Shown in pieces: positions 1 to 64,000 of a stretch of DNA of 64,000 bases. The stretch is from Histomonas meleagridis (taxonomy: Eukaryota > Parabasalia > Tritrichomonadida > Dientamoebidae), in contig WSYJ01000052.1 in NCBI GenBank assembly GCA_020186115.1, positions 372,001 through 436,000 on the forward strand, read 5' to 3'. Made by a program: the position numbers and the translations under genes. The notes under the pieces were generated by a model that saw only the letters and a list, made by a program, of their open reading frames with translations, was not told the origin of the DNA and ran no database searches. Within the stretch, counting starts at the first letter, position 1, and each line of letters begins with the position of its first letter.

Positions 1-2703
1 TCTACAGAATCACCAGACGTTTCCAAAAGCAATGATTTTAATACAGATAATACATCAGACCATAATACCTCTGAAAACACTACAGAACCAGTGACACCGA
101 CCAAAGTCTATGAAGAACCCGAAATCCGTGCTCCTCGTCCACCACATGTTAATTTTCCGCCAAGCGATATCGATGAGATTGTTGGGCTTAAAGGCCTTGA
201 ATACTGCGTCAAACTTAAAGGGCACTCATATTCTGACATAGTCATGATGAATCGTGAAGAAATTTTTAATCATGAAAATGGCGAAGAAATTTTTTCTTGT
301 TTTAAAGAACTTGGAATTAGCACCAAAGAACCGTTTTTTAATCCTCTTTTTGTTGAGATCGAGCGAGTTCTTGACATCAAAGAAGATCAATGCTTAGTTA
401 AATGGTGTGGCCTTGGGTATAAACATTGTACTTGGACTCACGTAAACAAAGTACAGCCCGAGTTAATCGAAAGATATCAACAATTACTGAATCGAGAAAA
501 TGAAGTTGTCGATCAAAACAATGACATTGATATCATGAGTCAATTTTCATTAGATGAGCCACAAAACAAAGCTGTCGAAGCATTATTAGATAAATATAAT
601 AGTGGACAAAACGCAATGTTATATGGAAACATTGGCTCTATTTTAAGACTTGAATTCGCGACTTTAATATATATATTAAAAGAAAAAAAAGGAATAAATG
701 GTCCTTTTTTAATAGTGGTGGCACCTGTCTTATATCAACTAGTAATAAATGAAATGGCAGTATATACCGAATTAATAGTGGTCGGGATACCTGATGATGA
801 TGAAGAAGAATTTGAAAAAATTAAAGAATTTACTTTTATAAATGAAGAAAACAAACCGAAGTTTAACGTTCTCGTCGTATCGGCACCGGTTTTTAAACGG
901 TTCGTTGCGGAGTACCCCAAAATTGATTATCAAATTATTACTGTTGATTATTCTGAAATATATGGAGAAAGAATAAACTTAACTGATATTAATTCTCATA
1001 TGAAAATAATCATTAAGAAGCGCACAGATGAAGACGAAGAAATTGATTCGCAAGATGATTCAACATTTTTACATGATGAATTAACAGTTTTTTGTCCAAT
1101 GTTAATCCCACAAGAGAAGTTATATAAGTCGATAATCTTAGAAAACATTGATTTAGCCACGCAACCTGCAGAAAGTGTTGACATGTCACGTCTCTATGAA
1201 ATCTTTATGAAGCTTAATGCAGTTGCAAATTTTCCATCTGTGTTAAACTCGCAAGACATCTTAATACGTGGGAACAAATCGCAAATCAACAAGAAGCGAT
1301 TTGAAGACTGTGGTAAGATGCGAGTTTTAACACAATTAATAACATATGCGCAAAACACTAAGAAGCGATTAATGGTTTTATGTCGCGACACGACAATTCT
1401 CGACATCATCGAGTTATATTTAGGCGCATTCGAGATTCCATTTGTACGTATTGGCCCATTAGGTGTTAAACGAATGAAACTCGACGATTTTTCACAAGAA
1501 GCTAAAAGCAACAAAAAGATAATAATATTAGCGCAATTCGAAACAAATCCAATTAATTGGTTATCGTTATTGTTGGATTTGATTGTTGTCTTCGATGGAG
1601 TATATAATCCAATGTATTACTTCTCACATGCGCAACGGAAACCTAAAAAAAGGGTTTGTTTATTCATCCGATTACTTTCGGCAAATACGCACGAAAGTTA
1701 TTTAGCAGCTGCAGCGGAACATTTTCAAGATTTGCCGCTGTTCGATATATTCCGTAATGCTGCGATTAATATCTTTCGTCCGATTCGTGAAGTAGTCGAA
1801 AATCAAGTGAAATATTTGAAGAATGAAAAGTTCGATAAAGAATTCGGAGAAATTGGAATTCGTTTCCAATATTTATTCGATGAAGATGGGCCGAAAGTAC
1901 AAAATAATGAAAATGTGAAAAAGGAAAAAATCGACGAAAAAGTACATCATCATGAAAGATATCATTTGAAGAGAAGATATCGAATATTACCTGGAGAAGT
2001 AATAGAAAAGCCTTTACATGGAAGAATTAACATACATAGACATAAGCATTACCATCGAAGAAAAGAAAACGTTTTCGTTTTCGATGAATTTCCAAATATT
2101 TTACAATTTAATGAATTCGATTTATGTCATATTTGGGATTTGAATGAATTGGATGAGTTATTATCATTTGCTTGCAAAATTACCTTCGGGAAATGGGACG
2201 TCATCTCAAATGCGTTAAATAACAAAACTTCTCCTTTATGGGTGAAAGAAACAATTTTTCGTTTGTTGATTTCAATGGTCAATGTAATCTCCTCAAAAAG
2301 TTATCCACTTGTGTGTAAAGTCCTGAAAAGTTACGAGTTTCAATTGCCAAATGAAAATTTCAATAATGTCATTGAATTTATTCAATCGAAATCGGAAAAA
2401 TATTTAAAATCAGAAGTTGGAGGAATCCAAAAAATGATTTGTAATTCAATTATATATAATAAATTCGAGGGCTGTGGAATGAAATTAAATAAGCCTTATG
2501 AATGGTGGACAGATTCGGATGATAAAATGATGATCGAATCTGTATACTCAAATGGTTATTCAACTTTTAACTTAGAAAATGGACAATATACAGTAAGGGA
2601 TGTTAAAATGGACGGAAGATTGATAGCGTTAAGATATAAAGTTGTGATAAAGAGCGAAATAGAAAAATTAAATAAAATTGTTGAAGAAGAAGAAAAATTA
2701 TAA
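1..2703 (+). CDS. Degenerate chromodomain-helicase (CHD/SNF2-like) protein, 5' partial
   Basis: The frame is open from base 1, so the true start lies outside the window; the first methionine-like codon inside (base 91) is a GTG and not a convincing start. Roughly 85-130 residues after base 91 lies a chromodomain-like segment with the CLVKWCGLGYKHCTW motif, close to the second chromodomain of CHD remodellers. A SNF2-type ATPase region follows, but the Walker A position reads MLYGNIGSILRLE instead of the GxGKT motif, the DEAH box reads VDYSE, and the C-terminal helicase lobe lacks the QxxxRxHRxGQ motif (HAQRKPKKRV in its place). The fold order is therefore CHD-like while the catalytic residues are lost. 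A basic, His-rich linker (around base 1930-2060) and an all-alpha C terminus complete it. Likely a nuclear chromatin-binding scaffold rather than a motor; family assignment good, function inferred. Confidence 0.75.
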   Translation, partial: STESPDVSKSNDFNTDNTSDHNTSENTTEPVTPTKVYEEPEIRAPRPPHVNFPPSDIDEIVGLKGLEYCVKLKGHSYSDIVMMNREEIFNHENGEEIFSCFKELGISTKEPFFNPLFVEIERVLDIKEDQCLVKWCGLGYKHCTWTHVNKVQPELIERYQQLLNRENEVVDQNNDIDIMSQFSLDEPQNKAVEALLDKYNSGQNAMLYGNIGSILRLEFATLIYILKEKKGINGPFLIVVAPVLYQLVINEMAVYTELIVVGIPDDDEEEFEKIKEFTFINEENKPKFNVLVVSAPVFKRFVAEYPKIDYQIITVDYSEIYGERINLTDINSHMKIIIKKRTDEDEEIDSQDDSTFLHDELTVFCPMLIPQEKLYKSIILENIDLATQPAESVDMSRLYEIFMKLNAVANFPSVLNSQDILIRGNKSQINKKRFEDCGKMRVLTQLITYAQNTKKRLMVLCRDTTILDIIELYLGAFEIPFVRIGPLGVKRMKLDDFSQEAKSNKKIIILAQFETNPINWLSLLLDLIVVFDGVYNPMYYFSHAQRKPKKRVCLFIRLLSANTHESYLAAAAEHFQDLPLFDIFRNAAINIFRPIREVVENQVKYLKNEKFDKEFGEIGIRFQYLFDEDGPKVQNNENVKKEKIDEKVHHHERYHLKRRYRILPGEVIEKPLHGRINIHRHKHYHRRKENVFVFDEFPNILQFNEFDLCHIWDLNELDELLSFACKITFGKWDVISNALNNKTSPLWVKETIFRLLISMVNVISSKSYPLVCKVLKSYEFQLPNENFNNVIEFIQSKSEKYLKSEVGGIQKMICNSIIYNKFEGCGMKLNKPYEWWTDSDDKMMIESVYSNGYSTFNLENGQYTVRDVKMDGRLIALRYKVVIKSEIEKLNKIVEEEEKL

Positions 2704-2954
2704 AAAATAAAATAAAATAATAACAGAAATAAAATAGAAATGTGAAAAAAGAAAAATAAATATTATTTATTGACAGATTTAAATAATAAATCATGATATA
2801 AATTTGTATTTGGCTTTTTGTTTCTTACGTTTGATTAATAAAGAAATTCAACAAATCGAAATTAAATATTAAATTCAGAATAACGAAAAAATAATGTTTC
2901 ACAATTTAGTAATAAAAAAAGTCGAGTTTTATTATATTTATTAAAAACAAACTA

Positions 2955-4127
2955 TCAAATCAACTTTGCGCAGATGCAAGTGAAGAATAGCATAACCAAA
3001 ATGATAATTCCAATAAATGAAAATATTGCCAAAAATAAGAAATTCAACGATTCAAAATCACTCTGCACTAATTTATGTGTCTCAAATAATGGCAAAAATT
3101 CATCTAGAATGTTTTGATATTTCGATTTTATATCTAAATTCTTTTTGCAATTTTCAATTATAACATTTGGGGTGCCCTGAAGATTTGTCACTTTTCTAAC
3201 CGCTTTATCGGCGGTTTCATCAAATCTGCAAAACTTTACAGACGCGCTTAAGTTCCCATTAAATGAGATTGCTGGGACTATTGTTTGATTGTTATCTCTG
3301 TTACTAAAAAATCTACACGAGAGAACATTTGTTAAAGAGTTTTTACCAGTTACTGTAATTAAACCTAATTCTTTTTTAAAATTATCACAATTGTTATTAA
3401 AAAATTCTGAATTCCGTACTTTGAAATTACTATCTACAGCATAAATGCTTTTGCCTTTTTCAGCTCTGTTTCCAATAAAACCACAGTCATAAATATCCAT
3501 TGAAGAATCAATAGCTCGAATTGTAGATATCGATTCTATGGCCCAATTAAACGCAAAAATGCATTTCTGTATTGTCATTACCGAATTAGAAGATTCGATT
3601 GCGCCAATATTCAAAGCTGCATTTCCAGAAAAATTGGTGTTAAGAATAATAAAATTGGAATACAATGCTCTAATAGCGCCAGATTTAGAAGATGTACAGC
3701 TTTGAAATGTTGAATTTGTAATTTTGAATGTACAATTAAAACAATTGATCGCACCACCAGGAAGTGATGCTGTTATATCACTAAAAACGCAGTTTTCTAT
3801 CTTTATTTTTGAATCATTAACTTCAAGTTTTTTCTTTCTAAATTGATTTACAATTACATTTGTGCTAAAATGTTCAAAATTGGATGAAATTAATTGAAGA
3901 TTTATATTTCCACCATATAACAAAGGTGAGCTTGAGTATTTGATATTAAGATTTTTGAGTTTTAGTGAAGAAACCAGAAAATTTGGAAGGGATAAAATTA
4001 ATGGTGAATTTTGATAAAGAAAAGAATAAGGTTTATGAAATTCAAAAGATGTGTTTGTAAATCTTGTTAAAGATAACAATCTTTGAAAATCCAAAGACAC
4101 TGAAACATATAAAAGACAACAAAACAT
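2955..4127 (-). CDS. Pmp-like beta-helix type I membrane surface protein
   Basis: The 390-residue product begins with a hydrophobic signal-like segment and ends with a transmembrane helix (about residues 362-386, FLAIFSFIGIIILVMLFF) and a very short cytosolic tail. The middle consists of short repeats of the type NSxFxxNxA/GGAI with regularly spaced Asn, Ser and Cys, as in Chlamydia polymorphic membrane protein-like proteins and other right-handed beta helices. This is known in trichomonads as a large surface-protein family. Probable role: cell-surface protein, perhaps adhesion or mucosal contact; ligand unknown. It is convergent with the CHD gene and divergent from the acetolactate decarboxylase gene, whose ATG is 80 bp away. 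Confidence 0.65.
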   Translation of the reverse strand: MFCCLLYVSVSLDFQRLLSLTRFTNTSFEFHKPYSFLYQNSPLILSLPNFLVSSLKLKNLNIKYSSSPLLYGGNINLQLISSNFEHFSTNVIVNQFRKKKLEVNDSKIKIENCVFSDITASLPGGAINCFNCTFKITNSTFQSCTSSKSGAIRALYSNFIILNTNFSGNAALNIGAIESSNSVMTIQKCIFAFNWAIESISTIRAIDSSMDIYDCGFIGNRAEKGKSIYAVDSNFKVRNSEFFNNNCDNFKKELGLITVTGKNSLTNVLSCRFFSNRDNNQTIVPAISFNGNLSASVKFCRFDETADKAVRKVTNLQGTPNVIIENCKKNLDIKSKYQNILDEFLPLFETHKLVQSDFESLNFLFLAIFSFIGIIILVMLFFTCICAKLI

Positions 4128-4207
4128 GAAATTGTGGCATAAATTATTGAACGGAAATTAACGACATAAATATTTTCTTTTAAAATAAAAATGATCATAA
4201 AAATAAA

Positions 4208-4930
4208 ATGAAGCCAAATACAACTTACCAAGTTGCGACATCTAACTCTTTAATGATGGGAAATTTCGACAGAATGTCAAGCCTTGCTAACCTTCCAAAA
4301 GAATGTAATTTTGGTCTTGGATGCTTCGAAAATCTTGATGGTGAAATGATCCTCATTGATGGTAAATACTATCAATTAAAAGCTGACGGAATTGCATATA
4401 TACCAGCTGGTGATGCAGGCACTCCATTTGCTACTATTTCTAATTTCCAATCAACAAAAGAATTCACCATCTCAAAACAAATGAGTTTTGAAGAATTCAT
4501 TACATTTATGAATAGTGAAATTCCTGATGAAAATGTTCCCCTTCTTATTCGTTTTGATGGTGAATTTGATTTTGTTCACTATCGCTCAGTCCCAGCTCAA
4601 AAGAGACCATTCCCAACACTTGCATCTGTTGCTAAATCCCAACCCGAGTTCAAAAAGGAGCATATGAAGGGATCTCTTATTGGATTCCGATTCCCTAAAT
4701 ATTTCGCTGGCATTAACATACCTGGTTATCATGTTCACGTAATTGATGACGAAAGGAAGAATGGTGGTCATGTTCTTGGATTTACAATTGCAAGTGGAAA
4801 GATTCAAACTTCATTAAGCCAAGAATTCCACATGCACCTTCCTGCTGAAGTGGAATCGTTTAGAAAAGCTGATTTCACAGTTGACCTCTCAGCAGATACA
4901 AAAGCAGTCGAAGGACCATTAAATAAATGA
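4208..4930 (+). CDS. budA: Alpha-acetolactate decarboxylase (bacterial type)
   Basis: The 240-residue length is normal for this enzyme, which decarboxylates 2-acetolactate to acetoin in the cytosol. The N-terminal half carries the family signature GCFENLDGEMILIDGKYYQL, and the zinc-site segment YHVHVIDDERKNGGHVLGF retains the three histidines known to bind metal in the Bacillus enzyme. No signal or hydrogenosomal presequence is evident. The family is essentially bacterial, so presence among intronless parabasalid genes suggests horizontal transfer. Acetoin formation would provide a pH-neutral outlet for pyruvate carbon; no acetolactate synthase is in this window. The start is the first ATG, preceded by an A-rich leader; the stop is followed closely by AT-rich sequence. 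Confidence 0.9.
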   Translation: MKPNTTYQVATSNSLMMGNFDRMSSLANLPKECNFGLGCFENLDGEMILIDGKYYQLKADGIAYIPAGDAGTPFATISNFQSTKEFTISKQMSFEEFITFMNSEIPDENVPLLIRFDGEFDFVHYRSVPAQKRPFPTLASVAKSQPEFKKEHMKGSLIGFRFPKYFAGINIPGYHVHVIDDERKNGGHVLGFTIASGKIQTSLSQEFHMHLPAEVESFRKADFTVDLSADTKAVEGPLNK

Positions 4931-5708
4931 ATCTCAATTTGACCAAACGATCGTTGAATTTTAAGATAGAGTTTCATCATTTGAGAAGGATGCAATCCAA
5001 AAATCGAATTTTAGCTGAAATGTTAATAATGATGATTTTCCACAAGCACTTGATAGCTCACTACATGTAGTACACGCTTTGCTTGTTTTATGATGTTACA
5101 TATGAAATATTGTTGAGTTTGTTTAATTTGGAGAAATGAAACATTCAATAAGGTCTGTTTACTTTTGGTCCATTTTATCTATGACTACAAGTGTACAATG
5201 CTTCATACTAACAGCTAAAATCTTAGTCTAGTTGCTTAGGTTTGGCTATCTTCATCCCAACGATACAGAGAAATTTAGCATGGTCCTTGGACAAAGATGA
5301 CCCTAATATCACCATAGAGTGCAAAACAACTTTTTTTCCAAGGTTCGATTCACTGATGTATCGTTTTTTTGTCTTTTTTGAACATTTTTTCATAAACATT
5401 GGATATTTAAGTTTAAGTTAATTTTTAGCTAACAGAACTCATTTAAACATATGAAAAAATTTAAAATAGAATTATCAGCAATCTTCAGAATGGATAAATT
5501 TTTAGATATTAATTTTTAATTATGTATATTAAAACGCCAAATCTGGAACCTAACTATAAACTAGGCACTGTAGCTACATCACTAAGATTTTACAAATTAA
5601 AGAAATTACTTATTCCACAACAAAATTTTAGGAGGCCATTTATCATTGCATGTCAAAACCGCATATTTTCACAACAACCGCTAAATTCATGGCCTTGCAT
5701 TTTTCAAG
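4931..5708. other. Intergenic, no gene recognised
   Basis: About 780 bp with no convincing coding frame. Short stop-interrupted stretches near 5230-5370 have a protein-like composition and could be an old coding remnant, but I recognise no family. A 66-codon frame at 5522-5722 overlaps the eS27 start and has no recognisable features. Confidence 0.5.
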
Positions 5709-5969
5709 ATGAGTACTCTTGATTGTGATATCCTCCACCCATCAATCGAAAAGGAAAAGCACACATGCAAGAAGAAGACACTCATACCAAACCCACGTTC
5801 AGAATTTGTTTCACTCCGTTGCCCATCATGCATGAATGTTACAACAGCATTCTCACATTCACACATCCCAGTTTACTGTGAGGAATGCAACACTACCCTT
5901 GCATACCCAACAGGCGGTCGTATCAAACTCGCAGAGAACGTTGAATGTCGCTCTAAGATTTCTGCATAA
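5709..5969 (+). CDS. RPS27: 40S ribosomal protein eS27
   Basis: An 86-residue protein of normal length for eS27. It opens with the conserved DILHPSIEKEKHTCKKK-type N terminus and contains the C4 zinc finger CPSC...CEEC with the conserved hydrophobic sequence between, then the GGRIKLAENVECRSK-type C terminus. It is a structural component of the small cytosolic ribosomal subunit. The ATG lies 9 nt after a TTGCATTTTTC stretch, and the stop codon overlaps TAAA, a trichomonad polyadenylation-like signal. It is convergent with the next gene, with only about 22 bp between the stops. Confidence 0.95.
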   Translation: MSTLDCDILHPSIEKEKHTCKKKTLIPNPRSEFVSLRCPSCMNVTTAFSHSHIPVYCEECNTTLAYPTGGRIKLAENVECRSKISA

Positions 5970-5991
5970 ACAATTTCTTTATACAAAATGT

Positions 5992-6717
5992 TTACAAATC
6001 ACTTTCTATACTTTCTTTTGGTTCCGTTGGTTGATTTATTGCTTCAATTTTAGCATCATATCTTTCTGTGATTTCAACCAATTTATTTGATAACATCGTA
6101 ACTTTCGAAAGAGGTGCAACTGATAGAGCTCTCATCCTCTTTTTCACAATAGAAACTTTTTCGCCAATACAAAGCAACAAAAACTGAGAAATTAATTCTT
6201 GTAAATAACATGTTTCTGGAGTTGGAAACAAAGTAGAAATAATTGAATCATACATTTGCTTTGTAAACTCAACGTCTTCACCATAAAGATGAAGAATTTG
6301 TGCAAGAAGAATATCAATTAAAGAAAAATCAAAATGATCTGTTTGAATATGTTCTATTTCTTTTTCTTGAATAAATCTCATAATAACATTTTGGAGTTTA
6401 TCTGGATCTTCTTTAATGCTTTTAAGGATTTGGGAAATGCAAGAAACAAATTTTCTTGGATCACCAATAAATTCATCTAAAGAATCATCAAGAGATTTTA
6501 ACAAAACGTTCACACCTTTTTTAGGCTTACTTTCTTGAATAAAATCTATCATTTTTTGAAGGCTTTTTTGTTTTTCTTCGATTGGTAAATTTTTTAAAGA
6601 TTGGATCTGATCAAGAATCTCATGAAGAATTTCGGACTCTGCATTATTTTCTGTTTTTGTATTTGTTATATTTTCTGTTTCCCAAATCTGTCTTTTTCTT
6701 TGTGATTCGTTTTCCAT
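5992..6717 (-). CDS. Hypothetical alpha-helical protein
   Basis: A 241-residue acidic, predominantly helical protein with no signal peptide, no transmembrane segment and no motif I recognise. The N-terminal ~40 residues are charged and low-complexity (Asn/Glu/Thr rich); the rest alternates hydrophobic heptad-like helices, which suggests a helical repeat or a subunit of a complex. The gene is divergent from the Sec1/Munc18 gene: the two ATGs are 57 bp apart, so they probably share a promoter region. Function unknown. Confidence 0.6.
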   Translation of the reverse strand: MENESQRKRQIWETENITNTKTENNAESEILHEILDQIQSLKNLPIEEKQKSLQKMIDFIQESKPKKGVNVLLKSLDDSLDEFIGDPRKFVSCISQILKSIKEDPDKLQNVIMRFIQEKEIEHIQTDHFDFSLIDILLAQILHLYGEDVEFTKQMYDSIISTLFPTPETCYLQELISQFLLLCIGEKVSIVKKRMRALSVAPLSKVTMLSNKLVEITERYDAKIEAINQPTEPKESIESDL

Positions 6718-6774
6718 TCTGCGATTTGACTGACTTTGTTCGCTTTGGAAATAAACTTTTTCAAAATTTTTCGA

Positions 6775-8451
6775 ATGTTATCCATGAAAAATGATCGAGC
6801 AAACAAGAGAAAAGTAGATAAGGATGATATCAGAAGTATTGCACGCGAGCCAATTTTGAAGACGTTGGATGAATTACATAAGAAATATAAGGATACAAAG
6901 TTTATTTTGGTACTTGATGTTCCATCAATTCCTATCATCTCTGCTTTATTCACAATGTCTGAGCTCATTCAAAATGGCGTCGTTTTGATTGAGAAATATG
7001 ACCTACAAAGAGAACCATTCCCACTTTATCATGCAATCTATTTATTAGGTCCAAATACAAGTATTGCTAACTTTATCAAAGACTTTGAATCTCAACCTAA
7101 GTATGCAGCACCACACTTGCTCTTCAGTTATGCTCCATCAGGTGTTGTAATTGATGAACTTAATAATTCACCTGTTGTTAATCGAATTCTTACCTTCAAA
7201 TCTCTTTACATCCAATTTACACCAATGGATCATCACACCTTCTTAGTTAATTCACCAGAAGCATTAAATTCATTTTATTCTCCATCACCACGAGTTAATC
7301 TTTCGCTTGCATGTGATCATATGATATCTGGTCTCATTTCGTTTTTCTTTTCTATTCGCTCTTCACCTCTAGTTTCCTTTGAGAAATCGACACAAAAGTG
7401 TGTTCAATTTGCGAATGAGTTTCAACGTCAATTCACTGAAACATATGATTCATTCCCGCCCGAGATCAAGTCGGAGTTCTCGAATAACGCCACCCTCCTC
7501 CTCATAATCCCGCGTGGCGCCGATCCTGTTGCGCCACTACTTCACCAGTTCACTTTTGAGGCGATGATTTACGACCACTTTTCAATAGATAACGAAACCG
7601 TCCAGCTGGAGGAAGGGAAGCCCGACTCGACCCTATCTCTGAATGTCTATGAAGACCCATCTTATGAAGAGTATCGCTATGTACATCTTGGAGAACTTTT
7701 ACCATTTGTTCAGCAACGCTCAAGACGATTCCAAGAACTTCATCAACAAACATTAAGTAATGATCCAAAAGTTAAAACAGAAGCAATCAAAAAGATATCA
7801 AGAGAGAAAGACCTTTATAACCAAACAATTAATAGATATTCAATGGCTGTTAAGCTTAGTGAAATTAATGAAAGAAGTGGTCTTGTCCCATTTGCAGAAT
7901 ATGAACAAACAATTGCTACAGGACTAAAAGATGGAAACAAAGTTAAAGCATCATCACTTGAGCTTAGTCAACAACTGACCAAACCACAAATCAAAGAATC
8001 TGATAAGATTCGACTTCTAGCAATTTATAACATAAAAGGTAACCAAATGAGCGAGACAGAGCTATCTAGAAACATGGAAAGCGCTGGCATTCGAGAAGAG
8101 TATACGCCAGTATTTCGAAACCTCCAAATGTACATTGGAAAGGGAGTGAAGAGGAGCCCCAAAAAAGTGCTAATTCCTGGCGCTTATTCCTCCGATAAGT
8201 ATAACCCGTTAGTGGCGGAGGCCGTTAGCGATGCAAATAACGGTTCACTTGACCCTGACACTTTTAGTATCCCACCTCATAATGGAAAATACAAAAATAT
8301 AGTGTTGTTCATGATAGGTGGAATATCATTTATGGAATTAAGAGAGTTGAATAAATTAAGATCTCGAATGAAAGGTACAAAACTTTGGGTCGGATCTTCA
8401 AATTCACTTTATCCAAAATCTTTCGTGGAACAACTGAAGTGTCTTGCCTAA
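6775..8451 (+). CDS. Sec1/Munc18 (SM) family vesicle-fusion regulator
   Basis: The product is about 558 residues from the first ATG at 6775 (a second ATG is at 6784), matching the 550-650 residues usual for SM proteins. It shows the SM order: an N-terminal KFILVLD..IPIISALFTMSEL domain 1, a middle region with the YPLYH/ILGPN-like segment, and the C-terminal signature IVLFMIGGISFMELREL, equivalent to the FVxGGVTYSELR motif. SM proteins bind syntaxin-type SNAREs and are needed for membrane fusion. The ELR form of the signature leans towards the Sec1 (exocytic) branch over Vps33 or Vps45, but a tree is required. The central part (7450-7640) is richer in C+G than its neighbours. Confidence 0.85.
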   Translation: MLSMKNDRANKRKVDKDDIRSIAREPILKTLDELHKKYKDTKFILVLDVPSIPIISALFTMSELIQNGVVLIEKYDLQREPFPLYHAIYLLGPNTSIANFIKDFESQPKYAAPHLLFSYAPSGVVIDELNNSPVVNRILTFKSLYIQFTPMDHHTFLVNSPEALNSFYSPSPRVNLSLACDHMISGLISFFFSIRSSPLVSFEKSTQKCVQFANEFQRQFTETYDSFPPEIKSEFSNNATLLLIIPRGADPVAPLLHQFTFEAMIYDHFSIDNETVQLEEGKPDSTLSLNVYEDPSYEEYRYVHLGELLPFVQQRSRRFQELHQQTLSNDPKVKTEAIKKISREKDLYNQTINRYSMAVKLSEINERSGLVPFAEYEQTIATGLKDGNKVKASSLELSQQLTKPQIKESDKIRLLAIYNIKGNQMSETELSRNMESAGIREEYTPVFRNLQMYIGKGVKRSPKKVLIPGAYSSDKYNPLVAEAVSDANNGSLDPDTFSIPPHNGKYKNIVLFMIGGISFMELRELNKLRSRMKGTKLWVGSSNSLYPKSFVEQLKCLA

Positions 8452-8900
8452 GTTAAGAGGTTTTGCTAAAAATTAATTTTTTATGTTTGTGTTATGAATT
8501 TTTTGAAATCTTTAGATGTTAACAAAACTTTGAGCACTATCTTAGCAAAATATGGGTCAAATAAGGAATATCTCATTACGATCATTACAAGATTTCATTA
8601 ATTCATATCAACTTCATATTGGACTGAAATACATTGGAAATTCAGAAAATGTATTTAAAGCAGATAACCTCATAGTTTTAGTCTTGTTATTAGTGTAGAT
8701 GAAATGGTGATAATAAATTCTAATTGAAACTATGTGCTTACTCAATCAGATTGAGATTAAAAATAATAATAATAATTAAGTGATTAATATACTAGAGGCA
8801 TGTACCTCTTAACTTAGAAATACTCAAATATGTAATAGTTTTTTATTTTGTTTAAATCTGAAATGTAATGAAATTAAAATTTTTAAGAAATAATTTAATT
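8452..8900. other. Intergenic, convergent gene ends
   Basis: About 450 bp between the converging SM and Pam16 genes. It contains a 48-codon ATG frame near 8551-8700 that I cannot match to any family, and a short AAT microsatellite near 8764. Nothing else is supported. Confidence 0.5.
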
Positions 8901-9251
8901 TTAGTATGGATTTCTCATAAGAACATGTGCAGCTGCAATGAAACGCTCATTGAGATATGGTGATCCGCCTTTAGATAAATCATTCATCTGAAGCATTAGA
9001 TTTAATTGATTTTGAATTTGATCTGGTGATGCCTTGCCTTCAATTCCTAGAACTTGCTTGGCTTCTATTGGTAGCATTTGAGTTGTTGATTCAACACCAA
9101 ATACAGCACCTGTAAATTTTTGAAAAATATTTCCATTAGGTGCATTAAGTGCAACTGCTTGTTTTATTGCGTTGGATATTGACTGAAAAACAACCTTCGT
9201 TGAGCTGACTACAAGTCCAACAAGATCGACTAGAACCATCTGATTTTTCAT
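8901..9251 (-). CDS. PAM16: Pam16/Tim16-like subunit of the presequence import motor
   Basis: A 116-residue protein counted from the first true ATG at 9251; the longer frame begins with a TTG. The N terminus (MVLVDLVGLVVSSTKVVFQS) is hydrophobic as in Pam16, and the C-terminal degenerate J-like domain carries PIEAKQVLGIEG..PDQIQNQLNLMLQMND and SKGGSPYLNERF, the hallmark of Pam16/Tim16, which lacks the HPD motif of true J-proteins. In mitochondria it recruits and restrains Pam18 at mtHsp70 on the TIM23 channel; in a parabasalid the site is the hydrogenosome inner membrane. An alternative start four residues downstream (9239) cannot be excluded. Confidence 0.85.
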   Translation of the reverse strand: MKNQMVLVDLVGLVVSSTKVVFQSISNAIKQAVALNAPNGNIFQKFTGAVFGVESTTQMLPIEAKQVLGIEGKASPDQIQNQLNLMLQMNDLSKGGSPYLNERFIAAAHVLMRNPY

Positions 9252-9578
9252 ATCACATTTCACTATTCTGTTTGTTTTGAAATTCTTTTTCTTGTCTTGT
9301 TTTACAGAAAACAAAATTAAAAATATTGAGTTATTAAAAGCTTCATATAAACAATACTTTTATTTGTTTGTTAAAAAATTCAATCATATTTTTGAAAAAT
9401 TATCACATCAAATCATTGGTCTATAAAAACATTAATGATAAGAAAATTTATGTTCTTCAAAATCCATTAAAAATATTTCCATCAAAACATTTTAATTTTT
9501 TTAATAATAAAAAGAATTACAGAAATATCATTTAAAACGTATATATATTTATTTACTAATACAATTTATATACAAAAA
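9252..9578. other. Intergenic spacer
   Basis: About 330 bp of very AT-rich sequence upstream of pam16 and downstream of the coiled-coil gene, which is read in the same direction. I see no gene, repeat or convincing initiator. Confidence 0.5.
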
Positions 9579-10433
9579 CTAAAGTTCGTCAATGTGTGAT
9601 TTAGCTCTAATTTCTTCTAAGTTAAAATTATTATCAATTCCAAGAAAATCAAGAAATGAGTTCAATTCCACAATAACCGAACAAAATACTTCAGCCATAT
9701 GCTTACGATGCAGAGCTGCAAGTGTTTTATGTAATTCGCATTCGCTTTTTTGAAGCTGTTTCTCTATTTTTTGGTTTAACAAGTTCACAATTTTTCGATT
9801 TGTGTTCGAATATTTACTCAGAGCAATGTCTCTTTTACTGTTTTTATTGGAAGGATTTTGGTTAATCGTTTTTCTGATGTTATTTATATGGGTTTGAATT
9901 CTGTTTTTGAATGCTTCGCCAACATTAATTTCCCCAATAATGTTATTGGAAAGAAGATAATTATTAGAAATATATAGGTTAGAAAGTTGATCAATATAAT
10001 CTTTGATAGACTCATTCATAGAATTATTGGAATTATTTATATCATCAATTGACGTTTTTAATGATAATTGTTCTTCACACAACTTGCTAAAATTGAAATG
10101 ATTTATGCTGTCTTTTACCTGCAATGTTTCTTTTTCAACTAGATTGATTTTTTCATTCAAAGTTTGTATTCTTTTCCTTAAATTTTGTTCGTGAACTGCA
10201 GATAAATCACCTGTTTCCATAGATGAATATTTAATTGTTTGATCTTTTGATTTTAATTGTCGCGATAAAATATTATGCTCATTTATAATTTTTTCTAATT
10301 CTTTTTTTCTTTCATTGAGTTTATTCTTTAATTTTTTGATTTCTAATGGTTTTAAATTTTCTTCATATTTTGGGTCATCTCCTCTGAAGTAAAAAGCTGA
10401 GGCCTTATGAAAGACCCCTCTTTCATAATTCAT
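9579..10433 (-). CDS. Coiled-coil protein of unknown function
   Basis: A 284-residue, Lys/Glu/Asn-rich protein. Residues ~28-125 form a long heptad-patterned coiled coil (KKLKNKLNERKKELEKIINE and similar), followed by shorter helices and a C-terminal HKTLAALHRKHMAEVFCSV segment. No signal peptide or membrane helix. The first codons, including the ATG, lie inside the edge of a diverged repeat (10417-10591) that also flanks the Rho-like locus at 13 kb, so the present 5' end may have been rewired by that repeat. Could be cytoskeletal; not recognised. Confidence 0.6.
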   Translation of the reverse strand: MNYERGVFHKASAFYFRGDDPKYEENLKPLEIKKLKNKLNERKKELEKIINEHNILSRQLKSKDQTIKYSSMETGDLSAVHEQNLRKRIQTLNEKINLVEKETLQVKDSINHFNFSKLCEEQLSLKTSIDDINNSNNSMNESIKDYIDQLSNLYISNNYLLSNNIIGEINVGEAFKNRIQTHINNIRKTINQNPSNKNSKRDIALSKYSNTNRKIVNLLNQKIEKQLQKSECELHKTLAALHRKHMAEVFCSVIVELNSFLDFLGIDNNFNLEEIRAKSHIDEL

Positions 10434-10591
10434 AAATTAAACGTCCGGTGCATACGTTTATTTGATTGCTAGTAAAATTACATCATACCTGAAACAGGTG
10501 CCAGTACTATGTGTTAAATATCCAAAATAACTACTATAATACATTAAAAAGTCAGAATAATGTCGAAAGAAATATGTGAGACTCATCAAAT
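10417..10591. repeat. Diverged repeat, copy 1 (flank of Rho-like locus)
   Basis: The block beginning CCTCTTTCATAATTCATAAA and ending GAGACTCATCAAAT matches 12994-13149 over its whole length with scattered mismatches and small indels. The second copy lies just 3' of the Rho-like gene, and a weaker third copy lies around 59260-59310, 3' of the Rho-like pseudogene. This copy may be all that remains of a third duplication. Confidence 0.75.
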
Positions 10592-11096
10592 CCGCAAACT
10601 CATAAATTTATGCATTCATATGTTGATTTAATTTAAATATGTTAAAACATATTAAATAAATAATTTTTATTTTTTAATAATGTTATATAATAACAAAAAA
10701 ATGAGAGAATATAATAAAGATTATGGGAATCTTGAAAAAGGTTAATTCACCTTTTTTGGTATTTTTCTCGAGCATTTGTACAGTTAATATATAGCTTATG
10801 CACAAAAATAAAAAACTAATCAAGTTACATGTAACTTGATTATAAAAAAAAATTTCTGAATTTTGATCGCTCATAACTTGTTAAAAAATTGGTTTTAAGT
10901 CATCAAACAAGGATGAAATATCATTACAATAAATGTACTATTAATAATGTTTAAATCGCAAAATTTCATAAGAGAGTTTTTATTTTTTTCTATTAATCGA
11001 AAAATTTTTACTAGTAATTCATATGAAGAGATATTTCAGTAACTAAAGCCTAATTCAAAACAAGAAAATTGTCTGAGTATAAATTCGTAGCATAAA

Positions 11097-11133
<37 letters not shown>

Positions 11134-11340
11134 TATAAATACGGATATTTATAGTAAAGAAACATTTTCTAATTAGAAAGAAAAAATCACTAAAAAAAGA
11201 TGAATTAATTAAAAAATGAGCATGCTGAACGTTGTTATGATTTACTTAATAAAATTTCCTGCTGCTTGCGGCTTGTGTCTTCAAGCCGATGGAATATCAG
11301 ATGATGATAAAGTTTAAACTGGCGATCGCCTCAGTGATTA
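10592..11340. other. AT-rich intergenic region with microsatellite
   Basis: About 750 bp with no supported gene. A 63-codon minus-strand frame at 10683-10874 is hydrophobic and AT-driven and is not convincing. A perfect (ATT)11 microsatellite occupies 11101-11133. Confidence 0.5.
11101..11133. repeat. (ATT)11 microsatellite
   Basis: Eleven perfect ATT units. It is probably polymorphic; no coding context. Confidence 0.95.
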
Positions 11341-11670
11341 ATAATTTCATTTGCATATGCAAGTGCTGTATTAAATAATTTCCAAATATTATTTTGAAAT
11401 ATAAAATTATTAATATAAATTTTATTTTTAGCATTAATATCAATTCCTTCTTGTTCTAGAAGTAATTTAACTATTTCTGTATAACCTTTATAAGATGCAT
11501 TCATAAGTGCTGTTTTATATAATTTAAATAATTTCCAAATATTATTTTGAAATATTAAATTATTAAAATAAATTTCAAATAAAACAAATAAATATTTTTA
11601 GCATTAATATCAATTCCTTCTTGTTCAAGAAGTAATTTAACGATTTCTGTATGACCATTTTCAGATGCTT
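11316..11670 (-). pseudogene. Ankyrin module array downstream of the ankyrin gene
   Basis: Read on the minus strand, two full ankyrin modules and one partial module follow the 422-residue ORF (TALMKASENGHTEIVKLL, EQEGIDINAK). They are spaced 170 bp apart (landmark AGTGCTGT at 11676 and 11506) and then 144 bp (11362). Each is preceded by an AT-rich spacer of about 83 nt, shortened in the last unit, which breaks the frame. The final partial module runs into a TGA near 11330. The modules are conserved as protein but cannot be read with the upstream ORF without removal of the spacers. Confidence 0.65.
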
Positions 11671-12939
11671 TCATAAGTGCTGTTTTATATAATTTAAATA
11701 ATTTCCAAATATTATTTTGAAATATAAAATTATTAAAATAAATTTCAAATAAAATAAATAAATATTTTTAGCATTAATATCAATTCCTTTTTGCTTTAAA
11801 ATGTATGTAACAACTTCAATATTTCCTGAAAATGAAGCAAAAACTAAAATATTTTTTGGAAGTTGATCATTTTTAATGAAATATTCTACAAGAAAAATAT
11901 TTCCAATTTTTGCTGCTTCATTAATGATATTTTCATTAATTTTCATTCCTTCTTCTTCTATATATGTAAAAATTTCATAATTAAAATATGAGACGCATTT
12001 TTCTCCGAATTCTTCTAATTGATTAATATCTTCAATTTTATTTTCATAAAGATAATGAAAAATATCATTTCGATGAAACTTAATTGCTGTTTTATATGCA
12101 TCTTTAAATGATGAATGATTTTGTTCACATAAATGAATAATTTCTTCATTTCCACCTGCAACAGCGTATTTACCTGTATTTTCTACACTTGTTCCATTCA
12201 TAAGTAAATATTTAAAACATTTAATAGAAGAAAAAAATGCTGCATAATCAATTAATGCAACATTTTCTTCATTAATAAATGAACATCTTTCATAAAGTGA
12301 TGGTTCAATTATTTGATTAAAATCAAAGTTTGTTTCTGATGATATTTCTTGAAGTTTTTCTATTTCATCATTTCGAATGATTTTTGCAATTTTATTCGGA
12401 TTATGTCCTTCTTTAATATATTTCTTATGTAATTCCCAATCATTCTTTGAAAGTTCTTCATAAGCAATATTTTCTTGATCAAATAAATATTTATATTTAT
12501 CTGATTTATCTTGATTAATATGAACAAAAAATGGTTTAAATTTATTTTGGATGATTTTTGATTCAATTAAATTATACTCAATCATGTAATTCAGAAAATA
12601 TAATGATTCTTGTGTGTTTTTTTTAAGTAGAAATTGAGAAAATAAATTTATTATTTTTGCGTTGATTTTATTATTTTCTTCATACTTTTCAATTTCTTGT
12701 AATAACCTCAAATATATATCAAAATTATTAATATTAATCAGAAGAGATGTATATATCATTCGGCATATAATGATGTTATAAGACATTGGATATTTTTTAC
12801 AAAACTTGCTGATAATAAAATTTGATGATTGAGCAAAATTATCTATATTTAAACCAAAGATTATGTTTTTGAGCGTTGTAGATGTTTCCCATTCGTTTTG
12901 AGATTTATGATTTGTTGTTGCTGTTTGATTTTGACTCAT
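11671..12939 (-). CDS. DUF3447-type ankyrin repeat protein (ORF ends in spacer)
   Basis: The 422-residue ORF has the architecture of the large trichomonad ankyrin family: a helical N-terminal domain (about residues 1-160), a conserved block beginning YEELSKNDWELHKKYIKEGH, then ankyrin-like repeats (LIDYAAFFSSIKCFKYLLMN, GGNEEIIHLCEQNHSSFKDA, and others). The last ~30 residues (IYLFYLKFILIILYFKIIFG onward) are translation of the AT-rich spacer that recurs between downstream ankyrin modules, and so are probably not real protein. Likely a cytosolic protein-binding scaffold. Middle residues are nearly identical at DNA level to the second locus at 22.1 kb. Confidence 0.7.
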   Translation of the reverse strand: MSQNQTATTNHKSQNEWETSTTLKNIIFGLNIDNFAQSSNFIISKFCKKYPMSYNIIICRMIYTSLLININNFDIYLRLLQEIEKYEENNKINAKIINLFSQFLLKKNTQESLYFLNYMIEYNLIESKIIQNKFKPFFVHINQDKSDKYKYLFDQENIAYEELSKNDWELHKKYIKEGHNPNKIAKIIRNDEIEKLQEISSETNFDFNQIIEPSLYERCSFINEENVALIDYAAFFSSIKCFKYLLMNGTSVENTGKYAVAGGNEEIIHLCEQNHSSFKDAYKTAIKFHRNDIFHYLYENKIEDINQLEEFGEKCVSYFNYEIFTYIEEEGMKINENIINEAAKIGNIFLVEYFIKNDQLPKNILVFASFSGNIEVVTYILKQKGIDINAKNIYLFYLKFILIILYFKIIFGNYLNYIKQHL

Positions 12940-12993
12940 TCTATGATAAACTGTGGTCGACTAAAAATTACTTTCAAAATTTACAAAAATTTG

Positions 12994-13149
12994 CCTCTTT
13001 CATAATTCATAAATTAAACGTACACAGGAATAGGTTTATGATATAAAATTACTCACATCTTCAACTACAGGTACATGTTAAATTTCGAGAATAGCGGTAT
13101 ATTAAAAAGCCAGAATACTGTAGAAAGAGATATTCGAGACTCATCAAAT
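12994..13149. repeat. Diverged repeat, copy 2
   Basis: Matches 10417-10591 from CCTCTTTCATAATTCATAAA to GACTCATCAAAT. It lies between the ankyrin gene start and the 3' end of the Rho-like gene. Its last part resembles the sequence 3' of the Rho-like pseudogene near 59270-59400, so the repeat appears to travel with that gene. Confidence 0.75.
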
Positions 13150-13281
13150 GTAATATTAATATGCTGATTTCAAAATATCCATAGAAACTAAAAAAGTTAT
13201 GAAAAGATTACAGTGAACAATATATTTTTATTAAAATTCGCTGAGAGCAAATTTGTTGCTGATTTATTTCTGCTCCAAAAA

Positions 13282-13895
13282 TTAGTAAAAACTACATTTA
13301 TTTTCTTTGCTGTTGTCGTTTTGGTTGCTTTTATAATGATCCAAAGCTGTTTCAAAGGCAATCTTAAAAACTTGTTCGAGGTTTCGTCCTGTTAATGCAG
13401 AGCATTCAATGTAAGTAATTGCATGGATTTCATTGTATAGCATCTGGCCTTTTGAGGTGGGAATAGGAGCTTCTTTTGGTTGGCATTTAGAAGGGTTTTG
13501 TTTATACTCATCTCTTAAATCAGATTTAAGACCAACCAAAATAATCGGAACGCCCTTGCAGACATCCGTACCTGCAAACTCGGGAATATACTCTTTTTGA
13601 ATATTTTCAAAAGATTGCGGATTAACCAATGAAAAGCAAGCTAATAAAACATTTGCGTATGGTGCGTAGGTTAAAGGTCTCAATTTAGCGTAGCCACGGT
13701 ACGGAGAAGCCTCTGCGATAGCAAATTCAATTTGTTGATTATTCCATTCAATAATTTGGTTGTACCAAGCTTGTTCATATTTTGTGTATTATCACGAAAA
13801 TCATGGTAAAGATAACTACGTGCCATTGAAGTCTTTCCAACACATGAGTCACCTGTAATAACAATTCTGGGAGGGCCATTAAATCTGGTATCCAT
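13282..13895 (-). pseudogene. Rho/Rac-like small GTPase gene with frameshift
   Basis: The 5' part (13895 to about 13780) encodes the P-loop segment IVITGDSCVGKTSMARSYLY; the 3' part (from 13683 down to 13282) encodes the Rho-type RPLTYAPYANVLLACFSLVN, IILVGLKSDLRDE and ECSALTGRNLEQVF motifs and ends in a CaaX-like CSFY. The parts are in different frames. Reading the alternate frame across 13684-13780 joins them, which places one frameshift just after the DFRDNTQN residues. About five residues of switch I, including the expected threonine, are also missing, and the DTAGQ motif reads AEASP. It is therefore either a pseudogene or a GTPase-dead relative. Homologous to the more decayed locus at 59.4-60.0 kb. 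Confidence 0.75.
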
Positions 13896-14150
13896 TCGAA
13901 CTTTCTGCAGCTCGAAAATTTTGCTTTATAGGAGAGAACGTTAATTTTTTGGAATTTTGTTTAGCGCTTTTTTGGAATATTTTTTCAGAGAAGACGTTAT
14001 ATGGCAGACGTTTAATAATTCATCAAGATGAATAATAATATTAATAATTTTGGAATTTATGATTTGTTAATTTTTTATATCAAATATTTTGTACTGTCAC
14101 AAAATATAAGTGTAACACTTAGTTTGATGATATTTGTGTTATTACCAATA

Positions 14151-14846
14151 TCAATTTTTTTTCGTAAATATTGAAATAGAACAATGTGTCACTATCAAAA
14201 ACGCATGAAACACAAAAAATAAAATAAAAAGTTTATATTTATCAACCAAATTATATCCATTGATCATCTTCAATAACAAAATCATTAAATTTTTGACTTC
14301 TTCAATTTGTTTATAATCTGATGAAGAATTATTCGAATTTTTATAAATTTGATCCAATTTGTTAATGATTCAGCTGATTCATTTGAAAATTGTTGACATT
14401 TTTGAGAAAAATTAAATATCAAATGAAGTTCATGAAATATCTTATGGAAAGCATCAATGTTGGAAAGCATGAAAAATGAGTTTGATGAACCATTATACAT
14501 TTTCAAAATTATTTTCTATCAATTTTTCAAGCATAGCTTTGGTGATTTGAGTGTCTTCTTGGAGTTCTTTTGACATGTCCTCTGCTTGTTTCATTGTGTT
14601 TTGAAGGTGATTAAGAACATTTGAAGCAGAAAGCAAAACATCCCGTAATTCATACATATTGCATTTGTTTTGTATTGCTTGAATTGTTTGTTCATTGAGC
14701 TCTTGGAGAATCTTTTTTGTTTGGAGATTTGATTCCTCGAGCATCTTTATTTTTTCTTCTTGATTCAAGCACATTTCTTCAATATACAATTCATCATCTT
14801 CTAATGGTATTAACTCAACTAAATCAGCATTTTTTTCTTTTTCCAT
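14151..14846 (-). pseudogene. Coiled-coil tail-anchored protein gene, apparently frameshifted
   Basis: The first ORF (14846-14493, 117 codons from the first plausible ATG) is an acidic coiled-coil protein. Its stop overlaps an ATG at 14500 that opens a second frame (to 14285), which in turn overlaps a third frame (14357-14151). The third frame ends in a hydrophobic tail, LFILFFVFHAFLIVTHCSIS. The overlaps and the continuous helical character suggest one original gene of roughly 230 codons, SNARE-like in layout (coiled coil plus C-terminal anchor), broken by two frameshifts near 14495 and 14350. Sequencing error is an alternative. The first ORF alone could still be expressed. Confidence 0.5.
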
Positions 14847-14901
14847 AAAATTTTTTTGTTCTCTTAAATTAACTATGTTTGTTCGAAGCAAAGAAGAAAA
14901 A

Positions 14902-15096
14902 ATGGCAACAGTTGAAGAGCTGGACAAAGAAGTAAAAGAAATGACAGAGAAAATTACAGAGCTTGACCAAAAGGTTGATGAACTTATCCAAAAGTTCAAG
15001 AACATACCAAGTCATACAAATAATTATTTACCTTTTGTTGCTGTTTTGGTGAGTATGCTCATCCTTTTGCATGAGCTTTTCACCTCTGTTTCATAA
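14902..15096 (+). CDS. Small coiled-coil tail-anchored protein
   Basis: A 64-residue product from the ATG at 14902, or 73 residues from the ATG at 14875. A short heptad coiled coil (ATVEELDKEVKEMTEKITEL) is followed by a C-terminal hydrophobic anchor (YLPFVAVLVSMLILLHELF). This is the layout of small tail-anchored adaptor or SNARE-like proteins, but no SNARE zero-layer residue can be assigned. It is divergent from the gene ending at 14846, with 55 bp or less between the ATGs, so a bidirectional promoter is likely. The shorter form is preferred because it leaves more room for a promoter. Confidence 0.6.
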   Translation: MATVEELDKEVKEMTEKITELDQKVDELIQKFKNIPSHTNNYLPFVAVLVSMLILLHELFTSVS

Positions 15097-15242
15097 CCAA
15101 TCATTTTCTATTTATTATCAGTAAAATATTTTCCATATGAATTTACATAAATAAACAAATTCATTTACACTAAACTATTGACAATAATTTCATTATGTTC
15201 TAAAATAAAAATCGGACTTAAAAAGCTTTATTACAAACCAAA

Positions 15243-18200
15243 TCAGTTCTTGTAACCACAGACCACGTAAGTATGATATGTAGTTCCTTTTACGTCAACT
15301 TCTCCTCTTTCCTTAATCACAAACCCTTTATCGAAGACCAAATCGTATACATGTTGTGGAATTTGGACATGCATTGGAACTCCATTATGCTCCATCATTG
15401 CTGCGAGGTTAATTGCGGGTCCCAAGATATCGAAAGTTGGCTTCTGTATACCCAAAACTCCTGCAGTGATTGGTCCACCAGTGTTAATTCCAATTCTCAC
15501 TCTCAATGATTCATTTAATTCCTCATTTAACTTCGGTATCTCTGCTATTACATCAAGTCCAAATGAGATAGCCTGTGTTGCATGTTCTGATGGTTGATTG
15601 ACCTCATCAAAAATTCCTCCAGCGCACATATAACAATCACCAATACACTTGATCTTAGTCATTCGATCGTACTTCTTAAGGATTTGATCAAGTGTAAAGA
15701 ATAATCGATTTAATGTGGACATAATATAATTCGCTGGATGCGACCCGCACCACGGTGTAAAGCTCACAATATCGATGAAGACGATAGAGGCACTCAGTAC
15801 TGAAAAGTAAACGTTCTTCTCGCCTTTTTGTAGACGTTTAACAACCATTTGTGGCAAAATCATTGATAACAAGCTTTCATTCCTAGCTTTTTCTTCTTGG
15901 AGTAAGGTTCTTGATACAACAGTACTTGTAATGTCTTTCATTGACATAACAATGAAAGAGATACCTTCTGGATTTATTGGTTTCATTTGGACCTCACCAT
16001 TTGCTGATATAGCTATAAAAGTAAGCTGAAGAGTAACGGGTTCACTTCCTTTCATTACATCAACTTCCATTACAATGTTTGGAGATCTTAAACAATTCAT
16101 GGCCCCATCAACAGCTTGATAGAATGCATGTAAGCTTGCTTCGTGGTCAGGAGGTGATACAAATAAGTCCAAAAGGCTCATTCCCAAAACTTTTTCGGGT
16201 GATTTTCCAATAATATTTCCGACTGCATGGTTTGCACTTCTTATAACCAAATCATTTGTTAAGAATAAAACGCCATCCAACAAATGTGAAACTACGCTTT
16301 CATAAAAAGTAGATTTTTCATCATTATCTTCGTTATCATAATCACTAAAATCATTTGACAAAATTTTCATGATTGCCTTTGACTGTAAAACGACGCTTGG
16401 TTCACAGAACAACAAAAGTCTTAATGACCATTTTGCGTTTTCACTTGTTTTTAAGAACATTGGGATAATTAAGATTCCACAAATCATACCCAAGATCACC
16501 AAAATTATTGATGGAATCATTATTTGACTTGTTTGCATAGTAGCGCATTGAGAAGTCACTGATTCTCTAATAACTTCGTATGCTGGTATAATAAATTCGT
16601 TTTCAGATATTTCATTTAACCAAACTGGGATTAATGAAAATTCGTAATCATCCATTTGATAATATTGATAAGATTGAACTTCTGTATTATTAGATAATAA
16701 ATTATTCACCATTTTTTGTATTAATTGATAGAAGTAACTTACTGCGGAGTCATAACTTGATTGTAAAATAATTTGAATACTTTTGACCGGGACGGTTATT
16801 GCGTCAATGTTCACTTTATTTTGAGACAATAAACTAATCAAACTATCGCCGATAGAAGAGACACCGTTAGATTGATCGAAGTCATCTCCATATCTTAATT
16901 GGTTCATTAAGTCGATAATTTCTTGTAAACTAGTTGAAATTTTATCCAAATTTTCTTGATAATTATCGGGATATTTATTATTTAAGTTTGAATTTGCTGC
17001 GAAAGTAGTTCTTAATAATAAAATTAAATCCGATAAAATTCGTGAATGAGGTGAAGCTACTTCTTTATATAAAGGTAAAGTTGAAATTAATAAATCTCCA
17101 TTAGATTCAGGTACTAATGATAAACAAATGATTATAATAATTAAAAATATTGTATAAATTGCCATTATGATAATTGAACCAAAAGAACTTACATCCATTT
17201 TTTCTTTATGTTCGACTGATGTAGATAAAACTCTTAAAGCGTTTTCTTCTTGTGGATTAATTTGTGTAATGTTTTCACTATTTGTATCTTTACCAGATTG
17301 TGCATTAATTTGTTGTACTATTGAAGATACAACAGATTTTGGTAAAGATTTAAATGACTTAAAAACAATAGCTTTTTGTTTTTTAGACTTTTGTGTTATA
17401 ATTAAAGTTACTACAATAATTATAACCCAATAAATGATTAATATTATTAATGTAATCATTTGATTATTTTTATAACTTGAATTAATATAATTTTGTGTCG
17501 ATGATATTAAATGAGAAATTAAATATTCCGAATAATTTTGATATAAATTTGTTGTCTTAATAATCGACCAAAACTCATTATAATCTAAGAAATCACTTTT
17601 TTTTGAAGTTATATCAATTGAATATGTCAATAAATTTGTAATTAATTCTCCAAATGATGTTAAGTTTTCAGTATATGTATTATAATTAGTATATTCATGA
17701 CTAATGACTGATGATGAATATAAATAATTCATTGGTTCTTCAAAAAAGTTCTTTTCATATAATTCAGGCATCATACTATTAATTTCATTCATTAATAATC
17801 GAATAGTTTCTGTGTTATCTAAAAGAGCTTTTTTATCATCAAGTTCATAATTAGGAGTAAAATTACTATAATCTAAAGTTTCATATATATAATTAAATTG
17901 TTCTTTTAAATTCTTATAATTATATTCATGCATATTTGAGAAAACATAATTATATGTATAAAATGATAACTTTGTAATTTCTAATGGTAATTTAGAAAAC
18001 GCTTCAATTGATTGTACCATTAATTCATTAGTATTCATAATGTTTAATATGTTGACGAAAATTGGTATAACTACAACTGGTGTTAAAATAGTTATTGTAA
18101 ATATTATTAAAAATGGACCATATTTCGAAACTGGAGTTTTAACATTTTTTATCATTGATTCAATATATTGTTTTTGAGTTTTTATATCATCAGAATTTAA

Positions 18201-19997
18201 ATCATTTAAATCATCATTTTTACCAACAGTATTTAAAGAAGACATTGATTGATTCGGTAATAATAATTTCTTTTCAGCTGACACTAATTTATTATGTTGT
18301 TCTTCATTCGGTAAAGTCGGAAATACATCAATTGCATATACATAAGATTTCTCTGCTTTCGATATTGATCCATTAGTTAATGCTTTATATAATGATTTAA
18401 TATGTTCTGATTCTTCTTTATCACACATAATATCATTCATAAATGTAGAAAACGCTCGAACGACATAAGGATTACTTGGATATGATATACGTAATTGATT
18501 ATATTCCCTTAAAATTTCTTCTTCATTTTTCTTTAATTGTGCTGATAAGTTTTCTAACTCAATAACATTACCACGAATAATACATTCCCATGAATATCGA
18601 ATTTGTCCTCGACATTTCTCTGTTTTATCCTTTAATTTGGATAAACTTTTCTTTAAGCGTTTAGATAAACTACTTTCGCGATGTTGTAATATTGATCGGA
18701 TTTGGAATAAAATATGTTTTAGCTCTAAATCATTCTTCTTCTCTAAACTAATTAAATGTGCTAACGATGCTAAAATGGTCGATTCGGATGGATATATAGC
18801 AGCATAACGCGCATACATAACAAGGAGATAATGGTCGCCCGGATATTTCTCGATTGCAGTATTAAACAATTGCCATGTACAAACTTTTCGTCCTGTTTCA
18901 AAGCCATAACGTAAAAGTTCTAATAATCGATGATATGTAATGTTATTGATATAATCAATGTCATTCTCTAATGAATCTAAGTCTTCATTTAACTTAGGAA
19001 TGCGACGATTAGATAAAAATGTCATTAAGAAATAAATACTAAAGAATAAAACTATTAAAACTATTAAAGTAATTTCATTTGCTGCTGTTCCTGTAAACAT
19101 AAAAACACCATGAAGAATGGCCGAAATTATCCATAATATATGTAAGCTACGGAAAATAATGGCGGTGCTACGAGTTACCCAGATAATTATATGAAAGGTC
19201 ATTAATAAATTAAAGACATTTGGAACTAATGAAAGAATTTGTAAAATGTAACCGCCCAAACCGCCTAATAAACCGCCAAGTGAAACTAAAGCAATAGAAA
19301 TACATAAACAAACATGATAAATAACAGTCTCTTTGGCATTAAGAATGTGTATTGTTTGTGGGCGAAATGTTATTGACGGTGACAAAAATAAATATTGAAT
19401 AAAGATGATGGAAATTAAGAAAAGAAGTACAAATATGGTTATAACAGTGGTTATGGCTATGTGTTCCCTTGCAATAAAATAGTAGATTTGTCGTCCTAAT
19501 AATGATGATAAAATATTAAAAACAATTTGATTAAGACAATCAAAGGTACATGATAAAAATACAACTAAGTTCTTCGGTATTTTGGACATTTTAGTATATA
19601 GATTAACAATAATAAGTATGGAAATTATATTGATGACTTGTAATACTAAATAGATAATTGAAATTATTAGATGAGCAAAGTAACTCGATCGTACAGGCAT
19701 TAAATAAGCTGGGAATGTGAATACATTAAGTAGTTTTGCAATAAGTGAATCATCTCTCCATAAAGTTTTATCGAATGGAAATGTTAATGAAATAAATATC
19801 TGGAAATAGAAAACTCCTCTAAATATATTCACGAAAATTTTGTTATTTGTTGACATTGTAGAAATATAATCAAAAAATCGAAAGGTAGAGTCTCGAAAAT
19901 CTTTTAACCATGACCTCTTAAGAAGCCCATGATATTTTTGCCGATGGGTCTGTTCTGATGATCGATCTGAAAAGTGTGTATCTGAGCTATTTATCAT
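15243..19997 (-). CDS. Multi-pass receptor-type adenylate cyclase with PAS domain
   Basis: A 1584-residue membrane protein of the very large trichomonad PAS/nucleotidyl-cyclase family. About ten hydrophobic segments fill residues ~45-330. A cytosolic helical region follows, then further membrane helices near 640, 860, 970 and 1170 that bracket two extracytosolic domains. A PAS domain (~1240-1350, DGVLFLTNDLVIRSANHAVG) precedes the C-terminal class III cyclase domain (~1390-1584). Both metal-binding aspartates are visible (FIDIVSFT and IGDCYM), and the KIKCIGD lysine with the KPTFDILG aspartate are the ATP-selecting pair, so cAMP is the likely product. The catalytic arginine position reads Met (NLAAMMEH), which is unusual. 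Probably senses an external or redox cue and signals through cAMP at the plasma membrane. Confidence 0.9.
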   Translation of the reverse strand: MINSSDTHFSDRSSEQTHRQKYHGLLKRSWLKDFRDSTFRFFDYISTMSTNNKIFVNIFRGVFYFQIFISLTFPFDKTLWRDDSLIAKLLNVFTFPAYLMPVRSSYFAHLIISIIYLVLQVINIISILIIVNLYTKMSKIPKNLVVFLSCTFDCLNQIVFNILSSLLGRQIYYFIAREHIAITTVITIFVLLFLISIIFIQYLFLSPSITFRPQTIHILNAKETVIYHVCLCISIALVSLGGLLGGLGGYILQILSLVPNVFNLLMTFHIIIWVTRSTAIIFRSLHILWIISAILHGVFMFTGTAANEITLIVLIVLFFSIYFLMTFLSNRRIPKLNEDLDSLENDIDYINNITYHRLLELLRYGFETGRKVCTWQLFNTAIEKYPGDHYLLVMYARYAAIYPSESTILASLAHLISLEKKNDLELKHILFQIRSILQHRESSLSKRLKKSLSKLKDKTEKCRGQIRYSWECIIRGNVIELENLSAQLKKNEEEILREYNQLRISYPSNPYVVRAFSTFMNDIMCDKEESEHIKSLYKALTNGSISKAEKSYVYAIDVFPTLPNEEQHNKLVSAEKKLLLPNQSMSSLNTVGKNDDLNDLNSDDIKTQKQYIESMIKNVKTPVSKYGPFLIIFTITILTPVVVIPIFVNILNIMNTNELMVQSIEAFSKLPLEITKLSFYTYNYVFSNMHEYNYKNLKEQFNYIYETLDYSNFTPNYELDDKKALLDNTETIRLLMNEINSMMPELYEKNFFEEPMNYLYSSSVISHEYTNYNTYTENLTSFGELITNLLTYSIDITSKKSDFLDYNEFWSIIKTTNLYQNYSEYLISHLISSTQNYINSSYKNNQMITLIILIIYWVIIIVVTLIITQKSKKQKAIVFKSFKSLPKSVVSSIVQQINAQSGKDTNSENITQINPQEENALRVLSTSVEHKEKMDVSSFGSIIIMAIYTIFLIIIIICLSLVPESNGDLLISTLPLYKEVASPHSRILSDLILLLRTTFAANSNLNNKYPDNYQENLDKISTSLQEIIDLMNQLRYGDDFDQSNGVSSIGDSLISLLSQNKVNIDAITVPVKSIQIILQSSYDSAVSYFYQLIQKMVNNLLSNNTEVQSYQYYQMDDYEFSLIPVWLNEISENEFIIPAYEVIRESVTSQCATMQTSQIMIPSIILVILGMICGILIIPMFLKTSENAKWSLRLLLFCEPSVVLQSKAIMKILSNDFSDYDNEDNDEKSTFYESVVSHLLDGVLFLTNDLVIRSANHAVGNIIGKSPEKVLGMSLLDLFVSPPDHEASLHAFYQAVDGAMNCLRSPNIVMEVDVMKGSEPVTLQLTFIAISANGEVQMKPINPEGISFIVMSMKDITSTVVSRTLLQEEKARNESLLSMILPQMVVKRLQKGEKNVYFSVLSASIVFIDIVSFTPWCGSHPANYIMSTLNRLFFTLDQILKKYDRMTKIKCIGDCYMCAGGIFDEVNQPSEHATQAISFGLDVIAEIPKLNEELNESLRVRIGINTGGPITAGVLGIQKPTFDILGPAINLAAMMEHNGVPMHVQIPQHVYDLVFDKGFVIKERGEVDVKGTTYHTYVVCGYKN

Positions 19998-20290
19998 TGG
20001 TTACAAAGATTGTCCAATAACGTTTTTTATGAAAATTTGTGAAGCCAGAACCAGTTTCCATTCAAATTAACCGAAAAACTGCAATTTTGATAACGAAATT
20101 GAACGTTATACTGTATGAAAAACTTCAATATTTTCTTCGAACATGAAGATATATCTGAAGAAACTATACATTTTGCAAAAATAATTATAAATTATGAAGA
20201 CCTTATGTCTTTTAATGAAATAATTATTTGGATTAATATACGGACTTGAAAACTCGCGATTGAGTTGTAACATCCAAAATGGGGTGCCTG

Positions 20291-20310
20291 AAACCGTTAG
20301 TGGACGGTTT
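20291..20310. promoter_or_regulatory. AACGG-containing hairpin upstream of RPS28
   Basis: A perfect 7-bp inverted repeat, AAACCGT...ACGGTTT, with a 6-nt loop ends 19 bp before the eS28 ATG. It contains CCGTTA, the core of Myb-type YAACGG sites. The same core occurs upstream of several other genes here. Confidence 0.4.
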
Positions 20311-20329
20311 GGAATGGCCTTTCAAAAGA

Positions 20330-20530
20330 ATGGAAGAAGTCCAAGTAAAGTTAGCAGTCGTTAAAGAAATCATCGGACGTACAGGAAGCCGTGGTGGTGT
20401 TACACAAGTAAAGGTTGAATTCTTAGATGATACACAACGTTCACTTATTCGTAATGTTAAGGGCCCAGTTAGAAAGGGTGATATCTTGTCCCTTCTTGAA
20501 ACAGAACGTGAAGCACGTCGTCTTCGTTAA
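20330..20530 (+). CDS. RPS28: 40S ribosomal protein eS28
   Basis: A 66-residue protein of normal eS28 length when started at the ATG at 20330 ([20 protein letters not shown]). The upstream in-frame ATG at 20279 would add 17 residues that eS28 lacks elsewhere, and those codons include a GC-rich hairpin that looks regulatory. The C terminus carries the family signature [20 protein letters not shown] and EARRLR. It is a component of the small ribosomal subunit near the mRNA exit. The stop codon overlaps TAAA. The gene is divergent from the adenylate cyclase, 333 bp apart. Confidence 0.95.
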
Positions 20531-21430
20531 AGGTCTATAAATAAAAATTATGCAAAGCTAATTATGATAATATTATTTTAAATCTTTTTAAATCTGGGTA
20601 AAATTACAAAAAGGATTGCTGTTTAAAATAAGTCACATTAAAGTTATTTCAAATCTATGTTAAATTGTTTTTCATAGTGATTAAATTTTTAAAATGGAGA
20701 ATATAATTTTGTAATTGGAAAAATGGTTAAATTACATGTCAATATGCATAGTTTTTATGAAAATGTATCGTTTAAAATAGGTCCAGTTTTAGAGAGTTTT
20801 TTTTCCCTATCACACTAGAAAATATATAAAATAATTCTCGAGAAATCATTTATAGCCTTAGTAGTGAACATTATACATATGTTTAATTTTTTGTCTATTT
20901 AAATTTGCTAAGAGATCTGTGGGGCCAAATTTTTTGTCGCCTGTTCTAGATTCTCGTGAAACTGGCGTTTTCATTCATTTTGATCGGTGTATAGTACGTT
21001 AATGACATTTTTTAGATTTAACTTACATATCTCAATAAAGGAAGAAGATATTTTCCAAATTTCCGTAGTGTTCCATTTCTTGCATACATTCCTTTATAAT
21101 TATGCTATTTCTAATGATAGAAAATTTGTTGATTTGATTAATGATTTTTTCTAAGAAAGCTAAAGATCTTTAGCTATTTTTAATTTCATGAAATTGATTT
21201 GATCATAATTAATTCTATTGAAACTTTATAAATCGCTTTTACTTTTTCTTTATTTTATATATTTTTCATTTTGTCGATATGATTGATCATAATAATAAAT
21301 TATTTGCTTTTCCCTAATATTCTATGAATTGATTTATACATTCATGGAATTAACTCCATTTTGTAATTAACATATTTATGGGAATCTTGATTCATTTTTG
21401 CACAGATAAAATGATTTTGGTCGGAAATAC
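20531..21430. other. Intergenic, no gene recognised
   Basis: About 900 bp of AT-rich DNA after eS28 with no long frame on either strand and no repeat that I can match within the window. Confidence 0.5.
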
Positions 21431-21493
21431 GATATAAACCGTTCAGGGAAGTGAAGTCTGTAACCGCCCAAAAGCACATTAACGGTTTATATC
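21431..21493. promoter_or_regulatory. Long inverted repeat before the ankyrin locus
   Basis: GATATAAACCGTT at 21431-21443 is perfectly inverted at 21481-21493, with a 37-nt spacer, ending 15 bp before the ATG at 21509. Each arm contains the AACGG core. It could be a paired binding site for a Myb-type factor or an RNA hairpin in the leader. Confidence 0.4.
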
Positions 21494-21508
21494 CTTCAAA
21501 AAGTCGCG

Positions 21509-22909
21509 ATGTTTTCAAAAAGTGTATTTTTATTCAAATTTTATTTTTTTGTTTTGGTGGAAAAAGAGATTTCAATAAATGAAAATGATGAATTTCCTGA
21601 TAAATTGGAAACACTACTACTAATTAGCAAAATAATACTCGAATTGAATCGAGAAAATATTAAAGAATTATCAAGTTTAATAATCAAAAAATTTGATGAT
21701 GAGCATCCATTATCTTTTTAATTTAATAATTTGTCAAATAATATTTTCTGTATTTATAGCAAGACAGAAAGATTCTGATATATATATATTAAATTTCTAG
21801 AAGAAATTGAACAATTTGAAGAAACAAAACAAGTTAAAAACAAAATATTTGAAATATTTACTAAGTTTTTGCTTCTTGAGGGGCATACACAAGAGGCATA
21901 TTTTCTTCTCAATGAAATGGTTGAACATAATTTTCTACAAAAAAATGTGCTGTTGAAACATAATAAGATTTCATATTTTGTACATTATATGACCAACGAA
22001 GAAATACAACAAATGATTAATTATATTCAAAAATTTAAAGATGAAATAAAAAAAGATATTTTAAGTCAAGAAAAATATAGGTTCTTCGATAAAATTAATG
22101 AACATTATGAAGAACTTTCAAAGAATGATTGGGAATTACATAAGAAATATATTAAAGAAGGACATAATCCGAATAAAATTGCAAAAATCATTCGAAATGA
22201 TGAAATAGAAAAACTTCAAGAAATATCATCAGAAACAAATTTTGATTTTAACAAAACAATTGAGCCATCACTTTATGAAAGATGTTCATTTATTAATCAA
22301 AGAAATGTTACATTAATTGATTATGCAGCATTTTTTTCTTCTATTAAATGTTTTAAATATTTACTTATGAATGGTGCAAAATTAGAAAACGCAGGTAAAT
22401 ATGCTATTGCTGGTGGAAATGAAGAAATTATTCATTTATGTGAACAAAATCATTCATCATTTAAAGATGCATATAAAACTGCAATTGAATTTCATCGAAA
22501 TGATATCTTTCATTATGTTTATGAAAATAATTTGGAAAAATTGGATGTAAATAACGTGAAAGAAATTCGTGACTTGGGATATTTAAGTGAAAATAAAATT
22601 TTGGTAATAAATAATTTAACTTATATAGGAAAAATATGCATTCAATATTATAATTTTCACATTTTTATGTTTTTACTTGATGAAGGAATGCAAATTGATG
22701 ATTTAATTATTAATAGTTATGCAAGAAATGGAAACTTTTATGCTGTAAAATTCTTCCTTCAAAATCATAAATTTCCACAGAATATTTTGGTTAACTCTTC
22801 AATATCATGGAATAACGAACTTGTTGAATATATGCTGAAACAAGAAGGAATTGATATTAATGCTAAAGATATTTATTTGTTTTATTTAATATTTATTTTA
22901 GTAATATGA
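21509..22909 (+). pseudogene. DUF3447-type ankyrin gene with two in-frame stops
   Basis: The same frame runs from an ATG at 21509 through 22909 but contains TAA at 21719-21721 and TGA at about 21776. Residues flanking the stops continue to align with the N-terminal domain of the ankyrin protein at 11.7-12.9 kb (HPLSF... / YPMSY..., IKFLEEIEQFEE / LRLLQEIEKYEE), so the stops look like nonsense mutations, not a gene boundary. The downstream 346-codon ORF holds the conserved YEELSKNDWELHKKYIKEGH block and ankyrin-like repeats and ends within an AT-rich spacer (DIYLFYLIFILVI then stop). A protein starting internally is possible but no good start was found. Confidence 0.6.
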
Positions 22910-23551
22910 TATTTCAAAATAATATTTGAAAATTATTTGAATTATTTTGGACAGCACTCATTTGGGCATCTGAAAATGGTTATATAGAAATCGTTAAATT
23001 ACTTCTTGAACAAGAAGGAATTGATATTAATGCTAAAGATATTTATTTGTTTTATTTAATATTTATTTAAATAATTTTCTATTTCAAAATAATATTTGGA
23101 AATTATTTAAATTATTTTGGACAGCACTCATTTGGGCATCTGAAAATGGTTATATAGAAATCGTTAAATTACTTCTTGAACAAGAAGGAATTGATATTAA
23201 TGCTAAAGATATTTATTTGTTTTATTTAATATTTATTTTAATAATTTTCTATTTCAAAATAATATTTGGAAATTATTTAAATTATTTAAAACAGCACTTA
23301 TGTTAGCATCTCAAAATGGTCATATAGAAATCGTTAAATTACTTCTTGAACAAGAAGGAATTGATATTAATGCTAAAGATATTTATTTGTTTTATATGAT
23401 ATTTATTTAGATAATTTTCTATTTCAAAATAATATTTGGAAATTATTTAAATTATTTAAAACAGCACTTATTAGAGCATCTGAAGAAGGTTATATAGAAA
23501 TAGTGGATTTAATTCGAGAAAAATCAAGAAAATCATTTTGTGAGCACAGTT
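22868..23551 (+). repeat. Tandem 170-bp ankyrin-module array with 83-nt spacers
   Basis: Landmark ACAGCACT occurs at 22951, 23121, 23291 and 23461, an exact 170-bp period. Each unit is 87 nt of uninterrupted ankyrin coding (TALIWASENGYIEIVKLLLE plus QEGIDINAK) and an 83-nt AT-rich spacer starting GATATTTATTTGTTTTAT. Because 83 is not a multiple of 3, the modules cannot be read as one frame. The last module ends in a protein-like C terminus (IVDLIREKSRKSFCEHS) and a TAA at 23550-23552. A 33-residue ankyrin period would require removal of exactly 71 nt per spacer. Confidence 0.8.
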
Positions 23552-23552
23552 A

Positions 23553-24108
23553 AATATACAATATCATAAACTTGAGAAAATATAATAAATAATTTTTTAT
23601 TGTTAACAATAAAACATTAATAATATAAAAGCTGAATATATTTTTAAAATTTTGAAATTATTTTTCTTATTTTATTACGAAATGTTCATATACGGGATTC
23701 ATAAAATATTGAGATAAAATTAAAGCTCATAATGCAGCTTACGAAACAAAATTGGTCTTTAGATGGTTTTTTGATAGATTTATAATAAATTATCAATCTG
23801 TCCTTTTATACAAAATATTATACATTCCGAACTAATTATGAAAATATTGAACAAAATTCTATAAGACAAAATAAACAAAAGAAAAGATTTTCATAAATAC
23901 CAAAATTAAATTAACAAAAATATCAAGAATCAAAAAAGAAATAAGAACCATAAGTTTTTAGTGCGTGACGAAACACCTGATCAATTCGATGAAATTGTTT
24001 TAAATATAAAGAAATTGACAAAAAAAAATATGGTTGATATCATAATTAAACTCGATCAAGTTGAAGAAGACGATGACAATTTGGAAAAAGGAAATGCTAA
24101 TCTATTAA
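23553..24108. other. Intergenic with a possible truncated gene fragment
   Basis: About 550 bp. A frame from 23961 encodes an acidic helical fragment (RDETPDQFDEIVLNIKKLTK) that runs directly into the left inverted repeat of the MULE at about 24109, so it may be the 5' piece of a gene or ORF interrupted by the element. I do not recognise its family and found no continuation beyond 26288. Confidence 0.4.
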
Positions 24109-26288
24109 TTTTTTTTTCAATCGTTTACACCACTTTTTGTGCCTCTTCAACTTTTAATTATACGAACTTTTTCTTTGATATTAAAATGGTTTTCAGAGTT
24201 AAAAATGAGCAGCGTTCAAATTGAAAGTATATAAACAAACTTTGTAAGGCAATAAGTTTTAAAGCAATCGACATTAAATTATTGTTCCGAATTGAATATA
24301 CGATAAATTAATCATACAAATTGTTAATTTTTAGGATCTCAATATGTTCTTTGGACATCTTGGAGCAGTGTGATCTGTGGAATGACAGATGCTGCAATCA
24401 TATTCTCTTTTGACTTTTGGAGCCCCAGGTCTATCAACATTGAGTCTAGGGTGAGTATTCGGAGTACCAGCTACTAAGAGACTTTTTGGAGGAACGATTT
24501 CTTCTTCAATTCCTGATTGGTACTCAATTGATTGCAATGAATTTAATGTATCATCAAGGATTGTTCTTATTTCATCTGACCTATGCGCAAAAGGAAATTA
24601 TCGTTCAAACTTATTGACACATGAACTATAAGTCCAATCGTTTTTGATATTCTTGTTCAAAACTTTTTTTTCAACATTGTTGATATGTCTTTGAAACGTT
24701 GCTTTGCAATGTCGCCATCTTGTTGGAATATCGTTTAAATTTAATAATGGAAATCGATCTTCTTTAATTCTGTTCAAAAGCAAATGCTTGCATGGTAATC
24801 CATAGAGTAAATTATTTATACAGCATCCGTTCAAAAAACTTACTGATAATGCTCCAATTTCATTGAGATCATTATATTCAGATGAAATTATTGGAACGGC
24901 GAAACTTCTAATTTCATCTGCGTCTTCTGAACTAATGATATTTTCGGAAATTAATATCTTTTTTTCGTTTATTGAAGCTAATCTTAACCTTTCACCTCTC
25001 AAATAAATAGCTCTTACAACATTGGCTAAAGAATGTATTCTGTGTTCTAATAAGTTCTTCAAACTTCCGAAAAAGCCTTCGACTCTGTTTGTTGTATCAT
25101 TATCACAATGAGTATATTTAATAGTATAACTTGGCAACCAGTGTTCTTTTTCTTCCAATAATTGTTCTAAAAACTTAGATGATTTAGTGTTTGGATTGTT
25201 ATTAATGTAATTCTTACATAAATTAATGAACTCTTCTTCTGATATATCTTTTTGTCTCATTTTATAATATTGATCAAATAACTTTGCACCAACCTTCGAA
25301 TAAATGTTTCTTCCAATATGTACTGAACAATAAATAATGAATGCATTTGGAAATATTTCTTTAATTGCAGATATTTGGGTTTTGTTTATATCTGATACGA
25401 ATAAGCGAATATCTCCTACTCTATTCTTAAGTTCAACAAAGTAATTAACGAAAGAAGTTTTCATCCTAGATGATAATATTGCATAAGATAAAACTTGATT
25501 TCTAGCATTTCCATCTTCTGATATAAGCAGAAGCAAAGGAAATCCATAGAAGTTTGTGCAGCTCGTATCATCAATCACGCAAACATCTTTTGAATAATAA
25601 CATTCTATAATTGGATCATGAAATACATAGCATGATTGAAATCTATTTAAATCATCAATTATAATCAGATTTGACCAAATTTTCCATTGATTCATTTCTT
25701 TAACCAAATTATTCATGTCATTGTGCTTCAGTTTTTTAAGCTCTTCCCTTCTAACTGCATATAAAACATCTTTAGAACATGTTAAACTTTTCATTAATCT
25801 AATAGAATGCGCAGTTAACCCTAAAGTAGTTTATTTTTTGATTTTATCTTTAATTTCTTCTTTCAGTTGGTTCTTCATTTTCAATCGTAGTTCTGAATTG
25901 GGAATGTGCGTGTGAGCTTCATCGCATGAATGAAAATATGCAGTTTTAGTGGAAGAATCATATTGGAATCTAACGCAAGCATCACAATTATATATTGATC
26001 TTTTGTATCTACATGCATATATTTGTCTCTTGAAGGTCCAGTTGAGAGGGCAGCATATCTAAGATTGAACTGATCTGATAGATCTCTTACTCTTACTGTG
26101 AGTGAGCGAATATCAGGGAAAAAACCATTACTCATAGTTTTAAAAGCTTGAATAAGCTCATTTGGTGTAAGATAAGTTGCTTCCATTAATGGCCATGTTA
26201 AGACCGTTTATGAGTAAAAGTTCGTATAAATTATAAATTGAGAGAAACAATAGGCACAAAAAGTGGTGTAAACAATTGGAAAAAAAGC
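24109..26288. mobile_element. MULE-type DNA transposon remnant (about 2.2 kb)
   Basis: The left end (from 24109; TCGTTTACACCACTTTTTGT at 24121) matches the right end read on the minus strand (TTGTTTACACCACTTTTTGT, 26282 down to 26263) and similarity continues inward for about 70-80 bp with indels (TATACGAACTTTT, ending near an ATGG). These form terminal inverted repeats around a transposase on the minus strand. I could not identify a target-site duplication because the flanks are T/A runs, so the outer limits are approximate. Confidence 0.7.
24331..26186 (-). pseudogene. Mutator-like (MULE) transposase, inactivated
   Basis: The coding region begins at ATG 26186 with a DNA-binding domain; reading the frame change near 26010 restores a CDAC...HSCDEAHTH zinc-finger pattern like FLYWCH/WRKY-GCM1 domains. 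The DDE-type core (ORF 25794-24598) shows VCVIDDTSCTN, FVSDINKTQISAIKEIFPNA, CSVHIGRN and NRVEGFFGSLKN, then a SWIM-like GLPCKH. The C terminus (24537-24331) has a CCHC knuckle, CSICHSTDHTAPRC. The gene is broken by one frameshift and by two in-frame stops, one near 25830 and one TAA at 24598-24600, after which the same frame continues. No longer able to make full-length transposase. Confidence 0.8.
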
Positions 26289-26980
26289 ATTCAAAAAGCT
26301 CGTATAAATAAACGATTGACCGAAGTTTTTGTACTAAAAAAATTATCTTGAAATTGTATACGGGTATTTTTACAACAGGGCTCCACAAGAGGTACCCTCA
26401 ATTACAAATACATTAATTTTTTGCACTTAATTTTTGTTGGACTAATATGACATTTAATGTTTTTCCCAACGGTTAAAAGTGAATAAAAATTGGTTCTGGC
26501 GAAAACGTTTAAAAAACGTTAAAAAGTTGACAATTTTTGGGTGGACTGTAATTAACTACATAGTCTTCGTGTTAATTCATACACAAAATTGGTACATTTA
26601 CAATGTTTTTTTTTTAGATGAGTAGGATTGAAGAAAGGTATTACATTTAGACAAAGTTTTTCAAAATCTTGTTATTGTTCAAAATCCCCCTTTCACAAGA
26701 CTTCGCCCTTTTTTGTATGTTAAGTCAAATACACATTTTTATGGATGTCATTAAAGATTTTATTTTAATGTACAAATGAAATAGTTTATCAAAAAAAAAA
26801 AAAATGATCCATATTATTTTTAATATTATTCATCACTTCCACCAAAACAATCATTTGAATTCAAAACTCATTCCATTGGAAATAAAGTATCTTCAATTAT
26901 TGTTTCAACAAATAGCGACCGTTTATTACGATATTTTCGTCACTTCACAAACCACTCAAAAAAATCTAAAATTTTCCAGT
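26289..26980. other. Intergenic region upstream of arsenite methyltransferase
   Basis: About 690 bp with no supported gene. It contains a CAACGGTTA site at 26467-26475 next to several AACGTT/AAACG motifs (26500-26530), and GACCGTTTATTACG at 26917, 80 bp before the ATG of the next gene. Confidence 0.5.
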
Positions 26981-26988
26981 TCACATTT
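26981..26988 (+). promoter_or_regulatory. Initiator (Inr) of arsenite methyltransferase gene
   Basis: TCACATTT fits the trichomonad initiator consensus TCAYTW/TCACATT, with A+1 at 26983 giving a 14-nt leader before the ATG at 26997. Confidence 0.6.
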
Positions 26989-26996
26989 ATTCATCC

Positions 26997-28049
26997 ATGA
27001 ATCCTGAACAATTGCATCAAGATGTCAAAGATTACTATTCACAAGAAGTTCAGCAAACAAGTGATCTCAAATTCTCTGCGTGTGTTTGCAGTTCCACTAA
27101 GAGTCCGAAGCACAAAGAAATTCTTTCACGTATTAGTCCGATTGTCATTGAGAAATATTACGGGTGTGGCACGCCAATCCCAGAGGCACTTGAAGGAGCA
27201 ACAGTACTTGATCTAGGCTGTGGTACGGGTCGTGATGTATTTGTTACAGCCGCGCTTGCTGGGAAAACAGGGCATGTAATCGGAGTGGACATGACTCCGG
27301 AGCAACTTGAAGTAGCCAACGGTGCACTTGAATACCATTATGGCCAATTTCCCGAATCTGCAAAAATCGAATTTAAACAAGGCTTTATTGAAGACCTTCA
27401 AAGCATTGGCGTTCCAGACTCATCCGTCGATGTTGTCATCTCGAACTGCGTTGTTAACTTAAGTAGCAACAAATTAAAAGTATTCCAAGAAATTTATCGA
27501 GTTCTGAAAGAAGGAGGCGAAGTTCACATTTCCGACATCTTTTCGAGCAAGCCGCTTAATGAAGAAGCGTGTAAGAACAAGATGTTAGTTGGCGAATGCA
27601 TTGGAAATGTTCTGGATTTGACCGAATTCGTAGACGTGATGAAGAAATCTGGATTTGACCAAATATATCCAGTGGAGATTCGCGTCATTGACGTCAAACA
27701 TGAATTAATTGATCCGTATACCGCATTCTATTCGATCACATTTCGCGCATTTAAAGTTTCCAAAAATGAAAACACGTTCGAAAATGATGTCGCTAAATAT
27801 GTTGGCGGAATTGATGAATATGAAAATGCATTTAAATTTGATGTAATGCATGAATTTAGAAAAAATCAATCGACTCCAATATCAACAAATGTGTTGGAAA
27901 TCCTTCAAAAATCAAGATTTAATAAGTTCTTTTCTTTTGAAAAAGATGAAAACGCAAGTTATAATCAAAAAGAAGAATTTCTTGATGTATTGAATGAATA
28001 TCTTTTAAATCAAGCAACAAATTGTTGTTGTTGCAATTGCAATAATTAA
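26997..28049 (+). CDS. arsM: Arsenite S-adenosylmethionine methyltransferase
   Basis: A 350-residue class I SAM-dependent methyltransferase that methylates As(III) and so detoxifies or volatilises arsenic in the cytosol. The SAM-binding motif VLDLGCGTGRDVFV and acidic strand IGVDMTPEQLEVA are clear. The arsenic-binding cysteines of the family can be placed in KFSACVCS, YYGCGTPIPE, SNCVVNLSSNK and GECIGNV. The C terminus ends in an unusual Cys cluster, NCCCCNCNN, which may add metalloid binding. The family is widespread in bacteria and patchy in protists, so transfer is plausible. A perfect initiator lies 14 nt upstream and the stop overlaps TAAA. Confidence 0.92.
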   Translation: MNPEQLHQDVKDYYSQEVQQTSDLKFSACVCSSTKSPKHKEILSRISPIVIEKYYGCGTPIPEALEGATVLDLGCGTGRDVFVTAALAGKTGHVIGVDMTPEQLEVANGALEYHYGQFPESAKIEFKQGFIEDLQSIGVPDSSVDVVISNCVVNLSSNKLKVFQEIYRVLKEGGEVHISDIFSSKPLNEEACKNKMLVGECIGNVLDLTEFVDVMKKSGFDQIYPVEIRVIDVKHELIDPYTAFYSITFRAFKVSKNENTFENDVAKYVGGIDEYENAFKFDVMHEFRKNQSTPISTNVLEILQKSRFNKFFSFEKDENASYNQKEEFLDVLNEYLLNQATNCCCCNCNN

Positions 28050-28952
28050 ATAAAATTTAAATTTGAAAATTGTTTATGAAGTTTTAAAAATAAATTCATT
28101 ATTTCAATATTGTAGCTATTACATTTTAGAAATATTTGATCATGGCGTTCAAAACAAATTCTTTACTTCTTCATGAACCGCATATATCGTTTTACATAAA
28201 CACCTTGTTCAGAAACGTATTTCCTACAAATTTTCACAAGATCTTATAAACAATATATATAAATTATTATTTAATTGTATTAGTGTTGCTATCCAAATAA
28301 ATTATGAAGTTTCATCACTTTTTACTTTGAAACATTATATAAGTCTTTAAATAATTTAGTTGCACTTATATCAAAAATGTATGAAATGTGTAGAAAAAAA
28401 TTCAATTTTCAACATATTGTTAATGTTAAATGAAAGTATTAGCATTCTATAGTCAATTAGACTTTCCTGATAAATACTATAAAAGTCTCTGTGAAATTAC
28501 ATCAATATTCTTCTTAATATCACGTATATCAAATCAAGGTGATCAAATGAAACATTGAAATGAAGAAGATAAAATATCATCATAATGCTCTCTTTCCATA
28601 CTAAAACAAGAAAATTTCATTGAACAGTAAAACACAAATAACACAAACAGGTGAACTGCGATATTTTATTACCAGAAAATCACTCGAAATGGTTCTTCTT
28701 TAGTTTATATCCAATCTTAGTTATGCTATTAAACATTCGGATTTGTGATTCTTGAGTAATTCAACGATTTCAGGGTGTTTAATTACAGATTCATATTCAA
28801 GAGCAAATTGCGATTTTTATCATTCCACAACAATGAAAACTGTAATCATTATAATATGTACAAATGCAACGAACATTTTCTTTTAAGATAAATGAAATAA
28901 TGTTCATACAAATAGAAAAATAGTTTTACTATTAATTAATTCATTTATAACA
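28050..28952. other. Intergenic region with ankyrin remnant
   Basis: About 900 bp, AT-rich, without a gene apart from the short ankyrin-like remnant listed at 28721-28815. Confidence 0.5.
28721..28815 (-). pseudogene. Ankyrin-repeat C-terminal remnant
   Basis: Minus-strand codons read SQFALEYESVIKHPEIVELL KNHKSECLIA then stop, the pattern of a terminal ankyrin helix pair. There is no start or upstream repeat, so it is an orphan fragment. Confidence 0.4.
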
Positions 28953-30680
28953 TTATGCGACGAATCTTGGGAATGGCGGCTCAACTTTACCTTCTTCTGG
29001 GAACTCCACGGCCGTTTGCAGATAGGGTATTTTCTTTGCCGCATTTAGCACTTTTTTACCGTTTTCGAGAACTTTTTCAGAGCCGGCATCACGTTTGATG
29101 CACTGAAGAAGTTTAACCGCGTTTGACACCTCTTCGATTGCTGGCTGGCTAAGCACGGCAACGCAGAAGTCATTGGACGCACGAATCGTTTGAATAAGCT
29201 TTGCTCCAGAGATATTAATTGTGGCCAAATAACGTGATAAGTCATTTTCAACGTTTTCGGAAAGAATTTTGTCGCCATGTGATAAGTTTCCTTCGAGTTC
29301 TTCATGAGCTGCATGAAGCATAACCTTAGTACGAAGAATAGTGCCCAGTTGTGTAACAACTTCAATCATTATCTTATTTTTGACATCTGGTCGATTGGAA
29401 TAATATGCCATGATTTTGTCAGTGCTTACCGTAATGGGCGTGAACGAGACAAGTGATGTCTCATATTGGAGTAAAAGTAAAATCAAATAAAGTGATTTTG
29501 CTGCAATTCGAATATCATCTTTCCAAGGACGTTGTGTGAGAATAAAGTCAATCAAAGCCATTCCCGACATCTCGGTTCGACGTATGCTAGCAAGAATTAC
29601 GCGTCTAACATATTTAGTTTCAGGTGGATCATTTGATGCAAATGTAGACTTGATTGCCCATTGAATAATTCCTGTGGATGAAATAGATCGATATTGCTCC
29701 TTGACATAGTTGATAGGATTAAGCCAACTCCAATTTCCTGATTCTTCTTTGTTTTGAGCTTTTGGCTTTGGGGTGCCCTTGACGGTTTCGGCGGTTTTTG
29801 GTGGTTGTTTTGGAATTTCGATTTTGTCTTTCGGCCCACGGAGCATTTTAGCTGTTCCAGCAATTGCTGCAGCAGTAGGCCTCTTGGCAGGATCAACTTG
29901 GATACATTGAGAAATTAACATTGCAAATGATTCATCAGCATCTTTTGGTAGACGAAGCTTACCTTGAAGAATTGGAAGCCTTTCTTCTGGCTTATAAAGG
30001 TCGACTCGATATATGAGCTTATAAAGAGTACAACCTAAAGCCCATACATCAGCTGGAGTTCCGATTTCAACTCTTTTGTAAAGGTCAATCATCTCCGGAG
30101 ACCTGTAATTTTGCGTTGTATTTCTTTCAATGTCTTCGCTGGCAGCGTTTATTTCATTTACATTTTTGATTTTGTATATTGTTGTTGTTGCGCTTCCGAA
30201 ATCGCTCAGCTTTGGAGTTCCGTCAGTCGCTACAAGGAGGTTCTCTGGTTTGAGGTCACGATGAATGATTGGTGGATTTTGCGAATGTAAAAATGCTGTT
30301 GCTTCAGCACAAGCTGTAAAGAATATCAATATCTCTTCACGAGTCATCTCCCTCTTTGAAAGAATACCAATTGCCGTAGCTGGGCAATATTCATAAAGAA
30401 GCATGATTATAAGTGTTTTTGGATTTAAGTCAGCACCATAAAGCTTAACAATATTAGGATTTGGAGGGATTGATTTAAGTATTTTGGCTTCTTGGCAAAA
30501 TTGTTGATACCTATCTGAAGTGAGGCAATTCACAAACTTAAGTGCATATTGATTTCCTTGAGAATCTTCAACACGAAACACCCATGCATATCCACCTTCC
30601 CCAATCTTTTCTTTGACAATAACAGTGATGCCTTCAATCGTCAATGTCCTTCCAATCAGGCTTGCAAGGTTCACAGACAT
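28953..30680 (-). CDS. NAK-family Ser/Thr kinase with C-terminal ANTH-like domain
   Basis: A 575-residue protein from the ATG at 30680 (MSVNLASLIGRTLTIEG); an upstream in-frame extension to 30746 is less likely. The kinase domain (~residues 5-295) has the glycine loop GEGGYAWVF, ALKFV lysine, HRDLKPEN catalytic loop, the NAK-specific DFGSAT and TTQNYRSPEMIDLYK activation segment, and ADVWALGCTLYKL. A Pro/Lys linker follows. Residues ~355-520 (KYVRRVILASIRRTEMSG, WKDDIRIAAKSLYLILLLLQ) resemble an ANTH/ENTH clathrin-adaptor helix bundle. NAK kinases (AAK1, Ark1/Prk1) phosphorylate AP-2 or endocytic actin regulators; the adaptor-like tail would place this kinase on clathrin-coated membranes. Confidence 0.85.
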   Translation of the reverse strand: MSVNLASLIGRTLTIEGITVIVKEKIGEGGYAWVFRVEDSQGNQYALKFVNCLTSDRYQQFCQEAKILKSIPPNPNIVKLYGADLNPKTLIIMLLYEYCPATAIGILSKREMTREEILIFFTACAEATAFLHSQNPPIIHRDLKPENLLVATDGTPKLSDFGSATTTIYKIKNVNEINAASEDIERNTTQNYRSPEMIDLYKRVEIGTPADVWALGCTLYKLIYRVDLYKPEERLPILQGKLRLPKDADESFAMLISQCIQVDPAKRPTAAAIAGTAKMLRGPKDKIEIPKQPPKTAETVKGTPKPKAQNKEESGNWSWLNPINYVKEQYRSISSTGIIQWAIKSTFASNDPPETKYVRRVILASIRRTEMSGMALIDFILTQRPWKDDIRIAAKSLYLILLLLQYETSLVSFTPITVSTDKIMAYYSNRPDVKNKIMIEVVTQLGTILRTKVMLHAAHEELEGNLSHGDKILSENVENDLSRYLATINISGAKLIQTIRASNDFCVAVLSQPAIEEVSNAVKLLQCIKRDAGSEKVLENGKKVLNAAKKIPYLQTAVEFPEEGKVEPPFPRFVA

Positions 30681-30991
30681 TTTGAACCAATTGTTGACAA
30701 AATTATTTTCATTCAAATTATTTGTCAACTTTATACCACAGAACAATTTTTGTAAAACTTTTCCTTGATTATTTTTGGATATTTTGATAAATAAGATAAT
30801 ACTTTTGGTGACATCAAAATTGGTAAATAGAACAATTTATTAAAATTTCTTCAATTTGTTTATATGAATCAAAGGTGTAATGAACTTTTTTAAAAGAAAA
30901 TTTGAATTGAATTCGATCGTTTTATCACAACTTCAAATGATTCAAAAAACAATTTCAAGATTTTTTACTTTACTAAAGGAATATTTGATTA
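30681..30991. other. Intergenic spacer
   Basis: About 310 bp, AT-rich, between the kinase start and the 3' end of the decayed surface-protein gene. Nothing recognised. Confidence 0.5.
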
Positions 30992-32835
30992 TTATAACAG
31001 TGGGTCAAACTTTTGTTCTTTAAAGTCATCAACAAATGGCTCTTCAGCATCAACAAACATATTTCCACCTCTATTTGCTTTGTAAATGCAATTATTTCTA
31101 AATGTGAAATAAATTCTAATAACAATTACAATAGTTATTGCAATGATTACATATACAATTCCGATTTGAAAATGGAATATAATTTGTTGGTCATAAGTAA
31201 TGATATAAATTTCTTTATTTTGTGCATCAGCATATGTTTTTGGTGATTGTGAAAGAGAATTTTCAAATTTATTTTGTATGTTTTGATATAATAAATCAAA
31301 AATATATGTTAATGTTTGCGATAAAGTTAATGAATTTGAAGTTATATTTGAATGTATTAACTTTGGAATATTTATTAATGTTATTGTTTCTGCTTTTATT
31401 GTTATATTTAAATAAGAATATGAAATATCAATCTTTAATGATTGTGACTGTGTTTTTGTTAAGGATTCTGTAGTTGTTAATGATGGTGTTATACCATATG
31501 AATATGTATTTGTTAGTGATTGATGTATTTGATTGAACATTTGTTATAGACTGTGTTAATGACAATGATTAGTTAATGATTTAGATAATGTTTTTCTAAT
31601 TGAAAGTGTTTTGATATAAGACGCAGTAAAACTATTTGACTGTTGATTTGTTTCTGTTAATGATATTGTATTTATTGGCGTATATGTTAAGGATAATGTA
31701 TTCGTGGCTATGTGAGAAGTTACTGACGTAATTTTTTGCGTATTTGATTGAGTTAATGTATTAATTGGAGTTTTTGTACTTGTTTGGGTTATTGTTTTTG
31801 TTTGTGATCGAGTTAATGAAGAAATATATGATCTTGTAATTGATCTAGTTGTATAAGCCACATGTGTTTGCGATTGAGTGTTTGTTTGAGAGAATGTTTT
31901 GGATGCTGTTAATGTACTTACATACACACTGATAAATGTACTAATAACTTTCCATGTACTTTGTTGATCAAATATAAGTGGCTTGATTCCAGAAAACTTC
32001 AATAATAAAATGGTTGGAACAAAGACATATGTTAGAGTAGATGAAATAGTCATTGAAACTGTGTGTGATGGAATTAATGTATATGACTGGTCCATGTTAT
32101 GGATGAAACTTCTGTTTTAGAATAAGTTGTCTGTAACATATATTTGAAAGTTACTGATTGTGTGTACGATAAAGTATATGTACAACTAAGTGATTGAGTT
32201 AATGTATTTGACAATATTTTTGTAGAAGAATACATCATTGAATTTGATATAGTATCAACATAAGTTAAAATTTTTGTTTCTGATTCAACAGAAATTAAAG
32301 ACAATGTTTGAGAATATACATTTATTTGAGTGATTAAAGAGAAATATGTCGAAATCGATGTAATTGATGATGTCGATACATTTTTAAAAAAAATTGTATC
32401 TATAAACGAAGAGTTGAATATGCTCGATTGAACTAATGATGGAGATGAAGTAAAAGAATTTAAATATGTATTTGATGATGTACATGTATCAAAAAGCACA
32501 TGAGTTGTTACATTTGTTATTGTGTAATTCAAAATTTGTTTGCCTGATTGTGAAATAATATTTTCATGTTGAACTGATTGAATTATTGTATTAATTTCAA
32601 CAAATATTTTTGACTTGACTTGCGTGGAAGAAATAGTACATGTGTGTGTTAGAATTTGTGATTGTGCATTTGAAATATCATTTTTTCCTTTTAATGTGGT
32701 AAAAGATTTTGATAATCCTAATCCACCAACTTTGTAATGATATGAGTGGCGTGTGTAACTTAGTAAGAATATTAAAACAAACAATAATATGTAGGTTATT
32801 TGTGAGGTGATACAAGATTTTCTATATTTTAGCAA
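30992..32835 (-). pseudogene. Ser/Thr-rich type I membrane surface protein, decayed
   Basis: Three consecutive frames (32835-32074, 32095-31556, 31540-30992) together make one Ser/Thr/Gln-rich protein with an N-terminal hydrophobic signal (ITYILLFVLIFLLSYT), hundreds of residues of SLTxTxS-type sequence, a transmembrane helix (GIVYVIIAITIVIVIRIYF) and a cytosolic tail with acidic/dileucine sorting-like residues (EEPFVDD, FDPLL). They are separated by a frameshift near 32090 and by two closely spaced changes between about 31520 and 31570. The first frame has only a TTG and no ATG. Probably a once heavily O-glycosylated surface mucin-like protein, now a pseudogene. Confidence 0.6.
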
Positions 32836-33368
32836 CTTTTTTAATATTTTACTTATTGCTCACTGAAGCACTTTTTTTCACAGATTTGATAAAAAAATTT
32901 CATTCACAAAAAAATCTTCGAAATTGGTGGAAATATACAACAAATTCATTTCCATAAGTGTACTTGTCTTCCCTGCAAGATCTATATTATTCACGAAATA
33001 AAAAAAAAAATTAAATTTGAAAAGAATATCATCGAAAATAGACTTTACTTCCAACTAAACAAATATTGTTGACTTATGTAAAATATTTTTGTTATAGAAA
33101 AAATTATATTTTGTGATTTAACACAATCTGTAATTATTGAGAATTTTTATATCACATTATTCAGTTTCCAAAAAAAGAAACAACTTTTTTCTATAACATA
33201 ATAAATTTGTTTTGCTTTTTTCTACTAAAGCTTTTATTTATTTATTTCAAGAAGTTTGGGGGGCGCCAGTTTCAGTTGGGGTGGCCCTGGTTTCCACGAA
33301 AAAACGAATCGTTTAACGGACGAACTTAATTCAAAAGTTGGGTTCCGAATAGCCATATTTCTTGACTT
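32836..33368. other. Intergenic region with GC-rich UPF1 promoter island
   Basis: Mostly AT-rich, but 33255-33330 is a distinct GC-rich island (GGGGGGCGCCAG, GGTGGCCCTGG) followed by GTTTAACGGACG about 50 bp before the UPF1 ATG. It is probably promoter sequence; an ATG frame that starts inside it overlaps UPF1 in another frame and is not a gene. Confidence 0.45.
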
Positions 33369-35699
33369 ATGTCAACACCAAAGTGCGAATATTGTGGCTG
33401 TACTAACGAAAGTTGTCTTGCGCAGTGCGCAAAAACAGGCCTTTACTTTTGCAATGGGAAGGGCCAAACAAAATCTAGTCATATTGTTCATCATCTTAAG
33501 ACGATGAAATATGATCAAATTGTTCTCCCAGAGTCAAACAAGTTCAGAAACATCCCTTTACAATGTTTTGTTTGTGGTTCAACAAATATATTTAATTTAG
33601 GATTTTTGTTTACAAAAGATCGTAAACAAATTTACATTTCATGTCGACATCCATGCAGATTTGACTCTACACTTACTGAAAGAAATGTTGATACTGAAAC
33701 TTTTACATCAATTATTTCTGGTGGCTATGTTAATACTATTCTTAAAATCCCGACGCCAGAGGAATATACAAAAATACCAATGAATAGGGTAATGGCTGTT
33801 TCTGATGCCATAAGGGAAAAACTTGGAGAAACGAATGATAAAATTCAAAGAAATAATTCAACATTACTCCAAGCCAAGATACAGTACGAATCTAGGGAAG
33901 AATTTTACGAAATCATGAAACCATTCATCGAAACAGAGAAAGAAGAATCACGACAACTTGAAAATTCACAGAAATTTTCAGGAATATCATTAAAATGGGA
34001 AAGTGATACAATATGCTACTTCACTGCTACTCCAACCTTATATCGCTTACTAAGTTTAGGTATATCTCTTGGAGTTTCATGTGAAAATGTCACAGAAACT
34101 GCGATTGTCAATGAAATCACAAAGACCAGGAAAGTCACCATTCAATTCCAATCCCAATCAATGATAAAGAATATGGGTAAGAATGTTACGATTTCAATAT
34201 TGTTCAATGAAATTCCATTCAAGCGGCAATTGGATGCATTACAAATCTTCAAGGACAAAAAGAGGTGCATGAATTCATTTATTGCAAACGTAATTCTTGG
34301 TAATGTTGAAAACTTTAAGGAAATCAACCAAAAAGCAAAGAGGATACCCCTTGTCCAACCGAAAAACGGTTTCCCCGAACTGAACAATTCACAAATGAAG
34401 TGCGCATCGGTGGCACTTTCGCGACGGTTTTCTTTGATTCAGGGCCCCCCGGGAACCGGTAAGACAACCGTAATAGCCGTTCTTGCTTATTCTCTCGTTC
34501 AAGCTGGAATAAAACCAGTTCTTCTTTGCACACAATCAAATGTGGCAACGGACTTCCTTACTTTACGAGTTGCACAAACAGGTCTTCAAGTTTGTCGTGT
34601 GTTATCATCAGCTCGTGAACAAGTTGATAGTGAAATCAAGCAATATACAACGAAAAACTTGGCTATTGGAAGGTTTGGAAATCCTGAAACACCTAGTCAA
34701 ATGACGAAAAATGAAATTAAGGTTGTGGCAAATTGTGATGTTGTTTGTACAACATGTGCAAGTGCTGGAGGCGCAAGGCTTTCAGGAGCAGGTAAGTTCA
34801 GTGCTGTAATTTTCGATGAAGCTGGACAATGTGTTGATCCTGATATCTTGATACCACTAGTTTATGGAGCTCAAAAAGTAATCCTTGTTGGCGACCACAA
34901 ACAACTAGGTCCAATAGTTTTATCTCCCCAATGTAAGCGTGCAAGATATGATATGCCAATAATGCAAAGACTCATTCTTCAAGGTGTCTATCCATTAGTT
35001 CTTCGTTACCAATACCGAATGCATCCAGGAATTGCAGCCTTTTCATCCCAAGCATTTTATGCTAATCTTCTTGAAAACGGTATTACTGCAAAAGAAAGAA
35101 CCTGGCCCAACTCGTTCCTTAAGTGGCCTAATCCTGAAGTTCCAATGTTTTTCTGGAACGTGAATTCTCAAGAAGAAATTTATGAGAACGGTTTGTCATA
35201 TGTTAACCGTCACGAAGGCGGTTGTGTATCGGTTTTGCTTGATTTAATGTGGAAAAGTGGCGTCAAAGCCACAGAGATTGGTATTATCACTCCATATGCA
35301 GGGCAGCAAGCATATCTTATGGAGACATTACCAATGATGTGTTCTATTAATGATCCTAAATTTTTTGATGATCTTGAGATTGCATCAGTTGATGCATTTC
35401 AAGGGCACGAAAAGAATTTCATCATATTAAGCAACGTCAGAGCTAACGATGCTAAAGATATTGGCTTCTTAAGGGATAAAAGAAGACTTTGCGTTTCGTT
35501 GACAAGGGCCAAATACGGGCTCATTGTGATTGGGTGTGCGAACACATACTCGGATAACCCGCTGTGGTGCAAGTACATAGAGTACTGTAAATCAATAAAT
35601 GTATTCGTTGAGGGAAAAATCAACAGTTTGACGCCTTCAACTTTCACACCGACTTACACAAGCTCGAAAGAGAATTACGAAGAAGAAGAGGACGAATGA
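33369..35699 (+). CDS. UPF1: UPF1 RNA helicase (nonsense-mediated decay)
   Basis: A 776-residue protein starting directly with the Cys/His-rich CH domain (CEYCGCTNESC, CNGKGQTKSSHIVHHL, CFVCGSTNIFNLGF), which binds UPF2 in other eukaryotes. The SF1 helicase core has motif I GPPGTGKTT (~residue 360), motif II DEAGQ (~482), motif III GDHKQLGP, motif IV RYQYRMHP, motif V SVDAFQGHEKN and motif VI SLTRAKYG. There is almost no N-terminal extension and the C terminus ends about 25 residues after the core with an acidic tail, so the SQ-rich regulatory tail of animal UPF1 is missing. It acts in the cytoplasm on terminating ribosomes. Motif II differs from the DESMQ of human UPF1. Confidence 0.93.
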   Translation: MSTPKCEYCGCTNESCLAQCAKTGLYFCNGKGQTKSSHIVHHLKTMKYDQIVLPESNKFRNIPLQCFVCGSTNIFNLGFLFTKDRKQIYISCRHPCRFDSTLTERNVDTETFTSIISGGYVNTILKIPTPEEYTKIPMNRVMAVSDAIREKLGETNDKIQRNNSTLLQAKIQYESREEFYEIMKPFIETEKEESRQLENSQKFSGISLKWESDTICYFTATPTLYRLLSLGISLGVSCENVTETAIVNEITKTRKVTIQFQSQSMIKNMGKNVTISILFNEIPFKRQLDALQIFKDKKRCMNSFIANVILGNVENFKEINQKAKRIPLVQPKNGFPELNNSQMKCASVALSRRFSLIQGPPGTGKTTVIAVLAYSLVQAGIKPVLLCTQSNVATDFLTLRVAQTGLQVCRVLSSAREQVDSEIKQYTTKNLAIGRFGNPETPSQMTKNEIKVVANCDVVCTTCASAGGARLSGAGKFSAVIFDEAGQCVDPDILIPLVYGAQKVILVGDHKQLGPIVLSPQCKRARYDMPIMQRLILQGVYPLVLRYQYRMHPGIAAFSSQAFYANLLENGITAKERTWPNSFLKWPNPEVPMFFWNVNSQEEIYENGLSYVNRHEGGCVSVLLDLMWKSGVKATEIGIITPYAGQQAYLMETLPMMCSINDPKFFDDLEIASVDAFQGHEKNFIILSNVRANDAKDIGFLRDKRRLCVSLTRAKYGLIVIGCANTYSDNPLWCKYIEYCKSINVFVEGKINSLTPSTFTPTYTSSKENYEEEEDE

Positions 35700-36471
35700 A
35701 TAAACAATAAATGGTGTGAATTATTCTATGATTAAGTTAATGCTTCAAGTGAAGTACTTTTCAACTCTGGAACGTGTGTACTCACTACAATATAAAATTT
35801 ATGGAGTAGAAAACAAATTGGACAATTTCCATGGAAAATCTCCAGATTATTTTCAACCATTGGAGTTTAAACTCTGCTTCTAAATTGAAAAAGATTATTG
35901 ATATGTAATTTATCATTTTTAAAATTTATTGTATTTGATATACATTTTAATTAAAATGTATGTTAAAAATATTATATCATTTGCTGTATTCAATATAAAT
36001 TTATCTTCAATTTCGATATCTTTATTATTTGATATTGTGGAACTTGGAGTTACATTAGAACATTTTTCATCCATTCATTTATTTTGAGATATCAACATAG
36101 ACTGCAATTTCTTTAAGCATTATTCTTAACATTAAAATCAATTCCTTTTAAAGAAGTAACCATTAAACCAGTAAACAAAACTGAATTTATAATAAGATAT
36201 ATCTTTTATGATAATATGAGTAAAATTTATCGCAACAATCATATTATTTAATTGAGATGATGATTGCACGAATTTTAATTGATTCAAATATTCCTAAAAA
36301 TATCTTGCCATTATTCCTGAAGTCTGGATGTCTTTGAATTACTTCTTTAAAATCTGATTTAATACTATTAATTTGTGATGTTTTTTGATAAAAAATGATA
36401 TATAATTTCAAAAGATAATATGTTTGTCAAGTATGAATTAAAAAAAAAAAAAGCAAAATTCATTAAATTTA
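35700..36471. other. Intergenic region with ankyrin-like remnant
   Basis: About 770 bp. On the minus strand between about 36180 and 36105, codons read SLKGIDFNVKNN, typical of the end of a trichomonad ankyrin repeat, followed by a stop. Weak ankyrin-like codons continue to about 36350. No intact gene. Confidence 0.35.
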
Positions 36472-36951
36472 TTAAAACTTTGAAACATAGCTGATTCCCT
36501 TTCCTGTGAAAGAGTTGTCACCTTTAAGGAGAACTCGAGATGCAACAACGTTTGGATCACCCTCAAAAACAAATCCTTGGTCAATTGTTTCATCTATAAT
36601 GAAGTATAAGTACTCAATTTGTTGTATCACAGAGTTAGAGTCTGGAATCTTGTAAACTAGGTTCATAGCAGCAGAGATTGTATCTAACAAAGCTTCAAAT
36701 ATCAGTTCATTTGTTTTAAGACTTCCAATCAAACATATCACAATATCTTCGTTTTGCTTAAAAGAAACTATGAAATCTTCGTATGTGAAAACTTCTGACA
36801 TTTCGTTCTCTTGAACTTTTTCCATTATTGCAGATTCAAAATCGCTTCTCTTCGCCTCGCTTATCAACGAGTCATAGTAGTGCGAAGCAATTTTGGTGTT
36901 CCTGGTAAAAAACATAATTGAGGATACTTTTGTCAAATCATCCCAACCCAT
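36472..36951 (-). CDS. COPZ: Coatomer subunit zeta (zeta-COP)
   Basis: A 159-residue longin-fold protein of normal zeta-COP length, started at the ATG at 36951 (MGWDDLTKVSS); the longer frame begins with GTG at 36966. The segment YLYFIIDETIDQGFVFEGDP followed by VVASRVLLKG matches the highly conserved zeta-COP motif (DEIVDGGVILESDP...RV). As part of the F-subcomplex of COPI it works in retrograde Golgi-to-ER traffic. The promoter has a clear initiator at 36967-36974 (minus strand TCACTTTT) and an AACGGTTTT motif about 50 bp upstream. Confidence 0.88.
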   Translation of the reverse strand: MGWDDLTKVSSIMFFTRNTKIASHYYDSLISEAKRSDFESAIMEKVQENEMSEVFTYEDFIVSFKQNEDIVICLIGSLKTNELIFEALLDTISAAMNLVYKIPDSNSVIQQIEYLYFIIDETIDQGFVFEGDPNVVASRVLLKGDNSFTGKGISYVSKF

Positions 36952-36966
36952 TTTGGGCAATGCCAC

Positions 36967-36974
36967 AAAAGTGA
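36967..36974 (-). promoter_or_regulatory. Initiator of zeta-COP gene
   Basis: On the minus strand TCACTTTT sits 21 nt before the ATG at 36951. The ATG choice is supported because the GTG at 36966 would leave only a 6-nt leader. Confidence 0.6.
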
Positions 36975-37493
36975 CACATTATTTGGCTTGTTAACCATCG
37001 AAAACCGTTAAAAAGTGAATAACTGTTCGTTTATCACTTTTTCATCAAAATTTGATCGTTCCTCTTACAACGAGCTTGTTGTGCAGGGATAATAAAAAAG
37101 TTCAATGTATTCTAACTGATTTCAGTTTCTTTCAATTAATTCGTATAAAGGATAAACTTGTAAAAATTGGAGGAAATTTTTCGTGAGGAGAGAATAAATT
37201 TTAATTATTAAAAAAAGTGATTTTCGAATATTGCTTTGAAAGAATACATTATGTTTTATTAAAACTGGATTTAAAAAAATCTAAACAACATTTTACAGCT
37301 ATTTCACATGCACCTAAAAATCTTATGTAAATGAAAAATTCAACAATTTTTAATATTAAATTTTATTAAAGCTTTAACTTTGAGTTCTGATTAAAAACAT
37401 TACAAAAAAAGAAAATAAACAATGTATAGCTAATCAATCCTTTCGATTATACACTAAGTAAAAAATTCATTTTGATCTAGCTCCAATTTCACA
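36975..37493. other. Intergenic, divergent promoter region
   Basis: About 520 bp between the divergent zeta-COP and SPT20-like genes. It holds the AACGG motif at 37001-37010 and otherwise AT-rich sequence. Confidence 0.5.
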
Positions 37494-37501
37494 TCACATT
37501 T
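37494..37501 (+). promoter_or_regulatory. Initiator of SPT20-like gene
   Basis: TCACATTT lies 6 nt before the ATG at 37507, which places A+1 at 37496 and gives an 11-nt leader. A second overlapping TCACAT is at 37489. Confidence 0.6.
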
Positions 37502-37506
37502 CAGAT

Positions 37507-38358
37507 ATGGAGGAAAATCAAGTAAAATTTTTTCTTCCAAACCCAAAATTAAATAAAACCAATCAAACCAACAATTTACATAATGACAACAAATCTACTT
37601 ATGAACAATTACATGAAAATGCACTTGCATCAAGTTATTTCCATCAGCCAATTCCAAAAAATCAAGTTTCACAGGCGTACTTAAAAGAATATAATGCTAG
37701 TATTGCATTTTTCATGTCAAATATGAAAAATGATAGGTTTGACTTATTATCACCACCATCAAATCTATTTGAAAATTATCCCTTTGGATTTTCTGTAAAT
37801 TTTTTTAATGAAAATTTCACCATAACTGGGGGTTCCAAACAAAATACTATTGTATTAAATTATAAATCAAACATAATTCCAATAATTGAATCACTCGAAA
37901 CAGGTAAAATCAATCCTGAGTTATACTTTACTATCCGCAGGGTGGTCGACTTTTGGGGGGAAGGACGTGTTCTATGCAAAATTACAGATTTTAGATTTCC
38001 AAACGAATTAACATATTTCCAAGTTCTTTCCATGACACAAGAAGTTACCAATCTCTTGCTTGCCAAATCGAAGACTCGTTCCAAGATCGATCTTCTCGAA
38101 GCCGAGAGACAAATTATGCTTATGCAACATCAGGAAATTTGCACAGATCCATCACCAAACGTTGCTCGATCCCAGAGCATAATGGATTGGCGAAAGAAAA
38201 CGTGGAGAAATCCAAACGAAATCCAAGCAGAGAAATTCATTACCCAAACGCATCAAGTGAAACCTAATGAATTATCTGATAAAATTGTTTTGCACCCACT
38301 GAAGGAAACAATCCACATTCCAGACGCCATATTGAGGACATTTTCATCCATAAGCTAG
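37507..38358 (+). CDS. SPT20-like SAGA subunit (putative)
   Basis: A 283-residue protein. The central segment, PPSNLFENYPFGFSVNFFNE then IIPIIESLETGKINPELYFT and FWGEGRVLCKITDFRF, parallels the SPT20/FAM48A core, in which an ExGxLP helix precedes a Y-x-D/E-G-C/V-V-x-x-E-V-R-D-Y-R strand. SPT20 holds the SAGA acetyltransferase complex together in the nucleus. N- and C-terminal parts are polar and less distinctive. The match is by pattern recognition only; a profile search would be needed to settle it. Confidence 0.5.
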   Translation: MEENQVKFFLPNPKLNKTNQTNNLHNDNKSTYEQLHENALASSYFHQPIPKNQVSQAYLKEYNASIAFFMSNMKNDRFDLLSPPSNLFENYPFGFSVNFFNENFTITGGSKQNTIVLNYKSNIIPIIESLETGKINPELYFTIRRVVDFWGEGRVLCKITDFRFPNELTYFQVLSMTQEVTNLLLAKSKTRSKIDLLEAERQIMLMQHQEICTDPSPNVARSQSIMDWRKKTWRNPNEIQAEKFITQTHQVKPNELSDKIVLHPLKETIHIPDAILRTFSSIS

Positions 38359-38783
38359 TGATTTGTCCGATAGAATTTTCTATAAACGATAGATATATTT
38401 TGAATATAAAAATCGGTTTGAATTCAATTTTAATTTTCATTTTTTGGGTGTTTTTTGTAATTAAATCATTTTATCTACAAAATATAAAAACCTTCAACAA
38501 TACATAAAAATCGATATTTTGGTCTAATATATTTTCTAGCATAAATGTATTCGAAGAATTTGTAATAAAAGTTGTTGAGTTTAGTTTGATGAAGTATTGG
38601 TTTTTTATAAACTAATTCAAAATATACGATTCAATATATAAGGTTTGAACATCGAAAACATTGGGAACAAAAAGTTTCTGAAAAACTTTTTATTTCTATA
38701 TTTAAAGTTATGAAAACTGTTCAATAAAGCAACTCCAAAGTTTTATATCACATTAATTTATAAACTCAAGTTATCCTTTACCA
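38359..38783. other. Intergenic promoter region of the first Myb gene
   Basis: About 425 bp, AT-rich. TCACATTA at 38748-38755 is a likely initiator, 34 nt upstream of the Myb ATG (38784). Confidence 0.5.
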
Positions 38784-39320
38784 ATGAAAAGAGTTCGTGT
38801 GAAATTTTTGCCGCATGAAGATTCTAAGTTACGAGCTCTTGTAGCAGAGTATGGAGAAGGTCAATGGAAAAAAGTTGCTGATAAAATGCCAAATCGAAAT
38901 CCTAGACAATGCAGAGAAAGATGGAAACATTATATATGTAGTGACACAGCAAAAGAACCTTGGAAACCAGAAGAAGACATTTTATTATATCATATGGTGA
39001 AGGAACTTGGGTTTAAATGGACAAAAATATCAAAATATCTTCCTGGGAGAACAGATATTCAAGTGAAATCACGGTGGATGAAAAAATTCCAAAATATTGG
39101 AAAGAAAAATAATATTAATATTAATATGAATCAAATACAATTTACTCAGGAAAAAATAGTCAAAAATTATATACAAGAAAGTCCAAAATTAAACAACAGA
39201 TCAAAAACTAATCCAATCGAAACAGAAATCGAATTGTATTGTAAACAAATGGAAGATTTTAAATTTGATACATTTATGAACAATGAAAACGATCCATTTA
39301 TGGAATATTTTCTTTTTTAA
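38784..39320 (+). CDS. R2R3 Myb-like DNA-binding protein
   Basis: A 178-residue protein with two Myb repeats in the first ~105 residues: FLPHEDSKLRALVAEYGEGQ WKKVADKMPNRNPRQCRERW and PWKPEEDILLYHMVKELGFK WTKISKYLPGRTDIQVKSRW. The Trp spacing and recognition helices are intact. The remainder is Asn/Gln-rich and probably disordered, ending in an acidic tail. Such short R2R3 proteins form the dominant transcription-factor family of trichomonads and bind YAACGG/TAACGA-like sites. Related to the Myb encoded at 48457. Confidence 0.9.
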   Translation: MKRVRVKFLPHEDSKLRALVAEYGEGQWKKVADKMPNRNPRQCRERWKHYICSDTAKEPWKPEEDILLYHMVKELGFKWTKISKYLPGRTDIQVKSRWMKKFQNIGKKNNININMNQIQFTQEKIVKNYIQESPKLNNRSKTNPIETEIELYCKQMEDFKFDTFMNNENDPFMEYFLF

Positions 39321-39694
39321 TTGGGATTTATAATAAACTCATTTTGATCTGAATTATATTTTGTGAATAATGACATTAATTTTTGTTGGAATTCGGAATT
39401 AAAGATAAAGTGTAAAACACAAGCAACGTACAAAAACCAAGTGTAAAAGAATTATCAACTTATATTAATTTTGGTTTTAAATCTTTGAGTAAGCGAAAAC
39501 ACTTTGGATAAAATCTTACTTAGATTGATCTAAATCAATTAATATAAATATGTTCAAAAGGAGCTTGAAGAATACATAGTTAATGATTAGTATTTTGTAA
39601 TTGAATGTATATAAATAGTGGATATAAAGGTTCTTTATTTTGGAGAATTTCAATTTTTTTGATTTTGAATTTAACGTATTTGAAAAGTGTCAAG
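39321..39694. other. Intergenic spacer
   Basis: About 375 bp, AT-rich. No gene or repeat recognised; an in-frame extension of the next gene begins at 39605. Confidence 0.45.
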
Positions 39695-40306
39695 ATGTTT
39701 CTGCTCAATGTTTTCTTCTTCAGAACACAATCAAAAAAATTAATTGAGCAAACTCCACATCTAAACATAACTGCAATACAAGCATTAAATACAATTTTGC
39801 GAAATATTAGTTCTATTAAAGAATCAATTAATAAAGATCAAGCAAAACTATATCTTAAAGAGCTTGAAAAATACAACATTACGAAAAAGAGTATGAACAG
39901 AAAGTTCTATAAAGTCGTACTTGATTCATCTGTTCCTCAAGAAGATGATATTGCATATTCTTCACCATTTCCAGATGACTTTGATATAAACGATATTCGA
40001 ATCATTAGCACTAAGAGCTTTAACAAGTACACAAATGTTATTTACAAATTTTCAGATAAAGTCAAATTATCTGGTTTTCAAATTGAGCAAGTTCCAAACG
40101 AGATCACAAAATACTGCCCAACACCGAAATCTATTAAGCTAAAAATTAGTGTTGATGAGGAAGATGTAGAGATTGATGTTAAACCAGGAAAGAAAATTGA
40201 TTTAAGCGATTCAGACGAAATGAAAAAAATAGTTCTCATGCTTGAGAATAATCCTAACAACAAGTTTCTTTGTTTTGGAAAGACTATAATAAATTATACT
40301 GAATAA
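39695..40306 (+). CDS. Hypothetical protein
   Basis: A 203-residue product from the ATG at 39695 (MFLLNVFFFRTQSKKLIEQT). An in-frame ATG at 39605 would add a hydrophobic 30-residue N terminus of doubtful reality. The N-terminal half is helical; the C-terminal half (DINDIRIISTKSFNKYTNVI, KVKLSGFQIEQVPNEI, KLKISVDEEDVEIDVKPGKK) alternates beta-strand-like stretches. No known motif recognised. Composition is normal for the region. Confidence 0.5.
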   Translation: MFLLNVFFFRTQSKKLIEQTPHLNITAIQALNTILRNISSIKESINKDQAKLYLKELEKYNITKKSMNRKFYKVVLDSSVPQEDDIAYSSPFPDDFDINDIRIISTKSFNKYTNVIYKFSDKVKLSGFQIEQVPNEITKYCPTPKSIKLKISVDEEDVEIDVKPGKKIDLSDSDEMKKIVLMLENNPNNKFLCFGKTIINYTE

Positions 40307-40803
40307 TTAATTCTTCAAATGTTTTTTTCCTGAAATCTGGATTTTGCGATACTTTCCATTAAATTGACTTGTTCATGGAACATATGGTGAAAATAGCATG
40401 AAATTGTATAATAAACATAAAAAAAAAAAATTTGACAATTATGGGTTGTAAAAACATTAAATTAAAATATGCAGATTACCTAACAGATAAAATTTGTGGT
40501 GAATATTATATAGAGTTTGCAAAATAATGTTTCAGCGAAATTGATTTATTGAAATCATTAATTTAATAAGTCAATCTAATTATAAATTGCAAACAAGAAT
40601 TTGTTTTTGCTGGTTTATCCTTTCAATTAAATAAATTCTATATGATCATGAATATAATGACAAATCAATATTTTTTACTAAGTAAAATATTATTAGTTGG
40701 AGTGATGTAAGTTATTTTGTATGGATAAAACATTGATTAATTTTTTTAAAAAATGTGTTTCAAGTTTCGTGAGAGAGTATTAACGTATTTTTTTAGGATT
40801 AAA
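40307..40803. other. Intergenic spacer
   Basis: About 500 bp, AT-rich, with no recognisable feature. Confidence 0.5.
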
Positions 40804-41598
40804 ATGAATTTTTCCCAGGATATGTATGACTCTCCACAAATTTCAAGCAGACGAAGTAAATCTAGAAACTTTAATAGAACAAATTTAGCAATGTCTGTAT
40901 CTCAAAAACGTCCAATTACAAAAGAAGATATCATCGAACTCAAACTTGAAAAGCAAAAATTACTTGATGAAAGAACTCAATTAAAAGCAAAGATTGCACG
41001 ATTAGAAATTCAGAGCAAACGATCTACTCGAATAGCTAATGTCAATCCACAATTATTAACACAGTTAGACAAAGAATATAAAGCAATTGAAAACCAAGTG
41101 CAGCGCCAACGGACTCAACTCAATTCTCTTTTATCTTCCGATAATGCAGCTCAGCGTCAAGAACTTCAAGAAGAATCAAAAATCTTATATCAAGAACGAA
41201 TTCGACTTCAAGAACTTCAACTTCAGCAACAGATCACTTTAAATGAAGCCAAAAGCGAACTTAAGCGATTAATGGCTTTGGATGGACCAGAAGTTCTTGA
41301 GAAGCAAGAGAAAAAAATCAAAATATTGGAAGAAAAAATAAAAAAATACAAAATTGCAAACCACAAATTATCGGCAAAAGTAAAGAATTTGAAAGAACAA
41401 AGAGCACTCGAAGAAGAGTCGCAAAAGGTTTCGTATGAAAGTCGTGTAGCAAAATTAAAGGCACAAATTAAAAGAGTTGAAAAAGCTACAGAAGAAGTCG
41501 AAGATAAAATAACAGAATCAATAGAAAAGCATCAAAGCGTAATGAACGAGCTGAAGGTTTCTCTTCTACAAAAAGAAATCAAGGATTATAAAGAATAA
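40804..41598 (+). CDS. Coiled-coil protein
   Basis: A 264-residue protein from the ATG at 40804 (MNFSQDMYDSPQISSRRSKS); an upstream extension to 40753 is less plausible. After a ~45-residue basic, Ser/Arg-rich head, residues ~45-255 form one almost continuous heptad-patterned coiled coil (LKLEKQKLLDERTQLKAKIA, LEKQEKKIKILEEKIKKYKI). The composition resembles axonemal or basal-body coiled-coil proteins, but no family is recognised. It precedes a much larger coiled-coil gene on the same strand. Confidence 0.65.
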   Translation: MNFSQDMYDSPQISSRRSKSRNFNRTNLAMSVSQKRPITKEDIIELKLEKQKLLDERTQLKAKIARLEIQSKRSTRIANVNPQLLTQLDKEYKAIENQVQRQRTQLNSLLSSDNAAQRQELQEESKILYQERIRLQELQLQQQITLNEAKSELKRLMALDGPEVLEKQEKKIKILEEKIKKYKIANHKLSAKVKNLKEQRALEEESQKVSYESRVAKLKAQIKRVEKATEEVEDKITESIEKHQSVMNELKVSLLQKEIKDYKE

Positions 41599-41839
41599 AA
41601 TATGTTTATTATGTAATTCGAAAATTTTTTTCACGGTAATTGTAATGTAAAATTTAGTTTTTCCGATTTAAACATATTGCATTTAAAAAAAATTGAAATT
41701 TAAACATATAACAGAATAGATATTGCCTTGGGATTGGCGCTCAAATGAATAACAAGTAAATGATAATAAAGCTTTGTAGTTGCTGTTTTAATTATATAAA
41801 TTTATATGATGCACGTTTATTAATTCGTTTAAAATTGAA

Positions 41840-44800
41840 ATGAAAACAAGCAAAAAACTAGAAAACAGTGAAGAACAAAATTCTTCTTTGATCATTACAA
41901 AGCTCTACAATAAAAGGAAAAAAGTTTTCATTCAATCTCTTCAAAACATTTTGCAACAAATCACAAATGATAAGATCGTTTATCAAATGTTACAAAATAA
42001 AATATCAGGCCAGCTTATTACAAAGAGAATTGATGAAATATTTTTAAAAATTAGCCATGATGATCGTGAAGCATTTATTGATACATTAATTCAAAAATTG
42101 TCAATATATGAAAATATATTTGATTCTGGCAAAGTAGAATTGCTTAAAAACGTGGGTAAAAAGATACTCGCGCTTTCTAACTCACAAACTACAAATGAAA
42201 TGATACAATTTCATCAATCAAAATTACTTTCAGAGCAATTAGAAACACTTCGAAGTGAAGCAGAATCACTTAAGAAAGAAAACACTAATCTTCATGCCCT
42301 TGTTTCTCAATTTACTAAACTTGGAGTTGATGAAGATCCAAATTCATCTACATTTCATCATGTTTTTCAAAGAGTTGACTTAACAAGTCTTCATCGCAAC
42401 ATCGAATTCATTTCGGATGACATGTCTCTTGCAAGGGAAAATGTTAAATATTTGATTTCTAAAATGATGAATTGTTTATCTGAACTAAAGAACAAATCCC
42501 AACTTAAAATAATCGAACACTCGAATGTAATTTCAAAGCTTCAAAAACAAATCCAACAAAAAGAAGAAGCAATTGAAAACGTCAAAAATTATTATGAAAA
42601 TGAAATAATTCCACAAAAATTTAATGAATTTAACAAAACAATCGAAAAATATAATTTGAAGCAACAAACTAACAAAAACAAAATTAAAATGCTTCAAAAT
42701 CAATTAGAAAATAATTTCGAAAAACAAAAGCAAATGACACAACAAACAAAAACTTTAATGGAACAAAAATCAAATTTCGAAAAGACAAATTTTGATTTAA
42801 TATCCGAAAACAACAAATTAAAAAATCATTTAAAAGAGAAAACAAATTCATTTGAGCAGGTTAAAAATGAAAATGAGAAAATGTTAAATGATAATTCACA
42901 AAAAATATTAAATTTACAAAACGAATTAGAAAAAACAAAAAATGAAAAAGAAAATTTCATTAAAGAATTACAAGAAATGAAATATTCACTTGAAATAAAA
43001 GATGAAACAATAAAAAAATATGAACTACAAAATGATAAAATCAAAATCGAATTCGAAAATAACCAAAAAGAAACAAATTCTCTTTTAGAGAATATGAAAC
43101 AAAAAGTAAATGAAATAAAAACATTAAAAAATGAATTAAATGAATCAAATATAAAAATAAAATCACTTGAAAACGATTTAACAATAACAAATGATAAAAT
43201 TGATAATATAACAAAAGAAAATGCAACAGAAAATACAAAATTAAAATCAAAAATTTTAAATGTAAAAAGTGAAATACAAAAACGAAATTTATTAATCAAA
43301 AAAATCATAAAAGAAAAAGATGACTTACAACAACAAAACGAAGAACAAAGCGAAAGAATTAATACATATGATAAAGAAATCAAAAGAATTAATTCAATCA
43401 ATGAAAACCTTAAAGTTAAACTTGAAACAATTACAAAGGAAAAAATTGAAGTTGAAGAAACTCAAAATAATTATAAAAATAAAATCGAAATATTAAAACA
43501 AGAAATAAATGATCATTCATTACGTAATAATTCTTTAACAGAAGAAATCGAAAAACTTAAAGAAAATCTTCAAAAAGTAAATTCGAATGAGCAATCAAAA
43601 ACACAAATTATTAATCAACTTACAAATGATTTGGAAAAAAATCAAAAAAATATTAATCAAACACAAAATGAAATTCAAAATATAACAAAAGAAAATGAAG
43701 AACTAAAAGCAAATAATTCAAAGCTTTTAAATGATTTAAATATTCTGCAAAATAAATTTAATAATTTGAAAGAAGATTTTCAAAATGAAATTAGAAAAAA
43801 GGAAAACATTACTAAAGAATTAAATAATTTGAAGAATGAATTAGAAACTACACAAAGTGAAAAGGAAAACATTACTAAAGAATTAAATGATTTGAAAGAA
43901 GAAATGAAAAATGAAACAAATACAAAAGAAAATGTTAACAAAGAATTAAATAATGTAAAAGAAAAATTACAAACTGAAATAAGTGACAAAGAAAATGTTA
44001 ACAAAGAATTAAATAAGTTGAAAAGTGAATTACAGAATGCGATAAATGCAAATGAACAACTTAAGCACGAAAATTCTCAATTAAAACAAAATGAAATTCA
44101 ACTCAAAAATGAAATCGAATCGACAAATCTTCAAATAAACAAAATGCAAACAAATAAAAGCGAACAATTGAAGTTAATTGAAGAGCTCAAACTAAATATT
44201 ATCCGAAAGCAAAAAGAGTTCGAATCCGAAATAAGTTCAATGAGTCTTACATTAAATAACTCGTCATTAAATAACAACGAACTTCAAAATGAGTTAACTC
44301 AAGTTAAAAATGATTTAGAACAAACTAAAATCAAATTTAATAAAGAAAATAATGAAAACAATGAAAACAAAAAATTAATTAACGATATGAATCAAGAAAA
44401 CGAAAAACTTAAAAACAAACTTCTTAAATATGAAAATTTACTTCAAAGCCAAACAACAAAACAAGAAAATATTATTATAAATCTTAATCAAGAAAAGGAT
44501 AAACTTAAAAACCAATTACAAGAACAACTTAATCATTATGAAAATATAATAAAATCACTTAAATTACTCTCTAAAAATCCAATAAAAAATGACGAAAATT
44601 TAATTGATTTTATTAAACAAAATAATAATAAACTTAATTTAATATCAGAAATTTTACAAATTAATTTCGATAATGAGAATTTTAGTTCTGATATTAAAGA
44701 AATAAATGAAAAATCAAAAGCTTTCGAAGAAGCAATGAATATAATTCAAATAAAATCAATAAAAGAATTTCTTCAATATATGAAAACATTAAAAACAGAA

Positions 44801-45490
44801 CAAAAACAAATTAATGAAATCATTGGCCAACAATTTGATTCACTTCCTGAAATTGTTTCAGATTTATTTAATGATAAAATTACACTTAAAGATAAACTTA
44901 ATGAATCATCACAATTCATAAGTAAAATATTAGGAATAATTACAACAAATAAATTCTCAACAATTTCATTTCCGATTTCAAATGAAATCCAACAAAATAT
45001 AATTGAAATTATTACCAAATATAAACAAAAGTCAGAAAATGATCATAATAACATCGAATTAATTATACAGAAATCAAAATTAATTGGTTACAAAGGAAAT
45101 AGTTTTGATGAAGCATTAAAATTCATTGATAATAAAAATGAAAATGAAGTTATGAAACTAAAAAAGAAAATTCAAGAATTAAGAAAAGTTATCGCATTAC
45201 AACAAAATGAAACATCGAAAAGAGAAGACGAATTAAATAATCAAATTAACGATTACGAGAAAAAGATTAAAGAGTTAAACGAAGACTTAAAAACTGAAAG
45301 AAAAGTTCGAGAAGAATTGGGAAGAATCGGAGCGGGTTATTCCGCAAATAGTAAATACTTAAGATCAAAATTGTCCGAAAACGAAATGAGATTAATTGAG
45401 TTCGTGGAAAAAATGTTGTTGCAAGAAAAGCAGACAAAAGAATTACATGAACAACAGAAGAAAAATAGAGAAGAATTGCTCGGGAATTAG
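41840..45490 (+). CDS. Giant coiled-coil protein (1216 residues)
   Basis: Residues 1-~210 form a mixed helical N-terminal domain; ~210-920 is a nearly unbroken, Asn/Lys/Glu-rich coiled coil; after a helical region (~920-1090) a second coiled coil ends the protein (KREDELNNQINDYEKKIKEL). A perfect-length 63-bp repeat (21 residues, ENITKELNNLKNELETTQSEK type) occurs four times at 43802-44053, showing recent internal expansion. No membrane helix or signal. It resembles golgin, centrosomal or costa-type structural proteins in layout only. The extreme Asn/Lys composition follows the AT-rich genome. Confidence 0.8.
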   Translation: MKTSKKLENSEEQNSSLIITKLYNKRKKVFIQSLQNILQQITNDKIVYQMLQNKISGQLITKRIDEIFLKISHDDREAFIDTLIQKLSIYENIFDSGKVELLKNVGKKILALSNSQTTNEMIQFHQSKLLSEQLETLRSEAESLKKENTNLHALVSQFTKLGVDEDPNSSTFHHVFQRVDLTSLHRNIEFISDDMSLARENVKYLISKMMNCLSELKNKSQLKIIEHSNVISKLQKQIQQKEEAIENVKNYYENEIIPQKFNEFNKTIEKYNLKQQTNKNKIKMLQNQLENNFEKQKQMTQQTKTLMEQKSNFEKTNFDLISENNKLKNHLKEKTNSFEQVKNENEKMLNDNSQKILNLQNELEKTKNEKENFIKELQEMKYSLEIKDETIKKYELQNDKIKIEFENNQKETNSLLENMKQKVNEIKTLKNELNESNIKIKSLENDLTITNDKIDNITKENATENTKLKSKILNVKSEIQKRNLLIKKIIKEKDDLQQQNEEQSERINTYDKEIKRINSINENLKVKLETITKEKIEVEETQNNYKNKIEILKQEINDHSLRNNSLTEEIEKLKENLQKVNSNEQSKTQIINQLTNDLEKNQKNINQTQNEIQNITKENEELKANNSKLLNDLNILQNKFNNLKEDFQNEIRKKENITKELNNLKNELETTQSEKENITKELNDLKEEMKNETNTKENVNKELNNVKEKLQTEISDKENVNKELNKLKSELQNAINANEQLKHENSQLKQNEIQLKNEIESTNLQINKMQTNKSEQLKLIEELKLNIIRKQKEFESEISSMSLTLNNSSLNNNELQNELTQVKNDLEQTKIKFNKENNENNENKKLINDMNQENEKLKNKLLKYENLLQSQTTKQENIIINLNQEKDKLKNQLQEQLNHYENIIKSLKLLSKNPIKNDENLIDFIKQNNNKLNLISEILQINFDNENFSSDIKEINEKSKAFEEAMNIIQIKSIKEFLQYMKTLKTEQKQINEIIGQQFDSLPEIVSDLFNDKITLKDKLNESSQFISKILGIITTNKFSTISFPISNEIQQNIIEIITKYKQKSENDHNNIELIIQKSKLIGYKGNSFDEALKFIDNKNENEVMKLKKKIQELRKVIALQQNETSKREDELNNQINDYEKKIKELNEDLKTERKVREELGRIGAGYSANSKYLRSKLSENEMRLIEFVEKMLLQEKQTKELHEQQKKNREELLGN
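43802..44053 (+). repeat. Four tandem 63-bp repeats inside the coiled-coil gene
   Basis: GAAAACATT/GAAAATGTT landmarks occur at 43802, 43865, 43928 and 43991, exactly 63 bp apart, each encoding a 21-residue heptad-compatible (3 x 7) unit. Confidence 0.9.
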
Positions 45491-45655
45491 TAATAATTTA
45501 GCAAAATTGTGATATAAAAGATATAAAATATATTTTTGTATTATGCTAAATGAGTGAAACCATATTATTATTTATTACATATATTTGAATGTAATAAACA
45601 CTTACAGAATCGGGAGTTTTAATGGACAGAAAATTTATGATTTGAAAATTTTTTG

Positions 45656-45725
45656 GCGAATTAATTCAAATTCGCGACACTTCACTTTTTAAAAAAAGTG
45701 ACATTTTATCGAAAAAGTGTCATTT
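45656..45725. repeat. Left terminal inverted repeat
   Basis: Pairs with 50361-50431. The inner portion contains several AAAAGTG(A/T)C copies in both orientations, which may be transposase-binding sites. Confidence 0.8.
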
Positions 45726-45732
45726 AATCCAC

Positions 45733-47542
45733 ATGCCAAAATTAGCTATTAATTCGTTACAATATTATAAGGGTAGAGCATTACAAGAAATTATAGGATT
45801 ACCCAACAATTCGATAGTTGATTATGCATCCTTTTTCTATTATCTTCTAAATGATTATTTATGTGAAATCAAAAAATCACAAAAAAGTGATTTTTCATAT
45901 CGAATTGTTTTTTATTATCACAATTCTTTGATATTCCATTTATTTGTTAATAATGATTTTTTTTTCACACATTATGTTTTTGGATAAGAAAGGTTATGAA
46001 CTTAGTTGGACACAAGAAAACAACTTTGTTTTTATATTAAACTTCCCAGAAAATAAAATTTTTGGAAATAAAAAATTATTTCAAACACATCCTTATGTTG
46101 TTATTGGTAAAAAATTCCATAAAATTAATCAATACATTAATAGTCAATTTTTATCTTTATTTGTGGATCAAAATATTTTACAATCAATTAGAAAACATGA
46201 TAAATATCTACAAAAAAATTTTATTGATTATATCATAAATAATTTCGAATATTCAATTATTATATATTTAACAAATATACCATCAAGAAAATTAGTACAA
46301 ATTAATGAGACTGACTACGTTTTTTAAATTATCTTAGATTTTTACTTGGGCAGCTTCTACATTATATAGCCTTAATTACAGTTGTTTTATGATAAATGCC
46401 TCATTTAAGGCTATAAAGCCTTATACATTGTCAATATTAATTATTTTTATAAATAAAATGAATCAATTCCTATAGGTTTGTCTATTTCTCCTACAGAAAC
46501 ATCAAATTCTTATGGGAGATTATGAAAATATTTGATAAATTGCTGTAGAAATTTTAATATCAATTTAAATTGTTTTATCATAAACAATATTTTTTTAGCA
46601 GATATTGGTTCTGCTATTCAAAAATTTATTGAGAATAATAATTTAAATATTGAATATTGCCATCGCCATTTTATAGAAAAATTTGGTTCTGCAAGTATGA
46701 TTGGAAATTGGATCTCAAGAATTATTAATACTTTCAATACACATGAATTTCAAATGATAACTAATATAATTAAAAATGAATTACAAACAATTTTGAATTC
46801 GGAAATTCAGAAAAATTTCGATAATGAAAAATTTCAAAATTTTTGAATGGGTTTGGGTGTGAAACCAGATTTTATACATAATATTGATAGGTGGGCAAAA
46901 TGGTTAAGACCTGGATGTCCTACCACTACTAATTATTTAGAATCGATCCATAGTCATATTAATTCGACAATTCCATTTAAAGGTTCTTTTATATAAAAAT
47001 TAAAGAATGTTGAAAATGTATTGTGGAATAGATTTAATTCAAGAAATGAATGGCACGGCAAAAACTTTATTAAATAGATCAATAAATTAAAAAAGAATGC
47101 TAGTAATGAACAAAAATTATTGGGGATTTGTACTTGTGGAGAGTATGAATTTTGCTCCAAATTATATCAAAATATACATATTCCATGTAAACATACAATT
47201 GTAGATTTCTGCAATAAATTTGAAAATTTAAAATTAGATTCTTTGGAAATTGTTGATAATGTGCTAATTCCAAATATTGTAGAAACTCAAATTATTAATG
47301 AACCACTCCCTGAAAATTGGAGTGACAAAAAAAAAATAATAATGGTAATACTGAAGTTATACGTAAAAAAAAAAGCTCCAGTGGTACGAAATTCTCCAAG
47401 TTCACAATTTGCATGGGATATTATTTATTCCATCAAAAATATTATTAAAAAAAGTATGTGGAATGAAAAAAAGCATTCCATAATAAGTTTTGTTATTGAA
47501 AATGGTACAATTCGTAAAAAATTGTTGGCAGGTTTTGCATGA
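45733..47542 (+). pseudogene. MULE transposase, multiply broken
   Basis: Successive fragments give an N-terminal domain (45733-46327, with a frameshift near 45970), a core region whose first catalytic motif reads MINASFKAIKPY (Asn where Asp is expected), a second motif ADIGSAIQKF with YCHRHFIEKFGSA, a TNYLESIHSHIN segment, and a SWIM zinc finger (CTCGEYEFC...IPCKH). From 46532 to 47542 one frame is open except for stops at 46844-46846, about 46996 and about 47077. The order of motifs is that of MULE transposases. It is dead through both stops and loss of a catalytic residue. Confidence 0.75.
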
Positions 47543-48435
47543 GCTATATCATTTGCGTCTGTAATATAAATCCATTTTTGTTTCATAAATAAATGTAAAT
47601 AAACAGTTTATTACACCCCTCAAAATTTTGATTAAAATTCGTTAAAATTATTTTCAAATTTGGGAGGACGTTTATGGCTATTTTTCTTTTTGTTAAATTT
47701 GTTGAAAAAAAAATTCCATACTCTCAAGAGTTGTAGTTGTCACACATGATAGATGGTTTTGGTGGTGTTTTAAAAAAAGGTGTGAGATTTAATAACTATT
47801 GTTTTAAATTTAAAAAATTATTTAAAATTTTATTTGAATTGAAAAAAAAAATGATTTTCTTGTTTTGTGGAATAAAAATTAAAGTGCTTGTTACCTTCTA
47901 TGAAATCATTTATTGAACATTTTTTCATGAAGAAAATTTCAGAAAAAGCCAAACAATCTGATGTTTTGAATTTTAAAAATTTTTCCTTAAAGATAGTGCC
48001 TTCTAATAAAAGAAATTCGATGATTTAAAAAAATAAATAATTATTAAAAATCACCAAACATATAAAGTTTTTTGGTAGAAAGTGTTGTGTTTGAAAAGGA
48101 ACTTAAAAGGCTCTTTGGTTTTTGATTACTTTTTTATTTTGTTTTGTTTTATAGAGCTGATCATTCATTTGAAGTTAAAATTTGATATCATGACTTTTAC
48201 TTATTCTTGTAGTTGTTTTGCTTATGAATTTTTTTTAACACATTTTAATTCAGAAAATAACATTTGAAAATTTATTGTTTCAGCTTTAGTTGGCCGCCTT
48301 AAATAATCGCTGAAATTGGGAAGAATCCGACTTTTGAATGACACAGAAAAAGTTTCCCAGCTAATCATTTGTGAAGAATTCAATACACATTGAATACCTT
48401 TAGAAACTCATTGAAAAAAACAACGGTTATAAAAT
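47543..48435. other. Non-coding interior of the MULE region
   Basis: About 890 bp between the transposase remnant and the Myb gene. AT-rich, without a supported frame. A GC-richer patch (TTGGCCGCCTTAAATAATCG) at 48290-48310 and CAACGGTTAT at 48421 lie upstream of the Myb gene and look promoter-like. Confidence 0.5.
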
Positions 48436-48460
48436 TCACATCATTATGCACCAAGAATGA
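48436..48460 (+). promoter_or_regulatory. Initiator and mini-uORF of the second Myb gene
   Basis: TCACATCATT at 48436 is an initiator-like site 21 nt before the ATG. An upstream ATG at 48446 opens a four-codon uORF (ATG CAC CAA GAA TGA) whose stop overlaps the Myb start codon (ATGA). AACGGTT lies 8 nt upstream of the initiator. Confidence 0.5.
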
Positions 48461-49071
48461 CAATTCAGGATAAATTGCAACTCAAAAGAATACATTTTAC
48501 ACGCGAAGAAGATGAGACACTTAAATTTCTTGTTCAAAAATACGGGGAAAATGAATGGGGTCTAATTGCATCTGGAATGCCAAATCGTTCGGTACGCCAA
48601 TGTCGTGAAAGATGGCAATATCACTTGAAAGTAATTCCCGTAAAAAGAAAGTGGAGTCCAGAAGAAGATGAATTTTTAAGGATAAAATATAAAGAAATTG
48701 GTCCTAAATGGAAATTAATGGAGAAATATTTTCCAGGCCGAACATCGATTAATATTCGCAATCGATTTAGTTGTCTTCGGAGGTTTAATGAAATATATTC
48801 CCAAAATAACAATTATATACAACCATCACAAACGCAGTCAGAAAATAACATAAATCAACCAAATTCGAATCAATTACAAAGAGTTTCATTATCAAATCCA
48901 AATTATATATATAATACTCAACAAGAAAATATAAAAGAACAAATTACAATGAACGAAACACAAAATATACCTAAATATTTCGTTGAAGAGGAATCACCAG
49001 AATTCTCCACACAATTAGAAGACGAGGATTATGCTATGGACTTTGGATTGGAATTTCTTAATGAATGGTAA
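48457..49071 (+). CDS. R2R3 Myb-like DNA-binding protein inside a MULE region
   Basis: A 204-residue protein with two intact Myb repeats in residues ~10-110 (HFTREEDETLKFLVQKYGEN EWGLIASGMPNRSVRQCRER and KWSPEEDEFLRIKYKEIGPK WKLMEKYFPGRTSINIRNRF), then a Gln/Asn/Ser-rich tail and an acidic C terminus. It resembles the Myb at 38784 in size and plan, with clearly diverged sequence. The gene lies inside a pair of MULE-like inverted repeats and, unlike the transposase beside it, has no disabling change. Likely a nuclear transcription regulator, either carried by the element or overlapped by a nested insertion. Confidence 0.9.
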   Translation: MTIQDKLQLKRIHFTREEDETLKFLVQKYGENEWGLIASGMPNRSVRQCRERWQYHLKVIPVKRKWSPEEDEFLRIKYKEIGPKWKLMEKYFPGRTSINIRNRFSCLRRFNEIYSQNNNYIQPSQTQSENNINQPNSNQLQRVSLSNPNYIYNTQQENIKEQITMNETQNIPKYFVEEESPEFSTQLEDEDYAMDFGLEFLNEW

Positions 49072-50360
49072 TTTATTTGCGCATGGATTGAGGATTTTTA
49101 CAATTACACTCAATTCTCTTTTTATATGACAATAATTTTACACTGAAAAGAATAATTAATTGAAAAAAAACACGATTCAATAACTAAAAATTTAATTTTG
49201 AATATTTTGATATCAAAAGTTTTCTTTGGAATGTGTATTATAAAACGGGTTTCATAAATCAGTGAAATAATTAAATAAGAAATCAACACGATGATTCAGT
49301 TGGTTCAATCAATAAAATTGCAATAGACAAAAATATCATTAAGAACATTCGCTTCACTGGGTGATGTTAACGTGGGTTTAAAAAAGATGTAAACACGTAA
49401 TTTTCTATATAATTTCATTGTAACACTGTATCAAAATCATATCATTACTTATTATACACCATTAATTTTACTTGCATCAACATTAACATAATAATTCATA
49501 GATATGAATTAACACTATATTACACTCAGCGTATGTCGCATTCACTTATGGTATGAATCATATTTTTCTTTGATTTTTGACTGTTGTCATAATGTATATT
49601 ATTAATTATTAATTTAAAGCTTTTTGTAAGTATCGATATACACTGTTCATGTATTTGTATTATGAACACTATCTAAATGTAAATGAATATGACATGTAAT
49701 GAAAGATGAATTTTATCAATATCCAGTTTTTTAAAATGTATATTAAATTTTGTTTCACTATATAACCTGATTGATTCTTTCAAGTTAAATATTTCAGTGG
49801 TTTTGATTTTTTGCATAAATGTGCAATTGATGATTATAATTCATATATTCTTCTTTAATTATATAAATCTGATATTAATTTTTATTTACATAGGTATTCA
49901 TTCGTGCAAGAGAATTTTTATTTTATATTTAATGAGTTTCAGCATATTTTTCTTGTCATCAAATGGGCATCTACCCCATTCAATTAATTGATAGAAATTC
50001 AGAACGTATTGAAAACCACACAAAAGATTAGCAGAACGACTTTTTGTATGGTATTCAAAAATGCATTGAAAATTCCCCAAATGTACAGTAGCGGATAAAT
50101 CCCAAAGATGACGAAATAAATTAACCATATCATAGGCAAAGGTATTTGATGCTTAGGTGTCATTCATTTTGATATTATATTAAGATTAATATGCCTTATT
50201 TATCAAGTTTGCGATGTAATGAGTTTCAAGTTGCAAAATGATAATAAATTCAGATTGCAAAATGATAATAAATTTTGGCGGTCTAATAATTGTTTCAAAA
50301 CAAAGATTCAGTTGATAACCATAAAATATTGATTCGATTATATTAGGTGTATTAAGACAT
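49072..50360. other. Non-coding interior of the MULE region
   Basis: About 1.3 kb. A minus-strand frame at 49898-50128 (VNLFRHLWDLSATVHLGNFQ) has protein-like composition but no recognised family; it may be an element-borne fragment. A 20-nt direct repeat (AAAATGATAATAAATT type) occurs near 50236-50276. Otherwise AT-rich. Confidence 0.4.
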
Positions 50361-50431
50361 TTAGTTAGTCGACTTTTTGATTAAATGTCACTTTTTAAAA
50401 AGTGAAGTGTCGCGAATTTGAATTAATTCGC
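50361..50431. repeat. Right terminal inverted repeat
   Basis: Inverse of 45656-45725, containing the perfect palindrome TTCACTTTTTAAAAAGTGAA and the end palindrome CGCGAATTTGAATTAATTCG. Confidence 0.8.
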
Positions 50432-50675
50432 GATTTCCCAAATTTTTTTTCGATAGAATTAAATATTCACTTTATTTTCTGGTGTATTTACGTACTCATT
50501 ATCATTATTTGAATGTTTTATAATTTATATTTCCATTTTCTAACTTTTATTTCTATAGTGACCGTTATTTCTTTCGACGCATTTCCCCGCCATTTTTATG
50601 TCGGCGCAGCCAATTTTGAAACAAAACGATTGATTTGATAGAAAAAACCGCTAAACAGAGCCAGTGAAATCAATA

Positions 50676-51905
50676 ATGGTTTCGTACAATCAAAGAATCC
50701 AATCTCTAAAAACTCACATATTCCCAGATAAAAAAGATAGGATAAGGAAACTATGGGAAGTATTAATTATCTTTGTTTCAATTATATTCGCTATGATTAT
50801 CGTTCATTTTCTCCCAGAGCCAGAAGATAAAATTATTGTCAAGCAATACAAACTCCCTGACTTACTTCCAAGGGTTGTTTTAAGTTCATTTGATATTTTT
50901 ATTAAGTTATATCATTTGATATGTCAACCGTTCTACAAAATACATGACTTCATACTCCTTTGCTTCGCCAATTTCTTGAAGATTCTTTCAAGTATGTCTG
51001 TCAGCTTTGTTAAGTATTTGAATTATTTTAACCGATTTATTGTTTGGATTTTATTAACTATCAAACAATTTTTCATCAACATTGGATTATTCTTCAAGTA
51101 TCTCATAATTCAACTCTCAAATTTTTTACTCTTTATCAAGAATTCAATTATCAATTTCTTCAAATCTCTTCTAGACTTACTTAGAAACATTACAAATATT
51201 TTCAGACTCACCACGATCACAGGTTTTATCAAGTATATTTTTGTATCCTTCATTAACTTCTTCATCTCAATTTATCAATTTGTCGTTTACATCTTCGTAT
51301 CCATTGGAAACTTCTTCAAATCCATTTTACTTCGCATTAGTCTTATTTTACAACCCATTTTTGGTCGATTCCCCAACTTCTTTGGGAAATTCTTCGTACA
51401 GATATCCAACATTTTCAAATCTATTTATCAATTCTTTTATACCATTTTCAACTTTATTTGGACCAAAATCTCCAATTTCTTCAGACTTATCATCAATTTC
51501 TTTGTATCCACATTCAAATATATTTTACACTTTTTCCACTCTATTTTCACTTTCGTTCACTCTCTTGGACTCCGAACTAAAGGCCTCCGCTTTTTAGTTG
51601 CTCCATTTAAACTCTTAAGCTTCATTTACCGCTTTTTATTGGATTCGGTTGTTATCATCTTTAACTATTTGATGAATTTCGTTCTTTTCATAGTAGAACA
51701 GATTTGTCATCTCGTAATGAACTTTGCTAAATTGATTGACGTGATGTTCGATTGGCTAAACAACATCTGCGAAATCAAAGAGCCTTGCAAAGTTACGTTC
51801 AGAGAACATTACAAAGAATTTGTTGATAAAATGAACGAACAAATCGAAACGACAAAAGAAATCATAAACGAAATTAAAATGAACAAAGTTAAGAAAAATA
51901 ATTGA
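50676..51905 (+). CDS. Phe-rich amphipathic repeat protein
   Basis: A 409-residue protein from the ATG at 50676 (MVSYNQRIQSLKTHIFPDKK); the slightly longer frame starts with a GTG. After a basic head and one strong membrane helix (~residues 27-47, VLIIFVSIIFAMIIVHFL), residues ~70-345 consist of quasi-repeated amphipathic segments such as IGNFFKSILLRISLI, ISNFFRLIINFFVSTFKYIL and ISNIFKSIYQFFYTIFNF. About 60 residues are Phe (15 percent), with Asn, Ser and Lys on the polar face. A charged helical tail ends in KVKKNN. It looks like an ER or lipid-surface protein inserted parallel to the membrane, but I recognise no family. TAACGGT lies about 110 bp upstream. Confidence 0.7.
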   Translation: MVSYNQRIQSLKTHIFPDKKDRIRKLWEVLIIFVSIIFAMIIVHFLPEPEDKIIVKQYKLPDLLPRVVLSSFDIFIKLYHLICQPFYKIHDFILLCFANFLKILSSMSVSFVKYLNYFNRFIVWILLTIKQFFINIGLFFKYLIIQLSNFLLFIKNSIINFFKSLLDLLRNITNIFRLTTITGFIKYIFVSFINFFISIYQFVVYIFVSIGNFFKSILLRISLILQPIFGRFPNFFGKFFVQISNIFKSIYQFFYTIFNFIWTKISNFFRLIINFFVSTFKYILHFFHSIFTFVHSLGLRTKGLRFLVAPFKLLSFIYRFLLDSVVIIFNYLMNFVLFIVEQICHLVMNFAKLIDVMFDWLNNICEIKEPCKVTFREHYKEFVDKMNEQIETTKEIINEIKMNKVKKNN

Positions 51906-52561
51906 TATAAATAAATGATTCGTAATAATTATTGAGTAAACTATGAATTGTTTAAGTAAATTTTGAGTTTTTATTGATATATTCTCAGGAGTGTTAAATT
52001 CGCTTAATAATATTATTAAGATCTTAATAATATTAAGAATGGAAAATGGACAAATCAGTTTTATTATAATTTGTATTTCTAGAAATAGTATAATTATTGC
52101 TCAAAATGTGATATGCATATAATCAATTTTTGATCAAAATTAGGTCATATGTAAATGCATAAGCAAATTTTAATATTACATAACATTTTCTCATCTTATT
52201 TCACAAAGGAAAATTAAATTTACACAATTTTTCAAAAATTCTTTTGATGTGATCTTTTAAAATGTGACGTTAAATTACTATTAAATGCTTAACAATCACA
52301 AAAAGCAAATGAAGTACACAAGAAAAATAACAATGGACGCAAAGAAAAAAAAGGAGAGATGCTGTAAATCATATAGAAAACAAGAATAACTTCAAGGAAA
52401 AAAAATTAATATGATATTAAGAATAAAATTATAAGAATTTTGTTTTTATTACCATTAGAATAAATAAAACTCATGCAATAAAAATTTATCATCAAATAAT
52501 ATGTTTTTAGTTTGCTTCAATTCGTTATAATTTAAAGATAAATAACAAAAATATTTATTTA
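51906..52561. other. Intergenic between convergent genes
   Basis: About 655 bp. AT-rich, with an imperfect AATATTATTAAGATCTTAATAATATT palindrome near 52008-52033 (not quoted further). No gene recognised. Confidence 0.45.
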
Positions 52562-54577
52562 TCAATACGCGTACATTTCAAGCACCATTGCCTTTATCAT
52601 TCTTGCCTCGGCGCTTATTGTTTGATTTTCTCTTGCTTCTTCAGCAGCAACAGTCAAATCGATGATCGATTCTATATTTTTTCCGTATTTATCGATTTCA
52701 TCCAAAAAGTTGCACAGTTTTTCATATAACATGTCGGTCATAATGAACTGCCGCAAGGCCATAGCCCTAATCAGCTCGAATAAGCATCTCTTAGCATAGA
52801 ACCAGGTATCAGCATTTAGCTTCTGGTTCATTGGTACGAAAGCCTTAAAAACGTAATCAATACCAAATTCAAAATTCTTATGAGCGCAATATAAGGTACC
52901 TATAACTAAATGTATGATAGAAAGGTGATATAGCTTAGCATTTTCATCCTCTTTCAGCTTTGCAGATTCTTCTTCAGTTAATCTATTAATTAAATTATCG
53001 GCGTTTTCATTCTTCTCCATTACTACATAAGCAGCGCACAAGTTTGCGACGACTATAGCTTCTACGTCTAAAAGATGTTCTTCGCTTAATACTAAAGGTT
53101 CATATAATGAAATCGCCTCAGACATCTTATCAGGCTCCATAAAGTACGTATGCGCCAAGTTTAATCTCCAGGTTCGATTATCGATACAAAAGTCAGCATA
53201 TTTCATCAACAATAATTCGACAATTCGATACTTCTCCAAGTTCCAAAAGATTTTGGCCTGTGACATTAGCACCGGAATCAAGTCGTTGATTGCGTTATCA
53301 AATTGTACGCTAAGTGCCATTTGCAATACATCGTCATGAGTCTTGCGTGCGTCCTCCATTTCCTGCATTATCCGCCTCAGAACGTCAGCGTTTGCCTTGC
53401 AAAGTTCGTCAAATTTGCGATATGCTTCTTCTTTGGAAGTCGCGCATAAGAGGTATGTCTCAAGGAAATCTAACATGGGCTGGCCCATTGTTTTAAGTGC
53501 TAAGTCGCTGTTCTCTGCTAAAAGATCAGCAGCAAATGAATAATAATCAAATTTGCAATATCCTAAAAGTAAGTTTCTAAATGTTTCTGGTGGTGTTGGT
53601 TCTTGTCCTAGAAGGAAAGTAAGCTTATTAAAGGCTGATGTCGGGTCTTCTTCCATAGTAACAATTGCAGTATTGTGAAGTGTTACTGGATCAAGTTCGT
53701 CTTCGTTACGATTAGGTAGTTCCCTTAGTACATCTCTTGCTTCTTTGTAATGTTTTTGGTCATAATCTAATGCGCTCATTAAATTTAATGCCTCGACCAA
53801 AAAAGCATCTTTAGCCTTTTGTATAAGCCCTTGCGCATCATAGTCAACAGTGTCTCCCGAAAGTGACCGTAAAAGTTCGGGATATTGCCGCGCATCTTGC
53901 GTCTTGATCTCGGTGATGGCCTCTATCGTCTCGGGGAAGCGGTTAAGCCGATAGAGGCAGAGAGCGATACAATAACCGACTTCGGGGATGAAGCCGTGGA
54001 CGCGTTTGACCTCCATATATTTCTCGAGGGCTTCTTCGAACCGATCTTCTTTGTAAAGAACACACGCGGTATCAAGCATGACATTTATGTCATCTTGTTG
54101 AGAATCTGCTAATATTGATTTTGCTGATTGTATATCTTCTTCTGCATAACGTATGGCTGCTTGTAGAAGTGAAACTTCGGATTTGAGTGATGGATCTTGA
54201 ATCCCACATGAAACTCGCATGGCTTCATAATATTGTTCAATTTTATATAGACAATGTGCATGATGTAATTTATAAGAATCATTACGTGGATTAAGTTGAA
54301 CAAGTTTGCCATAGCTGACAGAGGCTTTTTGAAAATCTTCTTGTTGCCAATAACAAAATGCCATTATGGAATGAATTGCTGTCGAATCTGGAAACGAATT
54401 GAGTTCATTCTCAAGTATACGTAGTACTTCAGTGTAATTTTCATCATCTATAAGTGTATAGATGTTACGTGTGTAGTTTTCTGTGGGAGACCGCATCTGT
54501 GGAATAACGAATTTTGAAATGTTAGGTGAAAAAATGTCGGACAAAATTTTTTTATTCAATTTTTTTTTGTCATTCAA
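52562..54577 (-). CDS. IFT70: Intraflagellar transport protein IFT70 (TTC30/DYF-1)
   Basis: A 671-residue TPR protein, matching the ~650-residue length of IFT70. The N-terminal TPR run (NYTRNIYTLIDDENYTEVLR, AFCYWQQEDFQKASVSYGKL, LHHAHCLYKIEQYYEAMRV) and the central EDELDPVTLHNTAIV, PPETFRNLLLGYCKFDYYSF and AADLLAENSD motifs follow TTC30 order closely. IFT70 is a core IFT-B subunit wrapping IFT52/88 and is required for flagellar assembly and tubulin polyglutamylation, in keeping with a flagellate. The start may be the ATG at 54577 or the one at 54499 (MRSPTENYTRNIY), which better matches the usual short N terminus. A GC-richer patch spans 53870-54020. Confidence 0.9.
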   Translation of the reverse strand: MNDKKKLNKKILSDIFSPNISKFVIPQMRSPTENYTRNIYTLIDDENYTEVLRILENELNSFPDSTAIHSIMAFCYWQQEDFQKASVSYGKLVQLNPRNDSYKLHHAHCLYKIEQYYEAMRVSCGIQDPSLKSEVSLLQAAIRYAEEDIQSAKSILADSQQDDINVMLDTACVLYKEDRFEEALEKYMEVKRVHGFIPEVGYCIALCLYRLNRFPETIEAITEIKTQDARQYPELLRSLSGDTVDYDAQGLIQKAKDAFLVEALNLMSALDYDQKHYKEARDVLRELPNRNEDELDPVTLHNTAIVTMEEDPTSAFNKLTFLLGQEPTPPETFRNLLLGYCKFDYYSFAADLLAENSDLALKTMGQPMLDFLETYLLCATSKEEAYRKFDELCKANADVLRRIMQEMEDARKTHDDVLQMALSVQFDNAINDLIPVLMSQAKIFWNLEKYRIVELLLMKYADFCIDNRTWRLNLAHTYFMEPDKMSEAISLYEPLVLSEEHLLDVEAIVVANLCAAYVVMEKNENADNLINRLTEEESAKLKEDENAKLYHLSIIHLVIGTLYCAHKNFEFGIDYVFKAFVPMNQKLNADTWFYAKRCLFELIRAMALRQFIMTDMLYEKLCNFLDEIDKYGKNIESIIDLTVAAEEARENQTISAEARMIKAMVLEMYAY

Positions 54578-55594
54578 AAGTTCAAAAATGTTCAGTTATG
54601 GACCATAACAAAACATTCCATTAATATCTTGCAAAAACAATCTTTTCTACGAATTATTTAGATACAAAGGAAACAATCAAAAAATCTTGGTGTTACCAAA
54701 TACATATATGAAAAAATTATGAAATCATAAATTATGACTCAAATCAGCGAAGATGTTTATATTTAATTTCGTGGACTAGAAAAAATTCATCATGGAATTT
54801 TATTACAATATTGAAAAAAATAAATTATAATTTTGCGTGCTTACAAGATCAAAATAATAAAGTGTTGCTGTATCTTCTAGAAGATATTTTTGTTAAGAAA
54901 TTATTGGTTTTAATAATATAAATTATATTAAATATTTTATCGTTGATGATTGATCAATAATTAGTTACCTAAAGAAACATTGGTATTTGAACTATCTTAA
55001 TGGTGTCTTGATTGATTTCATTGCGTAATCATCTTTTAAAGGCCATAATGGGCAAGCAGAATATTGACGAAGCATTTCACAATATTTCACAGTTTTTTCT
55101 ATTCAATTTGTGTTTGAATGGAATTTACATCAACCGATTTTAGATTCTGTGAAAATTCACTGAAAAAGCACTTTAGGAACGTCTTCGAAAATGACACCAG
55201 TGAAATCTTCTGTCGTTTCATTCAAATTCAATTACCCATCCTCCCATCACAAATTTGAAAGCTTGCTGTTCGCGCAATTCAAATTTGCCCTCCTATTCTC
55301 ACAAAACCCAATTGGTCGTTCTTTTGCAGAGACAAAATCTCAACCTCAAATTAGGAACCAACATCTTAAAGGACAAATAACTTATTCTTTATTGTTATTA
55401 TAGGCTTCCTTCAAAAAATTAATTTTTTGCAATGTTAATTAAATTATCATTATCACTCCAATTTTAACAAGATATAATTATATCATCGAACTATCTCAAA
55501 GCTTTTATTGCTTTATTTATTGTTTTCGGCTTTCAACTTTCTCATAATATAATTATATGATATATTATATTAATAATTCATAATTTTTATTACA
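54578..55594. other. Intergenic, possible coding remnant
   Basis: About 1 kb. On the minus strand from about 55100 to 55005, 36 codons (including EMLRQYSACPLWPLKDDYAM) have a protein-like composition but no start or family. A 70-codon plus-strand frame at 55191 is not convincing. Otherwise AT-rich. Confidence 0.4.
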
Positions 55595-56620
55595 TTAAAT
55601 AGCAAAAGTTTCCTTTAGGGCGACTGTTTTCTTTAGTCCTGGTCTCTTTTGAAAATATGACTTGTTGTTTATCCTTTTATAAATTATTTCCTTTTGACTA
55701 ACGACTGGTGAAACCCCAGATGACGATCTTCTATGCAAAACATTATCAGTACTTTTCAAAACAGACGAACTCAGTTTCGCGCACTCATACTTTTGAATAT
55801 TTTGGAATATCGGCGAACAAAGTAGTTTTTGCAATGATTCTCTTTTCATTGGATTGACAGCAGTCATTGCTCTAATTAATCGACAAAACTCCGTATCAGC
55901 GCATGACGGAAAAGACAGAATTCCCGTTCTAATTGCCGCTTCCAATTCTTCATTATTTTGAACTCTCCACGGAAGTCTTCCGAATGCGATTACGAAAAAT
56001 GTTATCCCTAACGCCCAAATGTCAGCTAAGAATGGATCGATGTTATCTCTGCATATGATTTCCGGCGCCATGAATGGTAACGAGCCAACGTAACTTTGAA
56101 GTGTTTTTCCTTTTTCTATTTTTTTACTGAGGCCAAAATCGGCAAGTTTCGGCCTTCCATAGTTGTCCAAAAGAATGTTTGCTGGTTTTATATCTCGATG
56201 AGCAATATTCCGTTCATGGCAATATAAAAGAGCATTCATTATTTGGTAACAAAAAGAATAAAGTTTCGGAGGCTTTATTGGGCCTTCTTTTTCGATTATA
56301 TCTTTTAATGAACCACCATTACAATGTTCTAACACGATGTATAAACTTGTGTGGGATTCATCAAAGAAAAATTCATACATTGAGATGATGTTTGGGTGAC
56401 ATAACTCAATGAGCGTTGTCGCTTCATTCTTTGTTTCATTAAACGATAAATTTGGCTGATGAATTCGTTTGATACAAAATTCTTGATTATATTTTTCTGA
56501 ACGTACAAGAAAAACTGATCCAAACCCTCCCGAATTAATGGGACGGACATAATGGTAATGATGTTCTGGGAGTAATTCTCGGATTTCATTGAGGCTGATT
56601 GGAGTTATTACCCCAAGCAT
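55595..56620 (-). CDS. Ser/Thr protein kinase (CAMK/ULK-like)
   Basis: A 341-residue kinase from the first ATG at 56620 (MLGVITPISLNEIRELLPEH); the longer frame begins with GTG. The kinase domain occupies ~residues 22-275 with the loop INSGGFGSVFLV, CIKRI lysine, HRDIKPANILL, DFGLSKK and LPFMAPEI motifs, all catalytically complete. The short C-terminal tail is Ser/Lys-rich and basic. This small single-domain type is abundant in trichomonads; the substrate cannot be inferred. Upstream, a GC-rich patch (GAGGGCGCTTTAAAC, 56749-56763) is probably promoter sequence. Confidence 0.88.
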   Translation of the reverse strand: MLGVITPISLNEIRELLPEHHYHYVRPINSGGFGSVFLVRSEKYNQEFCIKRIHQPNLSFNETKNEATTLIELCHPNIISMYEFFFDESHTSLYIVLEHCNGGSLKDIIEKEGPIKPPKLYSFCYQIMNALLYCHERNIAHRDIKPANILLDNYGRPKLADFGLSKKIEKGKTLQSYVGSLPFMAPEIICRDNIDPFLADIWALGITFFVIAFGRLPWRVQNNEELEAAIRTGILSFPSCADTEFCRLIRAMTAVNPMKRESLQKLLCSPIFQNIQKYECAKLSSSVLKSTDNVLHRRSSSGVSPVVSQKEIIYKRINNKSYFQKRPGLKKTVALKETFAI

Positions 56621-57333
56621 CAGATTTCTGGCAAGTCGAAGTAATTTGACAGTTCCCAGAAAAACCGTCTTCAAATTCAATGCTACAACCCAAATCAAAC
56701 GATGTTTTAACACAGTCTATTTACTTTTTCAATGCATTGAATTTAGGAGGGCGCTTTAAACTAAAGTAAAAAATATATTAATGGAACATAATACTGAAAA
56801 TAATTACGCCACTCTAAATACTTAATAAAGAATAAAGAACTATTTTAAACAGTCCAAAAATAATATTTTTGTTGCAAAATCTTAATTCTGAAAAAATGTG
56901 GTTACACCTTTCAATCTGGATGGGCCATAACCGCTATTCCGCATTGAATACAACAATCCAAAATTGTTCGCCTGTACACGGAGGAAAATAACTTTTTGTT
57001 TATGTCAAACTGTGCAAAATTTTCAAAAGTATACTAAAAGTTAATCTGTTCTCAAAATCAAGCATTTTTTGAAGCATATTAAAATCTACAACTTCTTATA
57101 AAAAAAAAGAAGGTGGAAAAAAAACATTACAAATCCACTGGCGATGCTGTACTGGAAATAGAAGTAAAAATTGAATGGCATGAAAAAACATATTGGAAAT
57201 TTAAAATAAATATTTTTTTTATTAATTTACACCCAAACCTATAAATCATACCAATTCATGGAAAAAGCATGTCTTTATTTATAAAAACTTAGCTAGAGTA
57301 AATCTAAAGTGATTTTTCTTTGGAAAAAAATTG
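56621..57333. other. Intergenic, divergent promoter region
   Basis: About 710 bp between the kinase and histone-fold genes, AT-rich, with no recognised gene. Confidence 0.5.
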
Positions 57334-57341
57334 TCACTTTT
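57334..57341 (+). promoter_or_regulatory. Initiator of the histone-fold doublet gene
   Basis: TCACTTTT fits the trichomonad initiator; A+1 at 57336 gives a 26-nt leader before the ATG at 57362. Confidence 0.6.
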
Positions 57342-57361
57342 AATATAAAATATCTTTGAAA

Positions 57362-57862
57362 ATGATGAGTAATTACCCAATGAACACATTAATAGGACAT
57401 GTTATGAGTGTCCAAAAGCTGATTTATCCAGACTTTGAAATGATAAATAAAGCAGCTATAGTTGTGAGTGGTTTTATTACTGATGCATTTGAACAAATAT
57501 TGAGAAAAATTCCAGATTTTTTAAATGCTAATGAAACCAAATCATTGGATATCCAAATTCTTCGAAAAGCTATTGAACAAGTTCTCCCAGAAAAATGTGC
57601 ATTAGCTTGTATTTCTCAAATCTTATCGAAGAACATCAAAATTCATCTTTCCCAATTGATCTTCACAATTACTTTGTTAAATATGTTCCTTGCAAAGAAG
57701 AACTCATTGATCCCAAAGCACCTGTTTGAATTTCTTATCAATGAAATTATTAAAAATGCAGGACAAAATACAATTTCCTACAAGGAGAAAAGAATTATGC
57801 CTAAACATGTAGTTGACGCAATAAAACTGAATTATTTGCTATTAGGCTATAGCTTGAAATAA
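57362..57862 (+). CDS. Putative H2B-H2A histone-fold doublet protein
   Basis: A 166-residue protein counted from the first ATG at 57362. Its N-terminal half aligns along its length with the H2B fold: IYPDFEMINKAAIVVSGFIT with DAFEQILRKI corresponds to VHPDTGISSKAM...FVNDIFERI, and LDIQILRKAIEQVLPEKCAL to the REIQTAVRLLLPGELAKHA segment. The C-terminal half follows the H2A fold: LFEFLINEIIKNAG matches YLTAEILELAGNAA and KRIMPKHVVDAI matches TRIIPRHLQLAI. Basic tails are missing and the charge is low. Two folds in the order H2B-H2A are known from giant-virus doublets; in a cell this would be unusual. A pair of NF-Y/TAF-like folds is the alternative. Its 5' initiator is perfect and the frame intact, so it is probably expressed. 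Confidence 0.7.
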   Translation: MMSNYPMNTLIGHVMSVQKLIYPDFEMINKAAIVVSGFITDAFEQILRKIPDFLNANETKSLDIQILRKAIEQVLPEKCALACISQILSKNIKIHLSQLIFTITLLNMFLAKKNSLIPKHLFEFLINEIIKNAGQNTISYKEKRIMPKHVVDAIKLNYLLLGYSLK

Positions 57863-57968
57863 AAAATATATTTCATTAAATGTTTACATATACTAACGAT
57901 AGATTTTTGAATGCTTTTTGATACGAAACGCGCAGAATTTTCTATCGTTTCACACAAGCCATTTTTTT

Positions 57969-58988
57969 TTAGTCAATATCCTCTAACAATTCGATTGGCT
58001 TTTCCTGATTGGATATTAGAGTCCATTCAGAATACCTAAAGCATTTGAACCGAATAATTTGGTTATATACAAGAGATGCAAATGCATAAAGTATTAATGC
58101 AAAGATCTGCCAAATGCTTTTTGTCGACAATAATTCCCCATATTCTCCGCCCATGATAAGGAGTATAGTCCACGTTAGAACAGAAACAATAATGTCGATC
58201 ACAACAAAGTGCACTGACTGTCTGTCGCCAGGAAGCAAAACAGTTGACGATGATGACAAAAATGCGGAAAGTATCAAAATGAAGGCACCTAAAATGATCT
58301 TGACAGAAGAAAACATAACAGAAAGTCCATCAATGACATTCTCAAGTGCGCCTCCAGATAATGAAGATACATCAGATCCGGGAATAACATAAGCTAATGG
58401 TAAAATAATGACAGCAGAGAAGATGAATGCACATATCCCTTCACCAGAAACAATTTGGGAATCAAGAATTTTGACTTCATGTAATAATTTCTTTTCAAAA
58501 AATATCTGAAATACTTTGAATATTTGTGAACAAAGTGCTGCAAATGGTGGCCAAATTGGTCCTTCGTTTGCAAGAAATGCAAAGATTGTAGCAATAACGA
58601 TTATTCCAATGGCAAAAAATTGATACCCTCGTGGAATCTTTCCAGCCGTAACAATTGGCATAAATAGAAAGATTGAATGCCTGATAATAAAACAAATTGA
58701 TGCTTTTCCATAAACAACAGCAAAATTAAATACAACTAATGAAAATGTATAGAAAATAGATGGGATAATTAAGCGAATAAAAGGTTTTGGTTGGAAGCTT
58801 TGACGATCAATTACCCAGACAAGCATAACTCCAATGAAAATGAAAAAAGTCATGGTAATTGGTTTTTTAAATTGTTTAACATCATCATTTTCTTCATATG
58901 TAATTTGACTCAGAACTTTGATCATTATATCATTTGCAACATATGAAAGTGCTGAAAATACCGAAAAGAGTACTGTTTGACAATCCAT
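57969..58988 (-). CDS. DMT-superfamily (SLC35-like) membrane transporter
   Basis: A 339-residue protein with about ten hydrophobic helices and the two-fold repeat plan of nucleotide-sugar and drug/metabolite transporters. Helices are clear at ~residues 48-62 (MTFFIFIGVMLVWVI), 73-93, 121-141 and 205-225, and FEKKLLHEVKILDSQIVSGE between the repeats resembles the SLC35F6-type linker. Location is probably an endomembrane; substrate unknown. A short acidic C-terminal tail (IELLEDID) is cytosolic. It is convergent with the histone-fold gene, about 100 bp apart. Confidence 0.75.
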   Translation of the reverse strand: MDCQTVLFSVFSALSYVANDIMIKVLSQITYEENDDVKQFKKPITMTFFIFIGVMLVWVIDRQSFQPKPFIRLIIPSIFYTFSLVVFNFAVVYGKASICFIIRHSIFLFMPIVTAGKIPRGYQFFAIGIIVIATIFAFLANEGPIWPPFAALCSQIFKVFQIFFEKKLLHEVKILDSQIVSGEGICAFIFSAVIILPLAYVIPGSDVSSLSGGALENVIDGLSVMFSSVKIILGAFILILSAFLSSSSTVLLPGDRQSVHFVVIDIIVSVLTWTILLIMGGEYGELLSTKSIWQIFALILYAFASLVYNQIIRFKCFRYSEWTLISNQEKPIELLEDID

Positions 58989-59430
58989 ATGTTATTATTC
59001 AAAAAGTGCCAATAGAACGATAAGAGATTTATGTCAAATCACATTGCTTTTGACCAAATATTGATTCAAAACATTTGAGTTTAAAGTAAAGCTAACAAAT
59101 ATTGTAAACGTTCGTTATTAGGAATAGGTATGGATAGATAAGCTATATCGAAACCAAATAAAAGAAAAGAAATTTAAAATATGGCATTTTGCAAATAAAA
59201 ATTTGGATTCCAACAATAAATATTTCTTCATATACTTGTATGCCTATCTTATAGCTGTATTGAATACTGTTGGCAGAATAATACTGTAGCACACACGAGA
59301 ACCTCATATAATACCATTTTTAATGTAAACCTATTACAAATAAGAAAACCAAAAAAGTTATACGTATGAAAAATTACATTGAACAAACTATAAATATTTA
59401 AAAAAAAAAATCGCTTTGATCAAATCTACG
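58989..59430. other. Intergenic with diverged repeat copy 3
   Basis: About 440 bp. From about 59260 to 59400 there are stretches matching the 3' flank of the Rho-like gene at 13.1-13.2 kb (for example CAGAATAATACTGTAG/CAGAATACTGTAG, AAAAAAGTTAT...TTACA(T/G)TGAACAA). It extends the duplicated segment of the pseudogene. Confidence 0.5.
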
Positions 59431-60020
59431 CTCAAAAGTTAGTAAAAATTACATTTCTTTGCTTAGCTTTTTTTGTTTTGGTTGCCTTTATAATGATATA
59501 AAGCTGCTTCAAAGGCAGCTTTAAAAACTTGTTCAAGGTTCGTCTGACGTTAAAAATGTCATTTTAACATGTTAATGTAAGTAAATACGTGGATTTCGTT
59601 TACAGCAACTGGCCTTTTGAGGTGATTACAGGAGCTTCTTTTGGTTGGCACTGAGAAGGATTCCGTTCATACTCATATCTGAAAGACTAACCAAAATAAT
59701 CAGAGCGCTCTCGCATAAATCCTAGCCTGCAAACTCAGGAAGATACTCTTCTTTTTGAATATTTTCAAAAGATTGTGGATTAACTAATGAAAAGCAAGCA
59801 ATAAATCATTTGTGTATGGTGCGTAGGTTAAAGGTCGCAAGCTCGTATGGTCACGGCATGAGCTGGTTTTTGTATCAAGATAGATTTCGCCAGATTCCAA
59901 TTTATGTAATTTTCACGAAAATCTGGTAAAGACAACTTCGTGGTTAGTAAGTCTTTCCAACACGCATGTCAGCTGTAACAACTATTCTGGGCGGACCATG
60001 AGGTTTGTTGCGCATTTAAA
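59430..60020 (-). pseudogene. Rho-like GTPase pseudogene, second copy
   Basis: Reading on the minus strand from about 60020, the locus matches the Rho-like gene at 13282-13895 throughout: PPRIVVTADMRVGKT (Gly to Ala and Ser to Met changes in the P-loop), then CFSLVNPQSFENIQKE, LIILVSLSD and later EQVFKAAFEAAL-like codons. Many frameshifts and stops (for example after VGKTY and within the LPEFAG segment) mean no product is possible. Similarity continues into the 3' flank, so a segment of at least 700 bp was duplicated. Confidence 0.85.
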
Positions 60021-60369
60021 CTTCCCCTATTTTTAGTCAAATGTTCTTTTTCAATTCATGTTAATCATTTTCCTCATTTTAATGTTATTGTCGTGATAAC
60101 ATCATTAAAAGAATATAAATTGCATATTAATTAATATCTTCCTAGCAAATATTTTAAATGATTTATATATAGAATCATTCTTTCCATGTGGAACTTCTGT
60201 GGATAACTTAAAAAATCATGAAAATAATAGAATTTACATGTAATTAATATGTTTACGGGCATTCTTAAAGATTTGTTTCAGCTTTACTATATTCTTAATT
60301 TAGTATTCGCATATTTTTTTGAATGGCATTTTTATTTGAATTTTTTCAATTAACGATAGCAAAGGCAAA
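60021..60369. other. Intergenic spacer
   Basis: About 350 bp, AT-rich, between the pseudogene and the TRAPPC10-like gene, which are divergent. No feature recognised. Confidence 0.45.
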
Positions 60370-62985
60370 ATGGCAAAGCCTCCATCAAGAAGCGTCAAAG
60401 TAGCTGTTAATAACCAAACAGAATCATGGAAACAGCTAGAGCAAGATATTACTTCCAACTTTTTTTTCCAATTTCCTATACATAGCATCGATATTCATTA
60501 TGATGAAAAGGATGGATCTGGAATCAACATTGCACCAGAATTTATCCCCGAAGATCCTAATCTTATAGCACTTACACCAATTGGCAATGATCCGTATGAA
60601 CGACCATTTTTATACATCTATGTTTATGAAATCACAGATCCTAATGAATTAATATCAAAAGATTCCAACCCAATAACAATGTGGATAGAGGCCAAAAAGA
60701 TGATCAATGCCACTTATCTAGCAATTGCACTTCAAATTGATCGACCATTTTCCAAAAAGATCACAAATGTCGCACAAATCACTCCTTATCCAGAGGATCA
60801 AAGCAACATTATGTTAATTTCATACAAACCCAAGAAACGTCTTCCTGATTCCATCATATCTTCTGTCCAGTCAGCGATACAAGAGCACATTGTACAAGAC
60901 TTTGTCAAGTACCATCATGAGGCCAAGAACAAGAGCGAAAAGTCTATTCAATATCGATATCGAATATGGTTAAATTTATTATTATTTTCATTTGGCTTTA
61001 TAAACACGTCATACATAGGGTACAAGTCGGTCTACGAAATTTTGAAGGAGAATTTCAAAGACATCACTAGATTATTAGACATTGTACTTGACAATTCACA
61101 AATTATCCATTATCCATTCACTACACATGACGACAATGCCTCGAATCTAATGTTTGCACTTCATGGATTGATGAGTGTATTATATCAACAAGGGAATTGG
61201 ATCGAGCTCAGTCAATTATTTTTATCTCATTATAAATTTTTGATTACTAATTGTCATAATGCTAAAGAAGAACAACTTGTATACGGGTGGAGTGAAAAGT
61301 CCATTAATTCATTAGTTGAAATCTTAAACAAATCTGATTCGAAACAGTCATTAAAGCCATTACTGTTGTTAAAGTTCGATTTAATCATATACCAAAACGG
61401 CGATGACTTAGAGAAAGTATATGAACAATTAACGAAACTTGACATCAGTAAATATACGAATGATATCATCACAGCGAAGTTATTATTATGGCAAAACAAA
61501 CACAACAAAAAGTTAATTAACAAAGTTCCATTAGATTTAACCAATTGGAAAATCGGAAGTGAAACAGTTTTATTACAATTTTATCAATCGTTAAATGATG
61601 AAAACGATAAATATAAAGTTATAAACTTTGGAACTAATTTATTAAAAGATAATTGTGCATTATCCGATGATGATAAATTAAAAGTGTTAAATGAAATTGC
61701 GGAATATAAATCAGATTGTTATAATATGGTTGATATCCCATTTAACACTAAATTAGATTTTTCATCAAATGCATTCATCGATGAATTAATGATGTATGAA
61801 CCATTCGAATTAAAAGTGAATATAAAAGGACCGAAATGGTTAAACTTAGCTGTGTTCGATAAGATGTATATCACATTCGAAAACTTAGAAACGAAAAACG
61901 AATTTAATTCGAAATGTAAAAACATAAAATTTAATTCCGAAATTACATTTAAATGTATATTAAACTTAAAAGGGAAATGGAAAATCACAAAAATTCAAAT
62001 CGTTTCTAAGAATTTGATTTTAGTCCTTCCGATTAATAATTCATATCGAATTGTCATTAAATCGTTCGGAGGAATTAAAAATAATATAATAATTCCACGA
62101 TTGATATGTGATCGAGATGAATTTTATATGATATTAAATATAAATTATTTAAATATATTCGCAAAATCAATTTCACATTTCTTATTGTTCGATAAGAAAA
62201 ATGTGATAATTCCAGCTCAATGTGGCGAAGCTTTATTAATGCCTTCGAATGATAAAATAATGTTCCAAATTAAAGAAAATGGGCAATTAGTTTTCAATGA
62301 TAAATATCCTTTCCAATCCGAAATGAAATGTAAAATTATCATAAAAATGTTAAAGTTCGTGGAAAACGCAATTTTAACAATAGACCATTTCATTGATGGG
62401 CAAAAAATTTGTTCCGAACGTATTAAAAATTCGTTTTCTTTCCCAATCACTTGTAAAACAAGATTTACAACTCAAAACATTTCGCACGTTATGTTAAAAA
62501 ATAACAGCGATAACGTTCTGAAAATTCAAAGCTCTGAAATCAAAGAAAAAGTTTTGATGCCTAATGAAAAGTATTTCGTTTTACATTTAAACCCTTTGAA
62601 TCCTTTGGAATTGAAAGTGAACGATGAGTTCGGTAATGAGGTTTACAAAAAGTGGGAATTGAATCAAGGAGCTGATGGAAAATGTATTAAAGTTACACTG
62701 AATAAAAACGGAAAAATTATTGTGGGACAGTTCATAGAGGCAGAAATAGAATTGGGTAAATGCTCGTTGAAATTTGTCGAAAATGATCAATGTATCGTCG
62801 CGGGAATGTCACAAGTGAAGTGCTTTAACGGTGGAACATTGAAATTTCAATTGATGCCGTTGAAGGTGGGAATTGTAAAGTTGCCAAAAATTTTGATTGA
62901 TGGAGTGGAACATACTTTAGAACCAGGAAATATGAGAGTGGGATGTGAAGGCGCTTTCTCAAATGGGCCGTTGTTGTGTGAGTAA
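60370..62985 (+). CDS. TRAPP II subunit TRAPPC10/Trs130-like (putative)
   Basis: An 871-residue soluble protein. The N terminus (NDPYERPFLYIYVYEITDPN, then a WIEAKKMINATYLAIAL-like strand) resembles the TRAPPC10 segment in which a conserved P-F/L-H-I-Y-W-T-E-C is followed by helix and I-P-D-W-L-I-V. The middle (~200-440) is alpha-helical; the last ~400 residues are beta-rich, as in the TRAPPC10 C-terminal Ig-like domains, ending LKFQLMPLKVGIVKLPKILI. TRAPP II is a Rab GEF at the late Golgi. The match is by pattern only. Codon use turns notably ATT/TTA/AAT-rich in the 3' half. Confidence 0.5.
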   Translation: MAKPPSRSVKVAVNNQTESWKQLEQDITSNFFFQFPIHSIDIHYDEKDGSGINIAPEFIPEDPNLIALTPIGNDPYERPFLYIYVYEITDPNELISKDSNPITMWIEAKKMINATYLAIALQIDRPFSKKITNVAQITPYPEDQSNIMLISYKPKKRLPDSIISSVQSAIQEHIVQDFVKYHHEAKNKSEKSIQYRYRIWLNLLLFSFGFINTSYIGYKSVYEILKENFKDITRLLDIVLDNSQIIHYPFTTHDDNASNLMFALHGLMSVLYQQGNWIELSQLFLSHYKFLITNCHNAKEEQLVYGWSEKSINSLVEILNKSDSKQSLKPLLLLKFDLIIYQNGDDLEKVYEQLTKLDISKYTNDIITAKLLLWQNKHNKKLINKVPLDLTNWKIGSETVLLQFYQSLNDENDKYKVINFGTNLLKDNCALSDDDKLKVLNEIAEYKSDCYNMVDIPFNTKLDFSSNAFIDELMMYEPFELKVNIKGPKWLNLAVFDKMYITFENLETKNEFNSKCKNIKFNSEITFKCILNLKGKWKITKIQIVSKNLILVLPINNSYRIVIKSFGGIKNNIIIPRLICDRDEFYMILNINYLNIFAKSISHFLLFDKKNVIIPAQCGEALLMPSNDKIMFQIKENGQLVFNDKYPFQSEMKCKIIIKMLKFVENAILTIDHFIDGQKICSERIKNSFSFPITCKTRFTTQNISHVMLKNNSDNVLKIQSSEIKEKVLMPNEKYFVLHLNPLNPLELKVNDEFGNEVYKKWELNQGADGKCIKVTLNKNGKIIVGQFIEAEIELGKCSLKFVENDQCIVAGMSQVKCFNGGTLKFQLMPLKVGIVKLPKILIDGVEHTLEPGNMRVGCEGAFSNGPLLCE

Positions 62986-63143
62986 AAAATTTATTAGTTC
63001 AATTTTTAATGTCAATCATTTACATATCTTAATGTGCATCATCATAAAAAGACTATGGAACCAAGTTAATGCAACTCCAAGCTCTGAATAGATAAATGAA
63101 AACTTTTCTTTCATAAAAATTTCGATATATGTAATTTACTAAT
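62986..63143. other. Intergenic, convergent gene ends
   Basis: About 160 bp, AT-rich; nothing recognised. Confidence 0.4.
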
Positions 63144-64000
63144 TCAACTACTAAGTTGTTCATTTATGTTCATGCATGTTAAAAACGAACCTAATACTAA
63201 CATTACAAATCCAAACAATCCTAATATAAAGCACAAGAGACTTCTCGTTGTTTTACTATTTCCAGTCCTCTTATGATATGCATACCACATAATGGCAGGA
63301 TAAACATAGTTAATCAAACAAACAGAAATAACAGAAAAGAAAAACCAAAATGAATTAGCGCTTCTAATATCGAAAACACCGAAAATGAATGGAAAAACAT
63401 TACTTAAAGTAATAACAGTTATAATTTTCCATTTAGGTAGTTCCAATATGTTTTCTTCCTTAAATATTAAGTTGCTCCATGAACACATTAAACTTTTACA
63501 GACTAAAGGATATGAACATGTTACAATCAATAATATTCCTGCACAACGGCAATTAAAACATCGCTTCTATCAAATTCTTCGAAGATATTTATTTTCTCAC
63601 CGCCTGTGGTCGCATAACCTGTGCAACCAGAAATTACATAAATGAAGTAATAATTGTTGCTAAAACAACTATGTTACGCTCCTTAAGTGATTTCTTCTTG
63701 TATAAACGTAATATTGGCATGAATATTGTGGTAATTGGGTAATATAATACACAAAATGTTAATAACCCAAAAAACTCTGAAGTTATAGTAAAAGTATTGC
63801 AACGGTGTATGGAGCCGTATGTACGTATGTATTGACCCATTTTAACAAACATTACAATTAAATAAAATATGACACATAATATTGTAATGATGGATAATTA
63901 TTGGAAGATCTTGTTCTTTCGATATGGAATTGTCAAACATATTGGAATAAGTGAATAAAAAAAGTTCGGAAGATATCTCATACTATTAGAAAGTTTCTAT
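63144..64000 (-). pseudogene. Amino-acid/auxin permease-family transporter, frameshifted, 5' partial
   Basis: Minus-strand reading enters at the right edge with an SSELFLFTYSNMFDNSIS-like segment. It changes frame near 63870 into the ORF 63852-63634 (helices with FGLLTFCVLYYPITTIFM), again near 63635 to a YVISGCTGYATTGGEKIN segment, and again near 63550 into the final frame (LLLIVTCSYPLVCKSL, then three more helices). The order and the GY-x-x-(F/T)-G and SYPL motifs match AAAP-family amino-acid transporters. At least three frameshifts in 0.8 kb argue for a pseudogene, unless the assembly is poor here. Confidence 0.6.

Follow-up and report, generated by a model that had tools for sequence, protein, structure and literature searches.

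As judged from sequence, the N-terminal half of a small predicted protein of Histomonas meleagridis is confirmed as H2B-like and its C-terminal half as H2A-like, the two being joined in one tailless chain. A preliminary description of the DNA had read the product as an H2B-H2A doublet, with H2B preceding H2A as in Marseilleviridae; this reading is backed by profile searches, pairwise comparison and a search of PDB sequences, and the order is recovered both in alignments and by hhalign. The account favored here, with somewhat better than even confidence, is that the gene derives from joined copies of H2B and H2A that have diverged to become a specialised histone pair. The fold and the order are known from elsewhere; a doublet that belongs to a cellular eukaryote and has sequence of that eukaryote's own lineage is not known to have been described.

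The gene and its genomic setting

The window, i.e. the whole stretch of 64,000 nucleotides that was analysed, is C36:372001-436000 in the copy of the genome of the virulent strain of H. meleagridis that was searched (43,276,120 bases in 121 contigs). The organism is a parabasalid of poultry, in line with the preliminary description, which had supposed a parabasalid source. In the available part of the relevant paper the virulent assembly is given as 43,414,808 bases in 187 contigs (PMC8529796), and the copy searched here seems to be without some small contigs of the published assembly.

The gene had been placed at 57334..57862. A frame of 166 codons does run to the second of these positions (stop codon 57860-57862), but the first is merely the initial base of TCACTTT; a reading frame begun there is full of stops, and the ATG lies at 57362 (Table 1). 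Similarly, H2B and H2A had been assigned to residues ~20-100 and ~105-165, and while both matches stood, their extents became 13-86 and 99-162. According to the alignments and AF2, the short connector replaces most of the H2B C-terminal helix together with the H2A N-tail. The isoelectric point is 9.4 for the whole protein, with an acidic N half (5.7) and a basic C half (10.0).

Table 1. The doublet gene, its parts and its flanking genes (nucleotide positions are those of the window; helices are given in residues of the protein)
Feature	Position	Strand	Remarks
H2B-H2A doublet gene	57362..57862	+	one open frame, 166 aa; sole full match in genome
H2B-like histone fold	57398..57619	+	residues 13-86; PDB phmmer, Smith-Waterman, hhalign
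Predicted helices, H2B half	7-21, 25-56, 64-74, short aC 77-88		AF2, low confidence
Short connector	57620..57655	+	residues 87-98; alignments, AF2
H2A-like histone fold	57656..57847	+	residues 99-162; hhalign, Smith-Waterman, PDB phmmer, residue map
Predicted helices, H2A half	97-111, 119-135, 148-160		AF2, low confidence
TCACTTT initiator-like motif	57334..57340	+	28 bases upstream of ATG; weak evidence
Hydrophobic 339-aa protein, tail-to-tail neighbour	57969..58988	-	without Pfam match at E <= 0.1
Protein kinase, upstream neighbour	55595..56620	-	PF00069 E 3.8e-59

The neighbours examined are ordinary cellular genes. Those close by are for a protein kinase, for a TPR protein and for the hydrophobic protein of Table 1; farther away are genes for a helicase of the UPF1 type and for a Sec1 protein. 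No tandem repeats were found in 56500-59500. At a different site in the window (244-2703, plus strand) an 819-aa protein has a chromodomain and an HDA2-3 match, and by its domains is a chromatin protein.

Used as a genome query, the doublet gave 17 matches, itself and 16 at H2B genes (those read being canonical H2B), making it single-copy here. Separate genes for H2A, H2B, H3 and H4 are also present in the genome, with 16 H2B and 17 full-length H2A matches. Three divergent H3 genes (L034, L036 and L037, on C50, C86 and C82), the last two nearly identical, encode proteins of 132 and 141 aa whose N-tails are unusual, and are candidates for centromeric or variant H3. In all six distinct complete H2A proteins read, VVPHIHK or VIPHIHK is found near the C-terminus, a motif that we take to resemble that of H2A.Z; the best 60 PDB matches of the organism's own H2A domain are canonical-type H2A, and no separate H2A.Z gene was met among the H2A genes of the genome that were read.

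Histone types of the two halves

In hhalign comparisons with four small profiles, one per core histone (3-5 sequences each), the N half matched H2B at probability 94 (E 1.6e-7), with H2A, H3 and H4 reaching only 0.1-0.2, and the C half matched H2A at probability 76 (E 2.2e-5, 64 columns, 33% identity) in an alignment spanning the first H2A helix to beyond the third. The second-best profile for the C half, H3, had a probability of 4 and a z of 5.0. Profile-profile z values, from 100 shuffles each, were 15.3 for the N half with H2B and 11.0 for the C half with H2A. In Smith-Waterman comparisons with 11 histone-fold proteins from the same genome (2000 shuffles each), the N half scored z 20.5 with H2B, the next being 3.0, and the C half z 8.4 with H2A, the next, a divergent H3, being 3.9; 0 of 2000 shuffles reached either of the two leading scores.

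A PDB search with the whole protein yielded 177 distinct sequences at E <= 10, the best 60 of which all align from residue 9-14 to at least residue 86 with H2B or H2B-containing chains, and two chains with H2A.Z/H2A.W plus H2B align unbroken over residues 13-155. With the C half there were 120 at E <= 10, and 58 of the best 60 were H2A or H2A-containing, though the best match was weak (E 0.56). An H2A from a contig of another eukaryote is 30% identical over residues 97-165 (E 3.8e-4 in a small set). Family searches were less forthcoming. Histone (PF00125) was the sole one of 24,736 Pfam families at E <= 10, with E 0.0078 for the whole protein and 0.0049 for the C half, i.e. 16.9-17.6 bits versus a curated cut-off of 26.4, and the N half by itself had no Pfam match. 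The doublet gene was absent both from the 89 matches of a genome-wide search with the Histone family at E <= 10 and from the 22 matches of a genome-wide search with the organism's own H2A, and the C half as genome query found itself and one other place, without own H2A. That other place (C36:361738, E 0.039) was set aside as chance, its encoded protein looking hydrophobic and membrane-bound.

The burial pattern is retained in the H2B half, where 31/35 hydrophobic and 34/43 polar positions are kept (p 1.2e-9) at an identity to H2B of ~29% (23/78), and the pattern persists at the 55 non-identical positions (p 9.9e-5). No such signal was present at the 24 non-identical a2-a3 positions of the C half (p 0.68), and an amphipathicity scan was uninformative. 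Each half matched its core histone fold better than other histone-fold families, that of H2A with a weak side in the Pfam, PDB and genome searches. Order and both identities are well supported, the H2A half less so and only where the method is more sensitive than family search.

The NF-YB/NF-YC and TAF families, which the preliminary description had put forward as competing assignments, did worse: PF00808, NF-Y and the TAF families had no Pfam match at E <= 10, and four TAF proteins of the genome, TAF11 and TAF13 included, gave z <= 2.8 with the halves. Identity as SPT3, which we take to be a TAF13-like fold followed by a TAF11-like one, was rejected on both counts. Separate TAF11-type (C112, C2) and TAF13-type (C121, with C120 below the cut-off) genes occur in the genome.

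Residues lost and residues kept

The residue map is alignment-based and uses human residue numbers. In the H2A half, arginines R29, R32, R35 and R42 are gone, loop 1 is ~9 residues shorter (6 in one alignment, 9 in others), and the four-residue acidic-patch stretch NDEE is missing, D90, E91 and E92 being deleted with it. E64 is replaced by K. The chain ends after the third H2A helix, and docking region and C-tail are consequently absent. Retained are E56, E61 and, in loop 2, K74 and R77. The H2B half is without R86, E76, Y83, R92, E105, E113 and the N-tail; three of these are accounted for by the substitutions E76K, Y83A and R92Q, at positions that presumably make the H4 four-helix-bundle contacts. 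Neither a basic H2B N-tail with a long C-terminal helix (the predicted aC covers 77-88 or 81-88, at low confidence) nor an H2A docking region with an intact acidic patch was found. The absence of basic tails, as previously described, is borne out. The accompanying statement that most DNA-contact lysines are absent holds for the H2A arginines listed and for H2B R86, but K74 and R77 remain.

The residues lost presumably serve in docking to the octamer, in the acidic patch and in contacts with DNA, not in the heterodimer core, and with that core kept, the pattern suits a specialised pseudodimer better than it does a histone for packaging. Structure prediction adds little at present: AlphaFold mean pLDDT was 43.7 without an alignment and 51.2 with one of 11 rows, the C half was nearly all below 50, and neither model had a confident pseudodimer or handshake.

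A frame that appears to have been maintained

The claim of an intact frame holds. At a stop probability of 0.083 per codon, ~14 stops are expected in 166 codons and none is observed; the chance of 166 open codons from the given start is 5.6e-7 at this composition, with ~0.006 such occurrences expected over the six frames of the window. Codon log-odds are 0.237 in frame, above the other five frames and inside the span of 0.112-0.417 for 19 large ORFs. The freedom from stops at ~29% H2B identity, together with a codon score in the normal range, argues indirectly for a frame long kept under selection.

The rival proposition is that the fusion is a pseudogene in decay, or that the open frame has no function. 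Strong erosion of the H2A half and an orthologue search empty at E <= 10 (below) could be cited for it, yet the frame has stayed free of stops while ~70% of the amino acids of the H2B half changed, and its codon score is that of the large ORFs. Also telling is the state of other H2A remnants in the genome: beside the 17 full-length H2A matches are five short pieces, three of which carry stops even though the pieces are still 50-88% identical. Decay is accordingly an improbable, though not a negligible, explanation. Partial or odd H2A copies were seen at six sites (C108:96946, C9:177069, C1:1190789, C30:1332293 and 1332365, and C68:50652), five being the partial pieces and one a full-length H2A, 87% identical, whose N-tail starts in another frame.

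From a consensus initiator, expression had been suggested. The motif is present, but it is weak evidence, standing 28 bases from the ATG and occurring in 18% of random 60-base stretches; TCACTTT is within 60 bases upstream of 2 of the 19 large ORFs, and in 4 of 7 histone genes examined, where it is 11-13 bases upstream.

Origin of the fusion

The H2B half scores 115 with the organism's own H2B and 84-92 with six other H2Bs, namely four of the seven contig H2Bs L094-L100, from eukaryote-looking contigs, and two from the PDB (L098, L099 and L100 are partial and were left out of the lineage test; L098 scored 31 and L099 52). Own H2B is distinct from all six at 20 positions; the doublet has the residue of own H2B at 5 of these and that of one of the others at 1, and with three PDB sequences the corresponding counts are 6, 5 and 7 versus 1, 0 and 0, in a comparison with few outgroups and with other parabasalids lying outside it. 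That the H2B half is closest to own H2B among the seven favors fusion within this lineage, its own H2B having been joined to an H2A. The H2A half, with 63 for own H2A and 61-68 at full length for others (61 for turtle, 66 and 68 for contigs), is without lineage preference. Simple read-through would not yield an H2B-H2A fusion, as the genes of the canonical H2A/H2B pairs read (L002, L003, L008, L043, L044 and L079) are head to head; H2A genes L080 and L081 have no H2B within the stretch fetched.

The preliminary description had entertained a virus-derived or ancestral fusion, and this is disfavored. Capture of a doublet from a giant virus or similar source would suit the H2B-H2A order, which is the common viral one in the available portions of PMC9145170 and PMC11222145, and a size near that of the 168-aa Melbournevirus variant. 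Set against that are the best match of the H2B half, to own H2B, and the cellular nature of the neighbours examined. No relative turned up when viral contigs were scanned twice with the doublet and three times with own H2B or H2A, which says little since the own H2A and H2B queries also reached no viral histone. Taken together, viral capture is very improbable. Scanning of prokaryote contigs with the doublet yielded no relative either.

Among contigs filed as bacterial MAGs, L094-L100 contain eukaryotic-looking H2B genes or pieces, with H2A and H3 also in L094, L095 and L096 and H4 in the latter two; L097 (JAGYIR010000010.1:120541-126798) is within a 603-kb contig filed as Crocinitomicaceae. 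A second H2B-H2A ORF, L101:2971-3666 on the plus strand, is in CAJWHT010000259.1 (ERR599032), which is filed as a Desulfobacteraceae MAG. It has a truncated H2B part and a lysine-rich repeated tail, and is at the contig end directly after bacterial NfeD-NfeD-FloA genes. As the sequence, by eye, is AT-rich from ~2975, the contig is probably chimeric, joining bacterial sequence to that of a giant virus or protist. This doublet-like ORF scores 52 with the C half and 23 with the N half, below canonical histones, which does not speak for viral capture, though the truncation of its H2B part limits the comparison.

An orthologue search over ~5.8 billion proteins (whose source labels, known from another search, are those of ncbi, uniref and nr records and cover eukaryotes) gave 26 candidates with shared words and none at E <= 10. 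The matched control was a further divergent histone-fold protein from the genome; it gave one relative, of 79% identity, whose longest contig is 1892 bases (ENA). The control's own record was not returned, so that the reach of the search is short, with Histomonas proteins apparently outside it, and the negative is not proof of absence from other parabasalids. An alignment search with the doublet and the joined own H2B and H2A cores gave 7983 proteins at E <= 0.01; the three that were read among the best 120 (P0001, P0055 and P0110) are predicted vertebrate H2A-H2A fusions that were discounted as probable mis-annotations (compare the available text of PMC9145170).

Possible roles

The course of events envisaged is that an H2B copy became joined to an H2A copy inside the parabasalid lineage and that fast divergence followed. 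The halves would fold back on each other as an H2A-H2B handshake by way of the short connector, in which case stoichiometry would be fixed and neither half would be free for canonical partners. Loss of what are presumed to be octamer-docking and acidic-patch features, with the heterodimer core kept, points to a specialised histone pair. It may be a minor variant of the nucleosome or, somewhat likelier, a nuclear pseudodimer off the octamer. The latter would act as a regulator or binding partner, and the former would give partly wrapped, unstable nucleosomes, of the sort formed by short H2A variants and by the Melbournevirus mini-doublet. A bulk packaging role is unlikely, and the role of such a fast-evolving single-chain pseudodimer is probably specialised and non-canonical.

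Within this framework, a non-nucleosomal pseudodimer serving as DNA-binding regulator or scaffold, in the manner of NC2/NF-Y or the SOS histone domain, is a serious contender at a little under even chances. The conserved core pattern of the H2B half and the loss of surfaces presumed to be for octamer docking suit it, although Histone being the only Pfam family at E <= 10 does not. Eukaryotic double histone folds outside chromatin are also known, e.g. those of SOS and ABTB2 in the part of PMC13088155 available. Perhaps one chance in three can be given to the doublet replacing the H2A-H2B dimer at certain places to generate open, partly wrapped nucleosomes. Retention of H2A loop-2 K74 and R77 and the basic C half speak for such a variant, whereas the acidic N half, the loss of the presumed H4 contacts (E76K, Y83A, R92Q) and that of the entire H2A docking region weigh against it. 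Its losses are nevertheless like those of mammalian short H2A variants (available text of PMC7226823) and of the 168-aa Melbournevirus variant doublet, which binds 90 bp (available text of PMC12297534). The fuller proposition, that an expressed eukaryotic H2B-H2A fusion is built into nucleosomes as an obligate single-chain dimer, converging on the Melbournevirus mini-doublet, is a long shot, at about one in four. If true, eukaryotic chromatin is not closed to fused histones, and these can originate anew from the histones of the host. The gene, which is small and present once, can be tested in vitro.

Relation to known fused and variant histones

Histone doublets of archaea and bacteria are comparable in having tandem folds and an intramolecular pseudodimer; to our knowledge, their halves are not of the H2B and H2A types. 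For eukaryotes, the literature is cautious, at least in those portions of it that were available. Fused doublets are considered unconfirmed, with putative animal cases appearing mis-annotated and real ones not rigorously excludable (PMC9145170); fusions are described as not observed and, elsewhere in the same paper, as 'rare', with Trichomonas omitted from trees as fast-evolving (PMC11222145); and fused core histones are as a rule absent (PMC10919886). One of these three papers (two reviews and a research article) argues that, before the last common ancestor, a ratchet locked histones into separate proteins. No parabasalid fused histone was found among the listed papers on fused or parabasalid histones (in one listing 40 of 120), which stops short of proof, subscription papers and preprints being outside that scope. 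A eukaryotic doublet derived from histones of the host itself would, if real, be a counter-example to the ratchet argument, a natural experiment on the price of fusion in tails, docking and acidic patch, and a warning against taking every H2B-H2A doublet for an ancient relic.

The eukaryotic double histone folds tabulated in the available part of PMC13088155 are those of SOS, ABTB2, SPT3 and HSIH proteins, among which no H2B-H2A pair is seen in that part. SPT3, SOS and ABTB2 share with the Histomonas protein the presence of two histone folds in one chain, but in SOS and ABTB2 the folds are within multidomain proteins, and none of the three is presented there as pairing H2B with H2A. A different parallel is with mammalian H2A.B, H2A.L, H2A.P and H2A.Q, which are lineage-restricted and in which the C-tail, the acidic patch and the stability of docking have been lost (PMC7226823, in its available part); these, however, are singlets that pair with a separate H2B, whereas the Histomonas H2B is covalently joined.

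Closest is Melbournevirus mel_149 (168 aa), for which the available portion of PMC12297534 provides several points of likeness: H2B then H2A in one chain of nearly equal length, short tails, a short H2B aC, a short connector, a reduced docking region from which the docking stem is missing, and coexistence with a main supply of H2A and H2B. It differs in being viral and in having an H2A part ~40% identical to H2A and an H2B part that is unrecognisable. In the Histomonas doublet, by contrast, the better conserved half is that of H2B, which is nearest to the H2B of the host itself, and the main supply consists of separate singlets.
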